The position numbers and the translations under genes were made by a program. A stretch of 64,000 nt of DNA from Pseudoselenomonas ruminantium. Its GTDB lineage: Bacteria; Bacillota; Negativicutes; Selenomonadales; Selenomonadaceae. The first letter of the stretch is position 1; each line of letters begins with the position of its first letter. The notes below the pieces were generated by a model, which was not told the origin of the DNA, did not search any database, and worked only from the letters and a program-made list of their open reading frames with translations. The stretch is taken from contig NZ_FRBC01000002.1 in the NCBI RefSeq assembly GCF_900142515.1, forward strand, positions 124,001 through 188,000. The letters run 5' to 3'. Shown here in pieces: positions 1-64,000 of the stretch.

Positions 1-914
1 CTGTCGTGACGGGCCTTGAATTCCGCGTATTCCGCCTCGCTGGCAAACAGGGTAAAATCCGCTTTACGGGTTTCGCCAGCCGCCGCAGCCTTGGCCTGAG
101 CAATGCCCTGTTCCAGACGGGCCACGTCGATTTCCTGCGCTTCCTCAGACAGAGCCGCACCCATGGCCACGAAATAATTGCCATAATCCACGCTGACCAC
201 ATGGCCATTATCTAATTTGAGTGTTTCGATAAAACGTTTGCGCAATTCGGGCAAAAAATGCAACGGGCCGCCCAAGAATGCCACATGCCCATCAATCGGA
301 CGCCCCTGCGCCAGATTGCCAATGGTCTGGTTGACCACGGCCTGGAAGATGGACAGGGCAATATCGGCCTTTTCCGCACCATCGTTCATCAAAGCCTGGA
401 TATCCGTCTTGGCAAAAACGCCGCAGCGGGAAGCAATGGTATAGATCTGCCTGCCTTTCGCCGCCAGCTCGTTAAGGCCAGTGGCATCTGTCGAAAGCAG
501 GGAAGCCATATGGTCGATAAAAGAACCGGTGCCCCCGGCACATACGCCATTCATGCGCTGTTCCGGCGCCTCGCCGAAGTAGGTGATCTTGGCATCCTCG
601 CCGCCCAATTCCACCACGGTATCCGTCTGCGGAATGAGATTCTTCACCGCCGCCGCACAGGCAATAACCTCTTGCACAAAGGGCAGGCCAATACGCTGTG
701 CAATGCCCATGCCGGCTGAACCCGTAAGCGCAAAGGTGAATTTCTTCTCGCCTACCAAGGACTTCAACTGCGTCAGGTTCTCCTGCAGCGCATTGCCAAT
801 TTCTGAAAAATGCCGGGCATAGTTCTTGTAGAGAATATTCTTCTCATGGTCCAGCACTACCAACTTGATGGTCGTGGAGCCCACATCTATACCCACATTC
901 AAAAGGGACTTCAT
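1..914 (-). CDS. 2-hydroxyacyl-CoA dehydratase activase (BadF/HgdC family), N-terminal part
   Basis: Partial gene: the ATG is at 912-914 and the reading frame stays open to the left window edge, giving 304 residues. The family is an ATP-hydrolysing activator that passes one low-potential electron to a 2-hydroxyacyl-CoA dehydratase through a [4Fe-4S] cluster bridging a homodimer. Visible signatures are the N-terminal actin-fold phosphate motif GIDVGSTTIK (residues 8-17) and two cysteines, C125 in GVCAGGTGSF and C164 in SRCGVF, 39 residues apart as in HgdC of Acidaminococcus. Whether this is the short activase or the long form fused to dehydratase-like domains cannot be told because the C-terminus is outside. 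Its own promoter lies at 971-999. Confidence 0.88.
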   Translation of the reverse strand, partial: MKSLLNVGIDVGSTTIKLVVLDHEKNILYKNYARHFSEIGNALQENLTQLKSLVGEKKFTFALTGSAGMGIAQRIGLPFVQEVIACAAAVKNLIPQTDTVVELGGEDAKITYFGEAPEQRMNGVCAGGTGSFIDHMASLLSTDATGLNELAAKGRQIYTIASRCGVFAKTDIQALMNDGAEKADIALSIFQAVVNQTIGNLAQGRPIDGHVAFLGGPLHFLPELRKRFIETLKLDNGHVVSVDYGNYFVAMGAALSEEAQEIDVARLEQGIAQAKAAAAGETRKADFTLFASEAEYAEFKARHD

Positions 915-944
915 AGTTTCACCACCTGAGATGTTTACATAAAA

Positions 945-963
945 GAACCTCTTTTTCAGGTTC
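945..963 (-). other. Short hairpin in the activase leader
   Basis: On the minus strand GAACCT/AGGTTC arms enclose an A-rich loop and are followed by TTTTATG, about 30 bases upstream of the activase ATG and downstream of its promoter. It could be a weak attenuator or only a chance stem. Confidence 0.3.
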
Positions 964-970
964 CTTTCAT

Positions 971-999
971 ATTATATAAAATTCAACCCCTTGGCGCAA
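971..999 (-). promoter_or_regulatory. Sigma-A type promoter of the activase gene
   Basis: On the minus strand TTGCGC (994-999), a 17-base spacer and a perfect TATAAT (971-976) lie about 57 bases upstream of the activase start codon. Confidence 0.6.
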
Positions 1000-1013
1000 G
1001 AAAATTAAACAAT

Positions 1014-1045
1014 TATTACAAAAGAGGACTGCTTCCACAGTCCTC
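1014..1045 (-). terminator. Rho-independent terminator after the chemoreceptor gene
   Basis: Arms GAGGACTG (1024-1031) and CAGTCCTC (1038-1045) form an 8-bp perfect stem with a 6-base loop; the minus strand continues with TTTTGTAATAATT. It lies 12 bases beyond the stop codon of the gene at 1058-2767. Confidence 0.8.
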
Positions 1046-1057
1046 CTCCCGTACCAT

Positions 1058-2767
1058 TTATACCTTGAATTTCGCGACATGTTGCTTGAGATTTTCTGCT
1101 CCCTGATGGGATATATTCATCTTCTCCAGAATCTCATTGGCCTTATTGGCTACCACCGTAACCTTTTCGGCCACAGTGGAATTGCCGATAGCACCTTCAT
1201 GGGTGGCTTTGGCAATCTCTTCCATGGCCTTGCTGATGACCTCCACCGCCTCACTTAATTGCTGGGCAGTCGTGCTGCTCTTGCGGGCGAATTCATTGAC
1301 ATAGCTGGCATCATTCCGATATTGCACAGCTGTCTTATTGAGCATTTCATAGTCATGATTCACATTATTATCCATAAAGTTCAGTAAGTTGAACGCTCCA
1401 TCGGAAAGACTCTGCACAGAGCCCGTCACCTGACCGGTCAGGGTATGGATTTTCTCCGCAGTATCGTGGGACTGCTCAGCCAATTTGCGCACTTCGTCAG
1501 CCACTACCGCAAATCCCCGACCATATTCGCCTGCCCGGGCCGCTTCAATCGCAGCATTCAGCGCCAACAAATTGGTCTGTTCCGCGATATCGGTGATTTC
1601 CTGCGTCAGGGATGTGATGTTATCTACCACCTTTGCCGACTCGATGGCTTCTTCCAAAGAAGTCTTGGTATCGGCATAGATGCGGCGGGCTTCACTGCTG
1701 GAATGCTCCACTGCGGCTTTGAGCTCATTGGCCCGGCTGGTGATTTCTTCCGTGTACTTTTCACTGTTCTGCGCTTCATCCGCGCTTTCATGAATCCGGT
1801 TTCGCAGCTTGTCGCTGAGATTCTGCAGGTTGCTGGTAGAAGCAGCCGTTTCTTCCATGCCTGCTGACATCTCCTCGGTAACTGCTGACATATCATAGGC
1901 ACTGTTATTGAGATCCCCCACCAGCTGCTGGACTTCCGTCACCATATCCACACTGTTCTCAGCTTCCACGGTGACATTCTTCAAAAGTCCCCGCAAGGAT
2001 TGCTGCATGCGGGACAACGCCTGAACCACCATGCCCACTTCATCCTGCCGCTCCAACAGCTCCCCGGGCACTTCCTGCGTCAGGTCTCCATCTGCTACAG
2101 CATTAAGATGCCCAACGGAATCCTGCAAGGGAGCAGCGATATTGCGGGCGATAAACATGGCTACAGCCAGCCCTGCTATCAACCCCAGCAGAATAATGCC
2201 GATAAAGGCCTTGATGGTTTTGTCATAGTCCTTGCTGAATTCTTCAAACAGCAGCTTGCTCTGCGCCACGTTATCCGGTGTGAGTATCGCCAAATTACTG
2301 GCAATGACCTTCGTGGAGGCAAGATTTTCCATGATCTTTTCCTTATCCTCAGGGGTATCGCCCATGCCGGACACGGCCTTTACCTTGCTTTCGGCCGTAT
2401 CCAGGTGCTGGCTTAGATCAGCCAGCGCCTTTTGCGCTTTCTCACTGCGCTCCAGTTTCTTGAGTTCTTCCGCATCACCGCGGATATCCTTGATACGATC
2501 TAAAATATCATTGAGCAGTACCTGCCGGGACTCCTTGGGATAATCCTGCTGAACGATATAGGAAACATCCACCTCAATGGTACGCACCCGGTTATTGGCA
2601 TCATTGAGGAACTGGGAGGACATGATATTATCATGATACATATCATCCAAGGCCTGTTTGGCCGCATTATTCGAATAGACACCGACAATCGCCACAACAG
2701 CCACGATGACCAGCATCATTCCTGCCAGGAGCAGAATCTTTGTCTTGACTGCCAAATCCTTTAACAT
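1058..2767 (-). CDS. Methyl-accepting chemotaxis protein
   Basis: 569-residue transmembrane chemoreceptor that would control CheA. Order of parts: TM1 about residues 11-31, a periplasmic four-helix-bundle-like sensor to about 185, TM2 about 187-207, HAMP to about 262, then the long cytoplasmic coiled coil. The conserved hairpin tip EQTNLLALNAAIEAARAGE is at 396-414. The C-terminus ends FKV, so there is no NWETF-type CheR tether. The gene starts 15 bases after the sugar-binding lipoprotein gene at 2783-3715, so the two are probably cotranscribed and the lipoprotein may present ligand to this receptor (inference). A terminator follows at 1014-1045. Confidence 0.95.
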   Translation of the reverse strand: MLKDLAVKTKILLLAGMMLVIVAVVAIVGVYSNNAAKQALDDMYHDNIMSSQFLNDANNRVRTIEVDVSYIVQQDYPKESRQVLLNDILDRIKDIRGDAEELKKLERSEKAQKALADLSQHLDTAESKVKAVSGMGDTPEDKEKIMENLASTKVIASNLAILTPDNVAQSKLLFEEFSKDYDKTIKAFIGIILLGLIAGLAVAMFIARNIAAPLQDSVGHLNAVADGDLTQEVPGELLERQDEVGMVVQALSRMQQSLRGLLKNVTVEAENSVDMVTEVQQLVGDLNNSAYDMSAVTEEMSAGMEETAASTSNLQNLSDKLRNRIHESADEAQNSEKYTEEITSRANELKAAVEHSSSEARRIYADTKTSLEEAIESAKVVDNITSLTQEITDIAEQTNLLALNAAIEAARAGEYGRGFAVVADEVRKLAEQSHDTAEKIHTLTGQVTGSVQSLSDGAFNLLNFMDNNVNHDYEMLNKTAVQYRNDASYVNEFARKSSTTAQQLSEAVEVISKAMEEIAKATHEGAIGNSTVAEKVTVVANKANEILEKMNISHQGAENLKQHVAKFKV

Positions 2768-2782
2768 ATCCTGCCACCTTCC

Positions 2783-3715
2783 TTATTTCAAGAATTGACC
2801 GATATTATCCGAAGTTATGGACATAAACGGCACCACTACATCCGCGGAGGATTTATTCCCCGTAAGTGCTGCCTGCACCAGCTGCCAAGCTCCTTCTCCC
2901 TGTCCCTTGGCATCCTGTTTGACCGTCTGGCTCATAAGACCTGCCTGCACAGCTTTCAAAGCATCATCTGTAGCATCCACCCCACTGGACCATACACCAT
3001 TCAGGCGATTATTGTCCTTGAGTATCTGGATAGCGCCCAGCACCATTTCATCATTAGCGCCCACTATGCCATCGATCTGCGGGAATATCTTCAGCCACAG
3101 CGTCATCTGCTTCAAAGCATCCGCCCGGTTCCAGCCGCAATCTGCCATAGCCAGCAGTTTCACATCCGGGCGCTTGTCCAGACAGGCTTCCTTGAAGCCT
3201 TCCCAACGTTTGATGGCCGCTCCCTGAGTCATTTCACCGCTCATATAGATTATCCTGGCATCTGGCGGCAGTTTTTGAGCCATAAACTCTCCCTGCATCC
3301 GGCCTGCTTCCTTGTCATCCGAGATACAGGACACAAATTTCCCATCATTGATATCCCGGTTGACTCGGATAATGGGAATATCGGCTTCGTTTGCCTTCTT
3401 CACGGCAGGAATGATGGCATCGCCATCCACAGCCGCCACTACCACAGCACCAGCCTTAGCAGCAATGACATGATTCATCTGATCCAGCTGCATATTCGAA
3501 TCACTTTTGCCATCCAGCACCTCAACGGTCACGCCATGCTCCTTTGCTTTGTTCACCAAAGCCTGCTTCAGATCTTCATTGAAACCAGCGCCGGCATCAT
3601 TGTGCAGCAGGAAATAAACCTGGCCGGAACTTGCCTGATCCCCGCCACACCCCATCAACCCCAGGCTGATCATTGCTATCATCAACAAGAACACCAGCTT
3701 TATCGTCTTTCCCAT
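2783..3715 (-). CDS. Periplasmic sugar-binding lipoprotein (type 1 periplasmic binding fold)
   Basis: 310-residue solute-binding protein of the ribose/galactose-binding (Peripla_BP_4) family. I start at ATG 3713-3715 because AGGAG lies 7 bases ahead; an upstream in-frame GTG at 3730 would fall on that site. A lipoprotein signal ends at the lipobox LGLMGC (lipidated C23). The mature part carries family features such as VVAAVDGDAIIPAVKKA and GIVGANDEMVLGA. No ABC permease or ATPase is adjacent. The only partner is the chemoreceptor gene 15 bases downstream, which suggests a role in sensing rather than uptake, though it could also serve a transporter encoded elsewhere. The ligand cannot be read from sequence; a hexose or pentose is the family norm. 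Confidence 0.88.
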   Translation of the reverse strand: MGKTIKLVFLLMIAMISLGLMGCGGDQASSGQVYFLLHNDAGAGFNEDLKQALVNKAKEHGVTVEVLDGKSDSNMQLDQMNHVIAAKAGAVVVAAVDGDAIIPAVKKANEADIPIIRVNRDINDGKFVSCISDDKEAGRMQGEFMAQKLPPDARIIYMSGEMTQGAAIKRWEGFKEACLDKRPDVKLLAMADCGWNRADALKQMTLWLKIFPQIDGIVGANDEMVLGAIQILKDNNRLNGVWSSGVDATDDALKAVQAGLMSQTVKQDAKGQGEGAWQLVQAALTGNKSSADVVVPFMSITSDNIGQFLK

Positions 3716-3818
3716 ACTATCACTCCTCACATATTGGCAAACACACGCCTGACAACTCCCAGAACATTTCTATATATTCGCCTTTATTCGCCAACCATGC
3801 AGACAAATCCTCTCCATG

Positions 3819-3854
3819 CAAAAAAAGTTGCCCAAACAAAATTTTGGGCAACTT
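3819..3854 (-). terminator. Terminator of the lar operon
   Basis: Arms AAGTTGCCCAAA (3825-3836) and TTTGGGCAACTT (3843-3854) give a perfect 12-bp stem with a 6-base loop; the minus strand continues in a T-run. It starts 4 bases after the larC stop codon. Confidence 0.9.
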
Positions 3855-3857
3855 ATC

Positions 3858-5090
3858 TTAATTTCCGAGTCTGTCATTGATGACACGCAAGGCTTCCTGT
3901 TGGACATTTTTCAGAGGAATATGCTGTTCCTGCGCCAGCCTGCGGCAGTCCTCATATTCCGGCGACACACTGCAAAGCTGCCCCTGCCAGGCACTGACCT
4001 TGCAATTCACCAGTCCGTATTTCGTTTCCACCCGGGCCATATGACGAGCAGCTTCCAGCCGCTCACCCACCGGCATGACCCGCAGGCCGATGCTGGTGGT
4101 CTCGGCAAAGATGATACCGGCACAAACCTGTTTCTTGTCTTCCTCCAACAGCACAGACAATGTTTGTGCCGGGCGGTTTTTCTTCATGAAGATGGGCGTA
4201 GTCCAGACATCCAACGCACCGGCAGCCAAGAGCCTTTCATAGAGATAGCCATAGATTTGCGGATTCATATCATCAATATTGGCTTCCAGGATCACCAGCC
4301 TGCTTTCCGTGACGCCATTGTATTCACCAAAATACAGCCGCAGTACATTGGGCATATCCAGCTCATGACTACCAGCACCATAACCGATACCAGAAGCCAC
4401 GAAACCTTTGGGCAGACCCTCGCTGTAGGTGCCTAAAGCCCTTACGATCCCGGCCCCCGTAGGCGTGACCAGCTCCTTCTTCTCCAGGCCCGTTTCCGTC
4501 TGCCAGCCCAGCAAGAGTTCGGCCACCGCCGGAGCCGGTACCGGCATCATCCCATGGGCACACTGCACAAAACCGCTGCCCGTAGTGAGTTTCGACACGA
4601 ACACCCGCTCCACCTCCAGATAATCGAGGCAGATTGCGGCACCGACAATATCCACGATGGAGTCCACAGCGCCAACTTCATGGAAGGCCACTTCATCCAC
4701 AGGCTTGCCATGGACTTTACCCTCAGCCCGGGCAATCTCCGTGAAGATAGCCAGCGCCTGCTGCTTCACAGCCATAGAAAGGGTTGATTCTTCCAGTATG
4801 TTCCGGATATCCTTCATGGTGCGGTGGACATGATGGTGCTCATGATGATGGTCATGATGGTCATGATGGTCGTGATGAACAGGATCAGCAGCTGTCATTT
4901 TTACATCCACATAAAGCGCATGGATGCCTTTTTGCATGACTTCCCGAACTTCCAGGGCAAATTCATCAGCCATAGGCAGCTTCTGCAGTTCCTTTTCCAA
5001 ATAGGCCTGAGGCACACCTGCCTGCAACATAGCCCCCAAAAACATATTGCCACTGATACCGGCAAAACAATCCAAATATATCGCTTTCAT
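3858..5090 (-). CDS. larC: LarC, nickel insertion protein for the NPN pincer cofactor
   Basis: 410 residues. LarC is the CTP-dependent cyclometallase that puts nickel into the pincer precursor used by lactate racemase LarA. Family features seen: N-terminal DCFAGISGNMFLGA, HEVGAVDSIVDIVGAA in the middle, LVTPTGAGI, and a C-terminal IDDMNPQIYGYLYERLL. A histidine-rich loop (residues 72-89, 13 His in 18 residues) is a likely nickel-binding stretch. In Lactiplantibacillus plantarum LarC is made from two reading frames by frameshifting; here it is one uninterrupted frame. The gene starts 3 bases after larB, so the two are translated from one message. The last gene of the lar unit; a strong terminator follows. 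Confidence 0.95.
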   Translation of the reverse strand: MKAIYLDCFAGISGNMFLGAMLQAGVPQAYLEKELQKLPMADEFALEVREVMQKGIHALYVDVKMTAADPVHHDHHDHHDHHHEHHHVHRTMKDIRNILEESTLSMAVKQQALAIFTEIARAEGKVHGKPVDEVAFHEVGAVDSIVDIVGAAICLDYLEVERVFVSKLTTGSGFVQCAHGMMPVPAPAVAELLLGWQTETGLEKKELVTPTGAGIVRALGTYSEGLPKGFVASGIGYGAGSHELDMPNVLRLYFGEYNGVTESRLVILEANIDDMNPQIYGYLYERLLAAGALDVWTTPIFMKKNRPAQTLSVLLEEDKKQVCAGIIFAETTSIGLRVMPVGERLEAARHMARVETKYGLVNCKVSAWQGQLCSVSPEYEDCRRLAQEQHIPLKNVQQEALRVINDRLGN

Positions 5091-5093
5091 AAG

Positions 5094-5852
5094 TCACCTC
5101 AGTTTATTGATCTTGCTGGCCAGGGCACCTGCCCCAAAGCCATTGTCGATATTGACCACAGATACGCCCATGGCGCAGCTGTTGAGCATGGAGAGCAAAG
5201 CTGCTACCCCTTGGAACGACGCGCCGTAGCCTACGCTGGTGGGCACGGCAATCACCGGCTTGTTGGTCAGGCCGCCCACCACGCTGGCCAAAGCTCCTTC
5301 CATCCCGGCAATCACGATGATCACATTAGCTGCCTTGATTTCCGGCAGATGAGCAAAGAGCCGATGGATGCCCGCCACACCGCAATCATAACAGGTATGG
5401 ACACTGTTGCCGAAGAGATAAGCCGTCAGCCTTGCCTCTTCTGCCACGGGCACATCACTGGTACCAGCAGTCATGATCAGGATATTGTGCTTTTCATCCC
5501 GTTCCAGGCTCTTGTCCCGATCAAGGAATATCGCCCGGGCCATTTCATCAAACTGTGCCTCCGGCACCTTCTCCAACACCTTTTCATAGTGTTCCCGATT
5601 TGCCCTGGTGGCCAGCAGATTGCCCTCACTATGCTCATAGAGCGAGGCAAATATATCCCGCACTTGTTCCGGTGTCTTGCCTGCGGCATAGATGACCTCC
5701 GGCATGCCCTGCCGCAATTCCCGATGATGGTCGACTTCAGCAAACCGCATCTCTTCAAATGGCATTTCTGCCAGCTTGTCCAAAGCCTGGTCCTCGGGCA
5801 AATTTCCCGCTTTATAGGCCTGCAGGATGCCGGCTATATCCTCACGTTTCAT
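5094..5852 (-). CDS. larB: LarB, pyridinium-3,5-biscarboxylic acid mononucleotide synthase
   Basis: 252 residues. LarB carboxylates and hydrolyses nicotinic acid adenine dinucleotide, the first step of the nickel-pincer cofactor of lactate racemase. It has an AIR-carboxylase-like (PurE) domain in the C-terminal half: ILIMTAGTSDVPVAEEA from residue 124, YDCGVAGIHR near 155 and PVIAVPTSVGYGASFQG near 199. C226 in NSCAMGV falls where the L. plantarum enzyme has its catalytic Cys221. The start codon follows a good ribosome site (GAGGTGG). The gene has a private promoter at 5883-5911 and is separated from the channel gene by a strong hairpin, so larB-larC can be expressed apart from larA. Confidence 0.95.
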   Translation of the reverse strand: MKREDIAGILQAYKAGNLPEDQALDKLAEMPFEEMRFAEVDHHRELRQGMPEVIYAAGKTPEQVRDIFASLYEHSEGNLLATRANREHYEKVLEKVPEAQFDEMARAIFLDRDKSLERDEKHNILIMTAGTSDVPVAEEARLTAYLFGNSVHTCYDCGVAGIHRLFAHLPEIKAANVIIVIAGMEGALASVVGGLTNKPVIAVPTSVGYGASFQGVAALLSMLNSCAMGVSVVNIDNGFGAGALASKINKLR

Positions 5853-5882
5853 CTGTCCACCTCATTTTTCTCATTTCCTTAC

Positions 5883-5911
5883 ATTATAGCAGTTATAACA
5901 AACTTCGCCAA
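5883..5911 (-). promoter_or_regulatory. Promoter of larB-larC
   Basis: Minus strand TTGGCG (5906-5911), 17-base spacer, TATAAT (5883-5888), about 30 bases ahead of the larB ATG. The -35 element lies inside the distal arm of the hairpin at 5903-5936. Confidence 0.6.
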
Positions 5912-5936
5912 AGGAAGAAAATATCCTTTGGCGAAG
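5903..5936 (-). terminator. Strong hairpin between channel gene and larB
   Basis: Arms 5903-5915 and 5924-5936 form a perfect 13-bp stem (CTTCGCCAAAGGA) with an 8-base loop. On the minus strand it is followed by TTTGTTATAA, an imperfect T-tract, so termination may be partial. It lies 20 bases past the stop of the channel gene. Confidence 0.65.
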
Positions 5937-5956
5937 CAAATGGCAAGCAAATCAAA

Positions 5957-6679
5957 TCAGATATTGAAGAACGCCCGCATGAAGACAGCAGCGACAGCGG
6001 CGCCGAAGAAGGGGGCAATCCCCGGTACGAGGATGCCATACTGCCAGTCATTGTCAGCTTTGTTCTCAATGGGCAGCACTGCATGGGCAATGCGCGGCCC
6101 CATATCACGGGCGAGGTTCATGGCAAATCCTGTCGTACCACCCATGCCCATGCCGATAGCCCAGACCAAGAGGCCGATGGCAATCGGTGCCAGCACGGCT
6201 TCCGGTCCTTTGCAGGCATTCAGGATGCCCAGGATACCAGAAATGAACACGAAGGTAGCGAAGAACTCGCAGAAGAAATTGCGGGGCAGGTTGCGGATGC
6301 CCGGCGTCGTGGAGAAGATATTGCGGATGCGCACCGGATCGATCTTGCCCACGGAAGCTTTGAAGTGGTCGGCATAGCAGAACCACATGATGGCCGCACC
6401 GAAGAAGCCGCCAGCCAGTTCCACGAGGGAAATGGGGATCACCATGCCCCAGGGAATATTGCCCAGCACTGCCTGTGCTACAACCATGGCAGGGTTGATG
6501 CAGACATCACCAAAGAGATACAGCGAAACGGTGATGCCGAAAGACCATGTCGTGATGGCAAAGATATGGCCCGTGCCATTGTATTTCGTGTCTACCAGCG
6601 TATCATCACAGTGCACGCCGATACCGAAGATAATCATCAGGGCCGTGCCCATGAATTCTGCTAATAATTGATGTTCCAT
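5957..6679 (-). CDS. larD: Aquaporin-family lactate/glycerol channel (LarD-like)
   Basis: 240-residue six-helix MIP-family channel in the inner membrane. In L. plantarum the lar operon encodes LarD, a MIP channel for lactic acid; position between larA and larB supports the same job here. The first pore motif is canonical NPA (N62-A64). The second is NLARD (188-192) in place of the usual NPARD, so the helix-dipole motif is altered. Charged residues between the half-repeats (PVRIRN, about 115-120) fit the wide glycerol-facilitator type rather than a strict water pore. A glycerol facilitator remains possible. Gap of 32 bases from larA, so cotranscribed with it; a hairpin follows at 5903-5936. 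Confidence 0.82.
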   Translation of the reverse strand: MEHQLLAEFMGTALMIIFGIGVHCDDTLVDTKYNGTGHIFAITTWSFGITVSLYLFGDVCINPAMVVAQAVLGNIPWGMVIPISLVELAGGFFGAAIMWFCYADHFKASVGKIDPVRIRNIFSTTPGIRNLPRNFFCEFFATFVFISGILGILNACKGPEAVLAPIAIGLLVWAIGMGMGGTTGFAMNLARDMGPRIAHAVLPIENKADNDWQYGILVPGIAPFFGAAVAAVFMRAFFNI

Positions 6680-6711
6680 TAAAAATCCTAACTCCTGTCC
6701 TTACATTTCTC

Positions 6712-7983
6712 TCAGCCTACAATAACGGCCAGACCATCGGGGATAACGGCGACCTTGGCATCATTGCCTTCATAGCTGTAAGCCTTCGCCAAAGCTTCAT
6801 CAAAGCTCTTAGCCAATTCCATATGCATATCCGTAATGAGGTTTGGCTGCACCAGATCTGATACCATGATTACCCGGTGATGGGCCAGGATGCGCGCGAG
6901 AATCTGGGAGGTCCACTGGTCGGGAATGGTCTCCAGTCTCGGCGTAGCAATAGCTTTATCCAAAAATTCCTGCGGAGTCTTGGCATCAGCTAAGTTATGG
7001 TAGAAACCTTCGCCGCCGTGACCATCTGCACAGCCTGCCACCATGATGATGGTACCACCTTCCTTGTTGGCAGCTTCGGCAGCCGTCATGCCCTTGACTG
7101 CCTGATAGATGTTCTGATCGAGGGGATAGCCGCCATTGGTGGAAACCGTGATGTCGGCCTGTACCTTCTGCACATGTGCGAGATCAGCTACGAATTCACA
7201 GCCCTTCTCATGAGCACGTTCCATATCGCCAGCAAAGGAGCCGATGATTTCCTTATCCTCATTGAGCACGACATTGAGGATGAACTTCAGGCCTGCCGTG
7301 CGGGCAGCATAGACCATATCCCGGTGGATTGGGTTATCCAGCAGGTTCCCGGTGCGGGCATGATGATCGTTGATGAATTCGCCGCAGTGGTTGGCCATGA
7401 TGGTCTTGTAGGAAGCCACGCCCGGCAGCACAGCCTTACGGCCGCCGGAGAAGCCAGCGAAGAAATGCGACTCGATGAAGCCTTCGGCAATCAGCAGATC
7501 TGCTTCCACCGCCGTGCGGTTCACGATGCAGGCACCTCCACTGGGCAGGGTACCGATCTTGACCACGGAAGAATCGTCTGTGGAAACATGCATCACGATG
7601 TTCTCGTTCTTGACGATTTCCTCACCATACTTGTTCACCAGTTCCTCATGGGTGGAGGGACGATGGAAGCCCGTAGCGATCAGGATGCTGATATTGGCAT
7701 CCGGTTCCACGGAGCGAATGCGGCGCAACAAAATCGGCATCGTGATATGAGACGGCACCGGACGGGTGTGGTCCGAACTGATGATGGTGATGTTCTTCTT
7801 GCCTTTCACCAGTTCCTCAAGGCTCGGTGAACCGATAGGATTGTCAAGGGACGCTTCCACCAGTTCCTGCTGGCCCTTGTCAGCCTTGTAGGTTGCAGCC
7901 TTGGATTCCAGCACAGCCAAAACATTCGCATCGGCAATTTCAGCTGTCATTTCCCCTTTGTCATAGGGCAGAGAAAATTTCAT
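6712..7983 (-). CDS. larA: Nickel-dependent lactate racemase LarA
   Basis: 423 residues. LarA interconverts D- and L-lactate with a covalently bound nickel-pincer nucleotide. The active-site set of the L. plantarum enzyme is all present with a one-residue offset: DHTRP (D71, R74), H107 in GFHRP, H173 in ESHFFAG, the cofactor-binding lysine K183 in GGRKAVLPG and the nickel ligand H199 in ANHCGEF. This makes an active racemase likely rather than a related 2-hydroxyacid epimerase, but other LarA-family substrates cannot be excluded. ATG follows GAGAGG. First gene of the lar unit; promoter at 8061-8088 and a divergent regulator at 8165-9640. Confidence 0.93.
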   Translation of the reverse strand: MKFSLPYDKGEMTAEIADANVLAVLESKAATYKADKGQQELVEASLDNPIGSPSLEELVKGKKNITIISSDHTRPVPSHITMPILLRRIRSVEPDANISILIATGFHRPSTHEELVNKYGEEIVKNENIVMHVSTDDSSVVKIGTLPSGGACIVNRTAVEADLLIAEGFIESHFFAGFSGGRKAVLPGVASYKTIMANHCGEFINDHHARTGNLLDNPIHRDMVYAARTAGLKFILNVVLNEDKEIIGSFAGDMERAHEKGCEFVADLAHVQKVQADITVSTNGGYPLDQNIYQAVKGMTAAEAANKEGGTIIMVAGCADGHGGEGFYHNLADAKTPQEFLDKAIATPRLETIPDQWTSQILARILAHHRVIMVSDLVQPNLITDMHMELAKSFDEALAKAYSYEGNDAKVAVIPDGLAVIVG

Positions 7984-8045
7984 TTTCCAAAACCTCTCTT
8001 TTCAAATTCATATATTTCCATTACAATAGGGAGTAACTTTTTCTT

Positions 8046-8083
8046 GTTCCCTGATTGACGAATATAAGCTTAACACAGGGAAC
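8046..8083. promoter_or_regulatory. Inverted repeat over the larA promoter (candidate operator)
   Basis: GTTCCCTG (8046-8053) and CAGGGAAC (8076-8083) are a perfect 8-bp inverted repeat spaced by 22 bases. They enclose the -10 element and the expected start site of larA, where a bound regulator would act. Confidence 0.5.
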
Positions 8084-8088
8084 CGCAA
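8061..8088 (-). promoter_or_regulatory. Promoter of larA
   Basis: Minus strand TTGCGG (8083-8088), 16-base spacer, TATATT (8061-8066), about 78 bases ahead of the larA start. Confidence 0.5.
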
Positions 8089-8137
8089 TTATTTCATCAA
8101 TACTTGCCGCAAGATACGGCAAAAATTGCGAATTCCC
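8078..8137. promoter_or_regulatory. Second palindromic block between larA and its regulator
   Basis: GGGAACCGCAATT (8078-8090) mirrors AATTGCGAATTCCC (8124-8137) imperfectly, and the interval holds a further perfect repeat, TTGCCG (8104-8109) against CGGCAA (8117-8122). The left arm overlaps the larA -35. Likely sites for the divergent regulator (inference). Confidence 0.45.
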
Positions 8138-8164
8138 TTGACACCCTTAGAAAGAAGGCTCCCC

Positions 8165-9640
8165 ATGCTCCCCATCCTCGATAAGAATTTCCAGAAAGAA
8201 TATGCGCTCTTAAGTCTCCTGGACTCCGACGAGCGCTATTTTCCCTGTCAGGAACTGGCAGAACGGCTCGCCCTATCCGAACGCACCGTCTACAAATATC
8301 TGCAAAGCCTCACAACCCAGCTCGAAGGATTCCCGCCCGAAGAACTGTCCATCGAACGCAGTGCAGCCTTTGGAATCCGCCTGCATCGCGCCCCCTGGCT
8401 GAATATCCACAGCATCTATACCCAATTTGCTCAGAAATCTCTGACCTATGACTTCTTTCACAGCCTCTTTCTGGAGACTACCGATACCACTACTGCTTTT
8501 TGCCTGACGCATTTTGTCAGTCCTGCCTCTCTCTATCGCAGCCTTTCCCCTATGCGCCAGACACTCATGGCTTTTTCCCTCAATCTCGATGCCGCAGATA
8601 TGCGCCTTACCGGTGAAGAGATGCAGATCCGCTACTTCTACAATAATTTCTATCTGCAGATCTACCGCGGCTATGGCTGGCCTTTTCCGGGAATTGCCCG
8701 CCAACTCGTGATGAACACCATCGATGACATTCTGGGAGCACTGGATGCGCCCATGTCCATCAGCGACCGCAAGCATTTTTCCTATTGGCTGGCTATCAGC
8801 GCCCATCGCCTGAGCCTGCGCCATTGCCTGACCGAGCCGCTGCCAGCAGAACTCGGCCTTGATAACGAAGCCTATCATACCGCCCTGCCGGCGATTGAAC
8901 GCTTTTTCCAGCGGCTGCACCTGCCCATCTGTCAGGCGGAATGCCAGTTTGTCTTCTACCTGCTCCACGCCTTTCCCTTTGGCATGAATGTCCAGCAGCG
9001 CCTCTTTGCCGCCGCCCGTGATGCCCGGGGATTCGATTGCCTGCCGCTCACTGCCACCGACCATTTTCTGGCGGTCTTCGCCCGTCACTTTCCCCAATGG
9101 ATGGGCATGGGCTCGCCGAGCTTCCGGCTGAAGCTCCATCGGCTCCATTTCCATGGAGCACTGCTGCGGGGCAGCTCGGACCTGCTGGAGCGCTATCCGT
9201 TCCTGAAAAGCTATCGGCAGGACTTCCCGGCCTTTGCCCAGCGCATGGACAAGCTCTTTGCCTCGCTTGCCCCGCATTCCTGCGGCCGCTGTTTTGCCGA
9301 TGAACGCTATCTGCTCCCCCATTATATCCTGCTCTGCAGCCAGTACTTCGATCTGGCTGCCGGAGAACCTATCATCCGGCTGGCCCTGCTGACCGATTAC
9401 GGCCCCATCTACGAAGAGAAAATAAAAAAGGAAATCATCTCTCGTTTCCGGGATGATTTCCACATAAAATTCGCTGCCCCTTATGAAGGCTATGATATTC
9501 TGATTACCAACCTGCCGGTGAAAATTGTCACCAGCGGCCATCTCACCTTGTCCATCCATACCGCCTTCAACCAGCGGGAATGGGCACTGCTGGCCAAACT
9601 GCTGCGACAAAGACAGGAACTGCTCATACCTGAACCATAA
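8165..9640 (+). CDS. Mga-type helix-turn-helix regulator, probable lar operon regulator
   Basis: 491 residues, started at ATG 8165 because GAAGG lies 6 bases ahead; an in-frame TTG at 8126 lacks such a site. The N-terminus has a winged-helix DNA reader (CQELAERLALSERTVYKYL, about residues 22-40) of the Mga/PRD-regulator type, followed by a long helical region like that of Mga-family and PTS-linked activators. Divergent from larA with 181 bases between, rich in inverted repeats. In L. plantarum lar control is by the Crp/Fnr-type LarR, so this would be a different regulator type at an equivalent locus. Role as lar regulator is inferred from position only. Ends 12 bases from the convergent truA stop. 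Confidence 0.75.
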   Translation: MLPILDKNFQKEYALLSLLDSDERYFPCQELAERLALSERTVYKYLQSLTTQLEGFPPEELSIERSAAFGIRLHRAPWLNIHSIYTQFAQKSLTYDFFHSLFLETTDTTTAFCLTHFVSPASLYRSLSPMRQTLMAFSLNLDAADMRLTGEEMQIRYFYNNFYLQIYRGYGWPFPGIARQLVMNTIDDILGALDAPMSISDRKHFSYWLAISAHRLSLRHCLTEPLPAELGLDNEAYHTALPAIERFFQRLHLPICQAECQFVFYLLHAFPFGMNVQQRLFAAARDARGFDCLPLTATDHFLAVFARHFPQWMGMGSPSFRLKLHRLHFHGALLRGSSDLLERYPFLKSYRQDFPAFAQRMDKLFASLAPHSCGRCFADERYLLPHYILLCSQYFDLAAGEPIIRLALLTDYGPIYEEKIKKEIISRFRDDFHIKFAAPYEGYDILITNLPVKIVTSGHLTLSIHTAFNQREWALLAKLLRQRQELLIPEP

Positions 9641-9652
9641 CTCGGCGCGTCT

Positions 9653-10429
9653 TCAATATTCCACATGATAGAGATACAAGCCGCAGGCAGGCGCCGTAGC
9701 GCTTGCCTGGCCTCTATCCAGGCTGGCAAAGATCTCCGCAAATCGTTCGAGACTGATGCGCCCCAGTCCTACATTGGCAACCGTGCCAATGATGTTCCTT
9801 ACCATATGGTAGAGGAAGCCGTTGCCATAGATGGTGAATTCCAGCAAATCTCCCGGCTTTTCCTCAACTTTGGCTTCATAGATGGTACGTACCGGACTCA
9901 TGGGCGCACCGCCCGCAGCCCGAAAGGCGCTGAAGTCGTGCTTTCCTTTCAGCATATCCAAAGCCGCTTGCATCAGCCCTACATCCAATGGACGGCGCTC
10001 GTACCAGGCATAACGGGCAGTCAGCGGATTGGGCGTTGCCCCCTGCTGGATGCGATAGACATAAGTCTTGGCCTTGGCACTATGGCGGGCACTGAAGTCA
10101 AAATCCGCCTCCCAGGCCTCCTTCACCACGATATCATCCGGCAACAGGCTGTTGGCCGCCATGGGCACCTTATCGATGGGAATGCTCCCATTGGTGAAGA
10201 AATTCACCACCTGCCCATAGGCATGGACACCGGCATCCGTGCGGCCTGACGCCGCCAGTTCAATGGTATCACCAAAGATAACCGCCAGCTTGCGCTCCAA
10301 CACATTCTGCACCGCCACCACGGGCGGACTTTGACGCTGGAAGCCATGATAGGCCGTGCCATCATAAGCTACGGTCAAGGCAATATTCCGCCTGCGAGCC
10401 TTCATTTCTTCTTTATGTTCTGTCTTCAT
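9653..10429 (-). CDS. truA: tRNA pseudouridine(38-40) synthase TruA
   Basis: 258 residues. Makes pseudouridine at positions 38-40 of tRNA anticodon arms. The catalytic aspartate is in ASGRTDAGVHA; other family marks are NIALTVAYDGTAYHGFQ at the N-terminus and GNGFLYHMVRNIIG near the C-terminus. I place the start at the ATG that overlaps the ecfT stop codon (ATGA, 10426-10429), which gives the normal family length; a longer frame upstream lies inside ecfT. Last gene of the ecfA1-ecfA2-ecfT-truA unit, an arrangement common in Firmicutes. The stop codon nearly abuts that of the convergent regulator, with no clear terminator between. Confidence 0.95.
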   Translation of the reverse strand: MKTEHKEEMKARRRNIALTVAYDGTAYHGFQRQSPPVVAVQNVLERKLAVIFGDTIELAASGRTDAGVHAYGQVVNFFTNGSIPIDKVPMAANSLLPDDIVVKEAWEADFDFSARHSAKAKTYVYRIQQGATPNPLTARYAWYERRPLDVGLMQAALDMLKGKHDFSAFRAAGGAPMSPVRTIYEAKVEEKPGDLLEFTIYGNGFLYHMVRNIIGTVANVGLGRISLERFAEIFASLDRGQASATAPACGLYLYHVEY

Positions 10430-11223
10430 CGATAGAAACCTACTCCTAATCCCAGACTGAGCACAGCAAAGACCACCAGGGATATATAATCCAGCCTTGC
10501 CAGCTTCATTTCCTTCATGCGGGTACGGCCGGCACCGCCCCGATAACATCTGGCCTCCATTGCCATGGCCAGGTCATCTGCCCGGCGGAAAGCCGACAGA
10601 AACAACGGCACCAATATCGGCACCATATTTTTGAGGCGCGACAGGACGCTGCCCGTCACAAAATCCGCCCCACGCGACTGCTGCGCCTTCATGATCTTAT
10701 CCGTTTCACTGATCAGCGTCGGAATGAACCGCAGGGCAATGGTCATCATCATCGCCAGTTCATGGGCCGGCAGGCCAACTTTCTTGAAGGGCGATAACAG
10801 GCTTTCCAGCGCATCGGTAAGTTTCAGCGGACTGGTGGTGAAAGTCAGCAAAGTGCTCAACACAATCAAAAGCATCAGCCGCACGCTGATCAAGGTTCCC
10901 TGCGCCACCCCTTCCTGCGTGATGGCAAACTGCCAGACCCGGCAAAGTTCCTTGCCAGGATGGCTGAACAGATGCAACACAAAGGTAAAAAGGATAATCC
11001 ACCACAGAGGCTTCAACGAGCGCAATACCATGCGCAGGGGCACACCGGAAAACAGGATCAGCGCCAGCGTCAATACGATCAAGGCACTATAGACCGGCGC
11101 GCTGGTAAAGACAAAAACCTCCATCAGCAGGATAAGCAGCAACAGTATCTTCACACGGGCATCCATTCGATGTAGAAAAGAATCCCCGGGAAAATACTGC
11201 CCAATCATGATATTATTCAGCAT
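10426..11223 (-). CDS. ecfT: Energy-coupling factor transporter membrane protein EcfT
   Basis: 265 residues. The T component couples the two ATPases to exchangeable vitamin-binding S components in the inner membrane. It has four to five hydrophobic segments in the N-terminal two thirds and the cytosolic coupling helices with the two Ala-Arg type motifs (SRGADF near 184 and EARCYRGG near 224). Start ATG overlaps the ecfA2 stop; stop overlaps the truA start. No S component lies next to it, as expected for a shared group II module. The nearby NiaR repressor hints that a niacin S component (NiaX) may be one client elsewhere in the genome (inference). Confidence 0.95.
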   Translation of the reverse strand: MLNNIMIGQYFPGDSFLHRMDARVKILLLLILLMEVFVFTSAPVYSALIVLTLALILFSGVPLRMVLRSLKPLWWIILFTFVLHLFSHPGKELCRVWQFAITQEGVAQGTLISVRLMLLIVLSTLLTFTTSPLKLTDALESLLSPFKKVGLPAHELAMMMTIALRFIPTLISETDKIMKAQQSRGADFVTGSVLSRLKNMVPILVPLFLSAFRRADDLAMAMEARCYRGGAGRTRMKEMKLARLDYISLVVFAVLSLGLGVGFYR

Positions 11224-12083
11224 AGATGGAACACCTCCCTAAGGGATCTCAGCCCCGCCTCCGGGGTGATGGCACGCGTATCCACCGGCAGGCCTGCCTG
11301 CTGCAACTGCGCCAGTATCTGCATGATCTGCGGCTTTTCGAGGCCCGTTTCCTGCAATAAATCATCCTGCGCAAAGATTTCAGCAGGGCTGCCTGCGGCC
11401 CGCAGCTTCCCGCCTTGCATCACCACCATCTTATCGGCCATTTTGGCGATGTCTTCCATGCTATGAGAGACAAAGACAATGGTGAGTTTCCACTTCTTAT
11501 GCAGGCGCTGGATTTCAGCCATCAGCTCATCCCGCCCGCGGGGATCGAGTCCTGCCGCCGGTTCATCGAGAACCAGGTATTTCGGCCGCATCGCCAGCAC
11601 ACCGGCCATTGCCACCCGGCGCATCTGACCGCCGCTCAAGGCAAAAGGTGACATATCCCTGAACTTCTGGTAATCCAGCCCCACCAGTTCCATAGCCTGC
11701 CGTACGCGCTCCCCGACCTCATTCTCGTCAAGGCCCTGATTGCGCGGGCCAAAGGCAATATCCTGCGCGATGGTTTCCTCAAAAAGCTGGGTTTCCGCAT
11801 ACTGAAAGACCATACCTACCTGCTGGCGGGCATGCCAGGCCTTGATTCTGCCTTCCTTATCTCCGGCGTTGATATTGACACCATCCACCAGCACCTCTCC
11901 GGCTGCCGGCTGCAACAAGCCGTTCAAGTGCTGAACCAGAGTAGATTTGCCCGAACCGGTATGGCCTGCAATGGCCGTGAAGCTTCCCTCTTCAATGGTC
12001 AGATTCACGTCATCCAGCGCAATGCGCTCATAGGGCGTCTTGGGCATATAGATATACTTTACATTTCTCAGTTCAATGGACAT
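11217..12083 (-). CDS. ecfA2: Energy-coupling factor transporter ATPase EcfA2
   Basis: 288 residues. One of the two ATPases of the vitamin ECF transporter. Walker A AGHTGSGKST, signature LSGGQMRRVAMAG, Walker B YLVLDEPAAGLDP and the H-loop SHSMEDIAKMAD are intact. I start at ATG 12081-12083 because GGAGG sits 7 bases upstream; the open frame extends 7 codons further without support. The start overlaps the last 11 bases of ecfA1, so translation is coupled. Confidence 0.95.
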   Translation of the reverse strand: MSIELRNVKYIYMPKTPYERIALDDVNLTIEEGSFTAIAGHTGSGKSTLVQHLNGLLQPAAGEVLVDGVNINAGDKEGRIKAWHARQQVGMVFQYAETQLFEETIAQDIAFGPRNQGLDENEVGERVRQAMELVGLDYQKFRDMSPFALSGGQMRRVAMAGVLAMRPKYLVLDEPAAGLDPRGRDELMAEIQRLHKKWKLTIVFVSHSMEDIAKMADKMVVMQGGKLRAAGSPAEIFAQDDLLQETGLEKPQIMQILAQLQQAGLPVDTRAITPEAGLRSLREVFHLC

Positions 12084-12915
12084 AACGAGCCTCCAGCGCG
12101 GCAACTAAATCATCATTGGTCAGGATATCCTTGGGTAGCTGCATGCCGCCCTGCCGCAGATGCCAGGCTATTTCCACAGCCAGCGGCACTGCCAAACCTA
12201 ATCGGTGGAGCTTCGGCGCATCGGCAAATATTTCTGCCGGGGGCCCCTGCTGTACCAGCCGGCCATGCTCCATCACCAGCACCCGGTCAGCCCGGGCAGC
12301 CTCGTCCATGAAATGCGTGATGCACAAAAGCGTCAGTCCTCGCTGCTGATGCAACCGTTCCACGGTATCCATGACTTCCCGGCGTCCCTGCGGATCAAGC
12401 ATGGCTGTGGCTTCATCAAGGATCAGGCACTTCGTATCCATCGCCAAAGCTCCGGCAATGGCCACCCGCTGTTTCTGGCCGCCAGACAACAGATGCGGGG
12501 CAAACTTGCGGAATTCTTCCATGCCCACAGCCTGCAAGGCCATCTTTACCTGTGCCCGGATTTTCGCCGGCTCCATGCCCAGATTTTCGGGGCCAAAAGC
12601 CACATCATCTTCCACGACTCCCGCAATCAGCTGATTATCAGGATTCTGGAACACCATCCCCACCTGCCGGCGAATCTGCCAGACTTCCTGCGGTTTGCGG
12701 GTATCCATGCCTGCGACACGGCAGACACCGCTTGTCGGCAATAAGAGACCGTTCAGATGACGGGCCAGCGTGGATTTGCCAGAGCCATTGGCACCCAAGA
12801 TCGCCACGAATTCTCCGGCCTCAATATGAAAACTCACACCCTGCAAGGCAGTGAACTCCTGCTCCGACCCCTGCCCATAGACATGCGTCAGATTTTCTGC
12901 TTCGATAAATGACAT
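12073..12915 (-). CDS. ecfA1: Energy-coupling factor transporter ATPase EcfA1
   Basis: 280 residues. Partner ATPase of EcfA2. Walker A LGANGSGKST, Q-loop MVFQNPDNQ, signature LSGGQKQRVAIAG, Walker B CLILDEATAMLDP and H-loop THFMDEAARAD are present. Start at ATG 12913-12915 with GAGGA 9 bases ahead; the open frame runs 10 codons further upstream without a ribosome site. First gene of the unit, with a promoter at 12951-12978. Confidence 0.95.
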   Translation of the reverse strand: MSFIEAENLTHVYGQGSEQEFTALQGVSFHIEAGEFVAILGANGSGKSTLARHLNGLLLPTSGVCRVAGMDTRKPQEVWQIRRQVGMVFQNPDNQLIAGVVEDDVAFGPENLGMEPAKIRAQVKMALQAVGMEEFRKFAPHLLSGGQKQRVAIAGALAMDTKCLILDEATAMLDPQGRREVMDTVERLHQQRGLTLLCITHFMDEAARADRVLVMEHGRLVQQGPPAEIFADAPKLHRLGLAVPLAVEIAWHLRQGGMQLPKDILTNDDLVAALEARYVH

Positions 12916-12950
12916 TGAAATCGTCCTCACAATAGAATCACACAAGGTTC

Positions 12951-12978
12951 ATTATACCGCATTTTAAGGATTTTACAA
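12951..12978 (-). promoter_or_regulatory. Promoter of the ecfA1-ecfA2-ecfT-truA unit
   Basis: Minus strand TTGTAA (12973-12978), 16-base spacer, TATAAT (12951-12956), 35 bases ahead of ecfA1. Confidence 0.5.
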
Positions 12979-13018
12979 AAAAGAAGTTATTGCCTTATAA
13001 TAAGGTCAACAACTTCTT
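12977..13018 (-). terminator. Hairpin with T-run reading minus
   Basis: AAGAAGTTATTGCCTTA (12981-12997) and TAAGGTCAACAACTTCTT (13001-13018) pair with one bulge and G-U wobbles; the minus strand then reads TTTTTTG. The only minus-strand gene ahead is niaR, so it would end a niaR transcript after running antisense through the DUF192 gene. It also insulates ecfA1. Confidence 0.6.
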
Positions 13019-13036
13019 TATATAGACGGTGATATC

Positions 13037-13399
13037 ATGAAATTACAAATGGAAACAGCCGATACCTTTTTCCGCCGCTTCCGCGGACTGATGCTGCGGA
13101 AGGAACTTCCCGCAGGCAAAGGCCTGCTGATTGCTCCCTGCAGCAGCATCCACATGTGCTTCATGCGCTTTGCCATCGATGCGATCTGGGTGGACAAGGA
13201 TATGAACATCCTCAAGATCAGTCGCAATGTCAAGCCCTGGATAGGCCTTGCCTGGTGTCCCGGGGCCTGGGGCGTCGTGGAAATGACCGCCGGCGAAGCT
13301 GACCGTCTGGGACTTCAATCCTCTACCAGGATTCCTGTGGAGCGCAACTCATCCTTGATGGCTGACAAAGCTTCCTCATCGGGTACCCGCACCGTATGA
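13037..13399 (+). CDS. DUF192 family protein
   Basis: 120 residues, cytosolic, no signal peptide. DUF192 proteins are small conserved proteins of unknown function. The core is recognisable: FRRFRGLMLRKELP, then GLLIAPCSSIHMCFMRFAIDAIWVD and VVEMTAGEADRLGL. The last 25 or so residues after the core are not typical and lie over the 3' end of the convergent niaR gene (85-base overlap), so the C-terminal tail may be incidental. Start follows GGTGAT. The only plus-strand gene between 9640 and 23128. Confidence 0.8.
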   Translation: MKLQMETADTFFRRFRGLMLRKELPAGKGLLIAPCSSIHMCFMRFAIDAIWVDKDMNILKISRNVKPWIGLAWCPGAWGVVEMTAGEADRLGLQSSTRIPVERNSSLMADKASSSGTRTV

Positions 13400-13836
13400 A
13401 GGTGCACACCGCCAGTCACCACCAGCAATGGTGTTGCCTGGCATTTTTTCATCTTGCTGATGAAATTCTTGATATCGCGACGGCTTGTGAGCAGCAGATC
13501 GCTTTTCAGCGGACCATAAACGGGATGCTCGACAATCACATCCATGACCGCACCACCGTTATCCACAATGGCATTGAGTTCCGTTTCCATATCCTCGGCC
13601 GTATGCTTGCAGATCAGGGTATGCAGCTGCTGGCTGTCATGTTTTTCCTCCTGCATCATGAAATAACCTCGGGGCGTGGCATAGATCTTCTGCCCCTCAG
13701 CCCGCAGGATGCTGATATCGCCAACAATAATCTGACGGCTGACGCCCATTTCCCGGGAAAGTCTCGTCCCTGTCAATGGCTGCACAGCCCCCTGCAGACG
13801 CCGCAAGACCTCTGCCCGGCGTTCCTCTGTAGTCAT
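13315..13836 (-). CDS. niaR: NiaR-type niacin-responsive transcriptional repressor
   Basis: 173 residues. NiaR represses NAD synthesis or niacin uptake genes with niacin as co-repressor. An N-terminal HTH_11 domain (RLSREMGVSRQIIVGDISIL, about 24-43) is followed by the 3H domain with its histidines (LHTLICKH, VEHPVYG, GGVHLHTVRVP). I start at ATG 13834-13836 behind GGGAGG; the open frame continues upstream only because it reads through the tRNA genes. It lies downstream of the tRNA cluster and its terminator and overlaps the convergent DUF192 gene by 85 bases. Targets are not evident in the window. Confidence 0.9.
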   Translation of the reverse strand: MTTEERRAEVLRRLQGAVQPLTGTRLSREMGVSRQIIVGDISILRAEGQKIYATPRGYFMMQEEKHDSQQLHTLICKHTAEDMETELNAIVDNGGAVMDVIVEHPVYGPLKSDLLLTSRRDIKNFISKMKKCQATPLLVVTGGVHLHTVRVPDEEALSAIKDELRSTGILVED

Positions 13837-13864
13837 ACTCAAATCCCTCCCGCAATTTTTTGTA

Positions 13865-13890
13865 ACAAAAAAGCTGCCTTGCGGCAGCTT
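13865..13890 (-). terminator. Terminator of the tRNA cluster
   Basis: AAGCTGCC (13871-13878) and GGCAGCTT (13883-13890) form a perfect 8-bp stem with a 4-base loop; the minus strand continues TTTTGTTAC. Located 10 bases after tRNA-Val. Confidence 0.85.
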
Positions 13891-13900
13891 AAATTTCAAA

Positions 13901-13976
13901 TGGTGGGCGATAACAGGATCGAACTGCTGACATCCTGCTTGTAAGGCAGGCGCTCTCCCAGCTGAGCTAATCGCCC
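13901..13976 (-). tRNA. tRNA-Val (anticodon TAC)
   Basis: 76 bases with encoded CCA. Acceptor GGGCGAT pairs with ATCGCCC, D-loop AGCTCAGCTGGGAGAGC, anticodon loop CTTACAA, T-arm GTTCGATCC. Last of three tRNAs in one transcript. Confidence 0.96.
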
Positions 13977-13980
13977 GAAA

Positions 13981-14055
13981 TGGTGACGCGTATGGGATTC
14001 GAACCCATGAAGCCGCCGTGAAAGGGCGGTGTCTTAACCACTTGACCAACGCGCC
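13981..14055 (-). tRNA. tRNA-Glu (anticodon TTC)
   Basis: 75 bases with encoded CCA. Acceptor GGCGCGT against ACGCGTC, anticodon loop CTTTCAC, T-arm GGGTTCGAATCCC. Confidence 0.96.
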
Positions 14056-14056
14056 A

Positions 14057-14132
14057 TGGCTCCCCGAGCAGGATTCGAACCTGCGACATATGGATTAACA
14101 GTCCACCGTTCTACCGGCTGAACTATCGGGGA
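14057..14132 (-). tRNA. tRNA-Asn (anticodon GTT)
   Basis: 76 bases with encoded CCA. Acceptor TCCCCGA against TCGGGGA, anticodon loop CTGTTAA, T-arm CAGGTTCGAATCCTG. First of the cluster; one base separates it from tRNA-Glu. Confidence 0.96.
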
Positions 14133-14162
14133 ATTCCTTGGTGTGTCTCACCAACGAAAGTT

Positions 14163-14191
14163 ATTATACGACACTTTTCCGGAGAATGCAA
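14163..14191 (-). promoter_or_regulatory. Promoter of the tRNA cluster
   Basis: Minus strand TTGCAT (14186-14191), 17-base spacer, TATAAT (14163-14168), 30 bases ahead of tRNA-Asn. Confidence 0.75.
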
Positions 14192-14195
14192 CCCC

Positions 14196-14224
14196 TTTTT
14201 TAAACTTTTTTCAAAAAAAGTTTA
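14196..14224. terminator. A/T-rich hairpin at the end of the HAD gene
   Basis: TTTAAACTTTTTT and AAAAAAGTTTAAA arms overlap the stop codon of the HAD gene. No G/C clamp and, on the minus strand, no clean T-run follows, so this is a weak candidate. Confidence 0.35.
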
Positions 14225-15028
14225 AATTATTTTTTGTGCCGTCAAAAACACTGCGATGCCACTGTCGTTATTGCTGGCAGTTACGGCCTTGGCCACGGCT
14301 TTCACATCAGCGGGAGCATTGCCCATTGCTACGCTCATGCCCGTGTATTCGAGCATGGCCAGATCATTATAATTGTCGCCAAAGGAAAGCGCCTCTGACT
14401 TGTCCAAACCATAATGCTGCAGGAGCACAGCAATGCCTGCCGCCTTGGACACCCTGCCGTCCATAATTTCCAGCAGGATATCTGAGGAACGCGCTACCTG
14501 GAACTGCGGATAATGCTGCTGGAAATACTTCTCCGCCGCAACATTATCCTCCGGCTCGGCCATCAACAGGATCTTATGCGGCAAGATGCCCTGCTGCAAC
14601 AGCGCTGCAAAATCTGCCTGCTCCGCCTGCGCCGAGGTGATATCTTCCTCCCGCTTAACACGCGCATCCGCCTTATCCGTCACATACCAGTGATGGCCGC
14701 TATAGAAATTCACCGTAACTGCAGGGAACTGTTCCGCAATCTCCGCCAACAGCTTCTGCACAGAATCTGCTTCCATATAAGTGCCGGCCAGCTCCTGCCC
14801 CTCTCTGTCCAGCACATAAGCCCCGCTGTAACAGATGATCGGCATCTTTATCCCCATATCCCCGGTAATTGGATAAATCGCCTCCGGCATCCGCGCTGAC
14901 ACCAACACAAAAGGAATATCCTTCGCCACCAGCTTCTTGACCGCCTCTTTCGTCTGACTTGTCACTTCATGCTGACTGGTCAGAACTGTACCGTCAATAT
15001 CGGAAAACACAATCTTCACATTTGACAT
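14222..15028 (-). CDS. Cof-type HAD-IIB hydrolase (sugar or nucleotide phosphatase)
   Basis: 268 residues, cytosolic. HAD motif I SDIDGTVL (nucleophile D9), motif II VLVSARMPEA, motif III lysine in VSKAAGIAVLL and motif IV LSFGDNYNDLAML are all intact, with a type IIB cap between motifs II and III. Members dephosphorylate sugar phosphates, flavin or pyridoxal phosphates; substrate cannot be assigned. Candidate promoter at 15058-15086. Upstream of the tRNA cluster on the same strand but the tRNAs have their own promoter. Confidence 0.9.
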   Translation of the reverse strand: MSNVKIVFSDIDGTVLTSQHEVTSQTKEAVKKLVAKDIPFVLVSARMPEAIYPITGDMGIKMPIICYSGAYVLDREGQELAGTYMEADSVQKLLAEIAEQFPAVTVNFYSGHHWYVTDKADARVKREEDITSAQAEQADFAALLQQGILPHKILLMAEPEDNVAAEKYFQQHYPQFQVARSSDILLEIMDGRVSKAAGIAVLLQHYGLDKSEALSFGDNYNDLAMLEYTGMSVAMGNAPADVKAVAKAVTASNNDSGIAVFLTAQKII

Positions 15029-15057
15029 AATAATCCCCTCCCCCTTAACATTATGCC

Positions 15058-15086
15058 ATATTACGAGGGATTATGCCACTACGCAA
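15058..15086 (-). promoter_or_regulatory. Candidate promoter of the HAD gene
   Basis: Minus strand TTGCGT (15081-15086), 17-base spacer, TAATAT (15058-15063). A direct repeat TGGCATAAT occurs twice in the same stretch. Confidence 0.4.
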
Positions 15087-15093
15087 GCTTCCA

Positions 15094-15303
15094 TCACCAT
15101 GCAGGCTTGCCTGTCTTTAACAAACTGTCAATATCCGCAAAGGCATTTTCAATGGCCTCTGTATGGTACAACCAGTAATTGTCATATATCCGCTTCGTTA
15201 TCCCCTTGCTGTCCCACTCCGCCAGTACCTCGCCGGTTTTCCGTTTCTTGTGGTCAGCATAATATTCCAACAAGTACATAAAGAACTTCATTTCCTCGGT
15301 CAT
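15094..15303 (-). CDS. DUF3791 family small protein
   Basis: 69 residues from ATG 15301-15303, which follows GAGGTG and lies one base after the stop of the preceding gene. The sequence (FMYLLEYYADHKKRKTGEVL, then IYDNYWLYHTEAIENAFADI) matches the DUF3791 pattern, small helical proteins that often stand beside DUF3990 genes. Function unknown; antitoxin or accessory role is inferred from the company it keeps. Last gene of the four-gene unit 16845 to 15094. Confidence 0.7.
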   Translation of the reverse strand: MTEEMKFFMYLLEYYADHKKRKTGEVLAEWDSKGITKRIYDNYWLYHTEAIENAFADIDSLLKTGKPAW

Positions 15304-15304
15304 A

Positions 15305-15550
15305 CTACTCACCTCGAATATAAACCGAATTGCGCGGGTCACCAGTTATTTTCTCCGCTTCCCAAATTTCCAGAATCGCGCCTGCCCCAAATTCCGTCAT
15401 GCCACAGTCCTCATTCTCCAACATCTCATGGGTCTTGGACTGGACAAACTTTTGCAAGGCTTCCATATAGCTGTAACCATATTTCTCCACCAACATATTG
15501 ACGACAGCTTCATTGTAATAATCGAGAATATCCGGGTCTAATCGCTTCAT
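15305..15550 (-). CDS. Small acidic protein of unknown function in the DUF3990 cassette
   Basis: 81 residues, mostly helical by composition. I do not recognise a named family with certainty. Notable points are a Tyr/Glu-rich N-terminus (YYNEAVVNMLVEKYGYSYME), SKTHEMLENE in the middle and the C-terminal DPRNSVYIRGE. The start overlaps the stop of the DUF3990 gene by 4 bases (ATGA), and the stop lies one base before the DUF3791 start, so the three proteins are made together. A partner or antitoxin for the DUF3990 protein is plausible (inference). Confidence 0.6.
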   Translation of the reverse strand: MKRLDPDILDYYNEAVVNMLVEKYGYSYMEALQKFVQSKTHEMLENEDCGMTEFGAGAILEIWEAEKITGDPRNSVYIRGE

Positions 15551-16026
15551 ACCTGCCGTCCCTCCTTAAAGACCAATAGTTGCAACGCCTTTTCTGTGCG
15601 AAACAGATACTGATCTTTTAATTTTTGCGGTAATAACAGTTGAATGGCCACATCCTCAGGAAAATAGCCCTTCAAGTAGTTGTTGACAGTACGAATGGCC
15701 TGGTCATTAGCCACAGGCCCCACCACTATATCGTAATCATCCACAGGCGGATTACCTGTGCGGTGCGCCGTTATATACCGCAGCCACTCCTTGTCTGGCT
15801 TGGTAAATTTCAACACTTTTACCACTTCAGCATAATTATCGCCAATTTCAAAGACAGATACCACAGGTGTCCCATTTTCACGCCGAGCCGTTGTACGAAC
15901 TGCCCACTTTTGCGCCTGCTCAAAATCACTGGTAAGATAAAAGCCTGCTCCGAAGTCCAAAAATCTCTGGGATTTCAGTATTTTAGGTTCGCGAACAACA
16001 ATATTGCTACCATGGTATAAAATCAT
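15547..16026 (-). CDS. DUF3990 protein, ADP-ribosyltransferase fold (candidate toxin)
   Basis: 159 residues, cytosolic. DUF3990 belongs to the ADP-ribosyltransferase superfamily. The H-Y-type signature can be read: H5 in LYHGS, Y30 in DFGAGFYLT (24-32), a conserved block DYDIVVGPVAND (97-108) and a C-terminal QYLFRTEKALQLL. These fit an NAD-binding transferase, so activity on protein, nucleic acid or a small molecule is possible, but no target can be read. It overlaps the downstream small gene by 4 bases and starts 3 bases after the 271-residue gene, so it is part of a compact unit resembling toxin-antitoxin loci. ATG preceded by GAGGT. Confidence 0.72.
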   Translation of the reverse strand: MILYHGSNIVVREPKILKSQRFLDFGAGFYLTSDFEQAQKWAVRTTARRENGTPVVSVFEIGDNYAEVVKVLKFTKPDKEWLRYITAHRTGNPPVDDYDIVVGPVANDQAIRTVNNYLKGYFPEDVAIQLLLPQKLKDQYLFRTEKALQLLVFKEGRQV

Positions 16027-16029
16027 ACA

Positions 16030-16845
16030 TTACCTCACATTTTCAATTCCCCTAATCCCTAAAAATTCTATATCTGCTTGTTGTGAACGATATAAAATCT
16101 TATTTTCCGCTGTTGGTCTTATCATCACACCAGCTATATATCCTTTGTATTCTTGTGGCAAGGTATTTGAATCTGCGAACATCTCCATTGGTCTATTAAC
16201 AATTACTTGTACCCAACACTTTCTCCCTTCTATATCTTCAAACCATAATTGCGGCATAATCCCCGGCATATCTGTGAACGACAGAATCTTATTCCCTTTC
16301 TTTTTTAATTCCGCAATAACAATAGAAATTCCCCAATTCAATAATTCCCACTCTGACACAGCATGTAATTCATCTCCTGTGATATCTGTAGGTACTACCT
16401 TTTTACCAGTTTCTGTGTTAATTAAATTCCACCCATCTTCTAAAGGTTGCATACTATCCATTTCAATTCTAAACAAACACGGAATAATATCATTTTTCTT
16501 GCATACTTCTAACTGATGTACCTTTAAGTCATGGGGTATTAATGAATCATACGGTCTTAAATTACTAAAAAAAGACTTATTTCCCTCTGAAATCAAATCA
16601 ACCAGCACTGAAAACACCCTATTTTTATATCTAAAATTCATAGAATCAAATGTAGGGCTTATTATTTGTGTCCTAAGCCAGCAAAAACCTTGATATGGAT
16701 TGGGTAATTTATTATTCTCTTTATTAAATAAGGCTTGCAAATTTTTGCCAGCAATAGACCAACCTTGAAGATATTCTCTACTTTCATTTGGCCTTTCAAT
16801 TATATGCCATTTCTTTTTAGGCTTTGATTTTAGAAAATCAAACAT
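16030..16845 (-). CDS. Uncharacterised 271-residue protein heading the DUF3990 unit
   Basis: I do not recognise this protein. It is soluble, begins MFDFLKSKPKKKWHII, and is rich in Asn, Ile and Lys; the gene is clearly more A/T-rich than its neighbours, which suggests recent acquisition. Features without a known meaning are WSIAGKNLQALFNK, a Trp/aromatic patch GFCWLRTQII and MPQLWFEDIEGRKCWVQVIV. Start follows AGAGGTG with a 7-base gap. The stop lies 3 bases before the DUF3990 start, so it is the first gene of the four-gene unit and may be an immunity, sensor or regulatory partner (inference). Confidence 0.55.
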   Translation of the reverse strand: MFDFLKSKPKKKWHIIERPNESREYLQGWSIAGKNLQALFNKENNKLPNPYQGFCWLRTQIISPTFDSMNFRYKNRVFSVLVDLISEGNKSFFSNLRPYDSLIPHDLKVHQLEVCKKNDIIPCLFRIEMDSMQPLEDGWNLINTETGKKVVPTDITGDELHAVSEWELLNWGISIVIAELKKKGNKILSFTDMPGIMPQLWFEDIEGRKCWVQVIVNRPMEMFADSNTLPQEYKGYIAGVMIRPTAENKILYRSQQADIEFLGIRGIENVR

Positions 16846-16887
16846 TTCAATTCACCTCTTATAATTTTTCATACAAAAGTAGTTGTG

Positions 16888-16893
16888 TATAAT
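16888..16893 (+). promoter_or_regulatory. Possible plus-strand -10 element ahead of the palindrome
   Basis: TATAAT at 16888-16893 faces the palindrome, but the -35 region 17 bases upstream (TTTTTC) is poor. Only a candidate. Confidence 0.25.
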
Positions 16894-16956
16894 CGCACTA
16901 TGAGAGGTTTAACACTCCCCCTTATGGAGAGACTATATGTTCGATGGCACTAAGTT

Positions 16957-17160
16957 GGGCAGGCGGGGATGGCTGGCGGGAGCGTGGGGCGGGGAGCGTT
17001 AAGAACTTATTTTTTGCCATACCGCTGTCCTATCGTGAAAAGCATACTGTTTGAGCGCAGCGAGTTTTTGCTTTTCACGATACTTAATTAAGAGCAAAAA
17101 ATAAGTTTAGCTCCCCGTCTCAGCGGACGCGAGTCATCCCCGCCTGCCCCGCGCCTTTTT
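16957..17160. repeat. Large imperfect palindrome, possible structured RNA or MITE-like repeat
   Basis: The 337-base gap 16846-17182 holds no convincing gene. It is filled by a long inverted repeat with nested perfect blocks: GGGCAGGCGGGGATG (16957-16971) with 17135-17149, GGGGAGC (16991-16997) with 17110-17116, AACTTATTTTTTGC (17004-17017) with 17094-17107, and TATCGTGAAAAGCA (17031-17044) with 17069-17082. The ends are very G/C-rich and the middle A/T-rich. On the plus strand the structure is followed by GCGCCTTTTTCC, like a terminator. Confidence 0.75.
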
Positions 17161-17182
17161 CCTCGCCCTCAAGTCGTGGTAA

Positions 17183-17680
17183 TCATATTCTGTCTCTCTT
17201 CGCATCCTCAGCAATCAGTTCTTCGAGCCGTCCCACTGTCATATCTTTCTCGGAATACACGGTAATGCCATGTTTCTGCAGCAGGGCCGTGGTTACGCCC
17301 TGGCCTTTGATTTTCTTGCCATCAAAATTGCCGCTGTGTACTTTTTTGACGCCGCAGGAGGGGCTGCCTTCTTTGAGAATGGCGACTTTCGCATGGTAGG
17401 CTTCGGCGATTTTGAGCACCTTGTCGGCTCCCGTCAGCAGATACTGTGTGGTGTCCATACCGTTTTCATCCACAGCCTTCGCCTTGCCCGTGAGGACTTT
17501 TTTCCCACTACCGCCCTGAATCTCCATCGCGGGCCTTGGGCATGGCAACATGGCGAAACATTCGGGACATACGGCAATAAACCGCCCCCGTTCATTGTAT
17601 TTTAACAACAGCTCATGGGTGTTGGCACCCCCACTGAATTTTACCTTATGCCCCAGTAAGCAAGCACTGACCAGAATCAT
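17183..17680 (-). CDS. DUF523 family protein
   Basis: 165 residues from ATG 17678-17680, which follows AAAGGGG; the open frame extends 13 codons further without support. DUF523 proteins are small cytosolic proteins of unknown function with conserved cysteines. Seen here: SACLLGHKVKFSGGANTH at the N-terminus, AVCPECFAMLPCPRPAMEI, and KEGSPSCGVKKVHSG, the last two holding the cysteines that could bind metal or an Fe-S cluster. Lies between the palindrome and the TnpB element. Confidence 0.85.
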   Translation of the reverse strand: MILVSACLLGHKVKFSGGANTHELLLKYNERGRFIAVCPECFAMLPCPRPAMEIQGGSGKKVLTGKAKAVDENGMDTTQYLLTGADKVLKIAEAYHAKVAILKEGSPSCGVKKVHSGNFDGKKIKGQGVTTALLQKHGITVYSEKDMTVGRLEELIAEDAKRDRI

Positions 17681-17769
17681 CTTCGATACCCCTTTCTCCG
17701 CTACGATAAATATATACAAATCTATACAGAATTACACATATTTACACTGTGATAACCTCACGGTTTATC

Positions 17770-17899
17770 TTCCTGATTCTTTGCGTCCGATTTTGCTGTT
17801 CCGAAGAACCAGCTACTCTCGTTTGATATAACGCTCCACAGGCTTAAATTCCCTAGTAGCGATAGGTACATACTTAGGTTTTCTTGAAAGTGAATTTTC
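17770..17899 (-). ncRNA. Candidate omega RNA at the right end of the tnpB element
   Basis: TnpB nucleases are guided by an RNA from the 3' end of tnpB and the flanking right end. Here the 130 bases after the stop include GCTGGTTC-TTCG-GAACAGC (17795-17813, minus strand), a 7-bp stem with one bulge and a UUCG loop. Scaffold and guide borders cannot be fixed from a single copy. Confidence 0.4.
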
Positions 17900-19069
17900 C
17901 TAAGCTGCTTTGTAATTTGCTAAGTTAATGGCAGCATTTAAATCCCTGTCCAGCTTGGCTCCGCATATAGGGCAGACATAGATACGGTCAGAAAGTTTCA
18001 AATCACTCTTAATGTGACCGCAATGACTGCAAGTTTTGGAGCTTGCATACCACCTGTCTACTTCTACGACCTTTATGCCGTACATTTCAGCCTTGTACTG
18101 AATCTGCCGCTTAAATTCATAGAATTTTTGCTTGGCGATAGCCTCTGCCAGATGTTTGTTCTTCATCATGCCTTTGACATTTAAATTTTCCATGACTATC
18201 TGAGATGGCTTGTTTTTCACTATCTCAGCCGTTGTCTGATGAAGATAATCCGTGCGGATGTCTGCCAGCCTTTTGTGCAGAAGCCGTATTTTTCTATTCT
18301 GCTTTTGTATGTTCCTGCACTCTCGGAGCGGTCTCTTCCATCTCAGACGGCGTTTTTTATCATGGCTCTTGGTATTGGCTTCCAGTTTGCGGGAGGCTTT
18401 TCTTTGTTCTCTCCGCAATTTTCTTTCCAAACGCCTGACTTCTGCAGACTTATTGATGTTCTTGTAGAACTTCGTCCTGCTTGCATCCTGGTTGGAAACA
18501 ACAGCCAGTTCCTTCACGCCAAGGTCAATGCCCAGACTCTCGCCTGTTAGTTCAATCTCTTTCTGCTCTACCTCGTAGCCAACAGACAAATACCAATGTT
18601 TACCATCAAATGAGATATGCGGGTTTGCATATTTCTTGTCCTTGGCTATTTTCGGCAGTGCCGATGCAGTCTTTACAATACCAATTTTCTCACCTTGAAA
18701 GCCGTTCTCTGTTCGTTTCAAGCTCTCGTAGTTGACGTAGAAACTGATTTTGCTTTTTCTGCGGCTCTTGAACTTAGGCTTGCCCGATATGCCTTTGATA
18801 TATCTCTTGAGTGCCAGTGCCGCATCTTTAACACCCTGTTTCATGACATTGCTACCGACTTCTTTCAGCCATGTATGTGTTGTCTTTTTCAGCACGTTAT
18901 TGATGTACTTCCTGACCTCGCTCTCGGTAATACGCCGACCTTCCTTGTATGCCTGTTCATTAGCATCAAGAAAGTAGTTGTATGCCCAGCGGTCAGTGCC
19001 AGCACTTTTCCAGAAAAGAATTTCCTGCTCCTTAGTCGGCAAAAGCCTTATCTTTATTGCTCTCTGCAT
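17900..19069 (-). CDS. tnpB: RNA-guided endonuclease TnpB
   Basis: 389 residues, full family length. TnpB is the RNA-guided DNA nuclease of IS200/IS605 elements and the ancestor type of Cas12. The split RuvC domain is intact: D182 in GIDLGVKELAV, E294 in IVMENLNVKGM and the final DRDLNAAIN (D374/D376). A zinc ribbon has C347, C350, C366 and C369. The N-terminal helix-turn-helix-like start MQRAIKIRLLPTKEQE is typical. Ribosome site GGTGGTGAG lies ahead. No frameshift, so the nuclease may be active. The lack of an adjacent tnpA means it would need a transposase in trans to move. Confidence 0.95.
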   Translation of the reverse strand: MQRAIKIRLLPTKEQEILFWKSAGTDRWAYNYFLDANEQAYKEGRRITESEVRKYINNVLKKTTHTWLKEVGSNVMKQGVKDAALALKRYIKGISGKPKFKSRRKSKISFYVNYESLKRTENGFQGEKIGIVKTASALPKIAKDKKYANPHISFDGKHWYLSVGYEVEQKEIELTGESLGIDLGVKELAVVSNQDASRTKFYKNINKSAEVRRLERKLRREQRKASRKLEANTKSHDKKRRLRWKRPLRECRNIQKQNRKIRLLHKRLADIRTDYLHQTTAEIVKNKPSQIVMENLNVKGMMKNKHLAEAIAKQKFYEFKRQIQYKAEMYGIKVVEVDRWYASSKTCSHCGHIKSDLKLSDRIYVCPICGAKLDRDLNAAINLANYKAA

Positions 19070-19262
19070 TTTTCATCTCACCACCTTTCTTATGATAAAT
19101 TATATCATGAAAGACGGCATTAAAGAGGCAATACTTAGCAAATTAGAGAATTTACTTGTAAATATGTGCTACTCTATTTTGACTTGTACATATTTATCTT
19201 GTTCACATTAGAACACAACTTCTACCTGCATAAGTTTATACAGATTTATTGTAACAGTTTTG

Positions 19263-19820
19263 TTACCCAAATACACACACATTTATACCCAGTCTTTTCG
19301 CCAAGGACTCCAAAGAATCCTCTTTTAATTCCTGTCCCGCAGCCAGCGGAATCGCCGCACAGGTGCGTGCATCATCCATGGCATTATGATGCTGAAAATC
19401 AATATGCAGATGCGTACCTACCGTATCCAGCTTGTGATTCTCCAAGAAGGGCCATGCCTTACGGGCGATAGCCACCGTATCGCAGTAGGCAAAATCCGGC
19501 GCTGGCAGGCCATCGGCTGCCAGACAGGCGCTTAACACCCCCATATCAAAACGGGCATTATGCGCCACCACGATTTTCCCTTCCAGATGTTCTTTCAGTT
19601 CCGGCCAGATTTCGGCAAAGGTCGGCGCATTTTTTGTGTCGTTAGGCGTAATGCCATGAATTTGTATATTAAAGTAATTGTACTTATTCATGGGCGGCTG
19701 AATCAGCGAGTAGTACACATCCTTCATCCTGCCATCTTCCACGGCGGTGACAGCCACACTGCAGGCCGAATTGCGGCAGCCCGTGGCCGTTTCAAAGTCA
19801 ATGGCCGCAAAGTTCATCAT
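19263..19820 (-). CDS. DEDDh 3'-5' exonuclease (DnaQ-like)
   Basis: 185 residues. Single-domain exonuclease of the DNA polymerase III epsilon/RNase T type. The DEDDh residues are in AIDFETATG (D and E), HNARFDMGVL and HHNAMDDARTCA (H and D). No BRCT or polymerase-binding extension is visible, so a free-standing repair or RNA-processing nuclease is as likely as a proofreading subunit. A weak hairpin GTAACA/TGTTAC follows the stop without a T-run. Confidence 0.88.
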   Translation of the reverse strand: MMNFAAIDFETATGCRNSACSVAVTAVEDGRMKDVYYSLIQPPMNKYNYFNIQIHGITPNDTKNAPTFAEIWPELKEHLEGKIVVAHNARFDMGVLSACLAADGLPAPDFAYCDTVAIARKAWPFLENHKLDTVGTHLHIDFQHHNAMDDARTCAAIPLAAGQELKEDSLESLAKRLGINVCVFG

Positions 19821-19870
19821 AAATCCATCGTTCCTTCTTTTTTAACTTAAATAACTTTCATCAATCGAAT

Positions 19871-19912
19871 AAAAAACGGATAAATCCACCTGAGCGTAGG
19901 CCCAGGTGGATT
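19871..19912 (-). terminator. Terminator after nfnB
   Basis: ATCCACCTG (19884-19892) and CAGGTGGAT (19903-19911) form a 9-bp stem; minus strand continues TTATCCGTTTTTTATT. The plus side also has TTTTTT a few bases out, so it may act both ways. Confidence 0.7.
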
Positions 19913-19936
19913 CCCCATTTTTTATTCAATTAACGC

Positions 19937-21337
19937 TTAGCGCTTGCTTTTCAGATATTCGTCAATAGCGGCAGCTGCCTTGCGGCCAGCGCCCATGGCG
20001 AGGATTACCGTAGCAGCGCCCGTGACGATATCACCACCGGCGAATACACCCGGCTTGGAAGTAGCGCCCGTTTCCTCGTCAGCGGCGATATTGCCGCGCT
20101 TCGTGGTATCGAGACCCGGCGTGGTCTGGGAGATAATCGGGTTCGGGCCCGTGCCGATGGACACGATGACCGTTTCCACTTCCAGATTGAATTCGGAACC
20201 CGGTACAGCTACCGGACGGCGACGGCCGGATTCATCAGGCTCGCCCAGTTCCATCTTGATGCAGCGCATGCCGCTAACCCAGCCGTTCTCATCCCCTAAA
20301 ATCTCAACCGGGTTGTTGAGGAGTTTGAATTCAATCCCCTCTTCTTTTGCATGCTCGACTTCTTCCTTGCGGGCAGGCAGTTCCGCCTCGCTGCGGCGAT
20401 AGACGATGTAGACCTTCTCAGCCCCCAGACGCAGAGCCGTGCGGGCCGCATCCATGGCCACGTTGCCGCCGCCGATGACGGCTACATGCTTGCCAATCTT
20501 GATTGGCGTAGCGTATTCCGGGAACTTATAAGCCTTCATGAGGTTGCAACGCGTCAGGAACTCGTTGGCAGAGTAAACGCCGCTGAGGCTTTCGCCCGGG
20601 ATGCCCTGGAAACGGGGCAGGCCGGCACCAGTGCCGATGAACACAGCATCAAAGCCTTCTTCTTCCATGAGCTCGTCCACCGTGAACAGGCGGCCAGCTA
20701 CAGAGTTCAGCTCGAACTTCACGCCGAGCTTGGCAATATTGTCGATTTCCTTCTTTACTACGTCATCCTTCGGCAGACGGAATTCAGGAATGCCGTAGGA
20801 CAGTACACCGCCTGCTTTGTGCAGGGCTTCGAATACCGTTACCTTGTAGCCCTTCTTGGCCAGGTCGCCAGCACAGGACAGGCCGGAAGGGCCGGAACCG
20901 ATGACGGCAACTTTCTGGGCATCAGCGGCATATTCGATGGGCTTCACTTCTTCATTCTTGGCCATATAGCGGTCAGCCACATAGCGCTCGAGACGGCCAA
21001 TGCCGACGGATTCGCCCTTCTTGGCCAGCACGCAGTATTTCTCGCACTGGTTTTCCTGCGGGCAGACGCGACCGCAGACTGCGGGCAGAGCGTTGGCTTC
21101 CTTGATTTTCTCAATGGCACCGTCAAAATCGCGTTCCTTGATCTTGCCGATGAACTCGGGAATGTCAACGGACACCGGGCAGCCCTTGCGGCACTGGGGC
21201 ACCTTGCAGTGCAGGCAGCGCTCTGCTTCGGCTACCGCCGTTTCCTCATCATAGCCTAAAGCCACTTCATCAAAGTTATGGGCGCGGACCTTGGGGTCCT
21301 GCACCGGCATTTCATGTTTCTTCAAAGACAAAGCCAT
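19937..21337 (-). CDS. nfnB: NADH-dependent reduced ferredoxin:NADP+ oxidoreductase, large subunit
   Basis: 466 residues. Related to the glutamate synthase small subunit; the pairing with nfnA 3 bases upstream points to Nfn, which bifurcates electrons between NADPH, NAD+ and ferredoxin. The N-terminus has cysteines for two [4Fe-4S] clusters (CLHCKVPQCRKGC near 42-54 and CGRVCPQENQCEKYC near 88-102). Two dinucleotide folds follow: VIGSGPSGLSCAGDLAKKG near residue 150 (FAD) and VIGGGNVAMDAARTALRLG near 289 (NADPH). The C-terminal GDIVTGAATVILAMGAGR closes the FAD site. A true glutamate synthase is unlikely because no large GltB subunit is adjacent. Confidence 0.88.
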   Translation of the reverse strand: MALSLKKHEMPVQDPKVRAHNFDEVALGYDEETAVAEAERCLHCKVPQCRKGCPVSVDIPEFIGKIKERDFDGAIEKIKEANALPAVCGRVCPQENQCEKYCVLAKKGESVGIGRLERYVADRYMAKNEEVKPIEYAADAQKVAVIGSGPSGLSCAGDLAKKGYKVTVFEALHKAGGVLSYGIPEFRLPKDDVVKKEIDNIAKLGVKFELNSVAGRLFTVDELMEEEGFDAVFIGTGAGLPRFQGIPGESLSGVYSANEFLTRCNLMKAYKFPEYATPIKIGKHVAVIGGGNVAMDAARTALRLGAEKVYIVYRRSEAELPARKEEVEHAKEEGIEFKLLNNPVEILGDENGWVSGMRCIKMELGEPDESGRRRPVAVPGSEFNLEVETVIVSIGTGPNPIISQTTPGLDTTKRGNIAADEETGATSKPGVFAGGDIVTGAATVILAMGAGRKAAAAIDEYLKSKR

Positions 21338-21340
21338 CGT

Positions 21341-22183
21341 TTATTTCCTCCCCAAACCAATGCGGCAAATATGATCTTTTTCCTCGGCCTCCATGTCGCG
21401 GTACATGCGCTGGCGGCTCATGAGTTCAGGGAAGTCCACCTTGTGACCATCAAATTCCGGGCCATCCACGCAGGCAAACTTCGTCTCGTCGCCTACAGTT
21501 ACACGGCAGCCGCCACACATGCCCGTACCATCTACCATGATGGGGTTCAGGCTCACGACCGTCGGAATGCCCATTTCACGGGTGGCATCAGCCACGCTCT
21601 TCATCATGATGACCGGGCCGATAGCCGTAATCTGAGCAATCTTCTCACCGCGATCCACGAGTTCCTGCACGGCATAGGTAACAAAGCCCTTGATGCCACG
21701 TGAACCGTCATCGGTGGTGATCAGGATTTCGTCGGTCACTTCGGACATTTCCTTTTCCATGATCAAGATATCCTTGGTCTTGGCGCCCATGATGGCAATG
21801 ACCTTGTTGCCTGCTTCCTTCATGGCGCGGGCAATCGGGAAAGTCGGAGCAACGCCGATACCGCCGCCCACGACGACAACCGTGCCGTCGAATTTCTTGA
21901 TTTCAGACGGCTGACCAAGCGGGCCGGCAAAGTCCACGATGGTGTCACCAGCTTCTTTGGCAGCCAGAGCCATGGTGGAGGCACCGATTACCTGGAACAC
22001 GATGTTGATGATGCCTTTTTCGCGATCAAAGTTTGCGATGGTCAGAGGAATGCGCTCACCTTCCTCGTCCACACGCAGGATGATGAACTGACCGGCCAGA
22101 CATTTCTTTGCCACACGCTGGGCTTCGATATCCATGGAGAAGACGCTGGGAGACAGCTCTTCCTTTTTCAGAATCTTAAACAT
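21341..22183 (-). CDS. nfnA: NADH-dependent reduced ferredoxin:NADP+ oxidoreductase, small subunit
   Basis: 280 residues. FAD/NAD-binding subunit of the PyrK/sulfide dehydrogenase type. An N-terminal flavin barrel contains RIPLTIANFD (FAD binding), the NAD fold has VVVGGGIGVAPTFPIARAM near 104-122, and the C-terminus holds a [2Fe-2S] site in GTGMCGGCRVTVG and FACVDGPEFDGH. In Nfn this subunit carries the bifurcating-side NAD+ half reaction. It lies 3 bases upstream of nfnB and 29 bases downstream of the metF-type gene, the order metF-nfnA-nfnB. SudB or a PyrK-like role is the alternative. Confidence 0.87.
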   Translation of the reverse strand: MFKILKKEELSPSVFSMDIEAQRVAKKCLAGQFIILRVDEEGERIPLTIANFDREKGIINIVFQVIGASTMALAAKEAGDTIVDFAGPLGQPSEIKKFDGTVVVVGGGIGVAPTFPIARAMKEAGNKVIAIMGAKTKDILIMEKEMSEVTDEILITTDDGSRGIKGFVTYAVQELVDRGEKIAQITAIGPVIMMKSVADATREMGIPTVVSLNPIMVDGTGMCGGCRVTVGDETKFACVDGPEFDGHKVDFPELMSRQRMYRDMEAEEKDHICRIGLGRK

Positions 22184-22212
22184 GATTCACTCTCCTAAAT
22201 ACACACATAATA

Positions 22213-22956
22213 TCAGGCGAAAACGCCTGCCAAATACTCTTCCAGATTGGTCTTGATGGGCATCAGATACACATTGGCCTCTGCCTTGTCCGCCATTTCC
22301 ATGACCTGACGGGAGAAATCCACGCTCCACTCCAGCGTGGGATTGAAGCTCTTGGGGAAGATGACGTTGTTCTTGCGTTCCCAATAGCTCTGGGATGCAG
22401 GCGTGACCACCGGCGACACGCCCCAGTACACATCGAGGCCATCGAGCATATCCATATACATTTCCAGCATACGCATATCGAAGAACGGCTGAGTAAAGAA
22501 CCCGGCTGCCCCGGCCTGCACCTTGCGGCGGGTACGGTAGAGCTCATGGCGCATGGAACTTCTGTACTGGTCAATGCCCGCATAGACCTTCACTTCCGGC
22601 ATCTCCTCCCGGAACTTGCGGATGACATCCGTGGACTCCGTGGGATAAACCTCGTGCGTCATGCGCTGGGGCGGATCGCCCTGCACCACCAGCACTTCCT
22701 TGATGCCCTTTTCCCGCAAATAATCCTTCATGGGCAGCTCTTTGTCGAGGTCGATATCCATGGCGCGGATATGGGGCATGGACATGGCAAAATACTCCTG
22801 GGCAATTGCCGAACCTTCCCAGCTGCGGGTGTCAAACCGCAGTAAGTCAGGGATATTGATGACATCAATCTTGCCTTCATACTGCTTCAGAAGCTGTAAT
22901 TCGCCGCGCAAAGTCTCCTCATCACGGGGAATCAGCTCCACGGATACTCGTTTCAT
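22213..22956 (-). CDS. metF: Methylenetetrahydrofolate reductase family protein
   Basis: 247 residues, shorter than the roughly 290 of E. coli MetF. TIM-barrel features present: VSVELIPRDEE at the N-terminus, EVLVVQGDPPQ near 88-98 and GAAGFFTQPFFD near 158-169. It would reduce 5,10-methylene-THF to 5-methyl-THF for methionine synthesis. The flavin-site residues are not all obvious, and the direct linkage to nfnA-nfnB suggests electrons may come from an Nfn-like complex rather than free NADH (inference). Start follows GGAGG. Promoter at 22991-23019. Confidence 0.85.
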   Translation of the reverse strand: MKRVSVELIPRDEETLRGELQLLKQYEGKIDVINIPDLLRFDTRSWEGSAIAQEYFAMSMPHIRAMDIDLDKELPMKDYLREKGIKEVLVVQGDPPQRMTHEVYPTESTDVIRKFREEMPEVKVYAGIDQYRSSMRHELYRTRRKVQAGAAGFFTQPFFDMRMLEMYMDMLDGLDVYWGVSPVVTPASQSYWERKNNVIFPKSFNPTLEWSVDFSRQVMEMADKAEANVYLMPIKTNLEEYLAGVFA

Positions 22957-22990
22957 AGGCTGCCTCCAGACTGTTTGTTCATTTGTAAAG

Positions 22991-23019
22991 ATAATAAGCT
23001 ACATGAATACTATTGTAAA
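22991..23019 (-). promoter_or_regulatory. Promoter of metF-nfnA-nfnB
   Basis: Minus strand TTTACA (23014-23019), 17-base spacer, TATTAT (22991-22996), 35 bases ahead of the metF start. Confidence 0.65.
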
Positions 23020-23127
23020 GTTTTTTTTATGAAAATGCAAGCTTCCCCTCTATTCTATGAAGGAAAATTCCTGTCCGAAGCGAATAAAGACGTTAATGAT
23101 GATGTCAATAAGGAGGTCAGGAAAATC

Positions 23128-25248
23128 ATGGGAAAACTCGATATTGCCAAAGGTCAGTTTCTCCACAAAAAAGGTGATGAAGTAAAGGATATCGCTATCA
23201 TTCTCAAGGGCAGCTTTATCCTGACAGATGGTGATGCCATCACACTGCAGGCCAATAATGGTACCATCATTGGCGCTTTTCATCCCAGCGGCAGCCATTA
23301 TCATTACAACTATCAGGCCGCTGAAGATTGCACCCTCTTTGTCTACGATTACAGTGATGAAGATGACTTAACCTCTGCCATCAGTGCTACTCCTGCCATT
23401 GCACGGGTAATGGCCTCCGCCAGTATTTCCCTCTTAAATAATATGCTGGAAGTCCTGGATGACCTGTACGAAAAAGCCCTCAATCTCTGTGAGAGCCTCA
23501 AAAGCGATTACAGCAATTACAAGAAGGTCTGTACGACCCTGATGATTCCCCCGCAGAATTTTGACCATGTAAACAGTCTGCTGGCCCCGGAAAAACCCGG
23601 CATGCTCACCGGCTGGCAAGCCGCTTTCTGCCGTACCTGCCAGGATAAGCTGGATTTATTGCGCAAAGATTTTTTCCCGGCAGATATCAATTTCTGCATT
23701 GGATCTATTATGCTGGCCTCACAATTGGCACAGCAAATACATCCCCAGCTCGACTTCATTACGGCTTTCATCCAGAATACAAAAGCTGCAACAGACGATT
23801 TCACCAGTGAATACCGCTCCCAAAAAGCAAAATTAGACGAAGCCCACCGTCAGGAAGCAATGGAGGCCGGCAGCGGCAATATTCCCAAAATCCAGAATGC
23901 ACTCCGTACCATCATTGCCTTTTCCGGTCTTGGACGAGAAATCGGAGACACCCTTGCCAGAGATATCCGTGACTTCATAAAGGTATCGGATAAAACAGAA
24001 AAATCTGCAGAAATGCGTCGTCTGCGAAACGATATCACGCAAAATTTCTTCAATATCTATGAAGCAGCCTTTTTCAAGAGCCTGGAAAGCGACACCATGC
24101 CAGCCGAAGTCAAGATGTTCTTCCTCTTTGGTTTCATCGATGAGGAACTGGCTGGAGAAGAAAATACCGCCACACTCTATCGGCATGCGGTACTTTGGGA
24201 AGATGATTCCGATGGTATGATCATCCCTGTCTACGATTGGTTGAAAAAGATTTACCAAAAAGAAGTCCCGCCCTCTAAGGACGAATTTGACAACGACTGG
24301 CCTGACCATCTAAAAGAAGAGGTCCGCCAGGGCAATCTGAAACAGCCTGATGCGGATGCTATGTTGAATGATCCCGCCGCTATGGTTCGCTTTGAACTCC
24401 ATAACATGATTGCTAATGCCAATAAAATGACCTATGGCAGCATCTTCTCCTATATTCCTGCCTTCTATGCCCAATCAGTATCCCGCCCGCTTGATACTTG
24501 TCTGACGACCTCCGAGCGGGTAAGAACTGCACTCAACCATATCCGCGCGATTGACTTCAGCTGTTTCTATCGCCCGGCTTATGCCAGCTATCCCCTGCTG
24601 AAAATCAATCGTTTCGACTATAATCTGGAAATCCTCCCTTATATCATCCTGATGCCCAATTACGGCAGCCGCGGACTCATGTGGCAAGAGATTGAAGGCC
24701 GAAAACGCACCACACCATCTCATATGGTAATCTCCATCTTCCACTCTGAAGATCTTGAAACCTCACTCATAAGGATGTGTGCTCAATTCCGTTGGGAAAT
24801 GTGCAAACGCATCCAAGGCGTACATTACAGCGATGTAGGCGAACCATCCCTGACGGCCGAATACTGCAACTATCTGCAGTTCTATAAGAAAAACTCCACC
24901 CTGTCCGCTGATATGAAAGAAAAGGTCAAAAGTGCCTTAAAACGCAACGGCAACAATTATAGCAAGGTCTTTGCTGCCGAATATGAGCAGTTTGTCAAAA
25001 ACGAGTCCGAAGGCCTGCCCCGGCTTAATAAAGTCGCCCGTGAAATCCTCTTCAAATACTGTACCTTTGGCCGGGACTACCGGGAAGCATTAGCGATCAA
25101 TCCTCAATACAAACCACTGATCGATCGCTGGAATATCGCTCATGACGATAAGATCCGCACACTGGAGCTCTTCACCCGAAAAGTTTTGGAACAAACACAC
25201 GATTTGCCGGAAGAAATGCAATTGGAGATGGATTTCCTCAAACTATAG
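23128..25248 (+). CDS. Large protein with N-terminal cyclic-nucleotide-binding-type domain, unknown function
   Basis: 706 residues from ATG 23128, chosen because AAGGAGG lies 11 bases ahead and the domain begins right there (GKLDIAKGQFLHKKGDEVKD); an ATG at 23029 without a ribosome site would add 33 residues. Residues 1-100 look like a Crp-type cNMP-binding beta roll. No DNA-binding helix-turn-helix follows. The remaining 600 residues are soluble, mostly helical, without a recognised domain; notable stretches are CRTCQDKLDLLRKDFFP, NYGSRGLMWQEIEGRKR and RMCAQFRWEMCKRIQGVH. I do not know the function. Similar large cNMP-domain proteins occur in other anaerobes and spirochaetes (general recollection). 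Monocistronic, divergent from metF and closed by a strong terminator. Confidence 0.7.
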   Translation: MGKLDIAKGQFLHKKGDEVKDIAIILKGSFILTDGDAITLQANNGTIIGAFHPSGSHYHYNYQAAEDCTLFVYDYSDEDDLTSAISATPAIARVMASASISLLNNMLEVLDDLYEKALNLCESLKSDYSNYKKVCTTLMIPPQNFDHVNSLLAPEKPGMLTGWQAAFCRTCQDKLDLLRKDFFPADINFCIGSIMLASQLAQQIHPQLDFITAFIQNTKAATDDFTSEYRSQKAKLDEAHRQEAMEAGSGNIPKIQNALRTIIAFSGLGREIGDTLARDIRDFIKVSDKTEKSAEMRRLRNDITQNFFNIYEAAFFKSLESDTMPAEVKMFFLFGFIDEELAGEENTATLYRHAVLWEDDSDGMIIPVYDWLKKIYQKEVPPSKDEFDNDWPDHLKEEVRQGNLKQPDADAMLNDPAAMVRFELHNMIANANKMTYGSIFSYIPAFYAQSVSRPLDTCLTTSERVRTALNHIRAIDFSCFYRPAYASYPLLKINRFDYNLEILPYIILMPNYGSRGLMWQEIEGRKRTTPSHMVISIFHSEDLETSLIRMCAQFRWEMCKRIQGVHYSDVGEPSLTAEYCNYLQFYKKNSTLSADMKEKVKSALKRNGNNYSKVFAAEYEQFVKNESEGLPRLNKVAREILFKYCTFGRDYREALAINPQYKPLIDRWNIAHDDKIRTLELFTRKVLEQTHDLPEEMQLEMDFLKL

Positions 25249-25254
25249 ATTCCA

Positions 25255-25293
25255 TATAAAAAACGCCTCCCCCTATGGGGAGGCGTTTTCCTA
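25255..25293. terminator. Bidirectional terminator
   Basis: AAACGCCTCCCC (25261-25272) and GGGGAGGCGTTT (25277-25288) form a 12-bp perfect stem with a 4-base loop. T-runs follow on both strands (TTTTTTATA on minus, GTTTTCC on plus). It separates convergent genes. Confidence 0.9.
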
Positions 25294-25328
25294 CCTCTTG
25301 GTATCGGCCTGCCATCTCCAACACACGA

Positions 25329-25853
25329 TTACCAGTCCCCGCCATCATCATAGGAATCACTCTCCCAAGCCGAACCACTGTCGTAATCATCATGGCTGTC
25401 AATACCATAATCGTCACTATAGTCATCATCATAATCGTAATCGCTGCTATCATAATCACGATCCAAAGTCTCTTCATATTCGCTCTCATCATCGTCATAA
25501 TCATAGCCATCGTAATCATCATTATAATCATGCAGTTCATTGTATGTGTTGTAAGTATTATTCACTTCATGCGCAGAAACCGCCTTATCACCGCTGAGCA
25601 TATGCCCCAACACGGCTCCAGCCACCATACCGCCGGCTACATTGCGCAAAGTATGACGGTTCCGCTGCTCATGCTGCTGCGTTATGAAGCGGTCCTTTCC
25701 ATACGGAGGTGTTTTGCTGCCAACATCCCGGGTCATCACCTGTTCATTTGCATCTGCCGGATAATGCGTTTTTACAGCTTTCTCTCGTTGTTTCGGACTA
25801 AAGATCAGCCAGCCTAAAAACAAGCCTGCCCCCAGCAATAATACCACTTCCAT
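25329..25853 (-). CDS. Membrane-anchored protein with acidic Asp/Tyr-rich tail
   Basis: 174 residues of unknown function. One N-terminal membrane helix (VVLLLGAGLFLGWLIF, about 3-18) is followed by a short basic stretch, a glycine-rich hydrophobic patch (VAGGMVAGAVLGHMLSG, about 73-89) and a low-complexity C-terminus of roughly 65 residues made almost only of Asp, Tyr, Ser and Glu with no Lys. The tail is strongly negative and probably disordered. It could be a cation-binding or surface-interaction region; nothing in the neighbourhood defines a role. ATG preceded by GGGGG. Ends at the bidirectional terminator. Confidence 0.75.
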   Translation of the reverse strand: MEVVLLLGAGLFLGWLIFSPKQREKAVKTHYPADANEQVMTRDVGSKTPPYGKDRFITQQHEQRNRHTLRNVAGGMVAGAVLGHMLSGDKAVSAHEVNNTYNTYNELHDYNDDYDGYDYDDDESEYEETLDRDYDSSDYDYDDDYSDDYGIDSHDDYDSGSAWESDSYDDGGDW

Positions 25854-25933
25854 AAAAATGCCCCCTGATTCTCTATTTCTCTACATTATTAATGATTCTT
25901 CTTCTCTGAGGCATTATCCTGCAAAATTTTCTA

Positions 25934-25967
25934 AACAAAAACCGCCGTTCCCTATCGGAACGACGGT
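25934..25967 (-). terminator. Terminator of yceD-rpmF
   Basis: ACCGCCGTTCC (25941-25951) pairs with GGAACGACGGT (25957-25967) with one wobble; the minus strand continues TTTTTGTTTAG. It lies 12 bases past the rpmF stop. Confidence 0.85.
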
Positions 25968-25978
25968 CATCCTGTACA

Positions 25979-26158
25979 TTATTCAGCTGCTGCCACAACT
26001 TCTTTGCCATCATAGTAGCCGCATTCAGGGCACACATGATGGGGCATCTTCGGTTCATGGCACTGGGGGCAAGCAACGAACCCCGGAGCCTCCAGCTTCC
26101 AATTAGCACGACGCTGGTCGCGGCGAGCCTTGGACATTTTTCTCTTTGGTACTGCCAT
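25979..26158 (-). CDS. rpmF: Large ribosomal subunit protein bL32
   Basis: 59 residues. The N-terminus [18 protein letters not shown] is the usual L32 start, and the zinc ribbon is complete with CPQC and CPEC separated by nine residues, so this is the zinc-containing form. It follows yceD by 33 bases, the standard yceD-rpmF pair, and ends just before a terminator. Confidence 0.97.
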
Positions 26159-26191
26159 TTCGGATACACCTCCTTGATACGATCTTCTTAC

Positions 26192-26692
26192 TTAGTCTTT
26201 GTTCAATAACTGCTGTAATGCTGCCATGCGCGGATCGGGAACAAAACGATCGCAACCGCAATCCCCTTCATTCAGATTATGTCCGCACTTAGGGCAAAGG
26301 CCCTTGCAATCAGGCTTGCATATATTACTGAGAGACTGAGCCGCCAGCAGGGTATCCCGCACCATAACCTCGATGTCCAGCAAATCACCGCTAAAGACAT
26401 TGATAGAATCATCCTCACCTTCATCACGCGTGAAGTCTTCGGAAAACTCATGCTGCTGTTCTTCCCGGCAATCCGCAAGGCAGCGATTGCACACATAGGT
26501 CTTGACCACTTCAATCCTGCCACTGACACGCCAGCGCGTCCCTGTGTAGACTACAACACCTGTGACCTTTATGGGATCTTCAAACTCATAGTCATCACTC
26601 AAGGCATCCAACTCTGCCGCCGTCACCACAAATGAAAATGGCAATTCCCTGCCTAAATCAGTTTTCAATTCAGCAATATTAATATTCATCAT
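26192..26692 (-). CDS. yceD: YceD/DUF177 family protein
   Basis: 166 residues. YceD-family proteins precede rpmF in most bacteria; a link to rRNA handling has been described for plant and bacterial members. Four central cysteines (CNRCLADC) and a C-terminal cluster (CKPDCKGLCPKCGHNL) are the family marks and may bind metal. Two ATG codons stand in tandem at the start, and either may be used. Promoter at 26713-26741. Confidence 0.92.
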   Translation of the reverse strand: MMNINIAELKTDLGRELPFSFVVTAAELDALSDDYEFEDPIKVTGVVVYTGTRWRVSGRIEVVKTYVCNRCLADCREEQQHEFSEDFTRDEGEDDSINVFSGDLLDIEVMVRDTLLAAQSLSNICKPDCKGLCPKCGHNLNEGDCGCDRFVPDPRMAALQQLLNKD

Positions 26693-26712
26693 TTCAGCAT
26701 CAACCTCACATA

Positions 26713-26741
26713 ATTATAGCGGCCATTCGGGGCTTTGTCAA
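26713..26741 (-). promoter_or_regulatory. Consensus promoter of yceD-rpmF
   Basis: Minus strand TTGACA (26736-26741), 17-base spacer, TATAAT (26713-26718): a perfect sigma-A consensus, 21 bases ahead of yceD. Confidence 0.9.
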
Positions 26742-26747
26742 TGCCTA

Positions 26748-27209
26748 TTACTTTACTGCCACCGTATGCTCAGCATCAATCTTTTTGACTTTCTCCACGC
26801 GGCGCACATATTTTTCAGCCGTAAGCGGATCGGTATGCATCCAGGTCTTTACCGTTTCCATGGCAATAGCACCACCGATGATCTTCCCCCCCAGGCACAG
26901 CACATTAGAATCATTGTGCTGGCGGGCCAATGCCGCACAAAAGGGATCCTGGCAGACCACAGCGAAGATTCCCCGCAGTTTATTGGCAATCATGGCACTG
27001 CCATAACCAACGCCATCCACGAAGATACCGCGTTCGCATTCGCCCTTCGCTACTGCCGTGGCTGCCGGCAAAACAAAATCCGACAAGTCACAAGATTCCT
27101 CATCATAGGTGCCAAAGTCCTTTACCTCATGACCTTCGCTCTCCAGATATTTCTTGATCTCATCCTTCAGTTTCGTGCCAGCATGGTCGTTGGCCATCGC
27201 TATTTTCAT
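26748..27209 (-). CDS. RpiB/LacA/LacB-family sugar-phosphate isomerase, catalytic Cys replaced
   Basis: 153 residues from ATG 27207-27209, behind GGGAGG. The fold is that of ribose-5-phosphate isomerase B: IAMANDHAGTKLK at the N-terminus and ARQHNDSNVLCLGG near residue 100. The loop that in E. coli RpiB reads CGTGIG with the catalytic Cys66 is DGVGYG here, with D65 at the cysteine position. Some RpiB enzymes use a different base, so activity may persist, but the substrate may not be ribose 5-phosphate. The gene has its own promoter and a hairpin that overlaps its ribosome site (27216-27256). Confidence 0.85.
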   Translation of the reverse strand: MKIAMANDHAGTKLKDEIKKYLESEGHEVKDFGTYDEESCDLSDFVLPAATAVAKGECERGIFVDGVGYGSAMIANKLRGIFAVVCQDPFCAALARQHNDSNVLCLGGKIIGGAIAMETVKTWMHTDPLTAEKYVRRVEKVKKIDAEHTVAVK

Positions 27210-27215
27210 AAGAAA

Positions 27216-27256
27216 ACCTCCCGTCACAATCTAATACTTTGATTGTAACGAGAGGT
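27216..27256 (-). promoter_or_regulatory. Hairpin covering the ribosome site of the isomerase gene
   Basis: 27216-27231 and 27241-27256 form a 16-bp stem (two G-U pairs) with a 9-base loop. The proximal arm contains the GGGAGG ribosome site; the distal arm overlaps the -10 of the promoter at 27242-27270, so only read-through RNA from glyS would fold it. Confidence 0.55.
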
Positions 27257-27270
27257 CTTTTATTTGTCAA
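27242..27270 (-). promoter_or_regulatory. Promoter of the RpiB-family gene
   Basis: Minus strand TTGACA (27265-27270), 17-base spacer, TACAAT (27242-27247), starting 12 bases after the glyS stop codon. Confidence 0.75.
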
Positions 27271-27281
27271 GCATATTTACT

Positions 27282-29333
27282 TTACAATACAATTTTGCTG
27301 AAGTCAGCAACTTTAATGATCAAGGAATCAATGGCTTTCAAAAGAGCCAGACGATTATTCTTGATGGCTTCGTCCTTATCCATGACCATAACAGCATCGA
27401 AGAAAGCATCGATGGGTCTGGACAGTTCCTTCAGAGCATCGATGGCTCCCACATAGTCCTGTCCATCCACGAGGCTGGCAACAGCGCTGCTCGTGGATTT
27501 ATAAACATCATAAAGTGCCTTTTCTTCATCAGCTGCAAAAACATCTTCACGGATTTCCGCAGTTTCTGCCTTTTGCGCCAGATTAGAAGCACGGACAAAT
27601 GCCTGGATATTTGCAGCAGCATCTGCCATTTCCACGAACTTGGCCACAGCAGCAGCGCGCAGGCTTACAGCGTAGATATCATCTACATTTTCCAGTACAG
27701 CATCCACCACATCATAGCGGACAGCTTCCAGCACATTCTTGAGGCGCAGGCGCATGAAGTCAGCTACATCAGCCTGCATCTTCTCACGTGCCTTCTCATC
27801 CGTAAGGCCATAGAGGTCCATGGATTTTGCCACAATCTTGCTGAGGCTCACATTCCACTTGGCTTCAATCAGCATGTTCACGAGACCCAGAGCCTGACGG
27901 CGCAGGGCAAACGGATCCTGGGAGCCCGTCGGAATCTTGCCGCGGCTGAACGTACCGACGATGGTATCGATCTTGTCGGCGAGGCTGACAATGCGGCCAG
28001 CTTCCGTCTGGGGCTGGTTGTCACCGGCAAAACGCGGCATATAGTGCTCGTCGATGGCGATGGCCACCTTTTCGCATTCGCCATCAAGCTTCGCATATTC
28101 GCGGCCCATGATGCCCTGCAGTTCCGTGAACTCGGTAACCATGCCGGTCACGAGGTCAGCCTTGGACAGGAGAGCGGCACGCTGCGCATGCTTGTGAGCT
28201 TTTTCGTCTGCACCGATCTCATCAGCGATGAAGCCAGCCAGTTCTACGAGGCGCTCGGATTTCTCATACATGGTGCCCAGGCCCTGCTGGAACACAACGG
28301 TCTTGAGTTTTTCGCGATGTTCTTCCAGGCTCTTCTTGCGGTCTTCGTCAAAGAAGAACTGGGCATCAGCCAGTCTTGCACGCAGTACGCGCTCATTGCC
28401 GTGCTGTACCGTCTCAAGATGTTCACTGCCACCATTGCGTACCGTGATGAAGAGCGGCAGCAGTTTGCCGTCTGCGTCCTTCACCGGGAAATAACGCTGA
28501 TGGTCGCGCATCGGCGTGATGACCGTTTCCGGCGGCAGTTCCAGATATTTTTCCTCGAACTTGCCGCAGAGAGCCGTCGGATACTCTACAAGATAGAGGA
28601 CTTCTTCGAGCAGGTCTTCCGTGATTTCAGCCTTGCCGCCGTTTTTCTTCGCTACTTCTTCAATCTGCTCACGGATCATAGCCTTGCGCTTTTCCTGATC
28701 CACGATGACGAAGTTCTCTTCGCAAGCCTTTTCATAAGCGGCAGCGCTTTCAATCGTGAAATCGCCCTGAGACAGGAAGCGGTGACCGCGGGAAGTGTTG
28801 CCGGATTTGACCTCAGCCACTTCGAAAGGCACGACTTCCGCATCATAGAGGGCTACGATCCAGCGCAGGGGACGGATGAACTTGAAGTCCAGATCACGCC
28901 AGCGCATGTTGTTGGGGAAATTCAGGCCACAGATGAGTTCCGGCAGGATAGTCTGCAGAAGCTCGCTGGTTTCCTTGCCCTTTTCATGCACCATGGCATA
29001 GACATAGCCATCTTTGCTCACTAAATCCTTCGGGTCGATACCCTGACCACGGGCAAAGCCCTGAGCGGCTTTGGTGGGATTGCCATCGGCATCGAAAGCG
29101 ATAGCAACGGAAGGTCCGCGGTTTTCGCTGGATACATCTTCCTGCTTTTCAGCCAGGTCTTTCACCAGGAGGGCCGTGCGGCGGGGGGTGCCGATGGTGC
29201 GGATTTCCCCGCAGGCAATGCGGCTATCTGCAAAAGCCTTGGCCGCATTTTCCTTCAACTGGGCAAGGATGCCCGGCATCACATGTGCCGGTACTTCTTC
29301 CGTGCCGATTTCTAACAGTAAATCCTTGCTCAT
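27282..29333 (-). CDS. glyS: Glycyl-tRNA synthetase beta subunit
   Basis: 683 residues, normal length. With GlyQ it forms the alpha2-beta2 bacterial glycyl-tRNA synthetase; the beta subunit binds tRNA. N-terminal DLLLEIGTEEVPAHVMPGIL and GTPRRTALLVKDLAE are family marks, an HD-like region with RAALLSKADLVTGMVTEF lies near residues 385-402, and the C-terminus carries the DALR anticodon-binding domain. Start ATG overlaps the glyQ stop by one base (TAATG). Expression is under the T-box at 30248-30452. Confidence 0.97.
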   Translation of the reverse strand: MSKDLLLEIGTEEVPAHVMPGILAQLKENAAKAFADSRIACGEIRTIGTPRRTALLVKDLAEKQEDVSSENRGPSVAIAFDADGNPTKAAQGFARGQGIDPKDLVSKDGYVYAMVHEKGKETSELLQTILPELICGLNFPNNMRWRDLDFKFIRPLRWIVALYDAEVVPFEVAEVKSGNTSRGHRFLSQGDFTIESAAAYEKACEENFVIVDQEKRKAMIREQIEEVAKKNGGKAEITEDLLEEVLYLVEYPTALCGKFEEKYLELPPETVITPMRDHQRYFPVKDADGKLLPLFITVRNGGSEHLETVQHGNERVLRARLADAQFFFDEDRKKSLEEHREKLKTVVFQQGLGTMYEKSERLVELAGFIADEIGADEKAHKHAQRAALLSKADLVTGMVTEFTELQGIMGREYAKLDGECEKVAIAIDEHYMPRFAGDNQPQTEAGRIVSLADKIDTIVGTFSRGKIPTGSQDPFALRRQALGLVNMLIEAKWNVSLSKIVAKSMDLYGLTDEKAREKMQADVADFMRLRLKNVLEAVRYDVVDAVLENVDDIYAVSLRAAAVAKFVEMADAAANIQAFVRASNLAQKAETAEIREDVFAADEEKALYDVYKSTSSAVASLVDGQDYVGAIDALKELSRPIDAFFDAVMVMDKDEAIKNNRLALLKAIDSLIIKVADFSKIVL

Positions 29334-30211
29334 TATTTCTCCCCCCTGTGCAGCATGGGATAACCGAGTTCCTCACGCTGTTTCAAGTAACATTCGGCGC
29401 AGAGACGTGCCAGCTTGCGCACGCGGCCGATGAAGGCCGTACGCTGGGACACGGAGATCGCGCCGCGGGCGTCCAGCAGGTTGAAGGTATGGGAGCACTT
29501 CAGGACATAGTCATAAGCCGGATGCACATAGCCCTCGGCGATTACGCGCACAGCCTCAGCTTCATATTTGTCGAACATCTCGAACAGCAGCTTTTCATCG
29601 GACAGGTCGAAGGCATAAGCAGACTGCTCGTACTCGTTCTGATGGAACACGTCGCCATAGGTGTAATCATCCGTCCACTGGATATCATAGACATTTTCCA
29701 CACCCTGGATGTACATGGCCAGACGTTCGAGGCCATAGGTGATTTCAGAAGCTACGGGCTTCACATCCTGGCTGCCCACCTGCTGGAAATAGGTGAACTG
29801 AGTGATTTCCATGCCATCGAGCCATACTTCCCAGCCAAGGCCCCAGGCTCCCAGCGTCGGGGATTCCCAGTTATCCTCTACGAAACGGATATCATGCTGT
29901 TTCGGATCGATGCCCAGACGCTCCAGACTTTCCAGATAGAGTTCCTGAATATTGTCCGGGGACGGCTTCATGATAACCTGGAACTGGTGATGCTGATAGA
30001 GGCGGTTCGGGTTATCGCCATAGCGGCCGTCAGCCGGGCGGCGGGACGGCTCCACATATGCCACATTCCACGGCTCGGGACCAAGCACACGCAAAAAGGT
30101 GGAGGGGTTCATCGTGCCCGCACCTTTTTCCACATCATAGGGCTGAGCTAAGATGCAGCCCTGCTCTGACCAGAATTTCTGCAGAGCCAGGATGATTTCC
30201 TGAAATTTCAT
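29333..30211 (-). CDS. glyQ: Glycyl-tRNA synthetase alpha subunit
   Basis: 292 residues. Catalytic subunit of the tetrameric enzyme. Class II motifs are seen in [20 protein letters not shown] and the glycine-binding region [19 protein letters not shown]. Start at ATG 30209-30211 because AAGGAG lies 8 bases upstream; the open frame runs 12 codons further into the leader. Translationally coupled to glyS. Confidence 0.97.
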
Positions 30212-30247
30212 AGGTACAACTCCTTTTTCTCCTGTTACGGTTGACAA

Positions 30248-30452
30248 CGCAAAAAAGCCCCGTCTCCGTAACGTTCACGTTACAGGGACGAGACTCTATA
30301 TCCCGCGGTTCCACCCTGATTGGTTTCCTGATTAGGAAGCCCACCTCAAAGTTTTCATTTGTCCATTGCTCCAAAGTGCCCTTCACGCGGTGACCGGCTT
30401 ACACCACCCCGGCCTCGCTGACTTGCGTTACTCCTCTTCTTCATTGCTGTCA
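30248..30452 (-). promoter_or_regulatory. Glycine T-box riboswitch of glyQS
   Basis: The leader has the diagnostic T-box sequence AGGGTGGAACCGCG (30304-30317, minus strand), which pairs with uncharged tRNA-Gly acceptor ends, then a terminator hairpin ending in TTTTTT (30251-30298). A GGC triplet at 30378-30380 in the stem I region is the likely glycine specifier. Uncharged tRNA-Gly would favour the antiterminator and switch glyQS on. Confidence 0.92.
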
Positions 30453-30454
30453 TA

Positions 30455-30483
30455 ATTCTAGCAAAGTTAGCAGACACTGTCAA
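30455..30483 (-). promoter_or_regulatory. Promoter of T-box-glyQS
   Basis: Minus strand TTGACA (30478-30483), 17-base spacer, TAGAAT (30455-30460). Confidence 0.85.
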
Positions 30484-30484
30484 T

Positions 30485-30517
30485 GAGAAATAACAATGGC
30501 AACCTTCTTATTTCTCA
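30485..30517 (-). terminator. Possible end hairpin of the fla/che cluster
   Basis: GAGAAATAA and TTATTTCTC arms (9 bp) overlap the stop codon of the gene at 30508-31293, but no T-run follows on the minus strand. Weak candidate; read-through into the glyQS promoter region is possible. Confidence 0.3.
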
Positions 30518-31293
30518 TCTAAATCCCGGCGATTCATCTCCCGCAAAAGCTCAATCGCTCCGCGCCCCATGCCGGTTTCCCTGGCCGTGTCCTCTACTGA
30601 ATAACCGCTCCTGAGCAAAGCCTTTGCCTTTGCTGCATTCGGTGAGATTGGCTTTTCCTCCCGCGGGGAAGTCTCTTCCCGCGTTATCTTTTCCAGCTCA
30701 GCTTCGATGGGCTCCATATCCTCCGGACGCCGATTCATAGCTTCAGCCAGACCTGCCGCCTGCTGCGCATTGATGGCCGGCTCCATGTTAGACGAAACCG
30801 CTTCATCTTCCTGTGCCCCCTGCTCCATGGTATTTTGCAATACCGCAGCAAAATTCTGATCATCTACCCGCTGCATAACCGGAGCTGCTGCCGCCGGACT
30901 AACTGGTGGCATGACTGGCTGAGCCGGTATTACTGGTACAGAATGATATGCTGACAATTCCGCAATCACCTTGCGGGCTTCGCTGAGTTCCCGTTTAAGA
31001 GCAGCAGACCGATCCTCTAATTCTCCTGCCAGACGCTTATATTCAGCGATTCCCGCTTCCAGACGCACATTGCGCTCATCTGCCTGCCGAAGCAGATTTT
31101 CCAAATGCTGAATATGATTCCCCATACGGGAAATCACGGCATCAGCGGAACGGGTCAACTCCGCTTTCAGCTGATCAGTAGATGCCCGCAATTCATCCAC
31201 ATCCACGCCCTTTTGACGTTGCGAAAGATACCGAACCACCAAGACAAGCAAAGCACCGGCTATAATAAGAAATCCTAATAATTCTGGAACCAT
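30508..31293 (-). CDS. SwrB-like/DUF6115 protein with membrane anchor and C-terminal helix-turn-helix
   Basis: 261 residues. An N-terminal membrane helix (LLGFLIIAGALLVLVVRYL, about 4-22) is followed by a long coiled coil to about residue 115, a Pro/Ala and acidic linker, and a C-terminal helix-turn-helix-like module (AKALLRSGYSVEDTARETGM, about 224-243). Location two genes after sigma-28 matches swrB in Bacillus, whose product promotes assembly of the flagellar export apparatus; the C-terminal pattern fits DUF6115. SwrB identity is inferred from layout and position, not close sequence match. Confidence 0.65.
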   Translation of the reverse strand: MVPELLGFLIIAGALLVLVVRYLSQRQKGVDVDELRASTDQLKAELTRSADAVISRMGNHIQHLENLLRQADERNVRLEAGIAEYKRLAGELEDRSAALKRELSEARKVIAELSAYHSVPVIPAQPVMPPVSPAAAAPVMQRVDDQNFAAVLQNTMEQGAQEDEAVSSNMEPAINAQQAAGLAEAMNRRPEDMEPIEAELEKITREETSPREEKPISPNAAKAKALLRSGYSVEDTARETGMGRGAIELLREMNRRDLDEK

Positions 31294-31346
31294 AGGCTAA
31301 GTAAAAAACCTCCTCAAGATATACTGCATCTACGATTATACGCTAT

Positions 31347-31682
31347 TTACAGGCTAATGTCTAATAGATGCCCACGAGAAGGATCCTCCGCCATTTTCAT
31401 GACGGGCTGTTCGCTGTTTTCCTCCTGCGGCAGTGGTGCACGGCGGCGTCGCCCCCCCATACCCCCTTGTTTCTTCTGCCTGTCCGGATCATCCTTTATT
31501 TTCCCATCCTCGGGATTTTCCTTTCCCCGCACCTGTTGCTGTTTCAGTTTGTCCTCTTGTTTCTGCTCCAAAGCCTGATAATCTGACTGCAGGGCATTGG
31601 CCTGATTGAGATTGTGCTGTACCTGCCCCGCATCCGTAGCCCGAGGCACGATCATCTGCATACTCATGGGGCTGACATCCAT
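31347..31682 (-). CDS. Small charged protein of unknown function in the fla cluster
   Basis: 111 residues from ATG 31680-31682 behind GAGGTGG; an in-frame GTG three codons earlier overlaps that site. The N-terminus MDVSPMSMQMIVPR is hydrophobic and Met-rich, the middle is Gln/Lys-rich and coiled-coil prone (about 20-55), and there is a Gly-Arg patch (GGMGGRRRRAPLPQ, about 73-86). I do not recognise a family. Position between the DUF342 gene and the SwrB-like gene suggests a flagellar role (inference). Confidence 0.65.
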   Translation of the reverse strand: MDVSPMSMQMIVPRATDAGQVQHNLNQANALQSDYQALEQKQEDKLKQQQVRGKENPEDGKIKDDPDRQKKQGGMGGRRRRAPLPQEENSEQPVMKMAEDPSRGHLLDISL

Positions 31683-31710
31683 TATTTCCACCTCATTCCT
31701 GAATATAAAG

Positions 31711-31731
31711 ACGCCCCCTGAAAGGGGGGCG
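31711..31731 (-). terminator. Intercistronic G/C hairpin after the DUF342 gene
   Basis: CGCCCCCT and AGGGGGGCG arms form an 8-bp stem, minus strand continuing TCTTTATATTC. Only 5 bases past the stop; it may attenuate expression of the last two genes. Confidence 0.5.
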
Positions 31732-31735
31732 GCTA

Positions 31736-33415
31736 TTAATACGTTCCAATCTTGATCCGTTCATCATCCACTGTTAACAGACAACGGCGGACACTGCTTT
31801 GCACATTCATCAGGATGGAATTGATGTTGATGCGGACGCCCGGATAGACTGTATCTGCCACCCGGATCTTGCCATCTTTCATGCGTCCCATCGCCTCTTC
31901 TAACTCCATGATCTCCTTCTCTGCCCGCTTGATCTTACCAGCCAATGGAAACTGTGAACGGGTCAAAGCATTGATCTGATTGATCCGCTGCTGAGGCAAT
32001 CGGCTTACATCAATCTTCCCTAATGTGTTGAGTACCTGCGTAATCTGTTTCAGTCTGGCTTTATCCTCTTTGCATTCCTTGCATACTTCCATGTATTTTT
32101 TTTGTACGGTAGGATCAACACCTACAGAAAGTTTCGTAACCACTGCAGCCGAATTCCCTACAAACTTGCAACGGATTTCCTCTCCTGCAGCTACGCTGCC
32201 CCCGGTGATGATACCCTTGCGTTCCTCCACATAGACCCGATTACCAGCACGTACATTGGAGTGGAGAATGGAATCCGTTATATACACATCGCGGCCAGCT
32301 TCAATGTTGGCATTTTCGGCGAACAACGCATGAATATCCTCTGTGGCCTTGACCAGTCCTTTGTTCTGGCCCGCAATACCACCCTTGATAACGACATTGC
32401 GTCCCTGAACATCAGCACCATTCACCATGCCACCAATTTCAACATCACCGGTAGCTCGCACCATAAAGCCTGCTTCCACATTTCCCTTGATGGTCACACC
32501 ACCAACAAAATCGATATTGCCGGTTGCAGGCCCTACACTGGAGCGAATATCCAAATGCGGGTCAATATCAATTTTACGGGTAGTATCCACAATCTGCCCG
32601 TTCAAAGTAGCATAAAGCTCATTATCATTGCGGACTTCCGTATTCTTCCCCTGCGGCATGGGCATAGGCCGTCCCATACGAGGGCTCACTTCTGTACCAA
32701 AAATATTGATTCCCGGCGTGCCCTCCGTCTGTGGAATACGAACGGCTAAAAGGTCACCCTTTTTAGCCAATACGAACAAGCCCATATCCTTATAATCAGC
32801 TCGGTTATACTCATCGATCTTGGGTTTATTCTTGCTCGAAAGATCGAATTTGCGTTCAATCCTGGCATTTTCTCCATGCCGGACCTGTTTTCCTTCTGCG
32901 GCCACAAAAGGAGTCAGACTCTTGACACCTTTTTCAATTGCCGCTTCATTGATGCCATAGACTATTCCCTTTTCTGACAACGCAGTCTTGATATCATCGA
33001 CCTGGGGCAAGCCTGATCCCCGCGTGGTATCATAACGAACCGTAGCAATCATCTGGTCACGGCTGATATCGATGATTATACTAGCCGTCTCCCCATCATC
33101 TCCCGCCGGCTGTTCCTCCAGCTGTGCCTTGCTATGAGTCTCCCACTCATGCTCTCCTTCTGCTACCGTCTCATCAAAATCATCAGCAATCTTTCGCGGC
33201 ACACCTGCCGCCTCCCGGATAATCTTTGAAAGTTCAACCACGTCATAATCGATAACACCGTTGTCCTGCAAACTCTGCCGCACATCGGATAATTCAAAAA
33301 GCATTTCCGTGCCATCACTGGGATATACCGTTACGAAAACGCCATCTTTAAGGAATTCTAGCAGATAACCTGCCTCTGGCCCACCCACTGCCGGGCGTAA
33401 TGTCTGGTCATCCAT
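31736..33415 (-). CDS. DUF342/FapA family protein
   Basis: 559 residues, soluble. The DUF342 core spans about 170-450 and shows repeated beta-solenoid turns, e.g. GNIDFVGGVTIKGNVEAGFMV and IEAGRDVYITDSILHSNVRAGNRVYVEE, each cut by hydrophobic/glycine turns. The C-terminal 100 residues form a coiled coil followed by a beta segment ending RIKIGTY. DUF342 proteins stand beside fliA in many Firmicutes; the Vibrio homologue FapA affects polar development and glucose signalling to flagella (family knowledge). Exact role here unknown. Start codon 24 bases after the fliA stop, so cotranscribed. Confidence 0.85.
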   Translation of the reverse strand: MDDQTLRPAVGGPEAGYLLEFLKDGVFVTVYPSDGTEMLFELSDVRQSLQDNGVIDYDVVELSKIIREAAGVPRKIADDFDETVAEGEHEWETHSKAQLEEQPAGDDGETASIIIDISRDQMIATVRYDTTRGSGLPQVDDIKTALSEKGIVYGINEAAIEKGVKSLTPFVAAEGKQVRHGENARIERKFDLSSKNKPKIDEYNRADYKDMGLFVLAKKGDLLAVRIPQTEGTPGINIFGTEVSPRMGRPMPMPQGKNTEVRNDNELYATLNGQIVDTTRKIDIDPHLDIRSSVGPATGNIDFVGGVTIKGNVEAGFMVRATGDVEIGGMVNGADVQGRNVVIKGGIAGQNKGLVKATEDIHALFAENANIEAGRDVYITDSILHSNVRAGNRVYVEERKGIITGGSVAAGEEIRCKFVGNSAAVVTKLSVGVDPTVQKKYMEVCKECKEDKARLKQITQVLNTLGKIDVSRLPQQRINQINALTRSQFPLAGKIKRAEKEIMELEEAMGRMKDGKIRVADTVYPGVRININSILMNVQSSVRRCLLTVDDERIKIGTY

Positions 33416-33439
33416 GATGCGTCCCCCTTAAGGCTAATT

Positions 33440-34207
33440 CTATACCAAGCTCGCCTTCATCCGTGCCAGATATCCCCGCATGCGAAAGATTGCCTTCGTA
33501 TGCAGCTGTGAAATCCTGGCCTCAGATAAATTAAGGATTAAGCTGATTTCTTTCAATGTCAGTTCTTCGTAGTAGTACAAGGCTACTACTTTCTTTTCTT
33601 TTTCAGGCAAGCGTTCAATAGCCGCTGCCAGTGTCTGCTTAAGTTCTTCTTTTTCCATGCGATCAGAAGGCCCTGGGTCTCCCGTAACAGGCGAATCTGC
33701 CCGTAAATAATCATCCAGGGGAATGACCGTTGCCACACTGATCTGTCCCTCTAAGGCAATAAGTTCCTTCACTGACATGGACAGCTCACTTGCCAGTTCT
33801 TCATCAGTTGCCGGTCGTCCTAACTGATTCTCCAAATCATACATAGCCTGTTCATAGCGGCGAATACGCTGCCTGATAGCCACAGGCAGCCAGTCCTTTG
33901 CCCGCAGATGATCCAGCATGGCTCCACGAATACGGATACCAGCATACGTCTCAAATTTATTTTTGCGCTCAATATCATACCGGTCAATGGCATCAAGCAA
34001 ACCAAAAAAACCACTGGAGAGCAAATCATCCCTATCCACATGACTAGGTAGACTGATGGCGAGCCTTCCTGCAACCAGCTTGACTAACGGCAAATAATAT
34101 TCAGCCAGCTGGTTGCGCAGCTCCACACTTTTATTTTTCAAATAATTTTGCCACAGGGAAGCGACATCCATCGCCGGCGCCTCATTTGTCAGTTCCAATG
34201 AATCCAC
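33440..34207 (-). CDS. fliA: RNA polymerase sigma factor for flagellar genes (sigma-28)
   Basis: 255 residues. FliA/SigD/WhiG family: region 2 includes RDDLLSSGFFGLLDAIDRYD, region 3 contains LGRPATDEELASELSM and region 4 ends with YYYEELTLKEISLILNLSE ARISQLH (the recognition helix). It would direct late flagellar and chemotaxis genes. As in Bacillus the gene comes after cheD within the same cluster. No anti-sigma FlgM lies in the window. Confidence 0.95.
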   Translation of the reverse strand: MDSLELTNEAPAMDVASLWQNYLKNKSVELRNQLAEYYLPLVKLVAGRLAISLPSHVDRDDLLSSGFFGLLDAIDRYDIERKNKFETYAGIRIRGAMLDHLRAKDWLPVAIRQRIRRYEQAMYDLENQLGRPATDEELASELSMSVKELIALEGQISVATVIPLDDYLRADSPVTGDPGPSDRMEKEELKQTLAAAIERLPEKEKKVVALYYYEELTLKEISLILNLSEARISQLHTKAIFRMRGYLARMKASLV

Positions 34208-34259
34208 CTAAGCGCCCTCCTCCCTTCAACATCCAGACAAAAGAAAAATCAAAATATTA

Positions 34260-34646
34260 TTATTTGCCCAATTGCTCAGGCGATTTCATGCGTGTCAGAT
34301 CCTCCGTGGACAGAGGTTCAAACTGCGCTGGTTCTTCTACTGCTGTTCCTCCTTCATTTACCTCCGGCTGGTCATCCCCGGCAGCAGTGTCTGTTGCCGG
34401 AGATGACGCTGCATCAACCTCCGCCAATGCTTCTTCATCCTTTGCTGCAATGAAATCATCAAAATCCAGAATATCCTTGGCGGCAAGAATCCTCAGCATA
34501 ATGTAGACAATCAAGCCTGCGCTGATAAAACCAACTATACTGCGAAAAAACACTGTTATAAACCGCGCCTCGCTTGATAGTCCTGTAACCACTATCACTA
34601 CGGCGGCGATAAAAGCGAATACTGCAGCTGCATATAACTTAGCCAA
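34260..34646 (-). CDS. Small two-helix membrane protein between cheD and fliA
   Basis: 128 residues, no recognised family. Two membrane helices (AAAVFAFIAAVVIVVTGL, about 6-23, and FFRSIVGFISAGLIVYIMLR, about 33-52) are followed by an acidic, Ala/Glu-rich soluble tail ending STEDLTRMKSPEQLGK. The tail composition resembles a disordered cytoplasmic arm. In Bacillus cheD is followed directly by sigD; the extra gene here is specific to this lineage. Spacing to both neighbours is small, so it is part of the cluster. Confidence 0.7.
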   Translation of the reverse strand: MAKLYAAAVFAFIAAVVIVVTGLSSEARFITVFFRSIVGFISAGLIVYIMLRILAAKDILDFDDFIAAKDEEALAEVDAASSPATDTAAGDDQPEVNEGGTAVEEPAQFEPLSTEDLTRMKSPEQLGK

Positions 34647-34677
34647 AATATTTTCACCTGCAAATCTAGTTTAAATA

Positions 34678-35163
34678 TTAAATCTCTTTTTCGCCTTTAT
34701 CAATGGTCTTAACCTTGTACCCCCCAGTATTCAAATCAATGGACACCGTGCGGCCATAAGTGCCGCCAGTATCCTCCGCTATGATCCTGATACCCTGCGC
34801 CTTTAAAATCTTCTTGGCGGCCTCAGCATTACGGCTGCCAACACGCATGATATCGGTAGCATTCTGGAAGGCAAACATCTGCGCTCCACCAGCAATTTTA
34901 GCTACCAGGCGCGTTTTGGAAGCGCCCAGAGCTAACACATCCTTGAGCATCAGCGGTAGTCCTGTATCTGCAAACTTTGCCGGGTTGTCCGTGGGACGGG
35001 CCTGCGTGCTATCGGGAAGCATGATATGCAAAAGCCCGCCGACCTTCGTCTGAGGGTCGTACAGTGAAATCCCGATGCAGGATCCAAGACCATAGCTGAT
35101 GATTGTTGACGGAGCAGAACCAACTTTATAGTCGGCCATCCCGACTCTGATAAGATCTGCCAT
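34678..35163 (-). CDS. cheD: Chemoreceptor glutamine deamidase CheD
   Basis: 161 residues from ATG 35161-35163 (AGGAG 9 bases ahead; an in-frame TTG at 35172 abuts that site). CheD deamidates glutamines on chemoreceptors and, in the Bacillus type pathway, binds CheC. Catalytic pattern: SYGLGSCIGISLYD (nucleophilic Cys), GGLLHIMLPDS (His). Overlap of the cheC stop region supports coupled synthesis with its partner. Confidence 0.93.
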   Translation of the reverse strand: MADLIRVGMADYKVGSAPSTIISYGLGSCIGISLYDPQTKVGGLLHIMLPDSTQARPTDNPAKFADTGLPLMLKDVLALGASKTRLVAKIAGGAQMFAFQNATDIMRVGSRNAEAAKKILKAQGIRIIAEDTGGTYGRTVSIDLNTGGYKVKTIDKGEKEI

Positions 35164-35164
35164 A

Positions 35165-35779
35165 TCACTCAACTCCTACAGCTTTTATAATCGTCTCCAA
35201 CGAACCTGGGTCAGGCACCAGAAAGAACTGGCCGTTAATACCATCATCCTCTGACAGGAATTCCGTTTCAATAACCAGTGCCTGATCGCCCATCTGTCCC
35301 AGCTGCGCCAGGACCACATTCAGAAGTGCTCCTGCCATATCCATAGCCAGGGCTGGTATAGATGGCAACATGGTAATCTTGGTAAAAGTAAAGAACGCAT
35401 TGAGATACGCGCCAGATAAGATATTACCAATTTCCATCAAAGCGGATTCATCCATAAAATCCAGACTGTTCGTTTGCCCATGCGGTTTGCCCATCAAAGT
35501 ATCCACCAGATAGAAGGCTGACTTCTGGGGCAGCAGGAACAAGATATTACTCGGCGCCTTGCCATAAACACGCAGGAAGATACCTACGACTACAGCATCA
35601 GGGCCGCCCACCAGATCCGGAACCACTTCCAATGGAACCAGCGCCACTTTAGGCACATTCATATCAATTCTCCGGTTGATAACCTGGGAAAGAGCCGTAG
35701 CTGAGTTCCCGGCACCAACGTTACCAATCTCACGCAAAGCATCCAGCTGATTGGCGGAAAGATTTAATTCTTCGGTCAT
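35165..35779 (-). CDS. cheC: CheY-P phosphatase CheC
   Basis: 204 residues from ATG 35777-35779 with GAGG 8 bases ahead. Two CheC active-site helices are present, DALREIGNVGAGNSATAL near the N-terminus and ESALMEIGNILSGAYLNAF near residue 115, each with the Glu and Asn needed for phosphatase activity, so this is a CheC rather than a one-site CheX. CheC and CheD adapt the response together, as the adjacent genes suggest. Confidence 0.93.
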   Translation of the reverse strand: MTEELNLSANQLDALREIGNVGAGNSATALSQVINRRIDMNVPKVALVPLEVVPDLVGGPDAVVVGIFLRVYGKAPSNILFLLPQKSAFYLVDTLMGKPHGQTNSLDFMDESALMEIGNILSGAYLNAFFTFTKITMLPSIPALAMDMAGALLNVVLAQLGQMGDQALVIETEFLSEDDGINGQFFLVPDPGSLETIIKAVGVE

Positions 35780-35800
35780 AATCGACACCTCGTTTTTAAT

Positions 35801-36262
35801 TTACTTGCCATCGCCAGTTGCACCAATAATTTCTTCCAAATTAAGCATAATGATAAGCCTGCCATCGACATTTCCAATGCCATTCAGGAAGCGGGAACCA
35901 CTGCGGTCATTGGTAGCTTTCTTGGTATCCACAGTCTTGCTGCCAATGGTCAGGACTTCTGTCACTGCATCCACCAGCATCCCTACATGGAGTTCATCAA
36001 TCGTCACCGTGACAATACGGGTATTTTCCGTATAGGGTGTCTCTGCCAATCCCAAGCGCTTCTTCAGATCGATAACTGGCAGTACCGAACCACGCAGATT
36101 GATGACACCTTTGATGAAGTCAGCAGCAAATGGAACGCGTGTAATATCGGTCATATTACGGATTTCCTGCACGTTCAGGATACTGACACCGTATTCCTCA
36201 TCACGAAGCTTAAAGGCCACGACCTGCACTTCGTCATTCTGTTTGTTTTCTTCATTTGCCAT
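35801..36262 (-). CDS. cheW: Chemotaxis coupling protein CheW
   Basis: 153 residues forming one CheW (SH3-like) domain: VVAFKLRDEEYGVSILNVQEI, then PFAADFIKGVINLRGSVLPV and LHVGMLVDAVTEVL. Links receptors to CheA. The first 10 residues are polar and dispensable. Starts 13 bases after the cheA stop. Confidence 0.95.
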   Translation of the reverse strand: MANEENKQNDEVQVVAFKLRDEEYGVSILNVQEIRNMTDITRVPFAADFIKGVINLRGSVLPVIDLKKRLGLAETPYTENTRIVTVTIDELHVGMLVDAVTEVLTIGSKTVDTKKATNDRSGSRFLNGIGNVDGRLIIMLNLEEIIGATGDGK

Positions 36263-36275
36263 GGTTACTGCCTCC

Positions 36276-38375
36276 TTACTGCTGCATCATCGTAGCCACA
36301 TCGAGAATCAGGGCCACACGGCCATCGCCGAGAACCGTAGCACCAGAGAACATCTTGAGACCTGTAAAGAGGTTCCCCAGTGTCTTGATTACAATTTCCT
36401 GCTGGCCAATCAGGTTATCAACGACGATACCAGCTTTGGCTTCGCCGGCATGCACAACAACCACAAAAATCTCATTGGGATCTTTCACATGCGGAATCTG
36501 CAAGGTTTCCTCCATGCGGATGATGGGGATGATCTCACCGCGCAAAACAATGACTTCACGGTTACGCACTGTCTTGATATCTGTGGGCTGGATATTGATT
36601 GTACTATCAATTGACCCCAACGGGATTGCATAGATCTCTTCCTGCACCTTGACCAGCATAGCCTGGATGATGGCCAGCGTCAAAGGCAGTTTGATCTTGA
36701 ATACAGACCCCTCATCAATCTTGGTTTCCACATCTACATGCCCAGACAAGGATTCAATCTTGCTGCGCACCACGTCCATACCTACACCGCGGCCAGAAAT
36801 ATCCGTAATCTTCTCGGCAGTGGAGAACCCTGGCAGGAATACCAGGCGGACAGCATCTGCATCATCCAGCTTGTCCGCATCTTCCTGAGAAATCATACCT
36901 TTTTCCACAGCTTTGCTGCGAATCTTGTTTGCATCAATGCCTTTACCATCATCTGTAACCATGATGACGACATTATTGCCTTCATGGCGGGCAATGAGCC
37001 CTACTTCACCGGTACGGGGTTTCCCCTTGGCTTCACGTTCATCAGGATGCTCAACACCATGGTCTAACGAGTTACGCAGAAGGTGCATGATCGGATCGCC
37101 AATTTCATCAATAACGGTACGGTCAAGTTCTGTTTCCTCGCCCTCAATGGTCAGATTGATTTCCTTGTTCAATTCCTTGGAAACGTCGCGGACCATACGC
37201 GGGAACCGGTTAAATACTGCGCTTACCGGCACCATACGGACCTTCATGACAATATTCTGCAGATCGGTGGTAACTCTGTCCATCTGTTCTAACGTCTCAG
37301 TGAGCTCTCCCAGACGATGTGCCTGACCGATCTGTTCCAGGCGGACTTTATTGATAACCAGCTCTCCCATGAGATTCATGAGCGTATCCAGTTTATCGAT
37401 GTCCACACGTACGGACTGGCTCTGATGTCCCTTCTTGGCCGCTGCTGCCGCAGGTTTGGCTGCTGGTTTGGCTGCCGCAGGTTTAGCTGCAGGTTTGGCT
37501 GCTGGCGGAGCCGCCGGTTTGGGTGGTGCCGCCGCAGGTGCAGGTGCAGGCGCCGGTGCAGGTGCCGCTGCTGCTTCTGCCGTCTTATCCGGGTCAACGA
37601 CCTCTACCACGATCTTTTCGATTTCAGAAATCGTGCTCAGAGCATCTTCCACGGCCTTCTTATCGGAACCAGTGACCATCAGGATATCAAAGCTATGCTC
37701 GAATTTTTCCTGTTCCAGATCCTCAGCAGGCGGCACTGATTTGATCACATCCCCCAGCTCGTCCAAAGCATTCATCACCATATAGGACCGGGCTGATTTC
37801 AGGAGGCAGGTCTCCGAGAGGGTTACCTGGACATGAATACCAATCATGCCACCTTCCTTGGCCTGCCGGAGCATATCCTTATCGGTATCGCCCAAAGGCA
37901 TGCTGCTTATGTCTGCTGCTGCGGGTGCACTTTCAGCAGGTGCAGCAGCCTGTGGCGCTGCGGGTGCCGGAGCAGCTGCTGCGGGTGCACTATCGCCCTT
38001 GGAAATCGAGCTCAGCTTGGCTACCAGGTCACTTACATCTACCACATCTTCCGAATCACCACCAGCAACGCTGTCAATCATCTGCTCCAGTGAATCCAGG
38101 CATTTGAAAAGGGTATCTATGATATCTTCATCCAGTTTCAGCTGCTCTTTACGGATGAGATCCAGTACGTCTTCCATCTCGTGAGTCAATTCAGCAATCT
38201 TATTGTATCCCATTGTTGCTGACATACCCTTCAAAGTATGGGCATTACGGAAAATATCATTTACTACCGAGATATCTTCGGGATTCTCTTCCAAGCTTAA
38301 AAGGCCTTCATTTAAAGACTGTAAATGCTCGTGAGATTCATCCAAAAACATATCCATATACTGATTGGTATCCAT
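36276..38375 (-). CDS. cheA: Chemotaxis histidine kinase CheA
   Basis: 699 residues. Order: P1 Hpt domain with phospho-accepting H46 (NAHTLKGMSATMG), P2 CheY-binding domain about 165-260, an Ala/Pro/Lys linker of about 50 residues (about 270-325), P3 dimerisation, P4 ATPase (LRNSLDHGVEHPDER N-box, VTDDGKGID G1, GRGVGMDVV G2) and a C-terminal CheW-like P5. The linker is built from repeated AAKPAAKP-type units and is low-complexity at DNA level. A second Ala/Pro run separates P1 from P2 (about 130-150). Confidence 0.97.
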   Translation of the reverse strand: MDTNQYMDMFLDESHEHLQSLNEGLLSLEENPEDISVVNDIFRNAHTLKGMSATMGYNKIAELTHEMEDVLDLIRKEQLKLDEDIIDTLFKCLDSLEQMIDSVAGGDSEDVVDVSDLVAKLSSISKGDSAPAAAAPAPAAPQAAAPAESAPAAADISSMPLGDTDKDMLRQAKEGGMIGIHVQVTLSETCLLKSARSYMVMNALDELGDVIKSVPPAEDLEQEKFEHSFDILMVTGSDKKAVEDALSTISEIEKIVVEVVDPDKTAEAAAAPAPAPAPAPAAAPPKPAAPPAAKPAAKPAAAKPAAKPAAAAAKKGHQSQSVRVDIDKLDTLMNLMGELVINKVRLEQIGQAHRLGELTETLEQMDRVTTDLQNIVMKVRMVPVSAVFNRFPRMVRDVSKELNKEINLTIEGEETELDRTVIDEIGDPIMHLLRNSLDHGVEHPDEREAKGKPRTGEVGLIARHEGNNVVIMVTDDGKGIDANKIRSKAVEKGMISQEDADKLDDADAVRLVFLPGFSTAEKITDISGRGVGMDVVRSKIESLSGHVDVETKIDEGSVFKIKLPLTLAIIQAMLVKVQEEIYAIPLGSIDSTINIQPTDIKTVRNREVIVLRGEIIPIIRMEETLQIPHVKDPNEIFVVVVHAGEAKAGIVVDNLIGQQEIVIKTLGNLFTGLKMFSGATVLGDGRVALILDVATMMQQ

Positions 38376-38396
38376 TTGTATTCCCCCTATATCCTT

Positions 38397-39635
38397 CTAT
38401 CTCTTTACAGCCTCAACGATAGCCTGAGCTATGTTTTCCACAGGTTTTATCTCATCCGCCAGCCCCGCATCCACTACCGCCTTGGGCATACCATAAACCA
38501 CACATGTAGGCTCATCCTGCGCAATACTATACCCACCAGCAGCCTTTATTTTCTTCATCCCCTCACAACCATCACATCCCATGCCGGTCATGATGACTGC
38601 GACAAGGTTTTTGCCAATATCCGCCACCGAATCATACATGACGTTTACGGCAGGGCGATGATTGCCTACAGGAGGGTCCTGCCCTAAAACAATCCTGCGG
38701 CTGCTCCCTTCCTCTTTCACGCGGAGATGATGGCTCCCTGGTGCAATATATACCCACCCAGGTTTTATCATCTCCCCGTCTTCCGCTTCCTTCACAGAAA
38801 CCTGCGATATCGAATCCAATCTGTCGGCCAGTGCTTTGGTAAACCCTGCCGGCATATGCTGGACCACCACCACGCCACAAGGCAGATTGCCCGGCAAACG
38901 GGTTATCACCTGCTGCAATGCCTGCGGACCACCAGTAGATGTGCCGATTGCCACCAGCTTTTTTGCACCGTTGCCGACACCGGACATCATTACCGGCGTC
39001 ACCTTGCCAGCTGCTGGCGGCTGGGGTTTTCCCCGGGCCTGCAGTATCGGATTGACCCGTCTCACGCCAAAAGGGCTGCCTGAATTTTGCGACGGAGGTG
39101 TCGGCGTCGCCACACCTCCCGGCTTAAAGCCTTGGCGCTGTGGCAATTCAACCCTTTTCATGACAGGTACTGCGGGTACTGGTGTACTCAGAGCCGCCAA
39201 TTTCTTTTGCGGCGTATACGCCAGCTTACGTACTTTCGCTTTAGCTGCATTACGGCACTTTTCCAGCAATTCATCTTCGATGGCATCCAGTCTGGAAATG
39301 CTGCCACCAGCCTTGCTGATGAAATCCACCGCCCCTAGGCTCAAAGCCCGTACTGTAGCTTCTGTTCCCTGTTGAGTCAGGCTGCTCAGCATGACCACTG
39401 GTGTAGGCTGCTGTTCCATGATAACAGCTAAAGCATTGAGCCCATCCATGACCGGCATGTTCACATCCATGGTCACCAGATCAGGACTGAGATCCTTCAC
39501 TTTGTCGATAGCTTCCTTGCCGTTTCTCGCCGTACCTGCGACCTCAAAGTCTGACTGCTTATTGAATAAATCCGTCAGAATCTTTCGCATGAATGCAGAA
39601 TCATCAGCGATCAAGACACGAATCATCCCGCTCAC
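38397..39635 (-). CDS. cheB: Chemotaxis response regulator/methylesterase CheB
   Basis: 412 residues, longer than the usual 350 because of a Pro/Arg-rich linker of about 80 residues (about 140-220). The receiver domain has DDSAF at 11-15 and the phosphorylation site D57 in MDVNM. The methylesterase domain carries the Ser-His-Asp set: GTSTGGPQA, VVQHMPAGFT and TGMGCDGCEGM. Removes methyl groups from receptors. The matching CheR is not in the window. Confidence 0.96.
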   Translation of the reverse strand: MSGMIRVLIADDSAFMRKILTDLFNKQSDFEVAGTARNGKEAIDKVKDLSPDLVTMDVNMPVMDGLNALAVIMEQQPTPVVMLSSLTQQGTEATVRALSLGAVDFISKAGGSISRLDAIEDELLEKCRNAAKAKVRKLAYTPQKKLAALSTPVPAVPVMKRVELPQRQGFKPGGVATPTPPSQNSGSPFGVRRVNPILQARGKPQPPAAGKVTPVMMSGVGNGAKKLVAIGTSTGGPQALQQVITRLPGNLPCGVVVVQHMPAGFTKALADRLDSISQVSVKEAEDGEMIKPGWVYIAPGSHHLRVKEEGSSRRIVLGQDPPVGNHRPAVNVMYDSVADIGKNLVAVIMTGMGCDGCEGMKKIKAAGGYSIAQDEPTCVVYGMPKAVVDAGLADEIKPVENIAQAIVEAVKR

Positions 39636-39681
39636 CTCTTTTATTATCCGGCATAAATCCCTTGCATCTGAATATTTTAAC

Positions 39682-40365
39682 TTATTCTTTCAAACCTTTT
39701 GCGATATTGGCACGTTGCACAGCAAACAGATAACGTACAATCTGATTGATAAGGGAGCGTGAAAGGTGCTGGAAAGCAGCGCCTGCGTGATAGATCACCG
39801 TACCGTCTCCCCGTTCCACTGGCTCACAGCGTACCACTCTGCACATGATGTCAATATTGCCTGCTCCTGGTATTCCTGTCAGTTCCAAACTGGCATGGAT
39901 ATCGACCGGTATCGTATGGCTGAGTGCCAGACAGATACCACTGCCGCTTAAATCCACTACAGGCACGGTTTCGGCATCATGAATCGTACCATCTTCATCA
40001 ACAATGCGAATTTTGGCTGTCATATTGACCTTGACCCGGACAAATTCCCGATTCTGAAAGCGTTCCACTTTATCCGGCATAGTGATATACCATACAGGAA
40101 TCCGCTCATCCTTATGACTTATCCCCTTAAAGACGGTAAAAAAGCGATATCGGCATTGGTGGCCTACAGCCACTCCATAAACTTTCTCACCATCCCGGGG
40201 AATAACCGGAACCCCCTGCCTGGTCATAGGCATCGCCACTTCCAGCGTCTCATCAGCGATATCCTCAATGCGGCTTGCATAACGTTTCTCGTCATTTTCC
40301 ACATAAAACTCAACCCGCTGGCCAATCTTCAATATATCTTTTGCCTTTAGTAATTCGCCTGCCAT
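39682..40365 (-). CDS. PilZ-domain flagellar brake protein (YpfA/YcgR-like)
   Basis: 227 residues from ATG 40363-40365 (GGAGG 9 bases ahead). An N-terminal YcgR-type beta domain is followed by a PilZ domain starting at about residue 100: the c-di-GMP motif reads QNREFVRVKVNMTAKI, preceded by RF, with the second part DLSGSGICLAL (D/N-x-S-x-x-G). The protein should bind cyclic di-GMP and slow the motor, as YcgR and Bacillus YpfA do. The arginine pair is represented as R...R with variation, so binding strength is uncertain. Located between cheB and flhG. Confidence 0.85.
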   Translation of the reverse strand: MAGELLKAKDILKIGQRVEFYVENDEKRYASRIEDIADETLEVAMPMTRQGVPVIPRDGEKVYGVAVGHQCRYRFFTVFKGISHKDERIPVWYITMPDKVERFQNREFVRVKVNMTAKIRIVDEDGTIHDAETVPVVDLSGSGICLALSHTIPVDIHASLELTGIPGAGNIDIMCRVVRCEPVERGDGTVIYHAGAAFQHLSRSLINQIVRYLFAVQRANIAKGLKE

Positions 40366-40383
40366 AATCAAGTTCCTCCATGT

Positions 40384-41283
40384 TTAATGCGCAAAATTAA
40401 ATATTTGTCGCAAAAATCCTTTCCAGCCACGTTTAACAGTCATTTTACTGCCATACAAGATACTATTTACCAACCCTTGTATGCAACGAGACGCTATACT
40501 ATTAGGATGAGCCGCCAAAAAAGGCTGCTGCTGACGCACTGACTTCATGACAGCGCTGTCTTCAAATACATATCCCAGGCAATCTATGTTCATTTGCAGG
40601 AAACGCTGCGAAGTCTGCTGTAATTTGACCACGACCTCACGGCTTTCTGTTTCATCATACACGCGATTCACAATGAGCTTGATATTCTTCTGCGCTGCAT
40701 ACATGCTATATGCCTTGAGCACTGCATAGGCATCTGTAAGTGCTGTCGGTTCCGGCGTAGTCACAAGCAGGACTTCGTCCGCTGCCAGGATGAAATCCAT
40801 TACATTCTTGCCCAGGCCCGCACCTGTATCGATGAGAATGATATCCGCCATCTGCCCACAAGCGGTAAGTTTCTGTATCAGGCGCTGCCGTTCTTCATAA
40901 GTGAAATCAGCAGCTTTTTCAATCCCAGAACCACCAGATATGTAACGCACACCATATGGTCCATTCATGAGTACATCCTTGAGTTCTGTACCCTGTTCCA
41001 ATAGATTCAGCAAATGTTTCTTCGACATGCTGCCCAAGATCACATCTACATTTGCCATTCCCAGGTCCGCATCAATCACCAGCACCCTTTGTCCGGCCTG
41101 CCCTAAGGCAATAGCAAGATTGACCGCAATATTGGTCTTTCCCACACCACCTTTGCCGCTGGTTATCGCGATTACCCGCGGTCCCATCGCCGACAGTGAA
41201 GGCGGACTGACCGGCTCTGCTCTCTGCGCTTCATATTCACTTTTGTCCACTAACTGACGCAGTCTTGCTGCCTGATCTACCAT
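40384..41283 (-). CDS. flhG: Flagellar number regulator FlhG (MinD-like ATPase)
   Basis: 299 residues. ParA/MinD-type ATPase with the deviant Walker A TSGKGGVGKTN at about 41-51 and the switch region VIDADLGMANVDVILG. It acts with FlhF on number and placement of flagella. A short N-terminal extension (DQAARLRQLV) matches the DQAxxLR motif known to stimulate FlhF GTPase. Starts one base after flhF. Confidence 0.94.
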   Translation of the reverse strand: MVDQAARLRQLVDKSEYEAQRAEPVSPPSLSAMGPRVIAITSGKGGVGKTNIAVNLAIALGQAGQRVLVIDADLGMANVDVILGSMSKKHLLNLLEQGTELKDVLMNGPYGVRYISGGSGIEKAADFTYEERQRLIQKLTACGQMADIILIDTGAGLGKNVMDFILAADEVLLVTTPEPTALTDAYAVLKAYSMYAAQKNIKLIVNRVYDETESREVVVKLQQTSQRFLQMNIDCLGYVFEDSAVMKSVRQQQPFLAAHPNSIASRCIQGLVNSILYGSKMTVKRGWKGFLRQIFNFAH

Positions 41284-41284
41284 A

Positions 41285-42700
41285 TTATTCCCTCAACAAT
41301 AAGGCGGCTAACTTATCGGCACTGGCAGGCACAATATCATCCGGTACGCTCTGGCCATTGGTCATGAAAGACAACGCGATATCCTTATCTGCCAGCAGGT
41401 TGACAATCATGCCCAAACTGCTGGTTTCGTCCGTTTTCGTGAAGATCACCCGGCCAGGATCACAGACTGAAAACTTCTGCAAAATATCCGCTACATCCCG
41501 CATCTTGGTTGTGGCACTCATGACCAGATGCCTTTCAATCCGGGAATCCACTGCCAGGAAGTCCTGTAATTCCTTCATCTGATATTCATTATGCTGACTG
41601 CGACCAGCTGTATCTATCAGGATCAGATCCTTATCCCGATGCTTATGGATTGCCACCTTGAGCTCATCTGGAGAATACACGATCTCCAACGGCAGGCCAA
41701 TGATATCCGAATACGTTTTAAGCTGTTCCACTGCAGAAATCCGGTAGGTATCTGCCGTGATCAACGCCACCCGGATATTTTTTTCCAGGACAAAGCGGGC
41801 CGCAATCTTAGCCAACGTCGTGGTTTTACCCACGCCGGTCGCACCGATAAGCGATACGATGCGGACACCGTGTTTGTTCAGTTTGATGCCCTCGGCAAAA
41901 TTCATCTTATTTTCCAGATAACCTGCCAATACTGCAGGAGCGCGCTTATCCAACGAATCCATAAGCATATCGCCGGCGGCTGTCTTGGCGGCCATATCCT
42001 TCAGGATCTCCTCATCGACTTCCTGGCGGCGCAGAGCTTCCTGCAAGGATACCTCATCCTGCGGCTGGTCTTTACTCATCACCTGCGTCAGGAGCGTTTT
42101 CATCTGCGCCAGTTCTGCTTCCAGCTTTTGGATTTTTTCAGCAGCCTCCGAATCTGAGGCTATCATTACCGGCTGCGTATTGTTTGCGGGCGTCACGTCT
42201 TCATCTTCCTTTTGTCTATTGCTAATCGCTATATTTGCATGTGTTGCTTCATCTATTGTTTCAGTGGTCAATACCTTAACCGCCGGAGAATTGGAGCGCA
42301 AAGAAGCGCTGTCTGGTGGAATCAATGGCTGGAAAGCCGGTGCCGCAATAGGTGCTTCTGCCATGCGCACACCCGTTTCTGTACCATTGGTCTTATATTG
42401 GGACAATACGTTATTCGGCAATGGCGCTGCCTTGGATACCACATCCAGCTTGCTGCCAGCAGCCTTCTGCCTGCCGGAATCTCCCGGCAGGCTCCGCTTG
42501 GCCCGGGCTTTCATCGCACCATCGGATTCACTTTCCTCAATGGCAGCTGTCACCTCCACCACTTCCTTACCGTTATATCCCATAAAACCGCCTTCATGGT
42601 ATTTCTTCGTATGCAGAATAACCGCATCGCGTCCCAGTTCATTCTTCACCTGTTCCATAGCTTCCTTCATCGAAGGTGCTTTCACTACTTTTATCTGCAA
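41285..42700 (-). CDS. flhF: Flagellar SRP-type GTPase FlhF
   Basis: 471 residues. An N-terminal basic B domain with RDAVILHTKKYHEGGFMG, a variable linker to about 190, a coiled N-domain and the G domain with G1 GATGVGKTTTLAK, G3 LIDTAGRS and G4 FTKTDETSSLG. SRP-family GTPase that recruits early flagellar parts to the assembly site. Overlap-free 1-base spacing with flhA and flhG. Confidence 0.95.
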   Translation of the reverse strand: MQIKVVKAPSMKEAMEQVKNELGRDAVILHTKKYHEGGFMGYNGKEVVEVTAAIEESESDGAMKARAKRSLPGDSGRQKAAGSKLDVVSKAAPLPNNVLSQYKTNGTETGVRMAEAPIAAPAFQPLIPPDSASLRSNSPAVKVLTTETIDEATHANIAISNRQKEDEDVTPANNTQPVMIASDSEAAEKIQKLEAELAQMKTLLTQVMSKDQPQDEVSLQEALRRQEVDEEILKDMAAKTAAGDMLMDSLDKRAPAVLAGYLENKMNFAEGIKLNKHGVRIVSLIGATGVGKTTTLAKIAARFVLEKNIRVALITADTYRISAVEQLKTYSDIIGLPLEIVYSPDELKVAIHKHRDKDLILIDTAGRSQHNEYQMKELQDFLAVDSRIERHLVMSATTKMRDVADILQKFSVCDPGRVIFTKTDETSSLGMIVNLLADKDIALSFMTNGQSVPDDIVPASADKLAALLLRE

Positions 42701-42701
42701 C

Positions 42702-44789
42702 TTAAATCTTCACCACCCCAAGAATTTGAATCTCTACACTCTGTTCAATTTCCGCATGAGACAAAACGATAAGCCCTGGAACGGAACGCTCTATCAATTT
42801 ACGGAAATACAGACGTACAGCCGGGCTGGTCAGCACAATCGGCTGATAACCCATATTCGTAAGTTTCGGCAGCTCTTCATTGAGTGCCGTAACCAGTTTT
42901 TGCATGGAATCCGGGTCAATGCTGACATAGGAACCATGCTCAGTACGCTGAACCCCACCGGCAATGCGGTTTTCCAAGGATGGATCCAGTGTGATGCAAG
43001 GCAAGGTACCATTCTGCACATTCATCTGGGTGATATGACGCGCCATGGCATGACGGACATACTCAGTAAGTATTTCTGTGTCCTTCGTAGCTCTGGCGTA
43101 ATCAGCCAGCACTTCCAAAATGGTGCTCATATCACGGATGGAAATGCGTTCTCGCAGAAGGTTGGCCAGAACTTTTTGGATTTCACCCACATTGAGCAGT
43201 TCCGGTACCACTTCATCCACCAATGCCTGATTGGATTTTTTGAGATTATCGATAAGATTCTGGGTTTCCTGACGCCCCAGAATCTCATCGGCATGCTGTT
43301 TGATGACTTCAGTGAGATGCGTAGCCAGAACGGACACCGCATCCACTACCGTATAACCATTAAGCTCTGCCTGCTCACGCTCACTCTCCGGAATCCATAG
43401 AGCCGGCAAGCCAAAGGCAGGTTCTGTGGTCTCAATCCCCGGAACCTCCTCAAAAACCGTCCCGGAATTCATGGCCAGATAGTGGTCCAGCATGAGCTCA
43501 CCCTTGGCGATCTCTATGCCCTTCAACTTGATGATATAAGCATTAGGCTTGATCTGGATATTATCACGGATACGGATAGTCGGCACCACCAGCCCCAATT
43601 CCAAGGCACATTGACGGCGAATCATCACGATCCGGTCTAACAGGTCGCCCCCCTGCCCTGTGTCTACCAATGGAATCAAAGAATAACCAATCTCCAATTC
43701 CATAGGGTCAACCTGCAACAGCGAGACAATATTTTCCGGCGTCGTGGCCTTTTTCTTCTCCTGTACCTTCTTCTCTTCCTGCTGGACCTCAGTCTTGACT
43801 TCCGTTGCCTGCTTCAGGCCTCGGCCAATCAAAAGACAGCCAATGGACAATGCTGTAAACGGCACCCCCGGAAGTCCTGGTACCAACGCAAAAAACAGCA
43901 GCACGCCAGATAAGATGAAGAAGATGCGATCATTATGGAAAAGCTGTCTGGTGATATCACTGCCCAGATTGCCTTCAGCCCCCGCCCGGGTAACAATAAG
44001 GCCTGTTGCCGTAGAAATCAGCAACGCCGGGATCTGCCCTACCAGCCCCTCACCTACAGTCAGAAGCGTATAGGTCTGCAAAGCCTGCAAGGCTTCCAAG
44101 TTCCGCTGCACCATGCCAATGACAAAACCACCAGCAATATTAATGATCATGATGATGATAGCAGCAATGGCATCGCCCTTGACAAACTTGGAAGCACCGT
44201 CCATAGCACCAAAGAAATCCGCTTCATGCTGAATCTTTTCACGACGGACTTTCGCTTCTGCATCCGTGATGGCTCCCTGATTGAGGTCCGCATCAATAGA
44301 CATCTGTTTACCAGGCATAGCATCCAAAGTGAAACGAGCAGACACTTCAGCTACACGTTCTGACCCTTTGGTTATAACAATAAAATTGATTGCTACCAAA
44401 ATGATGAACATGATAAACCCGACAACAGGATTACCACCAACAACGAAATTACCAAACGCGGTGATTACCTCTCCTGCATAACCGTCCAACAGAATGAGAC
44501 GGGTCGAAGAAATATTGAGTGCCAAACGGAATAATGTAGTAATCAGCAGGATGGATGGAAATATCGACAGATCCAGCGCTTCCTTATTGTAGATTACAGA
44601 CATCACCAATAGCAAGGCTACCGTGATATTCAAGCAGATCAACATATCCAACAGCAAAGTTGGCAACGGGATAATCATCATGACAACGATAGTCACGATG
44701 GCAACTGCCAGCATGATATCACTGTATTTTTGAACAAAACTGCCCTTCCCCAAGGGATTGGCTGGGGCAGCTGCCTGTTGTACAGCCAT
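42702..44789 (-). CDS. flhA: Flagellar export gate protein FlhA
   Basis: 695 residues. FHIPEP-family integral membrane protein of the type III export gate: eight membrane helices in the first 330 residues, the FlhA signature region (LDAMPGKQMSIDADLNQGAI, about 155-175) and a large cytosolic domain ending in the four-domain platform for export cargo. Ribosome site AGGAGAGG ahead. Essential for filament, hook and rod export. Confidence 0.96.
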   Translation of the reverse strand: MAVQQAAAPANPLGKGSFVQKYSDIMLAVAIVTIVVMMIIPLPTLLLDMLICLNITVALLLVMSVIYNKEALDLSIFPSILLITTLFRLALNISSTRLILLDGYAGEVITAFGNFVVGGNPVVGFIMFIILVAINFIVITKGSERVAEVSARFTLDAMPGKQMSIDADLNQGAITDAEAKVRREKIQHEADFFGAMDGASKFVKGDAIAAIIIMIINIAGGFVIGMVQRNLEALQALQTYTLLTVGEGLVGQIPALLISTATGLIVTRAGAEGNLGSDITRQLFHNDRIFFILSGVLLFFALVPGLPGVPFTALSIGCLLIGRGLKQATEVKTEVQQEEKKVQEKKKATTPENIVSLLQVDPMELEIGYSLIPLVDTGQGGDLLDRIVMIRRQCALELGLVVPTIRIRDNIQIKPNAYIIKLKGIEIAKGELMLDHYLAMNSGTVFEEVPGIETTEPAFGLPALWIPESEREQAELNGYTVVDAVSVLATHLTEVIKQHADEILGRQETQNLIDNLKKSNQALVDEVVPELLNVGEIQKVLANLLRERISIRDMSTILEVLADYARATKDTEILTEYVRHAMARHITQMNVQNGTLPCITLDPSLENRIAGGVQRTEHGSYVSIDPDSMQKLVTALNEELPKLTNMGYQPIVLTSPAVRLYFRKLIERSVPGLIVLSHAEIEQSVEIQILGVVKI

Positions 44790-44812
44790 AATGCCTCTCC
44801 TTCATAAAACAA

Positions 44813-45934
44813 TCATGCCCGTCGGCGTTTTTTAAGACGGTATACGTAGGCCAGGACCTCAGCCACTGCCTGATAGAGTTCAGCTGGCACACTGCCCCCT
44901 ACCTCCACAGCTGCATACAAAGCACGGGCCAGAGGTTTGTTTTCCACAATCGGTACGTCGTTTTCCCTTGCCAGCTCCTTGATACGTCTGGCCACCAGAT
45001 CCTGCCCCTTGGCCACCACCAATGGAGCCACCATGGTTTTATCATACTTGAGCGCTACCGCGAAATGCGTCGGGTTGGTAACAATGACATCCGCTTTTGG
45101 CACTTCCTGCATCATGCGGGCCATAGCCATCTGCCGTTGTTTCTGTTTGATCTTCCCTTTGATCTGCGGGTCACCTTCAGACTGCTTTGCTTCATCTTTT
45201 ACTTCCTGCTTGGACATTTTGAGGTCCTGCGTTGTCTGCCACTTCTGATAAGCATAGTCAATGAAACCGACAATCATGATAACACCTACTACCTCGAAAG
45301 CCATCTTGAAGATGATATCGGATATCTGCGCCAGGCTGGTAGGCAAATCAAAATAGATGAACTGCGGCATCTCCATCAGGTGATCACTCAAAAAATCATA
45401 CAGGAAAAAACCGATAATAGCGATCTTCATCAAGGATTTGAGCAATTCCATCAAAGAGCGCTTGGAAAAGATACGTCCAAAACCATTGATGGGGTTCAAT
45501 TTATCCGGCTTGAAACCAATTGCCTCTGTATTGAAGTTCAGCCCCACCTGATACAAATTGATGGCCAACCCCATAAACATGATGGCAATCATGATGGGCA
45601 ATGCCGTCTGAGCCAAAAGCTCAATAATACCAATAAAGATACGAATGATGTTCTCTGTATCAACCGGCTGGTTCAAATGAGAAAATATATAAGCAGTATA
45701 GGTGGCTATTCTTTGATAAATAGACTCCCATAAAACCTTCAGGATCAAAAAGCCCATAAGCAGGACAAAGGCAGCACTCATATCCGTACTGCGTCCCACC
45801 TGGCCTTTTTTCTTAGCGTCAGCCCGCTTTTTTGCTGTCGGCTCTTCGGTCTTGTCATCCCCTGCAAAGAGCTGCAGATCAAAGACGAATGCGCTTCTAT
45901 TGCAAGGCTTCCAGCGCAATGGTGATATTTCCAT
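44813..45934 (-). CDS. flhB: Flagellar export specificity switch FlhB
   Basis: About 373 residues; the start is uncertain. The conserved start of the family (FDLQLFAGDDKTEEPTAKKR) lies some 17 codons in, and the frame overlaps the fliR 3' end by about 38 bases. I give ATG 45932-45934; an internal TTG is possible, and a further ATG lies at 45955. Four membrane helices in the N-terminal half, then the cytosolic domain with the self-cleaving NPTH sequence (VTNPTHFAVAL), which switches export from rod-hook to filament substrates. Confidence 0.92.
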   Translation of the reverse strand: MEISPLRWKPCNRSAFVFDLQLFAGDDKTEEPTAKKRADAKKKGQVGRSTDMSAAFVLLMGFLILKVLWESIYQRIATYTAYIFSHLNQPVDTENIIRIFIGIIELLAQTALPIMIAIMFMGLAINLYQVGLNFNTEAIGFKPDKLNPINGFGRIFSKRSLMELLKSLMKIAIIGFFLYDFLSDHLMEMPQFIYFDLPTSLAQISDIIFKMAFEVVGVIMIVGFIDYAYQKWQTTQDLKMSKQEVKDEAKQSEGDPQIKGKIKQKQRQMAMARMMQEVPKADVIVTNPTHFAVALKYDKTMVAPLVVAKGQDLVARRIKELARENDVPIVENKPLARALYAAVEVGGSVPAELYQAVAEVLAYVYRLKKRRRA

Positions 45935-46679
45935 ACATTTCATTGAACAACACATCCAGAAATAAGACGTAGAATGGCAGCACCATGGTCAAGATCAGCA
46001 TGCCCACGGTCAGCTGCATCGGGATGCCCACCACAAAGATGTTCATCTGGGGCATTGTACGCGCCAATATTCCCAAACCCACATTTGTCAGCAAAATGGC
46101 GAAGGTCACCGGCATCGCGATCTTCATGCCGGTAAAAAAAATTCCTGTCGTAAAGCGCGCGATAATCAGCGGCAATGACAGATTCATCTCAGCTCCTAAC
46201 AGTGGCACCAGCTTAAAGCTTTCGAATAATGCAGATATGATCATATGGTGCCCGTTCGTAACCACAAAGACAATAATAGCTAAATTATAAAGAAAACTTC
46301 CGATAAGCGGCATCTGCTGACCGGAAGTCGGATCCATTACATTTACCACGGCAAAACCGGCCTGCATATCCATCACCTTGCCTGCAAAAGTAATCGCAGC
46401 AAAGGAAATATAAGCTACAACCCCGATAAGCCAGCCTACAAAAAGTTCTACAAGAACTGCTCCGATGTAACCCAATACCGTAGCCGGTGCCGTAATCCCC
46501 TGAAAATTATCCACTACAGGAAAAAGTACCAGCGTAAAGGAAAAAGCAGCAGCTGCACGGTAATACACAGGAATATTCAAGCTGCCGAAGAACGGCGAGA
46601 TGATGAAAATTCCGCTTACCCGGGTAAGCAACAGTAAAAACACCGCCGCATGACCTTGCAGAAGCTCATAAAAATCCAT
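45897..46679 (-). CDS. fliR: Flagellar export protein FliR
   Basis: 260 residues, hydrophobic throughout with about six membrane helices. Part of the FliPQR export core; GLNIPVYYRAAAAFSF-like N-terminal region and GIFFTGMKIAMPVTFAILL are FliR marks. Overlaps the start of flhB and follows fliQ by 11 bases. Confidence 0.95.
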   Translation of the reverse strand: MDFYELLQGHAAVFLLLLTRVSGIFIISPFFGSLNIPVYYRAAAAFSFTLVLFPVVDNFQGITAPATVLGYIGAVLVELFVGWLIGVVAYISFAAITFAGKVMDMQAGFAVVNVMDPTSGQQMPLIGSFLYNLAIIVFVVTNGHHMIISALFESFKLVPLLGAEMNLSLPLIIARFTTGIFFTGMKIAMPVTFAILLTNVGLGILARTMPQMNIFVVGIPMQLTVGMLILTMVLPFYVLFLDVLFNEMYGNITIALEALQ

Positions 46680-46690
46680 AGCCCGCTCCT

Positions 46691-46966
46691 TTAACCGATA
46701 TAGCCAGGCAAATTAACCAAAATATTGGTGAGATACTCCGTCATGATCCGAAGCATCCAAGGCCCAAAAATCAGGATTGCCACAAATACAGCGATAATCT
46801 TCGGAATAAAGGCCAAGGTCTGTTCCTGGATGGAAGTCGTTGCCTGAAAGACACTGACCATCAAACCGACCACAAGCCCCAAACCCAGCATGGGAGCTGC
46901 CACAATCATAACGATAAACAGGGCTTCCTGTCCCAATTGCACAACCAAGTCACCAGACATACGCAC
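46691..46966 (-). CDS. fliQ: Flagellar export protein FliQ
   Basis: 91 residues with two membrane helices, the standard size. Sequence features LGLVVGLMVSVFQATTSIQE and FIPKIIAVFVAILIFGPWML match FliQ. Start ATG preceded by AGGAGAGG. Part of the FliPQR gate. Confidence 0.96.
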   Translation of the reverse strand: MRMSGDLVVQLGQEALFIVMIVAAPMLGLGLVVGLMVSVFQATTSIQEQTLAFIPKIIAVFVAILIFGPWMLRIMTEYLTNILVNLPGYIG

Positions 46967-46993
46967 CCGCTCCTCTTCCTGCCTTCATCACTG

Positions 46994-47797
46994 CTACTTG
47001 AAGCTGATAATCAACGACTTGATCAGCAAATGCCAGCCATCCACCATCACAAACAACAGTATTTTAAAAGGCAATGATATCATGACCGGTGGCAGCATCA
47101 TCATACCCATGGACATCAATGTACTGGCCACAATCATATCAATTACAATAAAGGGCACATAGATCATAAAACCAATCTGAAACGCCGTTTTCAACTCACT
47201 GATGATAAACGCGGGAATCAATGTAAAGGTAGACACATCTTCCTGGCTTTCCGGCCGTTCATCATCAGCCAAATTGACAAACAGTGCCAAATCTGACTCA
47301 CGGGTCTGCTTGAACATGAATTCACGTACCGGTGCCACCACATTGTTGATTGCTTCCTCCTGCGTGATCTGACCTGCCATATAAGGCTGGATACCATTTT
47401 CATTTGCCTGACTCCAATAGGGAGACATGATATAAAAGGTCAGAAACAATGAAAGCGCAATCACTACCTGATTAGGTGGCGCATTCTGTGTGGACAAAGC
47501 ATTGCGCAAGAAACCGATAACTACCACGATACGTACAAACGATGTGGTCATAATCAAAATCCCCGGTGCTAAAGACAAAATAGTCAGCAGCGCCATGACC
47601 TGCAGGGTTACGGCCACATCCTGAGGCTTGTTCGAGGCCCCTACGTCAAGATTTACCGACGGTATAAGCGGTGCAGCCAAAGCAATGTCCTGCGCCGTAA
47701 ACAGCACAAGAGCTAACCCAGCCAGCATGATAAAGACATTCCGGCGTTTCAACTGCCCACAACTCCTTCTTCTACAACCCAAACTGGTGATCTTCAT
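46994..47797 (-). CDS. fliP: Flagellar export protein FliP
   Basis: 267 residues. Signal-like N-terminus (MLAGLALVLFTAQDIALAAP, about 24-43) as usual for FliP, then SLAPGILIMTTSFVRIVVVI, NQVVIALSLFLTFYIM and the C-terminal FIVIDMIVASTLMSMGMMM. The ATG overlaps the fliO stop (ATGA), giving a 23-residue lead before the hydrophobic stretch; an internal ATG at residue 24 is possible. Confidence 0.95.
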   Translation of the reverse strand: MKITSLGCRRRSCGQLKRRNVFIMLAGLALVLFTAQDIALAAPLIPSVNLDVGASNKPQDVAVTLQVMALLTILSLAPGILIMTTSFVRIVVVIGFLRNALSTQNAPPNQVVIALSLFLTFYIMSPYWSQANENGIQPYMAGQITQEEAINNVVAPVREFMFKQTRESDLALFVNLADDERPESQEDVSTFTLIPAFIISELKTAFQIGFMIYVPFIVIDMIVASTLMSMGMMMLPPVMISLPFKILLFVMVDGWHLLIKSLIISFK

Positions 47798-48318
47798 TTA
47801 CGGAACAGCGGAGGCACCTTCTGTACTAATCCGGCCAGCGTGCCAAACTGCTGTGAAAACATATCCGGCATCTTTCCAAAAGCCAGATTTTCACGATGCA
47901 GCCTGTCTATTTCATCAGCATCGGTGATTTCTGTCAATAACGTAATAGAATGTTCTGTTACGCCCAACATAAACACCCGACCACTCATTTCAATGACACA
48001 AACTGAACGGTTAGGCCCCAAAGGCAAATGTGACAAAATCCTGCCGCCATCTCCCAATCTCTGTTGAGCAAATTTGCCCCCTAGAAACCGGGCAGCAAAA
48101 TAAGCCAGCCCTACTACAAAGATAAAAATAGCAAAGAGGCTGACCAGATAAGCAATTGTTGACCACCAGGAAATCGACGTTGGCCGCGGATCTGTATTTT
48201 CGTACCCGGCCAGATAACCGCCCTTGGCAGCTTCTTCAGCTGCCAAGGTTGGCTCTGCTAGTACAAAAAGTATAAATATCCCCACGAAACACGTCAGAAA
48301 AATACTTTTTCTTTCCAT
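47794..48318 (-). CDS. fliO: Flagellar assembly protein FliO
   Basis: 174 residues. A cleavable-type signal (FLTCFVGIFILFVLAEPTLA), a short extracytoplasmic segment, one membrane helix (TIAYLVSLFAIFIFVVGLAYF, about 55-75), and a cytosolic FliO domain with HLPLGPNRSVCVIEM. FliO helps assemble FliP. Starts by overlap with the cheY stop and ends in overlap with fliP. Named FliZ in Bacillus. Confidence 0.9.
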   Translation of the reverse strand: MERKSIFLTCFVGIFILFVLAEPTLAAEEAAKGGYLAGYENTDPRPTSISWWSTIAYLVSLFAIFIFVVGLAYFAARFLGGKFAQQRLGDGGRILSHLPLGPNRSVCVIEMSGRVFMLGVTEHSITLLTEITDADEIDRLHRENLAFGKMPDMFSQQFGTLAGLVQKVPPLFRK

Positions 48319-48680
48319 CAGCCCACTGCTTTACGGACAGCCTCCAATACGCGATCAGCCTGGAAGGGTTTCACGATAAAGTCCCGGGCACCAGCCTGAA
48401 TGGCCTCGATAACCATTGCCTGCTGGCCCATTGCACTGCACATAACAATCTTGGCGTTGGGATCGACCTTCTTGATTTCCTTAACAGCACTGATACCATC
48501 CATTTCCGGCATCGTGATATCCATGGTAACCAAATCCGGTTTAAGCTCCTGATATTTTTCCAGAGCCTTCATGCCGTTTTCAGCTTCACCTACAACTTCA
48601 TAGCCGTTCTTGGACAGAATATCTTTAACCATCATTCTCATAAATGCCGCATCATCAACGACCAATACTCTTACTGCCAT
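48318..48680 (-). CDS. cheY: Chemotaxis response regulator CheY
   Basis: 120 residues, a single receiver domain. DD at 9-10, phospho-accepting D54 in TMDITMPEMDG, T in CSAMG and K in DFIVKPFQ are intact. CheY-P binds FliM and FliY to change motor rotation. Same position as in Bacillus, between fliY and fliO. An internal promoter lies upstream at 48730-48758. Confidence 0.96.
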   Translation of the reverse strand: MAVRVLVVDDAAFMRMMVKDILSKNGYEVVGEAENGMKALEKYQELKPDLVTMDITMPEMDGISAVKEIKKVDPNAKIVMCSAMGQQAMVIEAIQAGARDFIVKPFQADRVLEAVRKAVG

Positions 48681-48729
48681 GTTCCATCTCTCCTCATCTT
48701 AAAAACAGTCGACTTGGTTCAATAAATTT

Positions 48730-48758
48730 ATTATATAAGAAAGTCTTGTTTTAGACAA
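48730..48758 (-). promoter_or_regulatory. Internal promoter ahead of cheY
   Basis: Minus strand TTGTCT (48753-48758), 17-base spacer, TATAAT (48730-48735), in a 109-base gap that breaks an otherwise tightly packed run. A short stem CTTGTC/ACAAG overlaps its -35. Confidence 0.7.
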
Positions 48759-48789
48759 GAGCCTCCCTACGTACTAAGTCTTTATTTGA

Positions 48790-50058
48790 TCACTGCAGCT
48801 TTGCAGCCCGTTCAGCCGGGCTGGCAATCTCCGTGATCCGCACGCCAAAGTTCTCATCAATGACCACGACTTCCCCCTTGGCCAGGAACTTGCCGTTGAC
48901 ATTGATATCCACAGGCTCACCAGCAAGCTTATCCAGTTCCACAATAGAACCATTCGTCAGCTCCAATATCTCCTTGATGGATTTATTGGTACGCCCCAAC
49001 TCTACCGTCACCGACAGCGGGACATCGAGAATCAGCCCAATATTGGCATCATTGACCTGCACGGGCTGCATGTTAAGCGGCGTAAACTGTGCTGGTTGTA
49101 CAGGAATATTGGATGCCATCCCCTGCATAGGCATGCCATAGCCACCATAACCTCCCGCAGGCGGGGGCATGACTGGCGGTGCCATCTGCTGTGCAGGCGC
49201 TGCCATTGGCGGTGGTGCTGCCGCTGCCGCAGGCGCTGGTGCAGGCGCTGCTGCAGGCGGCGGTGGTGGTGCGGCCGCAGGTTCCGGTTCGGGTTCTTCC
49301 TGCGAACCATTGGTCAAGGATTCCACCATTTCCTTAGCGACCTCCACCGGCAAGATCTGCATGATCTCACTGTCAATCAAACCATCTACTTCCATACGGA
49401 ATGACGTACAGACAATGGGTTCCGTCTGCCCCAGGACTTCTGATACCTTATCTTCGCTGCCAAAATCAATAAGATTGACTTTTGGTGGAGAAATATCAAT
49501 TTTTTTATTGAACATAGTGGACAGAGACGTAGCCACGGTTCCCATCATCTGGTTCATGGACTCGCCCACTGCGCTCATGGCAATTTCATTGATTTCCGTA
49601 TCAGGATTTGTACCATCCCCACCCATCATGAGGTCGGCGATAATAGCTGCATCCTGTGCCTGGATAGCCAGAACGTTATTGCCATCAATACCGATTGTAT
49701 ATCCTACCTCTACTATCAGGTAAGGCATGGGATACTTTTCCTGGATGATACTCATCGATGAAACCGAGACCGATGGAGTTGTAATGTTAACCTTATGCCC
49801 CAACAGCACCGATAACGTTGTCGCGGCACTGCCCATAGAGATATTGCCAATCTCCCCCAGAGCATCCTTTTCAATATCTGTGAGCACATCATCAAATTGA
49901 GATGAACTACTGCCAGAACCAGCCACCGCGGCTGGTGCATCAGCTGGTGCTTCGGTTTCTGACGCCGGTGCTGCATCGCTGTCTGCTGTTGGCATGGCAC
50001 CGCCATTCAGCAGGGCGTCAATCTCCTCTTGCGAGATTTTATCCTCACTCATCAGCAT
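48790..50058 (-). CDS. fliY: Flagellar motor switch phosphatase FliY/FliN
   Basis: 422 residues from ATG 50056-50058 (AGGAG 6 bases ahead), overlapping the fliM stop by 14 bases. N-terminal CheY-P-binding peptide (SQEEIDALLNGG), a CheC-like domain with two phosphatase helices (EKDALGEIGNISMGSAATTL and NEIAMSAVGESMNQMMGT), a long Pro/Ala/Gly-rich linker (about 255-325) and a C-terminal FliN/SpoA domain (LDVPLSVTVELGRTNKSIKE). It forms the C-ring and hydrolyses CheY-P, as in Bacillus FliY. Confidence 0.95.
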   Translation of the reverse strand: MLMSEDKISQEEIDALLNGGAMPTADSDAAPASETEAPADAPAAVAGSGSSSSQFDDVLTDIEKDALGEIGNISMGSAATTLSVLLGHKVNITTPSVSVSSMSIIQEKYPMPYLIVEVGYTIGIDGNNVLAIQAQDAAIIADLMMGGDGTNPDTEINEIAMSAVGESMNQMMGTVATSLSTMFNKKIDISPPKVNLIDFGSEDKVSEVLGQTEPIVCTSFRMEVDGLIDSEIMQILPVEVAKEMVESLTNGSQEEPEPEPAAAPPPPPAAAPAPAPAAAAAPPPMAAPAQQMAPPVMPPPAGGYGGYGMPMQGMASNIPVQPAQFTPLNMQPVQVNDANIGLILDVPLSVTVELGRTNKSIKEILELTNGSIVELDKLAGEPVDINVNGKFLAKGEVVVIDENFGVRITEIASPAERAAKLQ

Positions 50059-51049
50059 TTTCATCTCCTTCGCTAATTATTTTGGTAATCTGTACTGCCA
50101 TTTTCTTCCCTGATTTACCTGGGCGGCTGTAAAACTTTGGCTTTTTCCCTACTAAGCATACTAAATTATCATTTACCCGCGTATCCATCTGCAGGACATC
50201 ACCAAACCCCAAGGTCAAGAACTCATGAATGGTCAGATTCAGTGACCCCAGCTGTACCACAAAGGGTATCTTGGTACGTTCGATTTTCTTCTGCAGGTGT
50301 TTGACCTGCTCCGGATTGTCATCCTTTGATACAGAGGATGCCACCCAAAAGGTTGTTGTCAGTTTTGACATAACCGGTTCAAGCACCAGATAGGGGATAC
50401 AGATGTTCATCATCCCCTCGACATCCCCTACTTTCATCTGGATCGTGATAATGACCACCATGTCACTTGGCGGTACGATCTGGGTAAACTGGGGATTTGA
50501 TTCTGTGGTTTCCAGCGAGGGGAAAAATTCCACTACATTAAGCCAGGCTTCTTTCAAATGCCCTAAAGCTGTATTGATGAACCGCTGTACCACTACGTCT
50601 TCAATCTCTGTGAGCACTCTGGGCTTTATCCCCACCCGGCCTTCACCGCCAAATACGCGGTCAATGAAGGCAAAGGCAATCTCTGTATTGATTTCCATGA
50701 TGATATTGCCTTTGAGCGGTGGCACAGCCACAATGCTGATAACTGAAGGATTTGCCAGACTCTGGACAAATTCCTGATAGGTCAGCTGCTCAACAGATGC
50801 AACCTCTACATTCACCAGCGTGCGCAGATGCGTGGACAAATATGTATTGAGTAGTCTCGAAAAACTCTCATGAAGCATGAAGAGCGTTCGTATCTGATCC
50901 TTAGAAAACTTGTCCGGACGCTTGAAGTCGTATGTCTTGATTTTCTTTTGTTCTTCGTCTGCTTTGACTTCTTCTGCCGATACGGTTCCGTCTGACAGTG
51001 CAGAAAGCAGTTTATCTATCTCAGATTGAGATAGTACATCATCTGCCAA
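50045..51049 (-). CDS. fliM: Flagellar motor switch protein FliM
   Basis: 334 residues. N-terminal CheY-P-binding segment LSQSEIDKLLSAL, middle CheC-like domain without phosphatase residues, and C-terminal SpoA domain (VQLGSLNLTIHEFLTLGFGD). C-ring protein that receives CheY-P. Starts 35 bases after fliL. Confidence 0.96.
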   Translation of the reverse strand: MADDVLSQSEIDKLLSALSDGTVSAEEVKADEEQKKIKTYDFKRPDKFSKDQIRTLFMLHESFSRLLNTYLSTHLRTLVNVEVASVEQLTYQEFVQSLANPSVISIVAVPPLKGNIIMEINTEIAFAFIDRVFGGEGRVGIKPRVLTEIEDVVVQRFINTALGHLKEAWLNVVEFFPSLETTESNPQFTQIVPPSDMVVIITIQMKVGDVEGMMNICIPYLVLEPVMSKLTTTFWVASSVSKDDNPEQVKHLQKKIERTKIPFVVQLGSLNLTIHEFLTLGFGDVLQMDTRVNDNLVCLVGKKPKFYSRPGKSGKKMAVQITKIISEGDENADE

Positions 51050-51084
51050 TCTACGCCCTCCTCCCTGCTAGAATGCGAACCTTT

Positions 51085-51597
51085 TTACTGAAGCAGGAAG
51101 CTCGTTATATACACATCATACACGGAACCAGGCCCCAGTTTGTTATTCAGTTCGTCCTTAATCTTCTTTTTCAGGTCATCCTGCCGGGTTGCATCAAATT
51201 CATCCAGCTTGGCACTGCGCAAGATCTGCATGGTAGTATCCAGAATCTTGGTCTCAGCTTCTGGAAGCAATGCCCCTTCTTCAGTCATGTTGTTTTTCTT
51301 GCCCGGGTTCATTTCCAGGACAATACCAGCTTTCAGGAACTTGCCAGCCTTCTGGCCGCCAACATTAACCAATATGCCTTCTTTTGCATCTCCCAGCTTG
51401 ATGAACTTGCCAGGATCATGATGCTCGTTGACCTGCTCGGTAGCAGTTTCGGCCATCATCTTGGTCGTTATGAAGAACGAGATGCCGCCGGCGAGCACCA
51501 GACCGATCAGAACCAGAATGACGACCAAAACTATCGGAGACTTTTTCTTCGGTTCTTCGTCTTCCACTTCTTCTGTGTCTTTTTCTTCGTCAGCCAT
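51085..51597 (-). CDS. fliL: Flagellar basal body-associated protein FliL
   Basis: 170 residues. Short acidic cytosolic N-terminus, one membrane helix (PIVLVVILVLIGLVLAGGIS, about 21-40), then a periplasmic FliL domain with IVLEMNPGKKN and C-terminal GSVYDVYITSFLLQ. Stabilises stator units around the motor. ATG behind GGAGGG. Confidence 0.92.
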   Translation of the reverse strand: MADEEKDTEEVEDEEPKKKSPIVLVVILVLIGLVLAGGISFFITTKMMAETATEQVNEHHDPGKFIKLGDAKEGILVNVGGQKAGKFLKAGIVLEMNPGKKNNMTEEGALLPEAETKILDTTMQILRSAKLDEFDATRQDDLKKKIKDELNNKLGPGSVYDVYITSFLLQ

Positions 51598-51659
51598 AGG
51601 TTTATCCCTCCATAATAGATTGTCATATCATTATACCATCTGATATGGACTTGTCCACA

Positions 51660-51860
51660 TCAAAATTGATGGAGTGCCCGGCGATACTTCATAACCCGAC
51701 GTACGATTTCATCCATGGGCTCATCCACGATGAACTTCTTGCCATTCGTCAGGGTCACCACTGTATCTGGTGTTTCCTCTATCGTTTCTATTATTTCGGC
51801 ATTGAGCACGAATTCTCCTTTTTTATTTATTTGCGAATTAAACTTTGTCAGCTTAATCAT
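51660..51860 (-). CDS. flbD: Flagellar protein FlbD
   Basis: 66 residues. IKLTKFNSQ at the start and TVVTLTNGKKFIVDEPMDEI match the FlbD family (Bacillus YlzI/SwrD), a small protein associated with stator power. As in Bacillus it precedes fliL. Ribosome site AAGGAGTGGG upstream. Confidence 0.93.
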   Translation of the reverse strand: MIKLTKFNSQINKKGEFVLNAEIIETIEETPDTVVTLTNGKKFIVDEPMDEIVRRVMKYRRALHQF

Positions 51861-51985
51861 AGCATCCCACTCCTTACCTTAAACAATCTCATCTACGACA
51901 TTTCTTCTTATTCTTTCTATTTTCGGCAAGGTTCGGCATTTTCCCTTTTAAAATTTGAAGTTTTTCTGGCAAAATTTTCAAAAAT
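51861..51985 (-). promoter_or_regulatory. Leader region of flbD-fliL-fliM with candidate control sites
   Basis: A/T-rich 125-base gap. AATTTTCAAAAATCT (51973-51987) matches the CodY box AATTTTCWGAAAATT at 12 of 15 positions. Further in, two GCCGAA copies resemble sigma-28 -10 elements (GCCGATAA), one with CAAA 16 bases ahead. No clear sigma-A promoter. A small stem ACTGT/ACAGT at the end of the MATE gene is a poor terminator. Confidence 0.35.
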
Positions 51986-53344
51986 CTACTGTTTAACAGT
52001 GAAACGAAATTTCTTCTGCACCTGACGCAACCTGATCTCCAGACAGATTGCCCCGATGATGACTCCGGCAATCAGCCCCAGCCAATAGCCATAAGGGCCA
52101 AGCTCTGTGAACCGGGCCAGTCCCCAGCCTACAGGCAGGCCGATGATCCAGAAGGAAAGCACAGCCAGCATGAAGGTCACATGGACATCCTTGAAACCGC
52201 GCAAAGCGCCCTGCAAGGGTGCATTGATGCTGTCCGCAAACTGCATGAATACCGCATAGACCAGGAAACCTGCCAGAATCGGCTGCACTTCGCTGCTGGT
52301 CGTATAAAAAGCCGCGATCTCCTCACGGAATTGCGTCAACAGCAGGGCAATGCCACCCACACTGAAAAAAGTCAGGTAGCGGCTGAGCCGGATATACTGC
52401 TGTGCATCAGTCAAACGCTTGGCCCCTGCTTCAAAGCCCACCAGGATTGTCAGGGTCATACTGACAGCTAAGGGAATCATATAGACAATCGTGGTGAAAT
52501 TCATAGCTGCCTGATGGGCTGCCACAATCACCGTGCCATAGGCAGTCATAAAGAGCCCCACCGCACCGAAGATGCTCTGCTCACAGAACATGGTCGCACC
52601 GATGGGAATCCCCACCCCCAGCTGCTTCTTCCACTCAACCAGATCGATTCCGGGCAAATGACGGAACACATGGTAATCCTTGAACGGCTTCAGCGTGGTG
52701 ACCACGATGATATTCAATAACAGATTCAGCGTCAGCGTGATTGCCGAGCCAATGCCCGCACCGATACCACCATAAGCCGGCATGCCACAAAGCCCATACA
52801 TGAAGATATAATTGAGCATGATGTTCGTAGGGACCGTGCACATGGTCACGCACATGGTCAGCCGCGTATAACCATGGGCATCGATGAAATTCCGCAGTAC
52901 TGAGGAAACGAATATCGGCATGATCCCGATGGAGAGAAACATCAGATAATGGCTCGTAATGTACTCTACCCGAGGTTCCAAATGGAGAAAGGGCAGGATA
53001 TAAGGCACAGTCAGCCATCCCAGTGCCACGAATCCCGCCCCCAATGCCAGCGCCCAATAAAAGCCCTGCTTGACGATAAAGCCAATCTTATACGCTTTAT
53101 CTGCACCATAAAGCTGAGAAATGGTTGGCGTCAGGCCGGAAATAATGCCCAGGAAGCTGCCGAAAAAAGGCATGAAGAGATTCACGCCGACTGCTACACC
53201 AGCCAGATCCTGCTGACTGATATGCCCAGCCATCACCGTATTAAAAAACCCCGTTGCCATCAGGGACAACTGGGTTATAAAGATGGGCAAAAGCACCACA
53301 AAGAATTGCCGTGCTTTTGCCTTGTAACCAAAGGTCTGTTTCAT
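51986..53344 (-). CDS. MATE family efflux transporter
   Basis: 452 residues with twelve membrane helices in two pseudo-symmetric halves, the NorM-like/DinF layout. Family marks: FFNTVMAGHISQQDLAGVAV near the N-terminus, GLTPTISQLYGA, and AGVIIGAICLEIRLRQVQKK at the end. Exports drugs or metabolites in exchange for H+ or Na+; substrate unknown. Its ATG overlaps the SEC-C gene stop (TGATG), so it belongs to the inserted unit 55755-51986 and not to the fla genes around it. Confidence 0.93.
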   Translation of the reverse strand: MKQTFGYKAKARQFFVVLLPIFITQLSLMATGFFNTVMAGHISQQDLAGVAVGVNLFMPFFGSFLGIISGLTPTISQLYGADKAYKIGFIVKQGFYWALALGAGFVALGWLTVPYILPFLHLEPRVEYITSHYLMFLSIGIMPIFVSSVLRNFIDAHGYTRLTMCVTMCTVPTNIMLNYIFMYGLCGMPAYGGIGAGIGSAITLTLNLLLNIIVVTTLKPFKDYHVFRHLPGIDLVEWKKQLGVGIPIGATMFCEQSIFGAVGLFMTAYGTVIVAAHQAAMNFTTIVYMIPLAVSMTLTILVGFEAGAKRLTDAQQYIRLSRYLTFFSVGGIALLLTQFREEIAAFYTTSSEVQPILAGFLVYAVFMQFADSINAPLQGALRGFKDVHVTFMLAVLSFWIIGLPVGWGLARFTELGPYGYWLGLIAGVIIGAICLEIRLRQVQKKFRFTVKQ

Positions 53345-54543
53345 CAGTTCTCATCCTTCGCCAGACAGCAGTTCTTGTATTTCTTGCCGCTGCCACAAGG
53401 ACAAGGATCATTGCGGCCCACCTTCTGACGATGAACTTCTGCAAAGGGAATCACCTTGCCCATACCACTTTTGGCAAAAAGCTCGCTGGGAGTATGTCCC
53501 TTCAACGGCCAGAGATGCGTTTCATTGTTATAGGCGATAAGCAGTGGCACTACAGCCTTCATCTTGCGCTCATCATCCATCATCCCCAGCTGTTCCAGAT
53601 ACTCAGCCGCTTCCTGCAGGTTGCCGCCATTCTGCAGCAGGATGAGGATCTCACCTACGATATCAGCAGCCTTCAACACATCACAGCCATGTTCCCGCAT
53701 GAAGAACTGTGCCAGATCCTTGTACTCCGTCGTGGCATCGATATGGTTATCCGCTCCGGCTTCCCAAAGCTGGCTATAGGTAAACTTCGCAAAATCCAGA
53801 TTGCTATGCTTACGCTGCTCATCTTCCAAGGCAGATTCGTCAATCAGGGTATAATACTTCACCCCCTGTGGCAACGCGACCAAAGTGTTGCTCCAGCAAG
53901 AGGCATTCAACATCACACCCACAAAGTCCTTGAAGGAAAGATCCTCCCGCTGGTCAGCCTCAAGCTGGCCTGCGACAAGCGTATAGAGCTCCTCATAGTT
54001 CATATAACCATAATAGAACAGGCAGCCTGCCGTCAGGCGGGTAATCTCCGTGTTCATGGTTGCCAGCGCTTCAAAATTCGGTGAATCCAGTTTCTTGAAC
54101 TCGGCCCGGATTTCCTCGGGCATATACCAGACAAGCTGATCGTCTTCCTTGCCGCAAGAAAGGAAGCCTAAGCCCCGCAGATAATCCAGACGCACATCAT
54201 CATCCCGCAGCTTGGCACTCTTGCCTTTTTCCAGGATGAGATGCTGGAAGCATTCATATTCTTCCAATAAAATGGACGGCAGCCACATACGGGCAAAGTT
54301 AATGATTTCCGGTACCAGTTTTTCCGCCAGCTCTGCCTTCTTCAACGAACTGGCACCACTGACATTGAGATTATAGCGGATATCGTCCAGCTCCGCCTTA
54401 GTCATAGCCTCCAACATGGACTGCAAGTCATTCCGTGCCGGCATCTTATGGCGATAAAGTGCCTTCTTGCGCTCCTCCATATCTGCTTCCATCATCTGTG
54501 CCAGACTTTCTGCCTGGGTCATTTCTGTTTTCTGTGCTTCCAT
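53344..54543 (-). CDS. Helical protein with C-terminal SEC-C zinc motif
   Basis: 399 residues, no signal or membrane helix. The last 22 residues hold the SEC-C zinc-binding motif (NDPCPCGSGKKYKNCC) also found at the end of SecA. The first 340 residues are helical and I recognise no further domain. SEC-C proteins are diverse; some bind ribosomes, chaperones or SecB-like partners. Placed between an amidase gene (36 bases upstream) and a MATE gene (1-base overlap), but no common pathway is evident. Confidence 0.8.
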   Translation of the reverse strand: MEAQKTEMTQAESLAQMMEADMEERKKALYRHKMPARNDLQSMLEAMTKAELDDIRYNLNVSGASSLKKAELAEKLVPEIINFARMWLPSILLEEYECFQHLILEKGKSAKLRDDDVRLDYLRGLGFLSCGKEDDQLVWYMPEEIRAEFKKLDSPNFEALATMNTEITRLTAGCLFYYGYMNYEELYTLVAGQLEADQREDLSFKDFVGVMLNASCWSNTLVALPQGVKYYTLIDESALEDEQRKHSNLDFAKFTYSQLWEAGADNHIDATTEYKDLAQFFMREHGCDVLKAADIVGEILILLQNGGNLQEAAEYLEQLGMMDDERKMKAVVPLLIAYNNETHLWPLKGHTPSELFAKSGMGKVIPFAEVHRQKVGRNDPCPCGSGKKYKNCCLAKDEN

Positions 54544-54579
54544 CGGTAACCGTAAAATCCTTTCTTCTTTCTTTAAAAC

Positions 54580-55755
54580 TTATCCAAAATAATCCGCGAT
54601 GCCATCTACTATACCTTGTGCAGCTTTGCGAATGCCTTCTTCACTATCCAACAGTTTTTCTTCCGTTTCATTGGATATGAACGCCACTTCCACCAACGTA
54701 GCCGGCATATCTGTGTGTTTCACCACATAGAAATTACAGCTTTGCGTTCCCCGATTCTGGGTGCCAATCTGGTCGATGATCCCGGAACGTATCTTGTCCG
54801 CCAATACACGTGAACGTTTATTGCCCAAAGCATAATAATAACCGGTTGTGCCCTTGGCCGCTTTATTGGTGAAGGAATCCATATGGATTGAAACAAAGAT
54901 ATCAGCCTTTACCTTATTAGCCACATCACAGCGTGCCTGCAGCTCCTCAATATCCGAAGCTGCCGCCCGCTTAGGCGAAACTTCAATATCAGCCTCTCTG
55001 GTCATATAGACAGCCGCCCCCTCTTGTATGAGCAAGCGACGCACTTCATTGGCTACTCTCAAGGTAACGCTTTTTTCCATAACCCCCGTAGGCCCAATAG
55101 CACCAGAATCACTGCCGCCATGCCCCGGGTCCAAAACGATCTTGCGTCCCTTTAGACCAGTGATCCCTGCCAGCTCTTCATCCACTTCATCCTGCTCTTG
55201 GTTCTTTTGTCCGGGATTCTCTGCCTGTGTGTCATTCTGCTCTGACTGCGACGAATCCTTTTCCGGAGAAACAGGCACTGTCTTAGCAGGCAAATCTATC
55301 CTGGATCCGCTGGAATCGGTAAGATTTCCAAAATCCATCACAATACGGCCCGGAACAGCACCACTATTCAAGGCAAAAACACGATAGTTATTTTCTCCTA
55401 CCTTGGTTTCCACCACCACCCGGACAGTCTGAGGATCAAATTGCGCAATCTTCACATTGCCAACAAAAGTATTGTCAATAGCTATCTGTCTATCCAGTTT
55501 CGGAGAAACCCAGGCATTCGCGATATCGATAACCAGACGATCCGGAGCTGAAAGCACCATTTTTTTATAAGTCACAGGTTTGCTGGCATCAATGACAATC
55601 CGTGTCTTATCCTCATTACTGCTTTCTCGTATCCCCGTTATTTCAGCCATGGAATTAACGCGTTCACTGAAATTTCCTGCCTCTGCTGTCGCAAAAGACA
55701 ACGGGAATGACAGCATCAGCGTGACAATATATAACCAAAAGAATAGTCTTTTCAT
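54580..55755 (-). CDS. N-acetylmuramoyl-L-alanine amidase with AMIN domain
   Basis: 391 residues from ATG 55753-55755 (GGGAGG 6 bases ahead). Signal peptide (RLFFWLYIVTLMLSFPLSFATA), AMIN domain about 35-140, an acidic Gln/Glu linker and a zinc amidase_3 domain from about 205: LDPGHGGSDSG (His ligand), MEKSVTL (Glu ligand), SIHMDSF (His ligand) and VEVAFISNETEE (catalytic Glu). Cleaves peptide stems from peptidoglycan in the periplasm, in the AmiC manner. Own promoter at 55790-55818. First gene of the unit that interrupts the fla cluster. Confidence 0.93.
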   Translation of the reverse strand: MKRLFFWLYIVTLMLSFPLSFATAEAGNFSERVNSMAEITGIRESSNEDKTRIVIDASKPVTYKKMVLSAPDRLVIDIANAWVSPKLDRQIAIDNTFVGNVKIAQFDPQTVRVVVETKVGENNYRVFALNSGAVPGRIVMDFGNLTDSSGSRIDLPAKTVPVSPEKDSSQSEQNDTQAENPGQKNQEQDEVDEELAGITGLKGRKIVLDPGHGGSDSGAIGPTGVMEKSVTLRVANEVRRLLIQEGAAVYMTREADIEVSPKRAAASDIEELQARCDVANKVKADIFVSIHMDSFTNKAAKGTTGYYYALGNKRSRVLADKIRSGIIDQIGTQNRGTQSCNFYVVKHTDMPATLVEVAFISNETEEKLLDSEEGIRKAAQGIVDGIADYFG

Positions 55756-55789
55756 GGAAATCCTCCCCCCGCTTAGGCACATATACTTT

Positions 55790-55818
55790 ATTATCTTATT
55801 TATCTTTTCAAAATGCAA
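55790..55818 (-). promoter_or_regulatory. Promoter of the amidase-SEC-C-MATE unit
   Basis: Minus strand TTGCAT (55813-55818), 17-base spacer, GATAAT (55790-55795), 35 bases ahead of the amidase ATG. Confidence 0.6.
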
Positions 55819-55871
55819 GGGGCTATGTCCATTTTAATGGCTTTTTAATGACCAACCGCCCGCGACAGCAC

Positions 55872-55897
55872 AAAAACAGCCTCCCTGCTGGGAGGCT
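55872..55897 (-). terminator. Terminator after motE
   Basis: AGCCTCCC (55878-55885) and GGGAGGCT (55890-55897), 8-bp perfect stem, 4-base loop; minus strand continues GTTTTTGTG. It closes the flgB-to-motE run. Confidence 0.88.
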
Positions 55898-55926
55898 ATG
55901 GGTATCTTTATGCAAATTGCAGCGCC

Positions 55927-56568
55927 TTATGGCTGCGTTTGTCCTTCTGCATTCTGTTTCTGCGCTTGTTCTTCCAGCATGCGGCGGACATCATCTTCCG
56001 TAGTTACCTCTTTCTGATTGCCCGCAAACATAATACGGGTAATCCTGGCTGTCCTGCTCTCATCGAAGGATGTCAGGATCTTGGCCACCACAGCCTCATC
56101 CATACGCTGGAAAATAGCTATGCACATATCATCATCCAACTCATTCATGGCTTTGGCAGCCTCTTTGGGTTTCATTTGATTATACAGTCTGGCCAGCTTG
56201 GATATACGCTTCTTTTCTTCTGCTTCCCGCTGGCGCATTTGCTTTTCAATATCTTCCTTGGTGATGACGATTTTTTTGTTTTCCTGCTTGTCTGTTTTCT
56301 TCTTATCTTTATCAGCTGCCGGCTTGGCGTCCTCTGCCGGCAGTTTTTCCATCTCCTCCTCAGTGGGCGGAGATGGGCGCACAAAATATTCTCCCACCAC
56401 AGGCAGATCATAAAGCTTCAACTTCTCATTGGCATCCTGTGTATCGATAAGCTGCAGGTAAATACCCAAAGCAAATCCTCCCACAATAAGCACCAACAGC
56501 AGGAAGATCACCAACAGCACTTTTATCAACTTACTGCCTTTCTTTTTCTTCTTCTTCTTCACTGCCAT
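55927..56568 (-). CDS. motE: Flagellar stator chaperone-like protein MotE
   Basis: 213 residues. Basic N-terminus (AVKKKKKKKGSK), one membrane helix (VLLVIFLLLVLIVGGFALGI, about 18-37), a Lys/Glu-rich linker and coiled coil, and a C-terminal MgtE_N-type domain (YNQMKPKEAAKAMNELDDDM and ILTSFDESRTARITRIM). Equivalent to Bacillus YlxF, in the same place after fliJ. Family members act on stator assembly. Followed by a terminator, which is unlike Bacillus where fliK continues. Confidence 0.85.
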   Translation of the reverse strand: MAVKKKKKKKGSKLIKVLLVIFLLLVLIVGGFALGIYLQLIDTQDANEKLKLYDLPVVGEYFVRPSPPTEEEMEKLPAEDAKPAADKDKKKTDKQENKKIVITKEDIEKQMRQREAEEKKRISKLARLYNQMKPKEAAKAMNELDDDMCIAIFQRMDEAVVAKILTSFDESRTARITRIMFAGNQKEVTTEDDVRRMLEEQAQKQNAEGQTQP

Positions 56569-56585
56569 CGTACTACCCGCCTTCG

Positions 56586-57209
56586 TTATCTATAGATATC
56601 CAATACTTTGCTGACATAATTTTGTGTTTCTTTATACGGAGGAATACCACCATAAGCCTTCACCGCTCCCGGTCCGGCGTTATACGCAGCCACAGCCTTC
56701 TTCAGATCGCCGCCAAAAGTATCCAGCATCTGCCGTAAATACTTGGCTCCGCCTTCAATATTCTGCTGCTTGTCATAGGGATCGACCCCCAGAGAAGCTG
56801 CGGTATCCGGCATCAGCTGCATAACACCAATGGCGCCTACAGAGGAAACTGCTTCCTGCCGGCCATTGGATTCTACCTCAGCCACGGCTGCTACCAGCTT
56901 GGGATCTACCCGATATTTCTGTGCAGCCGATTCAATGAGCACGCTAAGGTCCTGATCTGCCAAGGGCATATTATCCAATACCTTTTGCGGCTTTCCCAGT
57001 TTCTGAACGTCCGGCTGCAGCTCTGCTTTGGCTGGTTCCGTGGTCTTTTCCGTCGCCCGTTCTGCCGGCTCATTTCCCATCGTCTTTTTTATTTCCTTAT
57101 CCAACGTTTGGGAGAAATTTGCCCCAGGAATCATTCCGGGCATACCAAACTGCTCCTGCAATTGGGCAATCCGCGCCTGTACCTGACGTACACCGGTCAA
57201 ATCCATCAT
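56586..57209 (-). CDS. Lytic transglycosylase of the flagellar cluster
   Basis: 207 residues, no signal peptide visible. The C-terminal half is an SLT goose-lysozyme-like domain: catalytic Glu in AAVAEVESNGRQEA, then GAIGVMQLMPDTAASLGV and AVAAYNAGPGAV. The N-terminal half starts TGVRQVQARIAQLQEQ, a FliJ-like coiled start, and a flexible linker. Probably opens peptidoglycan for the rod and may be exported by the flagellar apparatus itself (inference, given the lack of a signal). Inserted between fliJ (4-base overlap) and motE. Confidence 0.9.
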   Translation of the reverse strand: MMDLTGVRQVQARIAQLQEQFGMPGMIPGANFSQTLDKEIKKTMGNEPAERATEKTTEPAKAELQPDVQKLGKPQKVLDNMPLADQDLSVLIESAAQKYRVDPKLVAAVAEVESNGRQEAVSSVGAIGVMQLMPDTAASLGVDPYDKQQNIEGGAKYLRQMLDTFGGDLKKAVAAYNAGPGAVKAYGGIPPYKETQNYVSKVLDIYR

Positions 57210-57673
57210 GAAACTTCCCCTTCCCTTCTCCGCCGCATGGTAAGCTGCAAGCCAATCTCATCCAGCATTTTTTGTTCTTCCTGCAACGCTTCGGCTTGAT
57301 ATTCCTGCCAGCGCCGTTCCTTAAGCTGCTCAATACTTTTCAAATAACTCATGACTTCCATCAAGGCCTTGAGTTTTTTTTGCTTTTCACTTTTCATCTG
57401 CAGGACAATTCCCTGCTGCATCTCGATCTGCTCCCGTTTCCAGGCAAAAAAACTATTGAAAGTCATCAGGCGTCCCACGGTAACCCGGACCCCTTCCTTC
57501 GACAAGCCATCATAATCCCTTTGGCCTTTCTGCATTTCCATGATCAATGTATTCAGGCCTTCTCTGGCTTCTTCCAGATTACGGGATGCTGCCGCAAAAT
57601 CCCGCTCAGCATCATCTTTTTTGCGCCGAGTGACTCTGAGCAGGGTTTCCAGTTGAAATTTGAATTTCTTCAT
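57206..57673 (-). CDS. fliJ: Flagellar export chaperone FliJ
   Basis: 155 residues, almost wholly coiled coil: FKFQLETLLRVTRRKKDDAE at the start is the FliJ mark, charged heptads follow. Links FliI ATPase to FlhA. Starts 6 bases after fliI and overlaps the transglycosylase gene. Confidence 0.9.
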   Translation of the reverse strand: MKKFKFQLETLLRVTRRKKDDAERDFAAASRNLEEAREGLNTLIMEMQKGQRDYDGLSKEGVRVTVGRLMTFNSFFAWKREQIEMQQGIVLQMKSEKQKKLKALMEVMSYLKSIEQLKERRWQEYQAEALQEEQKMLDEIGLQLTMRRRREGEVS

Positions 57674-57679
57674 AAGCTA

Positions 57680-59020
57680 TCACCCGGAAATATGCATCAG
57701 TTTTTTCTCCGTGTCTTCATAGGTGTCCACTTCAAAAATCCCCTGACAAAGGAATTCATTGATAGCATCGATTTTCTGGATAGACTCGTCAATTTTTGCA
57801 CTGGACCCCTTCACATAGGCCCCGATATGGATCAGATCTTCCGCATCCCGGTAGACAGCCATCAGCTGCCGCATCTGCTGAGCCGCCTTCAGATGTTCTG
57901 GTGATACCACTTCATTCATGACACGGCTGACGCTGGGCATGATGTCAATAGCAGGGAAATGATTCTGTGCCGCTATATTGCGCGACAATACGATGTGCCC
58001 ATCCAGAATGGAACGTACCGCATCAGCAATGGGTTCATTCATATCATCGCCATCTACCAGCACAGTGTATATCCCTGTAATCGATCCGGTGGCGCTGGTC
58101 CCCGCCCGTTCCAACAGTCTGGGCAACATCGCAAAAACCGAAGGAGTATATCCACGGGTTGCCGGTGGTTCACCTATGGTCAACCCGACTTCACGCTGCG
58201 CCATGGCAAAACGGGTAACGGAATCCATCATAAGGATCACCTTACGCCCCTGATCCCGGAAATATTCGGCAATGGCTGTAGCCGTCATAGCTCCTTTGAT
58301 ACGGACCAATGCCGGCTGATCGGATGTCGCCACCACCACTACGGAGCGCTTCATGCCTTCCTCACCCAAATCTCGCTCGATAAAGTCCCGAACCTCACGG
58401 CCACGTTCCCCTACCAGCGCAATGACACTGATATCCGCTTCGGTATTGCGGGCAATCATGGACAGCAAAGTGGATTTTCCCACCCCGGACCCTGCCATGA
58501 TACCAATGCGCTGTCCTTCCCCCATGGTTATAAGACCATCAATGGCCCGCACACCGACATAGAGGCTGTCATGGATACGGGGCCTTGAAAGGGGATGGGG
58601 CGGATCTGCATTCAGCCCATATTCCGTCTTGCAGAGCAGTGGCCCCTTGCCATCAATAGGATTGCCTAACCCATCCAAAACACGTCCCAGCAGTTCATCT
58701 CCTACTCGGACATTAAGCATCTTCTGGGCAGCCGTAACTTCGCAGCCGGGGCCTATCCCCCTCATCTCACCGACAGGCATCAGCATGACATAGCCTTCCC
58801 GAAAACCTACCACCTCAGCAGGAATAGCTGGAACTTCCGGATTCTGCGAACTTATGTAGCAAAGTTCCCCTACTCCCACGGTCGGTCCCTGGGATTCAAT
58901 AACCAGGCCAATGACTTGTGTCACCTTGCCAGTAAGCTTGACCGTTGGACACTCCTGAATAGCATCCGTGAATTTCGTAATATTCAATTGGAATGGCTGG
59001 CTATCCCGAACATATTCCAT
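57680..59020 (-). CDS. fliI: Flagellar export ATPase FliI
   Basis: 446 residues. F1-beta-like ATPase with Walker A GIMAGSGVGKST, Walker B VILMMDSVTRFA and the FliI box GEPPATRGYTPSVFAMLPRL. Energises export and unfolds cargo. Starts 21 bases after fliH. Confidence 0.97.
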   Translation of the reverse strand: MEYVRDSQPFQLNITKFTDAIQECPTVKLTGKVTQVIGLVIESQGPTVGVGELCYISSQNPEVPAIPAEVVGFREGYVMLMPVGEMRGIGPGCEVTAAQKMLNVRVGDELLGRVLDGLGNPIDGKGPLLCKTEYGLNADPPHPLSRPRIHDSLYVGVRAIDGLITMGEGQRIGIMAGSGVGKSTLLSMIARNTEADISVIALVGERGREVRDFIERDLGEEGMKRSVVVVATSDQPALVRIKGAMTATAIAEYFRDQGRKVILMMDSVTRFAMAQREVGLTIGEPPATRGYTPSVFAMLPRLLERAGTSATGSITGIYTVLVDGDDMNEPIADAVRSILDGHIVLSRNIAAQNHFPAIDIMPSVSRVMNEVVSPEHLKAAQQMRQLMAVYRDAEDLIHIGAYVKGSSAKIDESIQKIDAINEFLCQGIFEVDTYEDTEKKLMHISG

Positions 59021-59041
59021 AACCTCATCCTCAGCTGCCAG

Positions 59042-59833
59042 TTATAACATCACATTTTTTACAGCTTTGCGCACCAGCTCGATCTGCGTAGCCAGCCGGG
59101 CATCCACCGTCCCATTGGGCGTTTCTATCAGACAATCCCCCGGCTTCATGCTTTGATCCGAAATCAGATCGATCTCCGCATCGCCATAAGTCAACAGACC
59201 ACGAAATTCATTGCGGGCCATAAGCACCAAATCATAGTCTGACGGTGCAACATGGATCTTCAATTCTTTCTGGTCCTTGACTTTGATAATCGCTTCCCTC
59301 ACTAATGGCAGGACTATCTGCGGAACATCGATAAAATGCTGTGGCAGTATTTTTTCCACTACTGCCATAGCAATCTTCACCACATCATTCTCAGCCTGCT
59401 GCACATAGTCACGAGTAGCCGCCTTTGCATCCTGCAGGGTTTTCTGTGCCTGAGCACTGCCTTCGGCTATGATTTCTGCCATTTCCTCACGTACTTTGGC
59501 CTCTCCATCTTTATAACCTTCCTCATAGCCTTCTTTTCTGCCAATCTGAGCGGCTTCTTCTTTTTTCGCTTCGATCTGCTCCCGAGCTTCTGACAGCATG
59601 CGGTCGCATTCTTCCCTGGCTTCCTGTTTTAATATCTCAGCTTCTACTTTGGCTTCCTTCAACATCTGGATAGCACGCTGCTCTTTGGCAGCAATCTCTG
59701 CCAGCATACGGGCACGAGCCTCTTCGTCCAAGCCACCAGCATCCGCCGCATCTGCCTCGGGCTTAGGCGGCTCGGGGGTATGGATAAGATGAGGATTCTC
59801 CTCCCATATCGCGGCTTTAATAACTCTAGACAA
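59042..59833 (-). CDS. fliH: Flagellar export regulator FliH
   Basis: 263 residues. An N-terminal Pro/Asp linker, long Ala/Glu coiled coil (about 45-140) with GYEEGYKDGEAKVREEM, and a C-terminal domain related to the F1 delta/V-type E stalk (LVREAIIKVKDQKELKIHV). Binds FliI and holds it at the C-ring. Overlaps the fliG stop by 8 bases. Confidence 0.93.
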   Translation of the reverse strand: MSRVIKAAIWEENPHLIHTPEPPKPEADAADAGGLDEEARARMLAEIAAKEQRAIQMLKEAKVEAEILKQEAREECDRMLSEAREQIEAKKEEAAQIGRKEGYEEGYKDGEAKVREEMAEIIAEGSAQAQKTLQDAKAATRDYVQQAENDVVKIAMAVVEKILPQHFIDVPQIVLPLVREAIIKVKDQKELKIHVAPSDYDLVLMARNEFRGLLTYGDAEIDLISDQSMKPGDCLIETPNGTVDARLATQIELVRKAVKNVML

Positions 59834-60857
59834 TCATCTCGTCTCCCTGTCCACGCGAAATTACGATATCGCCCTTGTCTTCCAGTACGCGGATGACGTT
59901 GACGACCTTCTGCTGTGCTTCCTCTACGTCGCGGATCTTCACCGGCCCCATGAATTCAATTTCCTCACGCAACATATCGGCAGCACGCTTCGACATGTTG
60001 CGGTATACCTTGTCCGCCACTTCCGAAGGCGTGGCCTTGAGAGCCAGCGACAGATCCTTGGTATCCACCTCTCGCAGGACCATCTGCAAAGAACGGTCGT
60101 CCAGCTGGACAATATCTTCGAATACAAACATGAGGCGCTTGATTTCTTCGGCCAGTTCCGGATTGTCCACTTCCAAAGTCTCGATAATGGATTTTTCCGT
60201 TGTACGATCCACCCGGTTGAGCACTTCCACAATAGCCTTGACACCACCAGCAGTAGTGAAATCCTGCGTAACCAGCGAAGAAAGCTTCCGCTCCAGCACA
60301 CGCTCTACCTCTCTGACAATATCCGGTGATGTCCGGTCCATCTGTGCGATACGCCTTGCTACATCGGCTTGCGCCTCAGGCGGCAAGGAACCGATGATGG
60401 TAGCCGCCTGATCCGGATCCAGATAAGCTGTGATAAGCGCAATAGTCTGTGGATGCTCGTTGTTGATGAAATTCATCAGCTGAGAAGGATCGGTCTTGCG
60501 CAGGAAATCGAATGGACGGACCTGCAGGCTGGTCGTAAGACGATTGAGAATCTCCATCGCCTTCTCTGCGCCCAAAGCCTTTTCCAGTACATTCTGCGCA
60601 TATTCCAAACCACCCGTAGAAATATAGTCGCTGGCCATAGCCATCTGATAAAATTCAGATACAACCTTGGCCTTCAGTTCAGAGCTGACCTTCTTATGAT
60701 TAGCGATTTCCAATGTGATCCGCTCAATCTCATCATCCGCCAGATGCTGGAAAAGCTTAGCTGAATACTCAGGACCCAAGGCAATGAATAAAATAGCCAC
60801 TTTCTCCGTATTGGTGATTTCCTCTTCGCTATCGCCATACATATCTTCAAATGCCAT
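59826..60857 (-). CDS. fliG: Flagellar motor switch protein FliG
   Basis: 343 residues. Three armadillo-like domains; the middle domain has FINNEHPQTIALITAYLDPDQ (EHPQ motif) and the C-terminal torque helix carries the charged stretch FEDIVQLDDRSLQMVLREVD. Interacts with stators and FliF. Starts 3 bases after fliF. Confidence 0.97.
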   Translation of the reverse strand: MAFEDMYGDSEEEITNTEKVAILFIALGPEYSAKLFQHLADDEIERITLEIANHKKVSSELKAKVVSEFYQMAMASDYISTGGLEYAQNVLEKALGAEKAMEILNRLTTSLQVRPFDFLRKTDPSQLMNFINNEHPQTIALITAYLDPDQAATIIGSLPPEAQADVARRIAQMDRTSPDIVREVERVLERKLSSLVTQDFTTAGGVKAIVEVLNRVDRTTEKSIIETLEVDNPELAEEIKRLMFVFEDIVQLDDRSLQMVLREVDTKDLSLALKATPSEVADKVYRNMSKRAADMLREEIEFMGPVKIRDVEEAQQKVVNVIRVLEDKGDIVISRGQGDEMIV

Positions 60858-60860
60858 TTG

Positions 60861-62450
60861 TCATTCCTCCGCCAGCCAAGTTTTAACAAGCATAGCCACT
60901 TCGGCAGGCCGCTGGTCGATCAACTGCTGCAAAGCCTGTTTTTCGGACAGATGCTGCTGCTCCTCTTCGGAGAGCTCTTCCGGTTCAATAGCACCAGCGG
61001 CAATAAGCGCTGCTCTCTCTTCTTCTTCTTTCTTCCTCTTTGCTTCCTCTTCCAGACGAATCCTCTCCTGTTCCGCGGCAATAGCTTCCAATTTCTTCTT
61101 GCGGCGATAGTAGAGGTAACCGCCAATAGCTGCCAGTACCAACAGGATGGCACCGATCGTGCCGTAGAAGATCATATCTTCCCGGTCTTTAGCTGCCTTT
61201 TCTTCAGCAGCCCGCCGGTCACGCAATTCTGTGCTGAATGGCAAAGGTTCAACCGATACAGTGTCCCCTCTGTCTGCGTTGATTCCCGCAGCGCTGCTGA
61301 CCGTACGCATAATGCTGTCCTGTTGCTGGGGCGTCACCGTGTCATCCACCAGCACGGCTACAGTAAGCCGGCGGATGGATCCCGGTGCAGCTACAGTCTT
61401 GGATTTTTCTTCATTTATCTCATAATTTTTCGTAGATTCTTTCTTTTCGTATTCCGCATTGGCATTGCCATTCTGTGCCACATAGCCAGGTACATTGGAT
61501 TGCACGCCGGCCGGGCCGCCAGGCTGGGTAGATGTGCCATTATAAGCCTCACTTATATCCTGCTGGCTGCGGATAATACCAGAATCATCCACCACCGGCG
61601 TAAAGGTCTGCTTGTCCGTAGTGCGATCATCAAAATCCAGCTCGACGCTGACCCGGGCAAAGGCCTTGCCCTCCCCCATCGAGTCATCCAGCATGGATTG
61701 AATATTCTTCTGGATGTTATCCTGGACTTTTTTCGTCATTTCCAGCTGGGTCATGGTCTTCGCACTGACGTTCTGTTCCTCATTTTCATCCGGGTCATTG
61801 AGGATCTTGCCCGTAGCATCCACAATCGTGATATTTTCCGGTTTCAGGCTCTGCACACTATTGGCAGCCAGATTGACGATTCCCTTGATTTCCTTCTTGG
61901 AAAGCTCCATATTCGGTCTCAGGTGAAGCATGATTGATGCCGTAGCCGGTTTTTCGTTCTTCTTATACAGGCTGTCCTCAGGCAGGACAATATGCACCCT
62001 CGCTTTTTCCACAGCAGCGATCTGCTCAATAGTCCGAGTCAATTCTCCCTGTAGTGCCTGCAGGTAATTCACCTTGTTCTGGAATTCGGTAACGCCAAGC
62101 TTGCTGTCATCAAATATCTCAAACCCCTTATTGCCCCGTGGCAATCCCTGGGTAGATAAATCCAACCGTGCATTGTGCACATCCCGTGACGGAACCATGA
62201 TTGTCGTGCCTTGCCTTGTTTCCTGTACTTCGTATTCAATTTTAGCTTCTTTCAATTTTGCAGCTACTTCACCGGCATCTTTAGTTTCCATGTTGGTAAA
62301 CAGAGGAACCATATCCGGCTTATTGCCATACCACGCACTTACACCAATTATGGCAATGAGAATAGCCAAAGCGGAGCCCAGCATTATATAGCGCTGGCGC
62401 TTACTGAATCTCTCCAGCAGCTCCTTATACCGCTCTTTCCAATCTCCCAT
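60861..62450 (-). CDS. fliF: Flagellar MS-ring protein FliF
   Basis: 529 residues. Two membrane helices (IMLGSALAILIAIIGVSAWY, about 23-42, and FYGTIGAILLVLAAIGGYLY, about 428-447) flank the periplasmic ring-building motifs, with LDLSTQGLPRGNKGFEIFDD and TRTIEQIAAVEKARVHIVLP visible; the C-terminal cytosolic tail binds FliG and is Glu-rich. Confidence 0.97.
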   Translation of the reverse strand: MGDWKERYKELLERFSKRQRYIMLGSALAILIAIIGVSAWYGNKPDMVPLFTNMETKDAGEVAAKLKEAKIEYEVQETRQGTTIMVPSRDVHNARLDLSTQGLPRGNKGFEIFDDSKLGVTEFQNKVNYLQALQGELTRTIEQIAAVEKARVHIVLPEDSLYKKNEKPATASIMLHLRPNMELSKKEIKGIVNLAANSVQSLKPENITIVDATGKILNDPDENEEQNVSAKTMTQLEMTKKVQDNIQKNIQSMLDDSMGEGKAFARVSVELDFDDRTTDKQTFTPVVDDSGIIRSQQDISEAYNGTSTQPGGPAGVQSNVPGYVAQNGNANAEYEKKESTKNYEINEEKSKTVAAPGSIRRLTVAVLVDDTVTPQQQDSIMRTVSSAAGINADRGDTVSVEPLPFSTELRDRRAAEEKAAKDREDMIFYGTIGAILLVLAAIGGYLYYRRKKKLEAIAAEQERIRLEEEAKRKKEEEERAALIAAGAIEPEELSEEEQQHLSEKQALQQLIDQRPAEVAMLVKTWLAEE

Positions 62451-62491
62451 GATCTCAATCCCTTCACGTAGAAATTACACTATAGCCGCCA

Positions 62492-62794
62492 TTATACCTG
62501 CATGCGCATGATTTCCTGATAAGCCGACACCGCCTTATTCCGAAGCTGAAGGGTCAATTGCAAGGCGATATTGGCTTTCTGTGCAGCAATAACCACCTGC
62601 GAAACATCTTCGATACGTCCAGCTGCCAACAAGGCATTTTGCCGTTCTGACTCCAGCTGCAAAGAATTCGTTTTCTTCAAAGCGTTTGTCAGGTACTTAC
62701 CAAAATTCTCCACTTCCTTGGGTTCCTGTGTTTCCCCCAAATGACTAGTAGCGTGCATAGACACAGGTGTCATTTGCAATGCCTCTATTTCCAT
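62492..62794 (-). CDS. fliE: Flagellar MS-ring/rod adaptor FliE
   Basis: 100 residues, family size. FGKYLTNALKKTNSLQLESER and VVIAAQKANIALQLTLQLRN, ending AYQEIMRMQV, are the FliE signature. First rod-zone protein exported, anchoring the rod to FliF. Confidence 0.95.
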   Translation of the reverse strand: MEIEALQMTPVSMHATSHLGETQEPKEVENFGKYLTNALKKTNSLQLESERQNALLAAGRIEDVSQVVIAAQKANIALQLTLQLRNKAVSAYQEIMRMQV

Positions 62795-62822
62795 AATTTC
62801 TCCCTCTCAAAAACAACAACTC

Positions 62823-63272
62823 TTATTTGTTGCCCATTTCCAAAGCTTTGGTCACCATGGCCTTAGCAGCATTTATCGTGGTAGTATTTGCCTCATATGC
62901 TCTTGAGGCCGTTATCATGTCCACCATTTCTGCCACTACATTGATATTCGGTCTTTCCACATAACCATCCGCGTTAGCATCCGGATGTCCCGGATCATAC
63001 ACCAACGGTCCCTGCGTATTATCGCTTTCAATGCGGATAGCCCTTACACCATCGCCTGCTTCCAGTTTATTTGCCGCTTTTTTCAAAAAACTCTGAAACG
63101 GGCCGTTATCCTTGACCCTTGGCTCAAAGACCACATAGCGCCGGTGATAAGCGCCACCCTCGTCGGTACGGGTTGTATTGGCATTAGCGATGTTATTGGA
63201 GATAACATCCATCCGCAAACGTTCGGCGGTAAGCCCTGATGCCGCCGCATCAATCCCTAGAAACATGCCCAT
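62823..63272 (-). CDS. flgC: Flagellar basal body rod protein FlgC
   Basis: 149 residues from ATG 63270-63272 (AAGGA 7 bases ahead; an in-frame GTG at 63290 has no site). FLGIDAAASGLTAERLRMDV with the rod signature ISNNIANANTTRTDEGG, and the C-terminal VAEMVDMITASRAYEANTT. Proximal rod. Confidence 0.96.
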   Translation of the reverse strand: MGMFLGIDAAASGLTAERLRMDVISNNIANANTTRTDEGGAYHRRYVVFEPRVKDNGPFQSFLKKAANKLEAGDGVRAIRIESDNTQGPLVYDPGHPDANADGYVERPNINVVAEMVDMITASRAYEANTTTINAAKAMVTKALEMGNK

Positions 63273-63304
63273 GATATTTTCCTTTTGCACTTTCTATCAC
63301 CAGA

Positions 63305-63727
63305 TCAAGACTGTCCACTGGTGATAACATTCCTCAATTCTGACATATAGCCGCCCAACTGGGTAGTCATAGCATTATAATACATATGATTCTTGGCCAG
63401 GCCTGCCATCTCGATATCAATATCCACGTTGTTGTCATCTACGCGCATCGTGGTCGTATTGTCCTCTTCAATCACTGCATGAACCTTGCCATGCATAGGG
63501 ATTGGCAGATGACGGTCATGCGTACGGACGATAGCCACCTTCATGGGCTCATCATCCAGATGCAATTCCTTCGCTAAAAGTTCCTCAAAGTTCACGCCGC
63601 TGCGTTTGAAATGCGGTGTGTTTACATTCGCTATATTGTTACTGATGACTTCCTGACGTAAATTAGCGGCTTCCAAGCCCCGTGAAAGATAATCAAAGTT
63701 AGAGGAATTCATTATCTGTTCAAGCAT
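63305..63727 (-). CDS. flgB: Flagellar basal body rod protein FlgB
   Basis: 140 residues. N-terminal LSRGLEAANLRQEVISNNIA followed by NTPHFKRSGVNFEELL is the FlgB form of the rod motif. First gene of the fla cluster, directly downstream of codY and its terminator, as in Bacillus. Confidence 0.96.
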   Translation of the reverse strand: MLEQIMNSSNFDYLSRGLEAANLRQEVISNNIANVNTPHFKRSGVNFEELLAKELHLDDEPMKVAIVRTHDRHLPIPMHGKVHAVIEEDNTTTMRVDDNNVDIDIEMAGLAKNHMYYNAMTTQLGGYMSELRNVITSGQS

Positions 63728-63819
63728 GCCGGAATCACATCCTTTCTTCCTGCCTCTGCCAAAACGATTCTTTATAGTTGCCTTTTGTTTATTTTCTACA
63801 TAAGGTCTCTAACTCCTTC

Positions 63820-63850
63820 CCACTTTATCATTTTTTTCTTGTTTAAACAA
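63820..63850 (-). promoter_or_regulatory. Candidate promoter of the fla cluster
   Basis: Minus strand TTGTTT, 17-base spacer, TAAAGT. The -35 lies in a perfect 12-bp palindrome, TTGTTTAAACAA (63839-63850), which could be an operator. The -10 is weak, so activation may be needed. Confidence 0.35.
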
Positions 63851-63865
63851 TAGACAAACATGCTA

Positions 63866-63902
63866 AAATAAAAAAAATAGGACCAGTGCATTTGCACCGG
63901 TC
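63866..63902 (-). terminator. Terminator of codY
   Basis: GACCAGTGCA (63881-63890) and TGCACCGGTC (63893-63902) pair with one wobble; the minus strand continues CTATTTTTTTTATTTT. Confidence 0.9.
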
Positions 63903-63917
63903 TCAAACAAAGCCATA

Positions 63918-64000
63918 TCAGATTTTTAATTTCTGTACTTCTTCCAGCAGATACTCGTTGAGTACCTTGATATACGTGCCCTTCATGCCCAGGGACTTGG
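63918..64000 (-). CDS. codY: GTP- and branched-chain amino acid-sensing repressor CodY, C-terminal end
   Basis: Only the last 27 codons are in the window. The visible end SLGMKGTYIKVLNEYLLEEV is the conserved C-terminal stretch of CodY just after its DNA-binding helix-turn-helix. CodY is the nutrient-responsive repressor of Firmicutes. Position directly before flgB, as in Bacillus (codY-flgB-flgC-fliE), strengthens the call. The effector-binding GAF domain is outside. Confidence 0.88.
   Translation of the reverse strand, partial: KSLGMKGTYIKVLNEYLLEEVQKLKI

Follow-up and report, generated by a model that had tools for sequence, protein, structure and literature searches.

A nested palindrome of Pseudoselenomonas ruminantium and its loop-tagged hairpin family: possible REP-like elements of single-stranded DNA

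A nested palindrome of 193 bp in the genome of Pseudoselenomonas ruminantium (positions 16957-17149, plus strand, of the window, the whole stretch of 64,000 nucleotides that was analysed) is best explained, with a probability of roughly one half, as a copy of a REP-like hairpin repeat that is tagged by its loop, is under selection in its single-stranded DNA form and spreads in trans. Judged by comparing the copies, the loop is nearly invariant, and the paired arms differ between copies yet remain complementary. The element, chromosomal, mainly intergenic and about 190-280 bases long, is predicted to fold on one strand into a long stem with boxes in its internal loops and the apical box TGTYTGAGCGNAGCGAGTTT at its tip. 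The form under selection would mainly be the single-stranded DNA hairpin, which is favoured because the strand preference appears independent of the transcription of neighbouring genes and no regular promoter or terminator accompanies the copies. A putative trans-acting factor would recognise the loops and spread the hairpin as a selfish element, a scheme modelled on the mobilisation by RAYTs that is proposed for REP elements. Inserted copies would be inherited for a long time, drift by compensatory change and be lost by deletions in the palindrome, and an effect on neighbouring transcripts, if any, would be secondary.

Results

The palindrome in the window

The palindrome consists of four inverted-repeat blocks (22, 13, 14 and 14 nt; 91%, 85%, 100% and 100% complementary), nested in order as the earlier note had described, and the G/C-rich ends and A/T-rich centre reported there are also seen in the sequence (Table 1). 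The plus strand of 16900-17182 folds at -130.3 kcal/mol compared with -90 +/- 5.0 kcal/mol for 200 dinucleotide shuffles, none of which equalled it (0/200; z -8.0). The T-run that had been noted at the end of the palindrome is present in this copy, its plus strand reading CGCGCCTTTTTCC, but it is not a family feature: of the copies from the genus, 5 of 33 have TTTT in a stretch of up to 25 nt downstream of the outer helix, and of the other copies 17 of 71. The G after the bulge GTTAA forms a G.U pair in the consensus structure, and the bulge is present in some Bacteroidota copies, too.

Table 1. Features of the palindrome in the window
Feature	Position	Strand	Basis
Whole nested palindrome (element)	16957..17149	+ (read as the functional strand)	repeats, fold, further copies; strand from stem mismatches
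Outer helix, 5' arm (partner 17128-17149)	16957..16978	+	22 nt, 91% complementary; covaries between copies, sequence locus-specific
Outer helix, 3' arm	17128..17149	+	inverted repeat, alignment, covariation
First internal-loop box, 5' side, AGCGNAGCG-like: GCGGGAGCGT	16976..16985	+	alignment columns 52-62; motif enrichment in arms
First internal-loop box, 3' side, AGCGGACG	17122..17129	+	alignment columns 207-214
Second helix, 5' arm (partner 17110-17122)	16985..16997	+	13 nt, 85% complementary; covariation
Asymmetric bulge GTTAA, facing a single A	16998..17002	+	alignment columns 76-80, consensus structure; conserved, kept unpaired
Third helix, 5' arm (partner 17094-17107)	17004..17017	+	14 nt, 100% complementary; covariation
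Fourth helix, 5' arm (partner 17069-17082)	17031..17044	+	14 nt, 100% complementary; covariation
Apical box TGTTTGAGCGCAGCGAGTTT (family form TGTYTGAGCGNAGCGAGTTT)	17048..17067	+	box pattern scans; position from the match at C32:141048-141067
GC-GNA-GC mini-hairpin within the apical box	17055..17061	+	closing-pair count over copies
Large internal loop, 3' side, CTTAATTAAGA, partly conserved	17083..17093	+	alignment columns 165-175

The palindrome is flanked by a gene of the DUF523 type (Pfam 2-thiour_desulf, 17183-17719, minus strand) and by an ORF of 271 aa (16030-16845, minus strand) without a Pfam match. A sigma-70-like sequence with 10 of 12 matching positions (16866-16893) is directed into the hairpin. 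In the window copy, a scan with a terminator consensus (loops of 3-8 only) yielded no terminator-like site, and Rfam covariance models gave no match over it. As to the proposed integration hot spot, the surroundings beside DUF523 differ between congeners, but nothing tied this variation to the palindrome as an att site.

Two neighbouring loci of the window were also noted. Immediately 3' of the gene for TnpB (17900-19069, minus strand; OrfB_IS605, Cas12f1-like_TNB), a RAGATH-18 RNA (Rfam RF03064, 74.7 bits) at 17770-17842 on the minus strand sits at the place expected for an omega RNA and may be a guide RNA of this kind. The DUF3990/DUF3791 cassette (15094-16026, minus strand) matches the PADLOC candidate defence families PDC-M13A/B/C and separates the DUF523 gene from that of a HAD hydrolase; the two adjoin directly in genomes G009, G012, and G016. 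A related gene was seen by eye next to the element in G020, G011, and G005.

Copies in the genome and the genus

The palindrome is not single-copy; a single copy, with neither covariation nor a transcript, is what the earlier note had named as refuting its view, and the further copies for which it had advised a search were detected. In the palindrome's own genome (G000; 3.1 Mb, 59 contigs), a DNA search revealed six further places with 69-81% identity, counted besides the element itself and its opposite strand, and the apical box pattern GAGCGNAGCGAGTTTT matched seven times with at most one mismatch, its backwards control never. The same genome contains three nearly full-length matches to the Y1 transposase family PF01797, located on contigs C49, C46, and C29, which differ from the contigs bearing the seven boxes.

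Among 60 genomes comprising this one and its relatives, the exact box was found in 14, twelve of them belonging to the 22 genomes of the genus, most probably Selenomonas, and the backwards control gave one match in all 60. Searches with whole loci reveal more copies than scans for the exact box. For the congener G011, whose genome is a single contig, 23 hairpins (box with up to three substitutions) were recognised in 19 fetched regions, and two copies behind pyrG and one beside DUF523 outside these regions bring the total to at least 26. The genus copies displayed follow one plan with the same order of parts: a variable outer helix leads to an internal loop whose two sides carry AGCGNAGCG-like boxes, followed by the second helix, the GTTAA bulge, the third helix, the large internal loop, the fourth helix, and finally the apical box.

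Distribution among phyla

In a collection of species genomes, the 20-mer TGTYTGAGCGNAGCGAGTTT was present in at least 117 stretches. The 80 matches listed represent eight phyla according to the record titles and our own assignment, with one match unassigned: Pseudomonadota, Bacteroidota, Bacillota, Desulfobacterota-type groups, Fusobacteriota, Cyanobacteriota (Gastranaerophilales), Patescibacteria (Magasanikbacteria), and Nitrospirota. Local alignment of the sequences around the box detected a paired stem, among the matches listed, in 17/17 cases from Bacillota, 26/34 from Pseudomonadota, 14/22 from Bacteroidota, 6/7 from Desulfobacterota-type groups, in the single cases from Fusobacteriota, Cyanobacteriota, and Patescibacteria (1/1 each), and not in the one from Nitrospirota (0/1). 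Hairpins tipped by the 20-mer on differing stems thus occur, within these matches, in seven of the eight phyla. In the 53 copies displayed, the box is at the tip of the fold in most; L068 and L094 are examples in which it is not. The loop is almost identical to the letter in Selenomonas, Variovorax, Flammeovirga, Lachnospiraceae, and a genome of the candidate phylum Magasanikbacteria.

The number of exact boxes per genome ranged from 1 to 61, amounting to 533 in 35 genomes that had been picked for holding a copy; the backwards pattern was found twice. In even samples of two phyla, the exact 20-mer, a pattern that misses variants, was detected in 12 of 398 genomes from the phylum of the window (its own genome and two congeners included) and in 10 of 398 from that of Variovorax (the Variovorax in question included), and the backwards control was absent from both. 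The distribution is therefore wide but patchy, and genomes that hold the element often have many copies. With a single betaproteobacterial query, matches were obtained in two plasmid records and in no phage, and the 20-mer occurs in six IMG/VR viral contigs.

Two genomes with many copies were inspected. With 36 exact boxes, the Peptococcaceae genome G093 (L244-L263) gives the impression of a recent amplification: cores are closely alike in the copies displayed, many of which lie close to or at the end of a contig. In some of its copies the two arms differ in type, as though joined by recombination. In the Lachnospiraceae genome G094 (L264-L283), the cores of 20 copies agree with a median of 0.77; the outer arms agree with 0.56 compared with 0.52 for shuffled arms, and each arm matches its own partner with a median of 0.77 and a lowest value of 0.52. 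The long outer arms in this genome are nearly unique to each locus and mostly pair with each other.

By eye, a second, T-rich hairpin was seen 3' of the element in many copies from Pseudomonadota and Bacteroidota (L052, L056, L067, L076, L110, and others), of the type TTTGCTTACTTTCTTTG...CAAAGAAAGTAAG or TTTTTTGCTTCGTTTTTTG...CAAAAAACGAAG, and in some Pseudomonadota a third hairpin, GCCGGG...CCCGGC, was likewise noticed on that side.

Covariation and pairing of the arms

Of the checks recommended in the earlier note, folding gave z -8.0, and covariation strongly supported a structured nucleic acid. Alignment A1 comprised 33 Selenomonas copies drawn from 37 loci (L014-L048, L086, L128); L021, L022, and L034, which are from outside the genus, and L128, a duplicate whose core is identical to that of a congener copy, were left out. 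RNAalifold predicted 65 pairs, 51 of which showed at least one double compensatory change. With this structure fixed, 92.6% of the cells were paired compared with 71.0% in shuffles, and none of 500 shuffles reached as high a value on any measure. Sliding the partners by 1-3 columns reduced pairing to 39-49%, a control that favours the structure, since it was derived from the same alignment, in which copies of common descent are counted several times. Alignment A2 covered one orthologous locus with eight sequences, seven of them distinct. Both sides had changed in 11 pairs (26 cells), slid partners giving 0-1 pairs, and 11 pairs were reached by 4 of 500 shuffles; the measure 'further pair types' showed no excess over shuffles in A2 (352/500).

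Outside the genus, 132 distinct copies were collected, 125 of which had arms long enough for the pairing and mismatch tests. The own arms paired (at least 8 of 10 positions) in 95 of these 125, against a mean of 3.0 and a maximum of 8 in 200 shuffles of partners, and 98 distinct inner 8-mers were present among the copies. The corresponding figures for Selenomonas were 28 of 39, with a mean of 9.0 and a maximum of 14 for shuffled partners. Stems defined by local alignment were found in 95/125 copies outside the genus and in 53/1228 random positions of the same loci.

Strand asymmetry

Without a strand preference, G.T and A.C mismatches are expected in equal numbers within the stems. Isolated mismatches with two Watson-Crick pairs on each side were counted, all mismatches being scored alike. 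In other bacteria, 64 G.T, 20 A.C, and 148 other mismatches were found (p 1.6e-6), in Selenomonas 32, 14, and 45, respectively (p 0.011). The ratio of G.T to A.C was 32:14 in copies antisense to both neighbours, 17:3 in copies sense to both, 21:8 between convergent genes, 7:0 between divergent genes, and 19:9 at locus edges (p 0.087). Because G.T prevails over A.C regardless of the direction of neighbouring genes, the preference is intrinsic to the element; judged from these mismatches, the functional strand is the plus strand and is set by the element itself. This strand also folds better in 104/115 copies outside the genus with RNA parameters and in 98/115 with DNA parameters, the values for Selenomonas being 35/39 and 34/39. 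As an alternative, the excess of G.T could stem from strand-biased C-to-T mutation on an exposed strand, or it could fit an RNA. Counting G.T against A.C in stems offers a cheap test for which strand of a palindrome matters.

The apical box and its mini-hairpin

Among 216 distinct copies (box with up to three substitutions), the two closing pairs of the mini-hairpin are G-C and C-G in 204. The outer one is altered from G-C to A-T by a double change in ten Selenomonas copies, which are copies and not necessarily independent events, and by a single change in none; at the inner one, single changes are found in two of the 216 copies, one of them giving T-G. The loop reads GAA in 77, GCA in 69, GTA in 38, GGA in 15, and otherwise in 17 copies. 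GNA loops closed by GC are exceptionally stable in DNA. On the strand of the element, GCGNAGC is also enriched in the two arms, with 3.3 and 2.4 occurrences per kb in Selenomonas compared with 0.24 far away, and 2.8 and 3.1 compared with 0.71 in other bacteria; its complement is not enriched in the arms. Some control words were enriched as well: CGANGCG and GCGANGC in left arms of Selenomonas copies, and GCGANGC and GCCNAGC in one arm elsewhere, probably by overlap with the boxes.

Gene context

The element is mainly intergenic, in either orientation to its neighbours. Simple ORF calling assigned a position between divergent genes to 1/39 Selenomonas copies and to 9/88 from elsewhere, raw counts without an intergenic baseline; 44 further copies outside the genus were at locus edges. 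ORFs of at least 100 aa are overlapped by 3/39 Selenomonas copies and by 47/132 elsewhere, many of these 47 ORFs being likely spurious. Inverted pairs with their 5' sides facing each other recur, for example behind pyrG, in G094, and in G082. Three copies in the urease region of Flammeovirga are located between co-directional genes; they would be transcribed, and a role of the RNA is possible there. Behind pyrG, inspection by eye revealed an ordinary terminator in ten congeners without the element, and directly at this place the element in the bearers shown.

Promoter-like matches before the copies were not enriched, neither in Selenomonas (7/39 compared with 29/195 random stretches) nor elsewhere (9/109 compared with 53/545); such matches reading in from the 3' side were found for 8/39 and 19/109 copies, respectively. 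ORFs with a length of 60 aa or more in loci L049-L165 were compared all-against-all by blastp, which revealed no apparent shared neighbour gene, and no shared transposase was seen among the 40 largest clusters, which were judged by eye from one example each. The largest cluster, with members from 16 loci, looks mostly like translated repeat. Long ORFs derived from the repeat, containing words such as SERSEF and KLASLKQ or KLAALKQ, were noted in L101, L105, L147, L335, and L342 and are probably spurious.

Inheritance and loss of copies

Several congeners have orthologous copies in common that differ by compensatory changes, as seen partly by eye, and the shared copies are therefore old. By eye, copies appear to be lost through internal deletions of the palindrome: nothing but the outer arms, joined near the two AGCGNNGCGT boxes, is left in G020, G017 has a different internal deletion, and of the copy beside DUF523 the inner part is lost in G005, with truncated versions in G006 and G017. 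No precise empty site was found at the DUF523, pyrG, and G011 flanks, which were filled, internally deleted or unrelated, and no target-site duplication was seen in the flanks compared.

Discussion

The main rival to a DNA hairpin spread in trans is a structured RNA: copies would be transcribed by read-through or from a promoter, either their own or a distant one, and the plus-strand hairpin would be bound by a protein or would protect or attenuate transcripts. We regard it as rather unlikely. Strong covariation and conserved loops are what such an RNA would show, G.U is tolerated on the plus strand, and the RNA fold of this strand is the more stable one (104/115 and 35/39). Further points for it are the copies between co-directional urease genes, the sigma-70-like sequence upstream of the copy in the window (16866-16893), the TTTT that follows the outer helix in 17/71 copies outside the genus, and the position after pyrG, where ten congeners without the element have an ordinary terminator by eye. 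However, promoter-like sites before the copies are not enriched, the strand asymmetry is unchanged in copies antisense to both neighbours, TTTT follows in only 5/33 genus copies, and no Rfam family matches. Up to 61 copies per genome, with the exact box missing in most sampled genomes of two phyla, would be unusual for an RNA. Of the structured RNA with its own terminator envisaged at the outset, the structured nucleic acid is retained, its covariation being strong, but the terminator is not (TTTT in 5/33 and 17/71). Template switching from arm to arm could also maintain complementarity and produce double changes without selection for the fold. Such correction is known to be frequent at quasi-palindromes, and deletions at these palindromes were observed, but the asymmetric bulge and the loop boxes remain unpaired and conserved, G.T exceeds A.C on one strand, and the apical GC-GNA-GC is altered by double change at its own closing pair. 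As the whole explanation correction is improbable; it may still assist the complementarity of the arms.

Less probable again is a transposon remnant, such as a MITE, that has terminal inverted repeats and was mobilised by a transposase of the DDE or Y1 type. The element is repeated, intergenic, and short, and the 36 exact boxes of G093, with similar cores in the copies displayed and many at or near contig ends, would suit a remnant of this kind; against it, conservation is lowest in the outer arms, no shared neighbouring transposase was seen, PF01797 is missing in four genomes bearing the element, and no target-site duplication was seen in the flanks compared. The earlier comparison with a MITE-like intergenic repeat accordingly survives for dispersal and intergenic location, but not for a classic MITE, the outer arms being variable and the inner boxes conserved. 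Chance, or a single-copy inverted duplication, can practically be dismissed in view of the fold (z -8.0), the further copies, the pairing of own arms, and the genomes with multiple copies. The preferred reading, a loop-tagged DNA hairpin spread in trans, has points against it as well. No clean empty site or target-site duplication was found, the copies in the flanks compared being old and orthologous or partly deleted; no linked protein family is apparent by eye; and the distribution of the Y1 transposase PF01797 does not match that of the element. The G.T excess, for which an RNA or C-to-T bias would also account, the three urease copies and the six viral contigs weigh on the same side.

Tentatively, and with less confidence than the reading of the palindrome itself, all these copies might belong to one old class of loop-tagged hairpins in at least seven phyla, in which the loop boxes alone are conserved. 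The AGCGNAGCG motif, a GC-GNA-GC mini-hairpin of single-stranded DNA, would be read at the apex and in the internal loops by a putative enzyme that moves or copies the hairpin, and the stems would be free to vary if paired. If true, this would be a class of mobile elements defined by structure and not by termini, with a mobilising enzyme yet to be discovered. A nearly identical loop on stems that mostly vary from locus to locus points to a factor reading structure, and finding it would explain a repeat that has no Rfam match and yields apparently spurious ORFs.

Comparison with known systems

attC sites of integrons are strand-specific folded DNA with variable stem sequences and conserved unpaired features. 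The element resembles them in its conserved unpaired features, variable stems, and strand-specific fold; unlike in attC, its conserved part is apical and internal and not formed by outer core sites. MITEs are short, dispersed, and without a gene of their own, as is the element, but they keep terminal inverted repeats and target duplications, whereas its outer arms vary. No target duplication was found in the flanks compared, among which there was no clean empty site. With intrinsic terminators it shares the form of a hairpin at the 3' sides of genes and, after pyrG, their place; it is far longer, lacks a regular T-run, and occurs in either orientation to its neighbours.

In 18 other loci, Rfam searches at the gathering threshold detected only a 5S rRNA, and no name for the family was found in Rfam or in open-access literature, where a paper on REP elements alone was relevant (PMC3733652). 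REPs are described there as extragenic palindromes of 20-40 bp in many copies, carrying a GTAG or CGTC tag at one end, found in several phyla mostly between unidirectional and convergent genes, often as inverted pairs and with GT pairs in their stems; for GTAG REPs a link to RAYT, a Y1 transposase, is proposed. At the feet of the element, GTAG was found in 0/78 cases on either side and CGTC in 2/78 on each side compared with about 2.7 expected. A RAYT link as a requirement was rejected, PF01797 being absent from the element-bearing genomes G006, G011, G012, and G017; it is present in G008, G015, G019, and G021, where whole-locus searches show no copy, and also in G000 and other members. Set against these REPs (PMC3733652), the element differs in its length of about 190-280 bp, in having the apical loop as its tag, and in stems that differ at most loci, and it is like them in being intergenic, multi-copy, and patchy, in its presence in several phyla and in the GT pairs of its stems, with few copies between divergent genes, by raw counts, and with inverted pairs.
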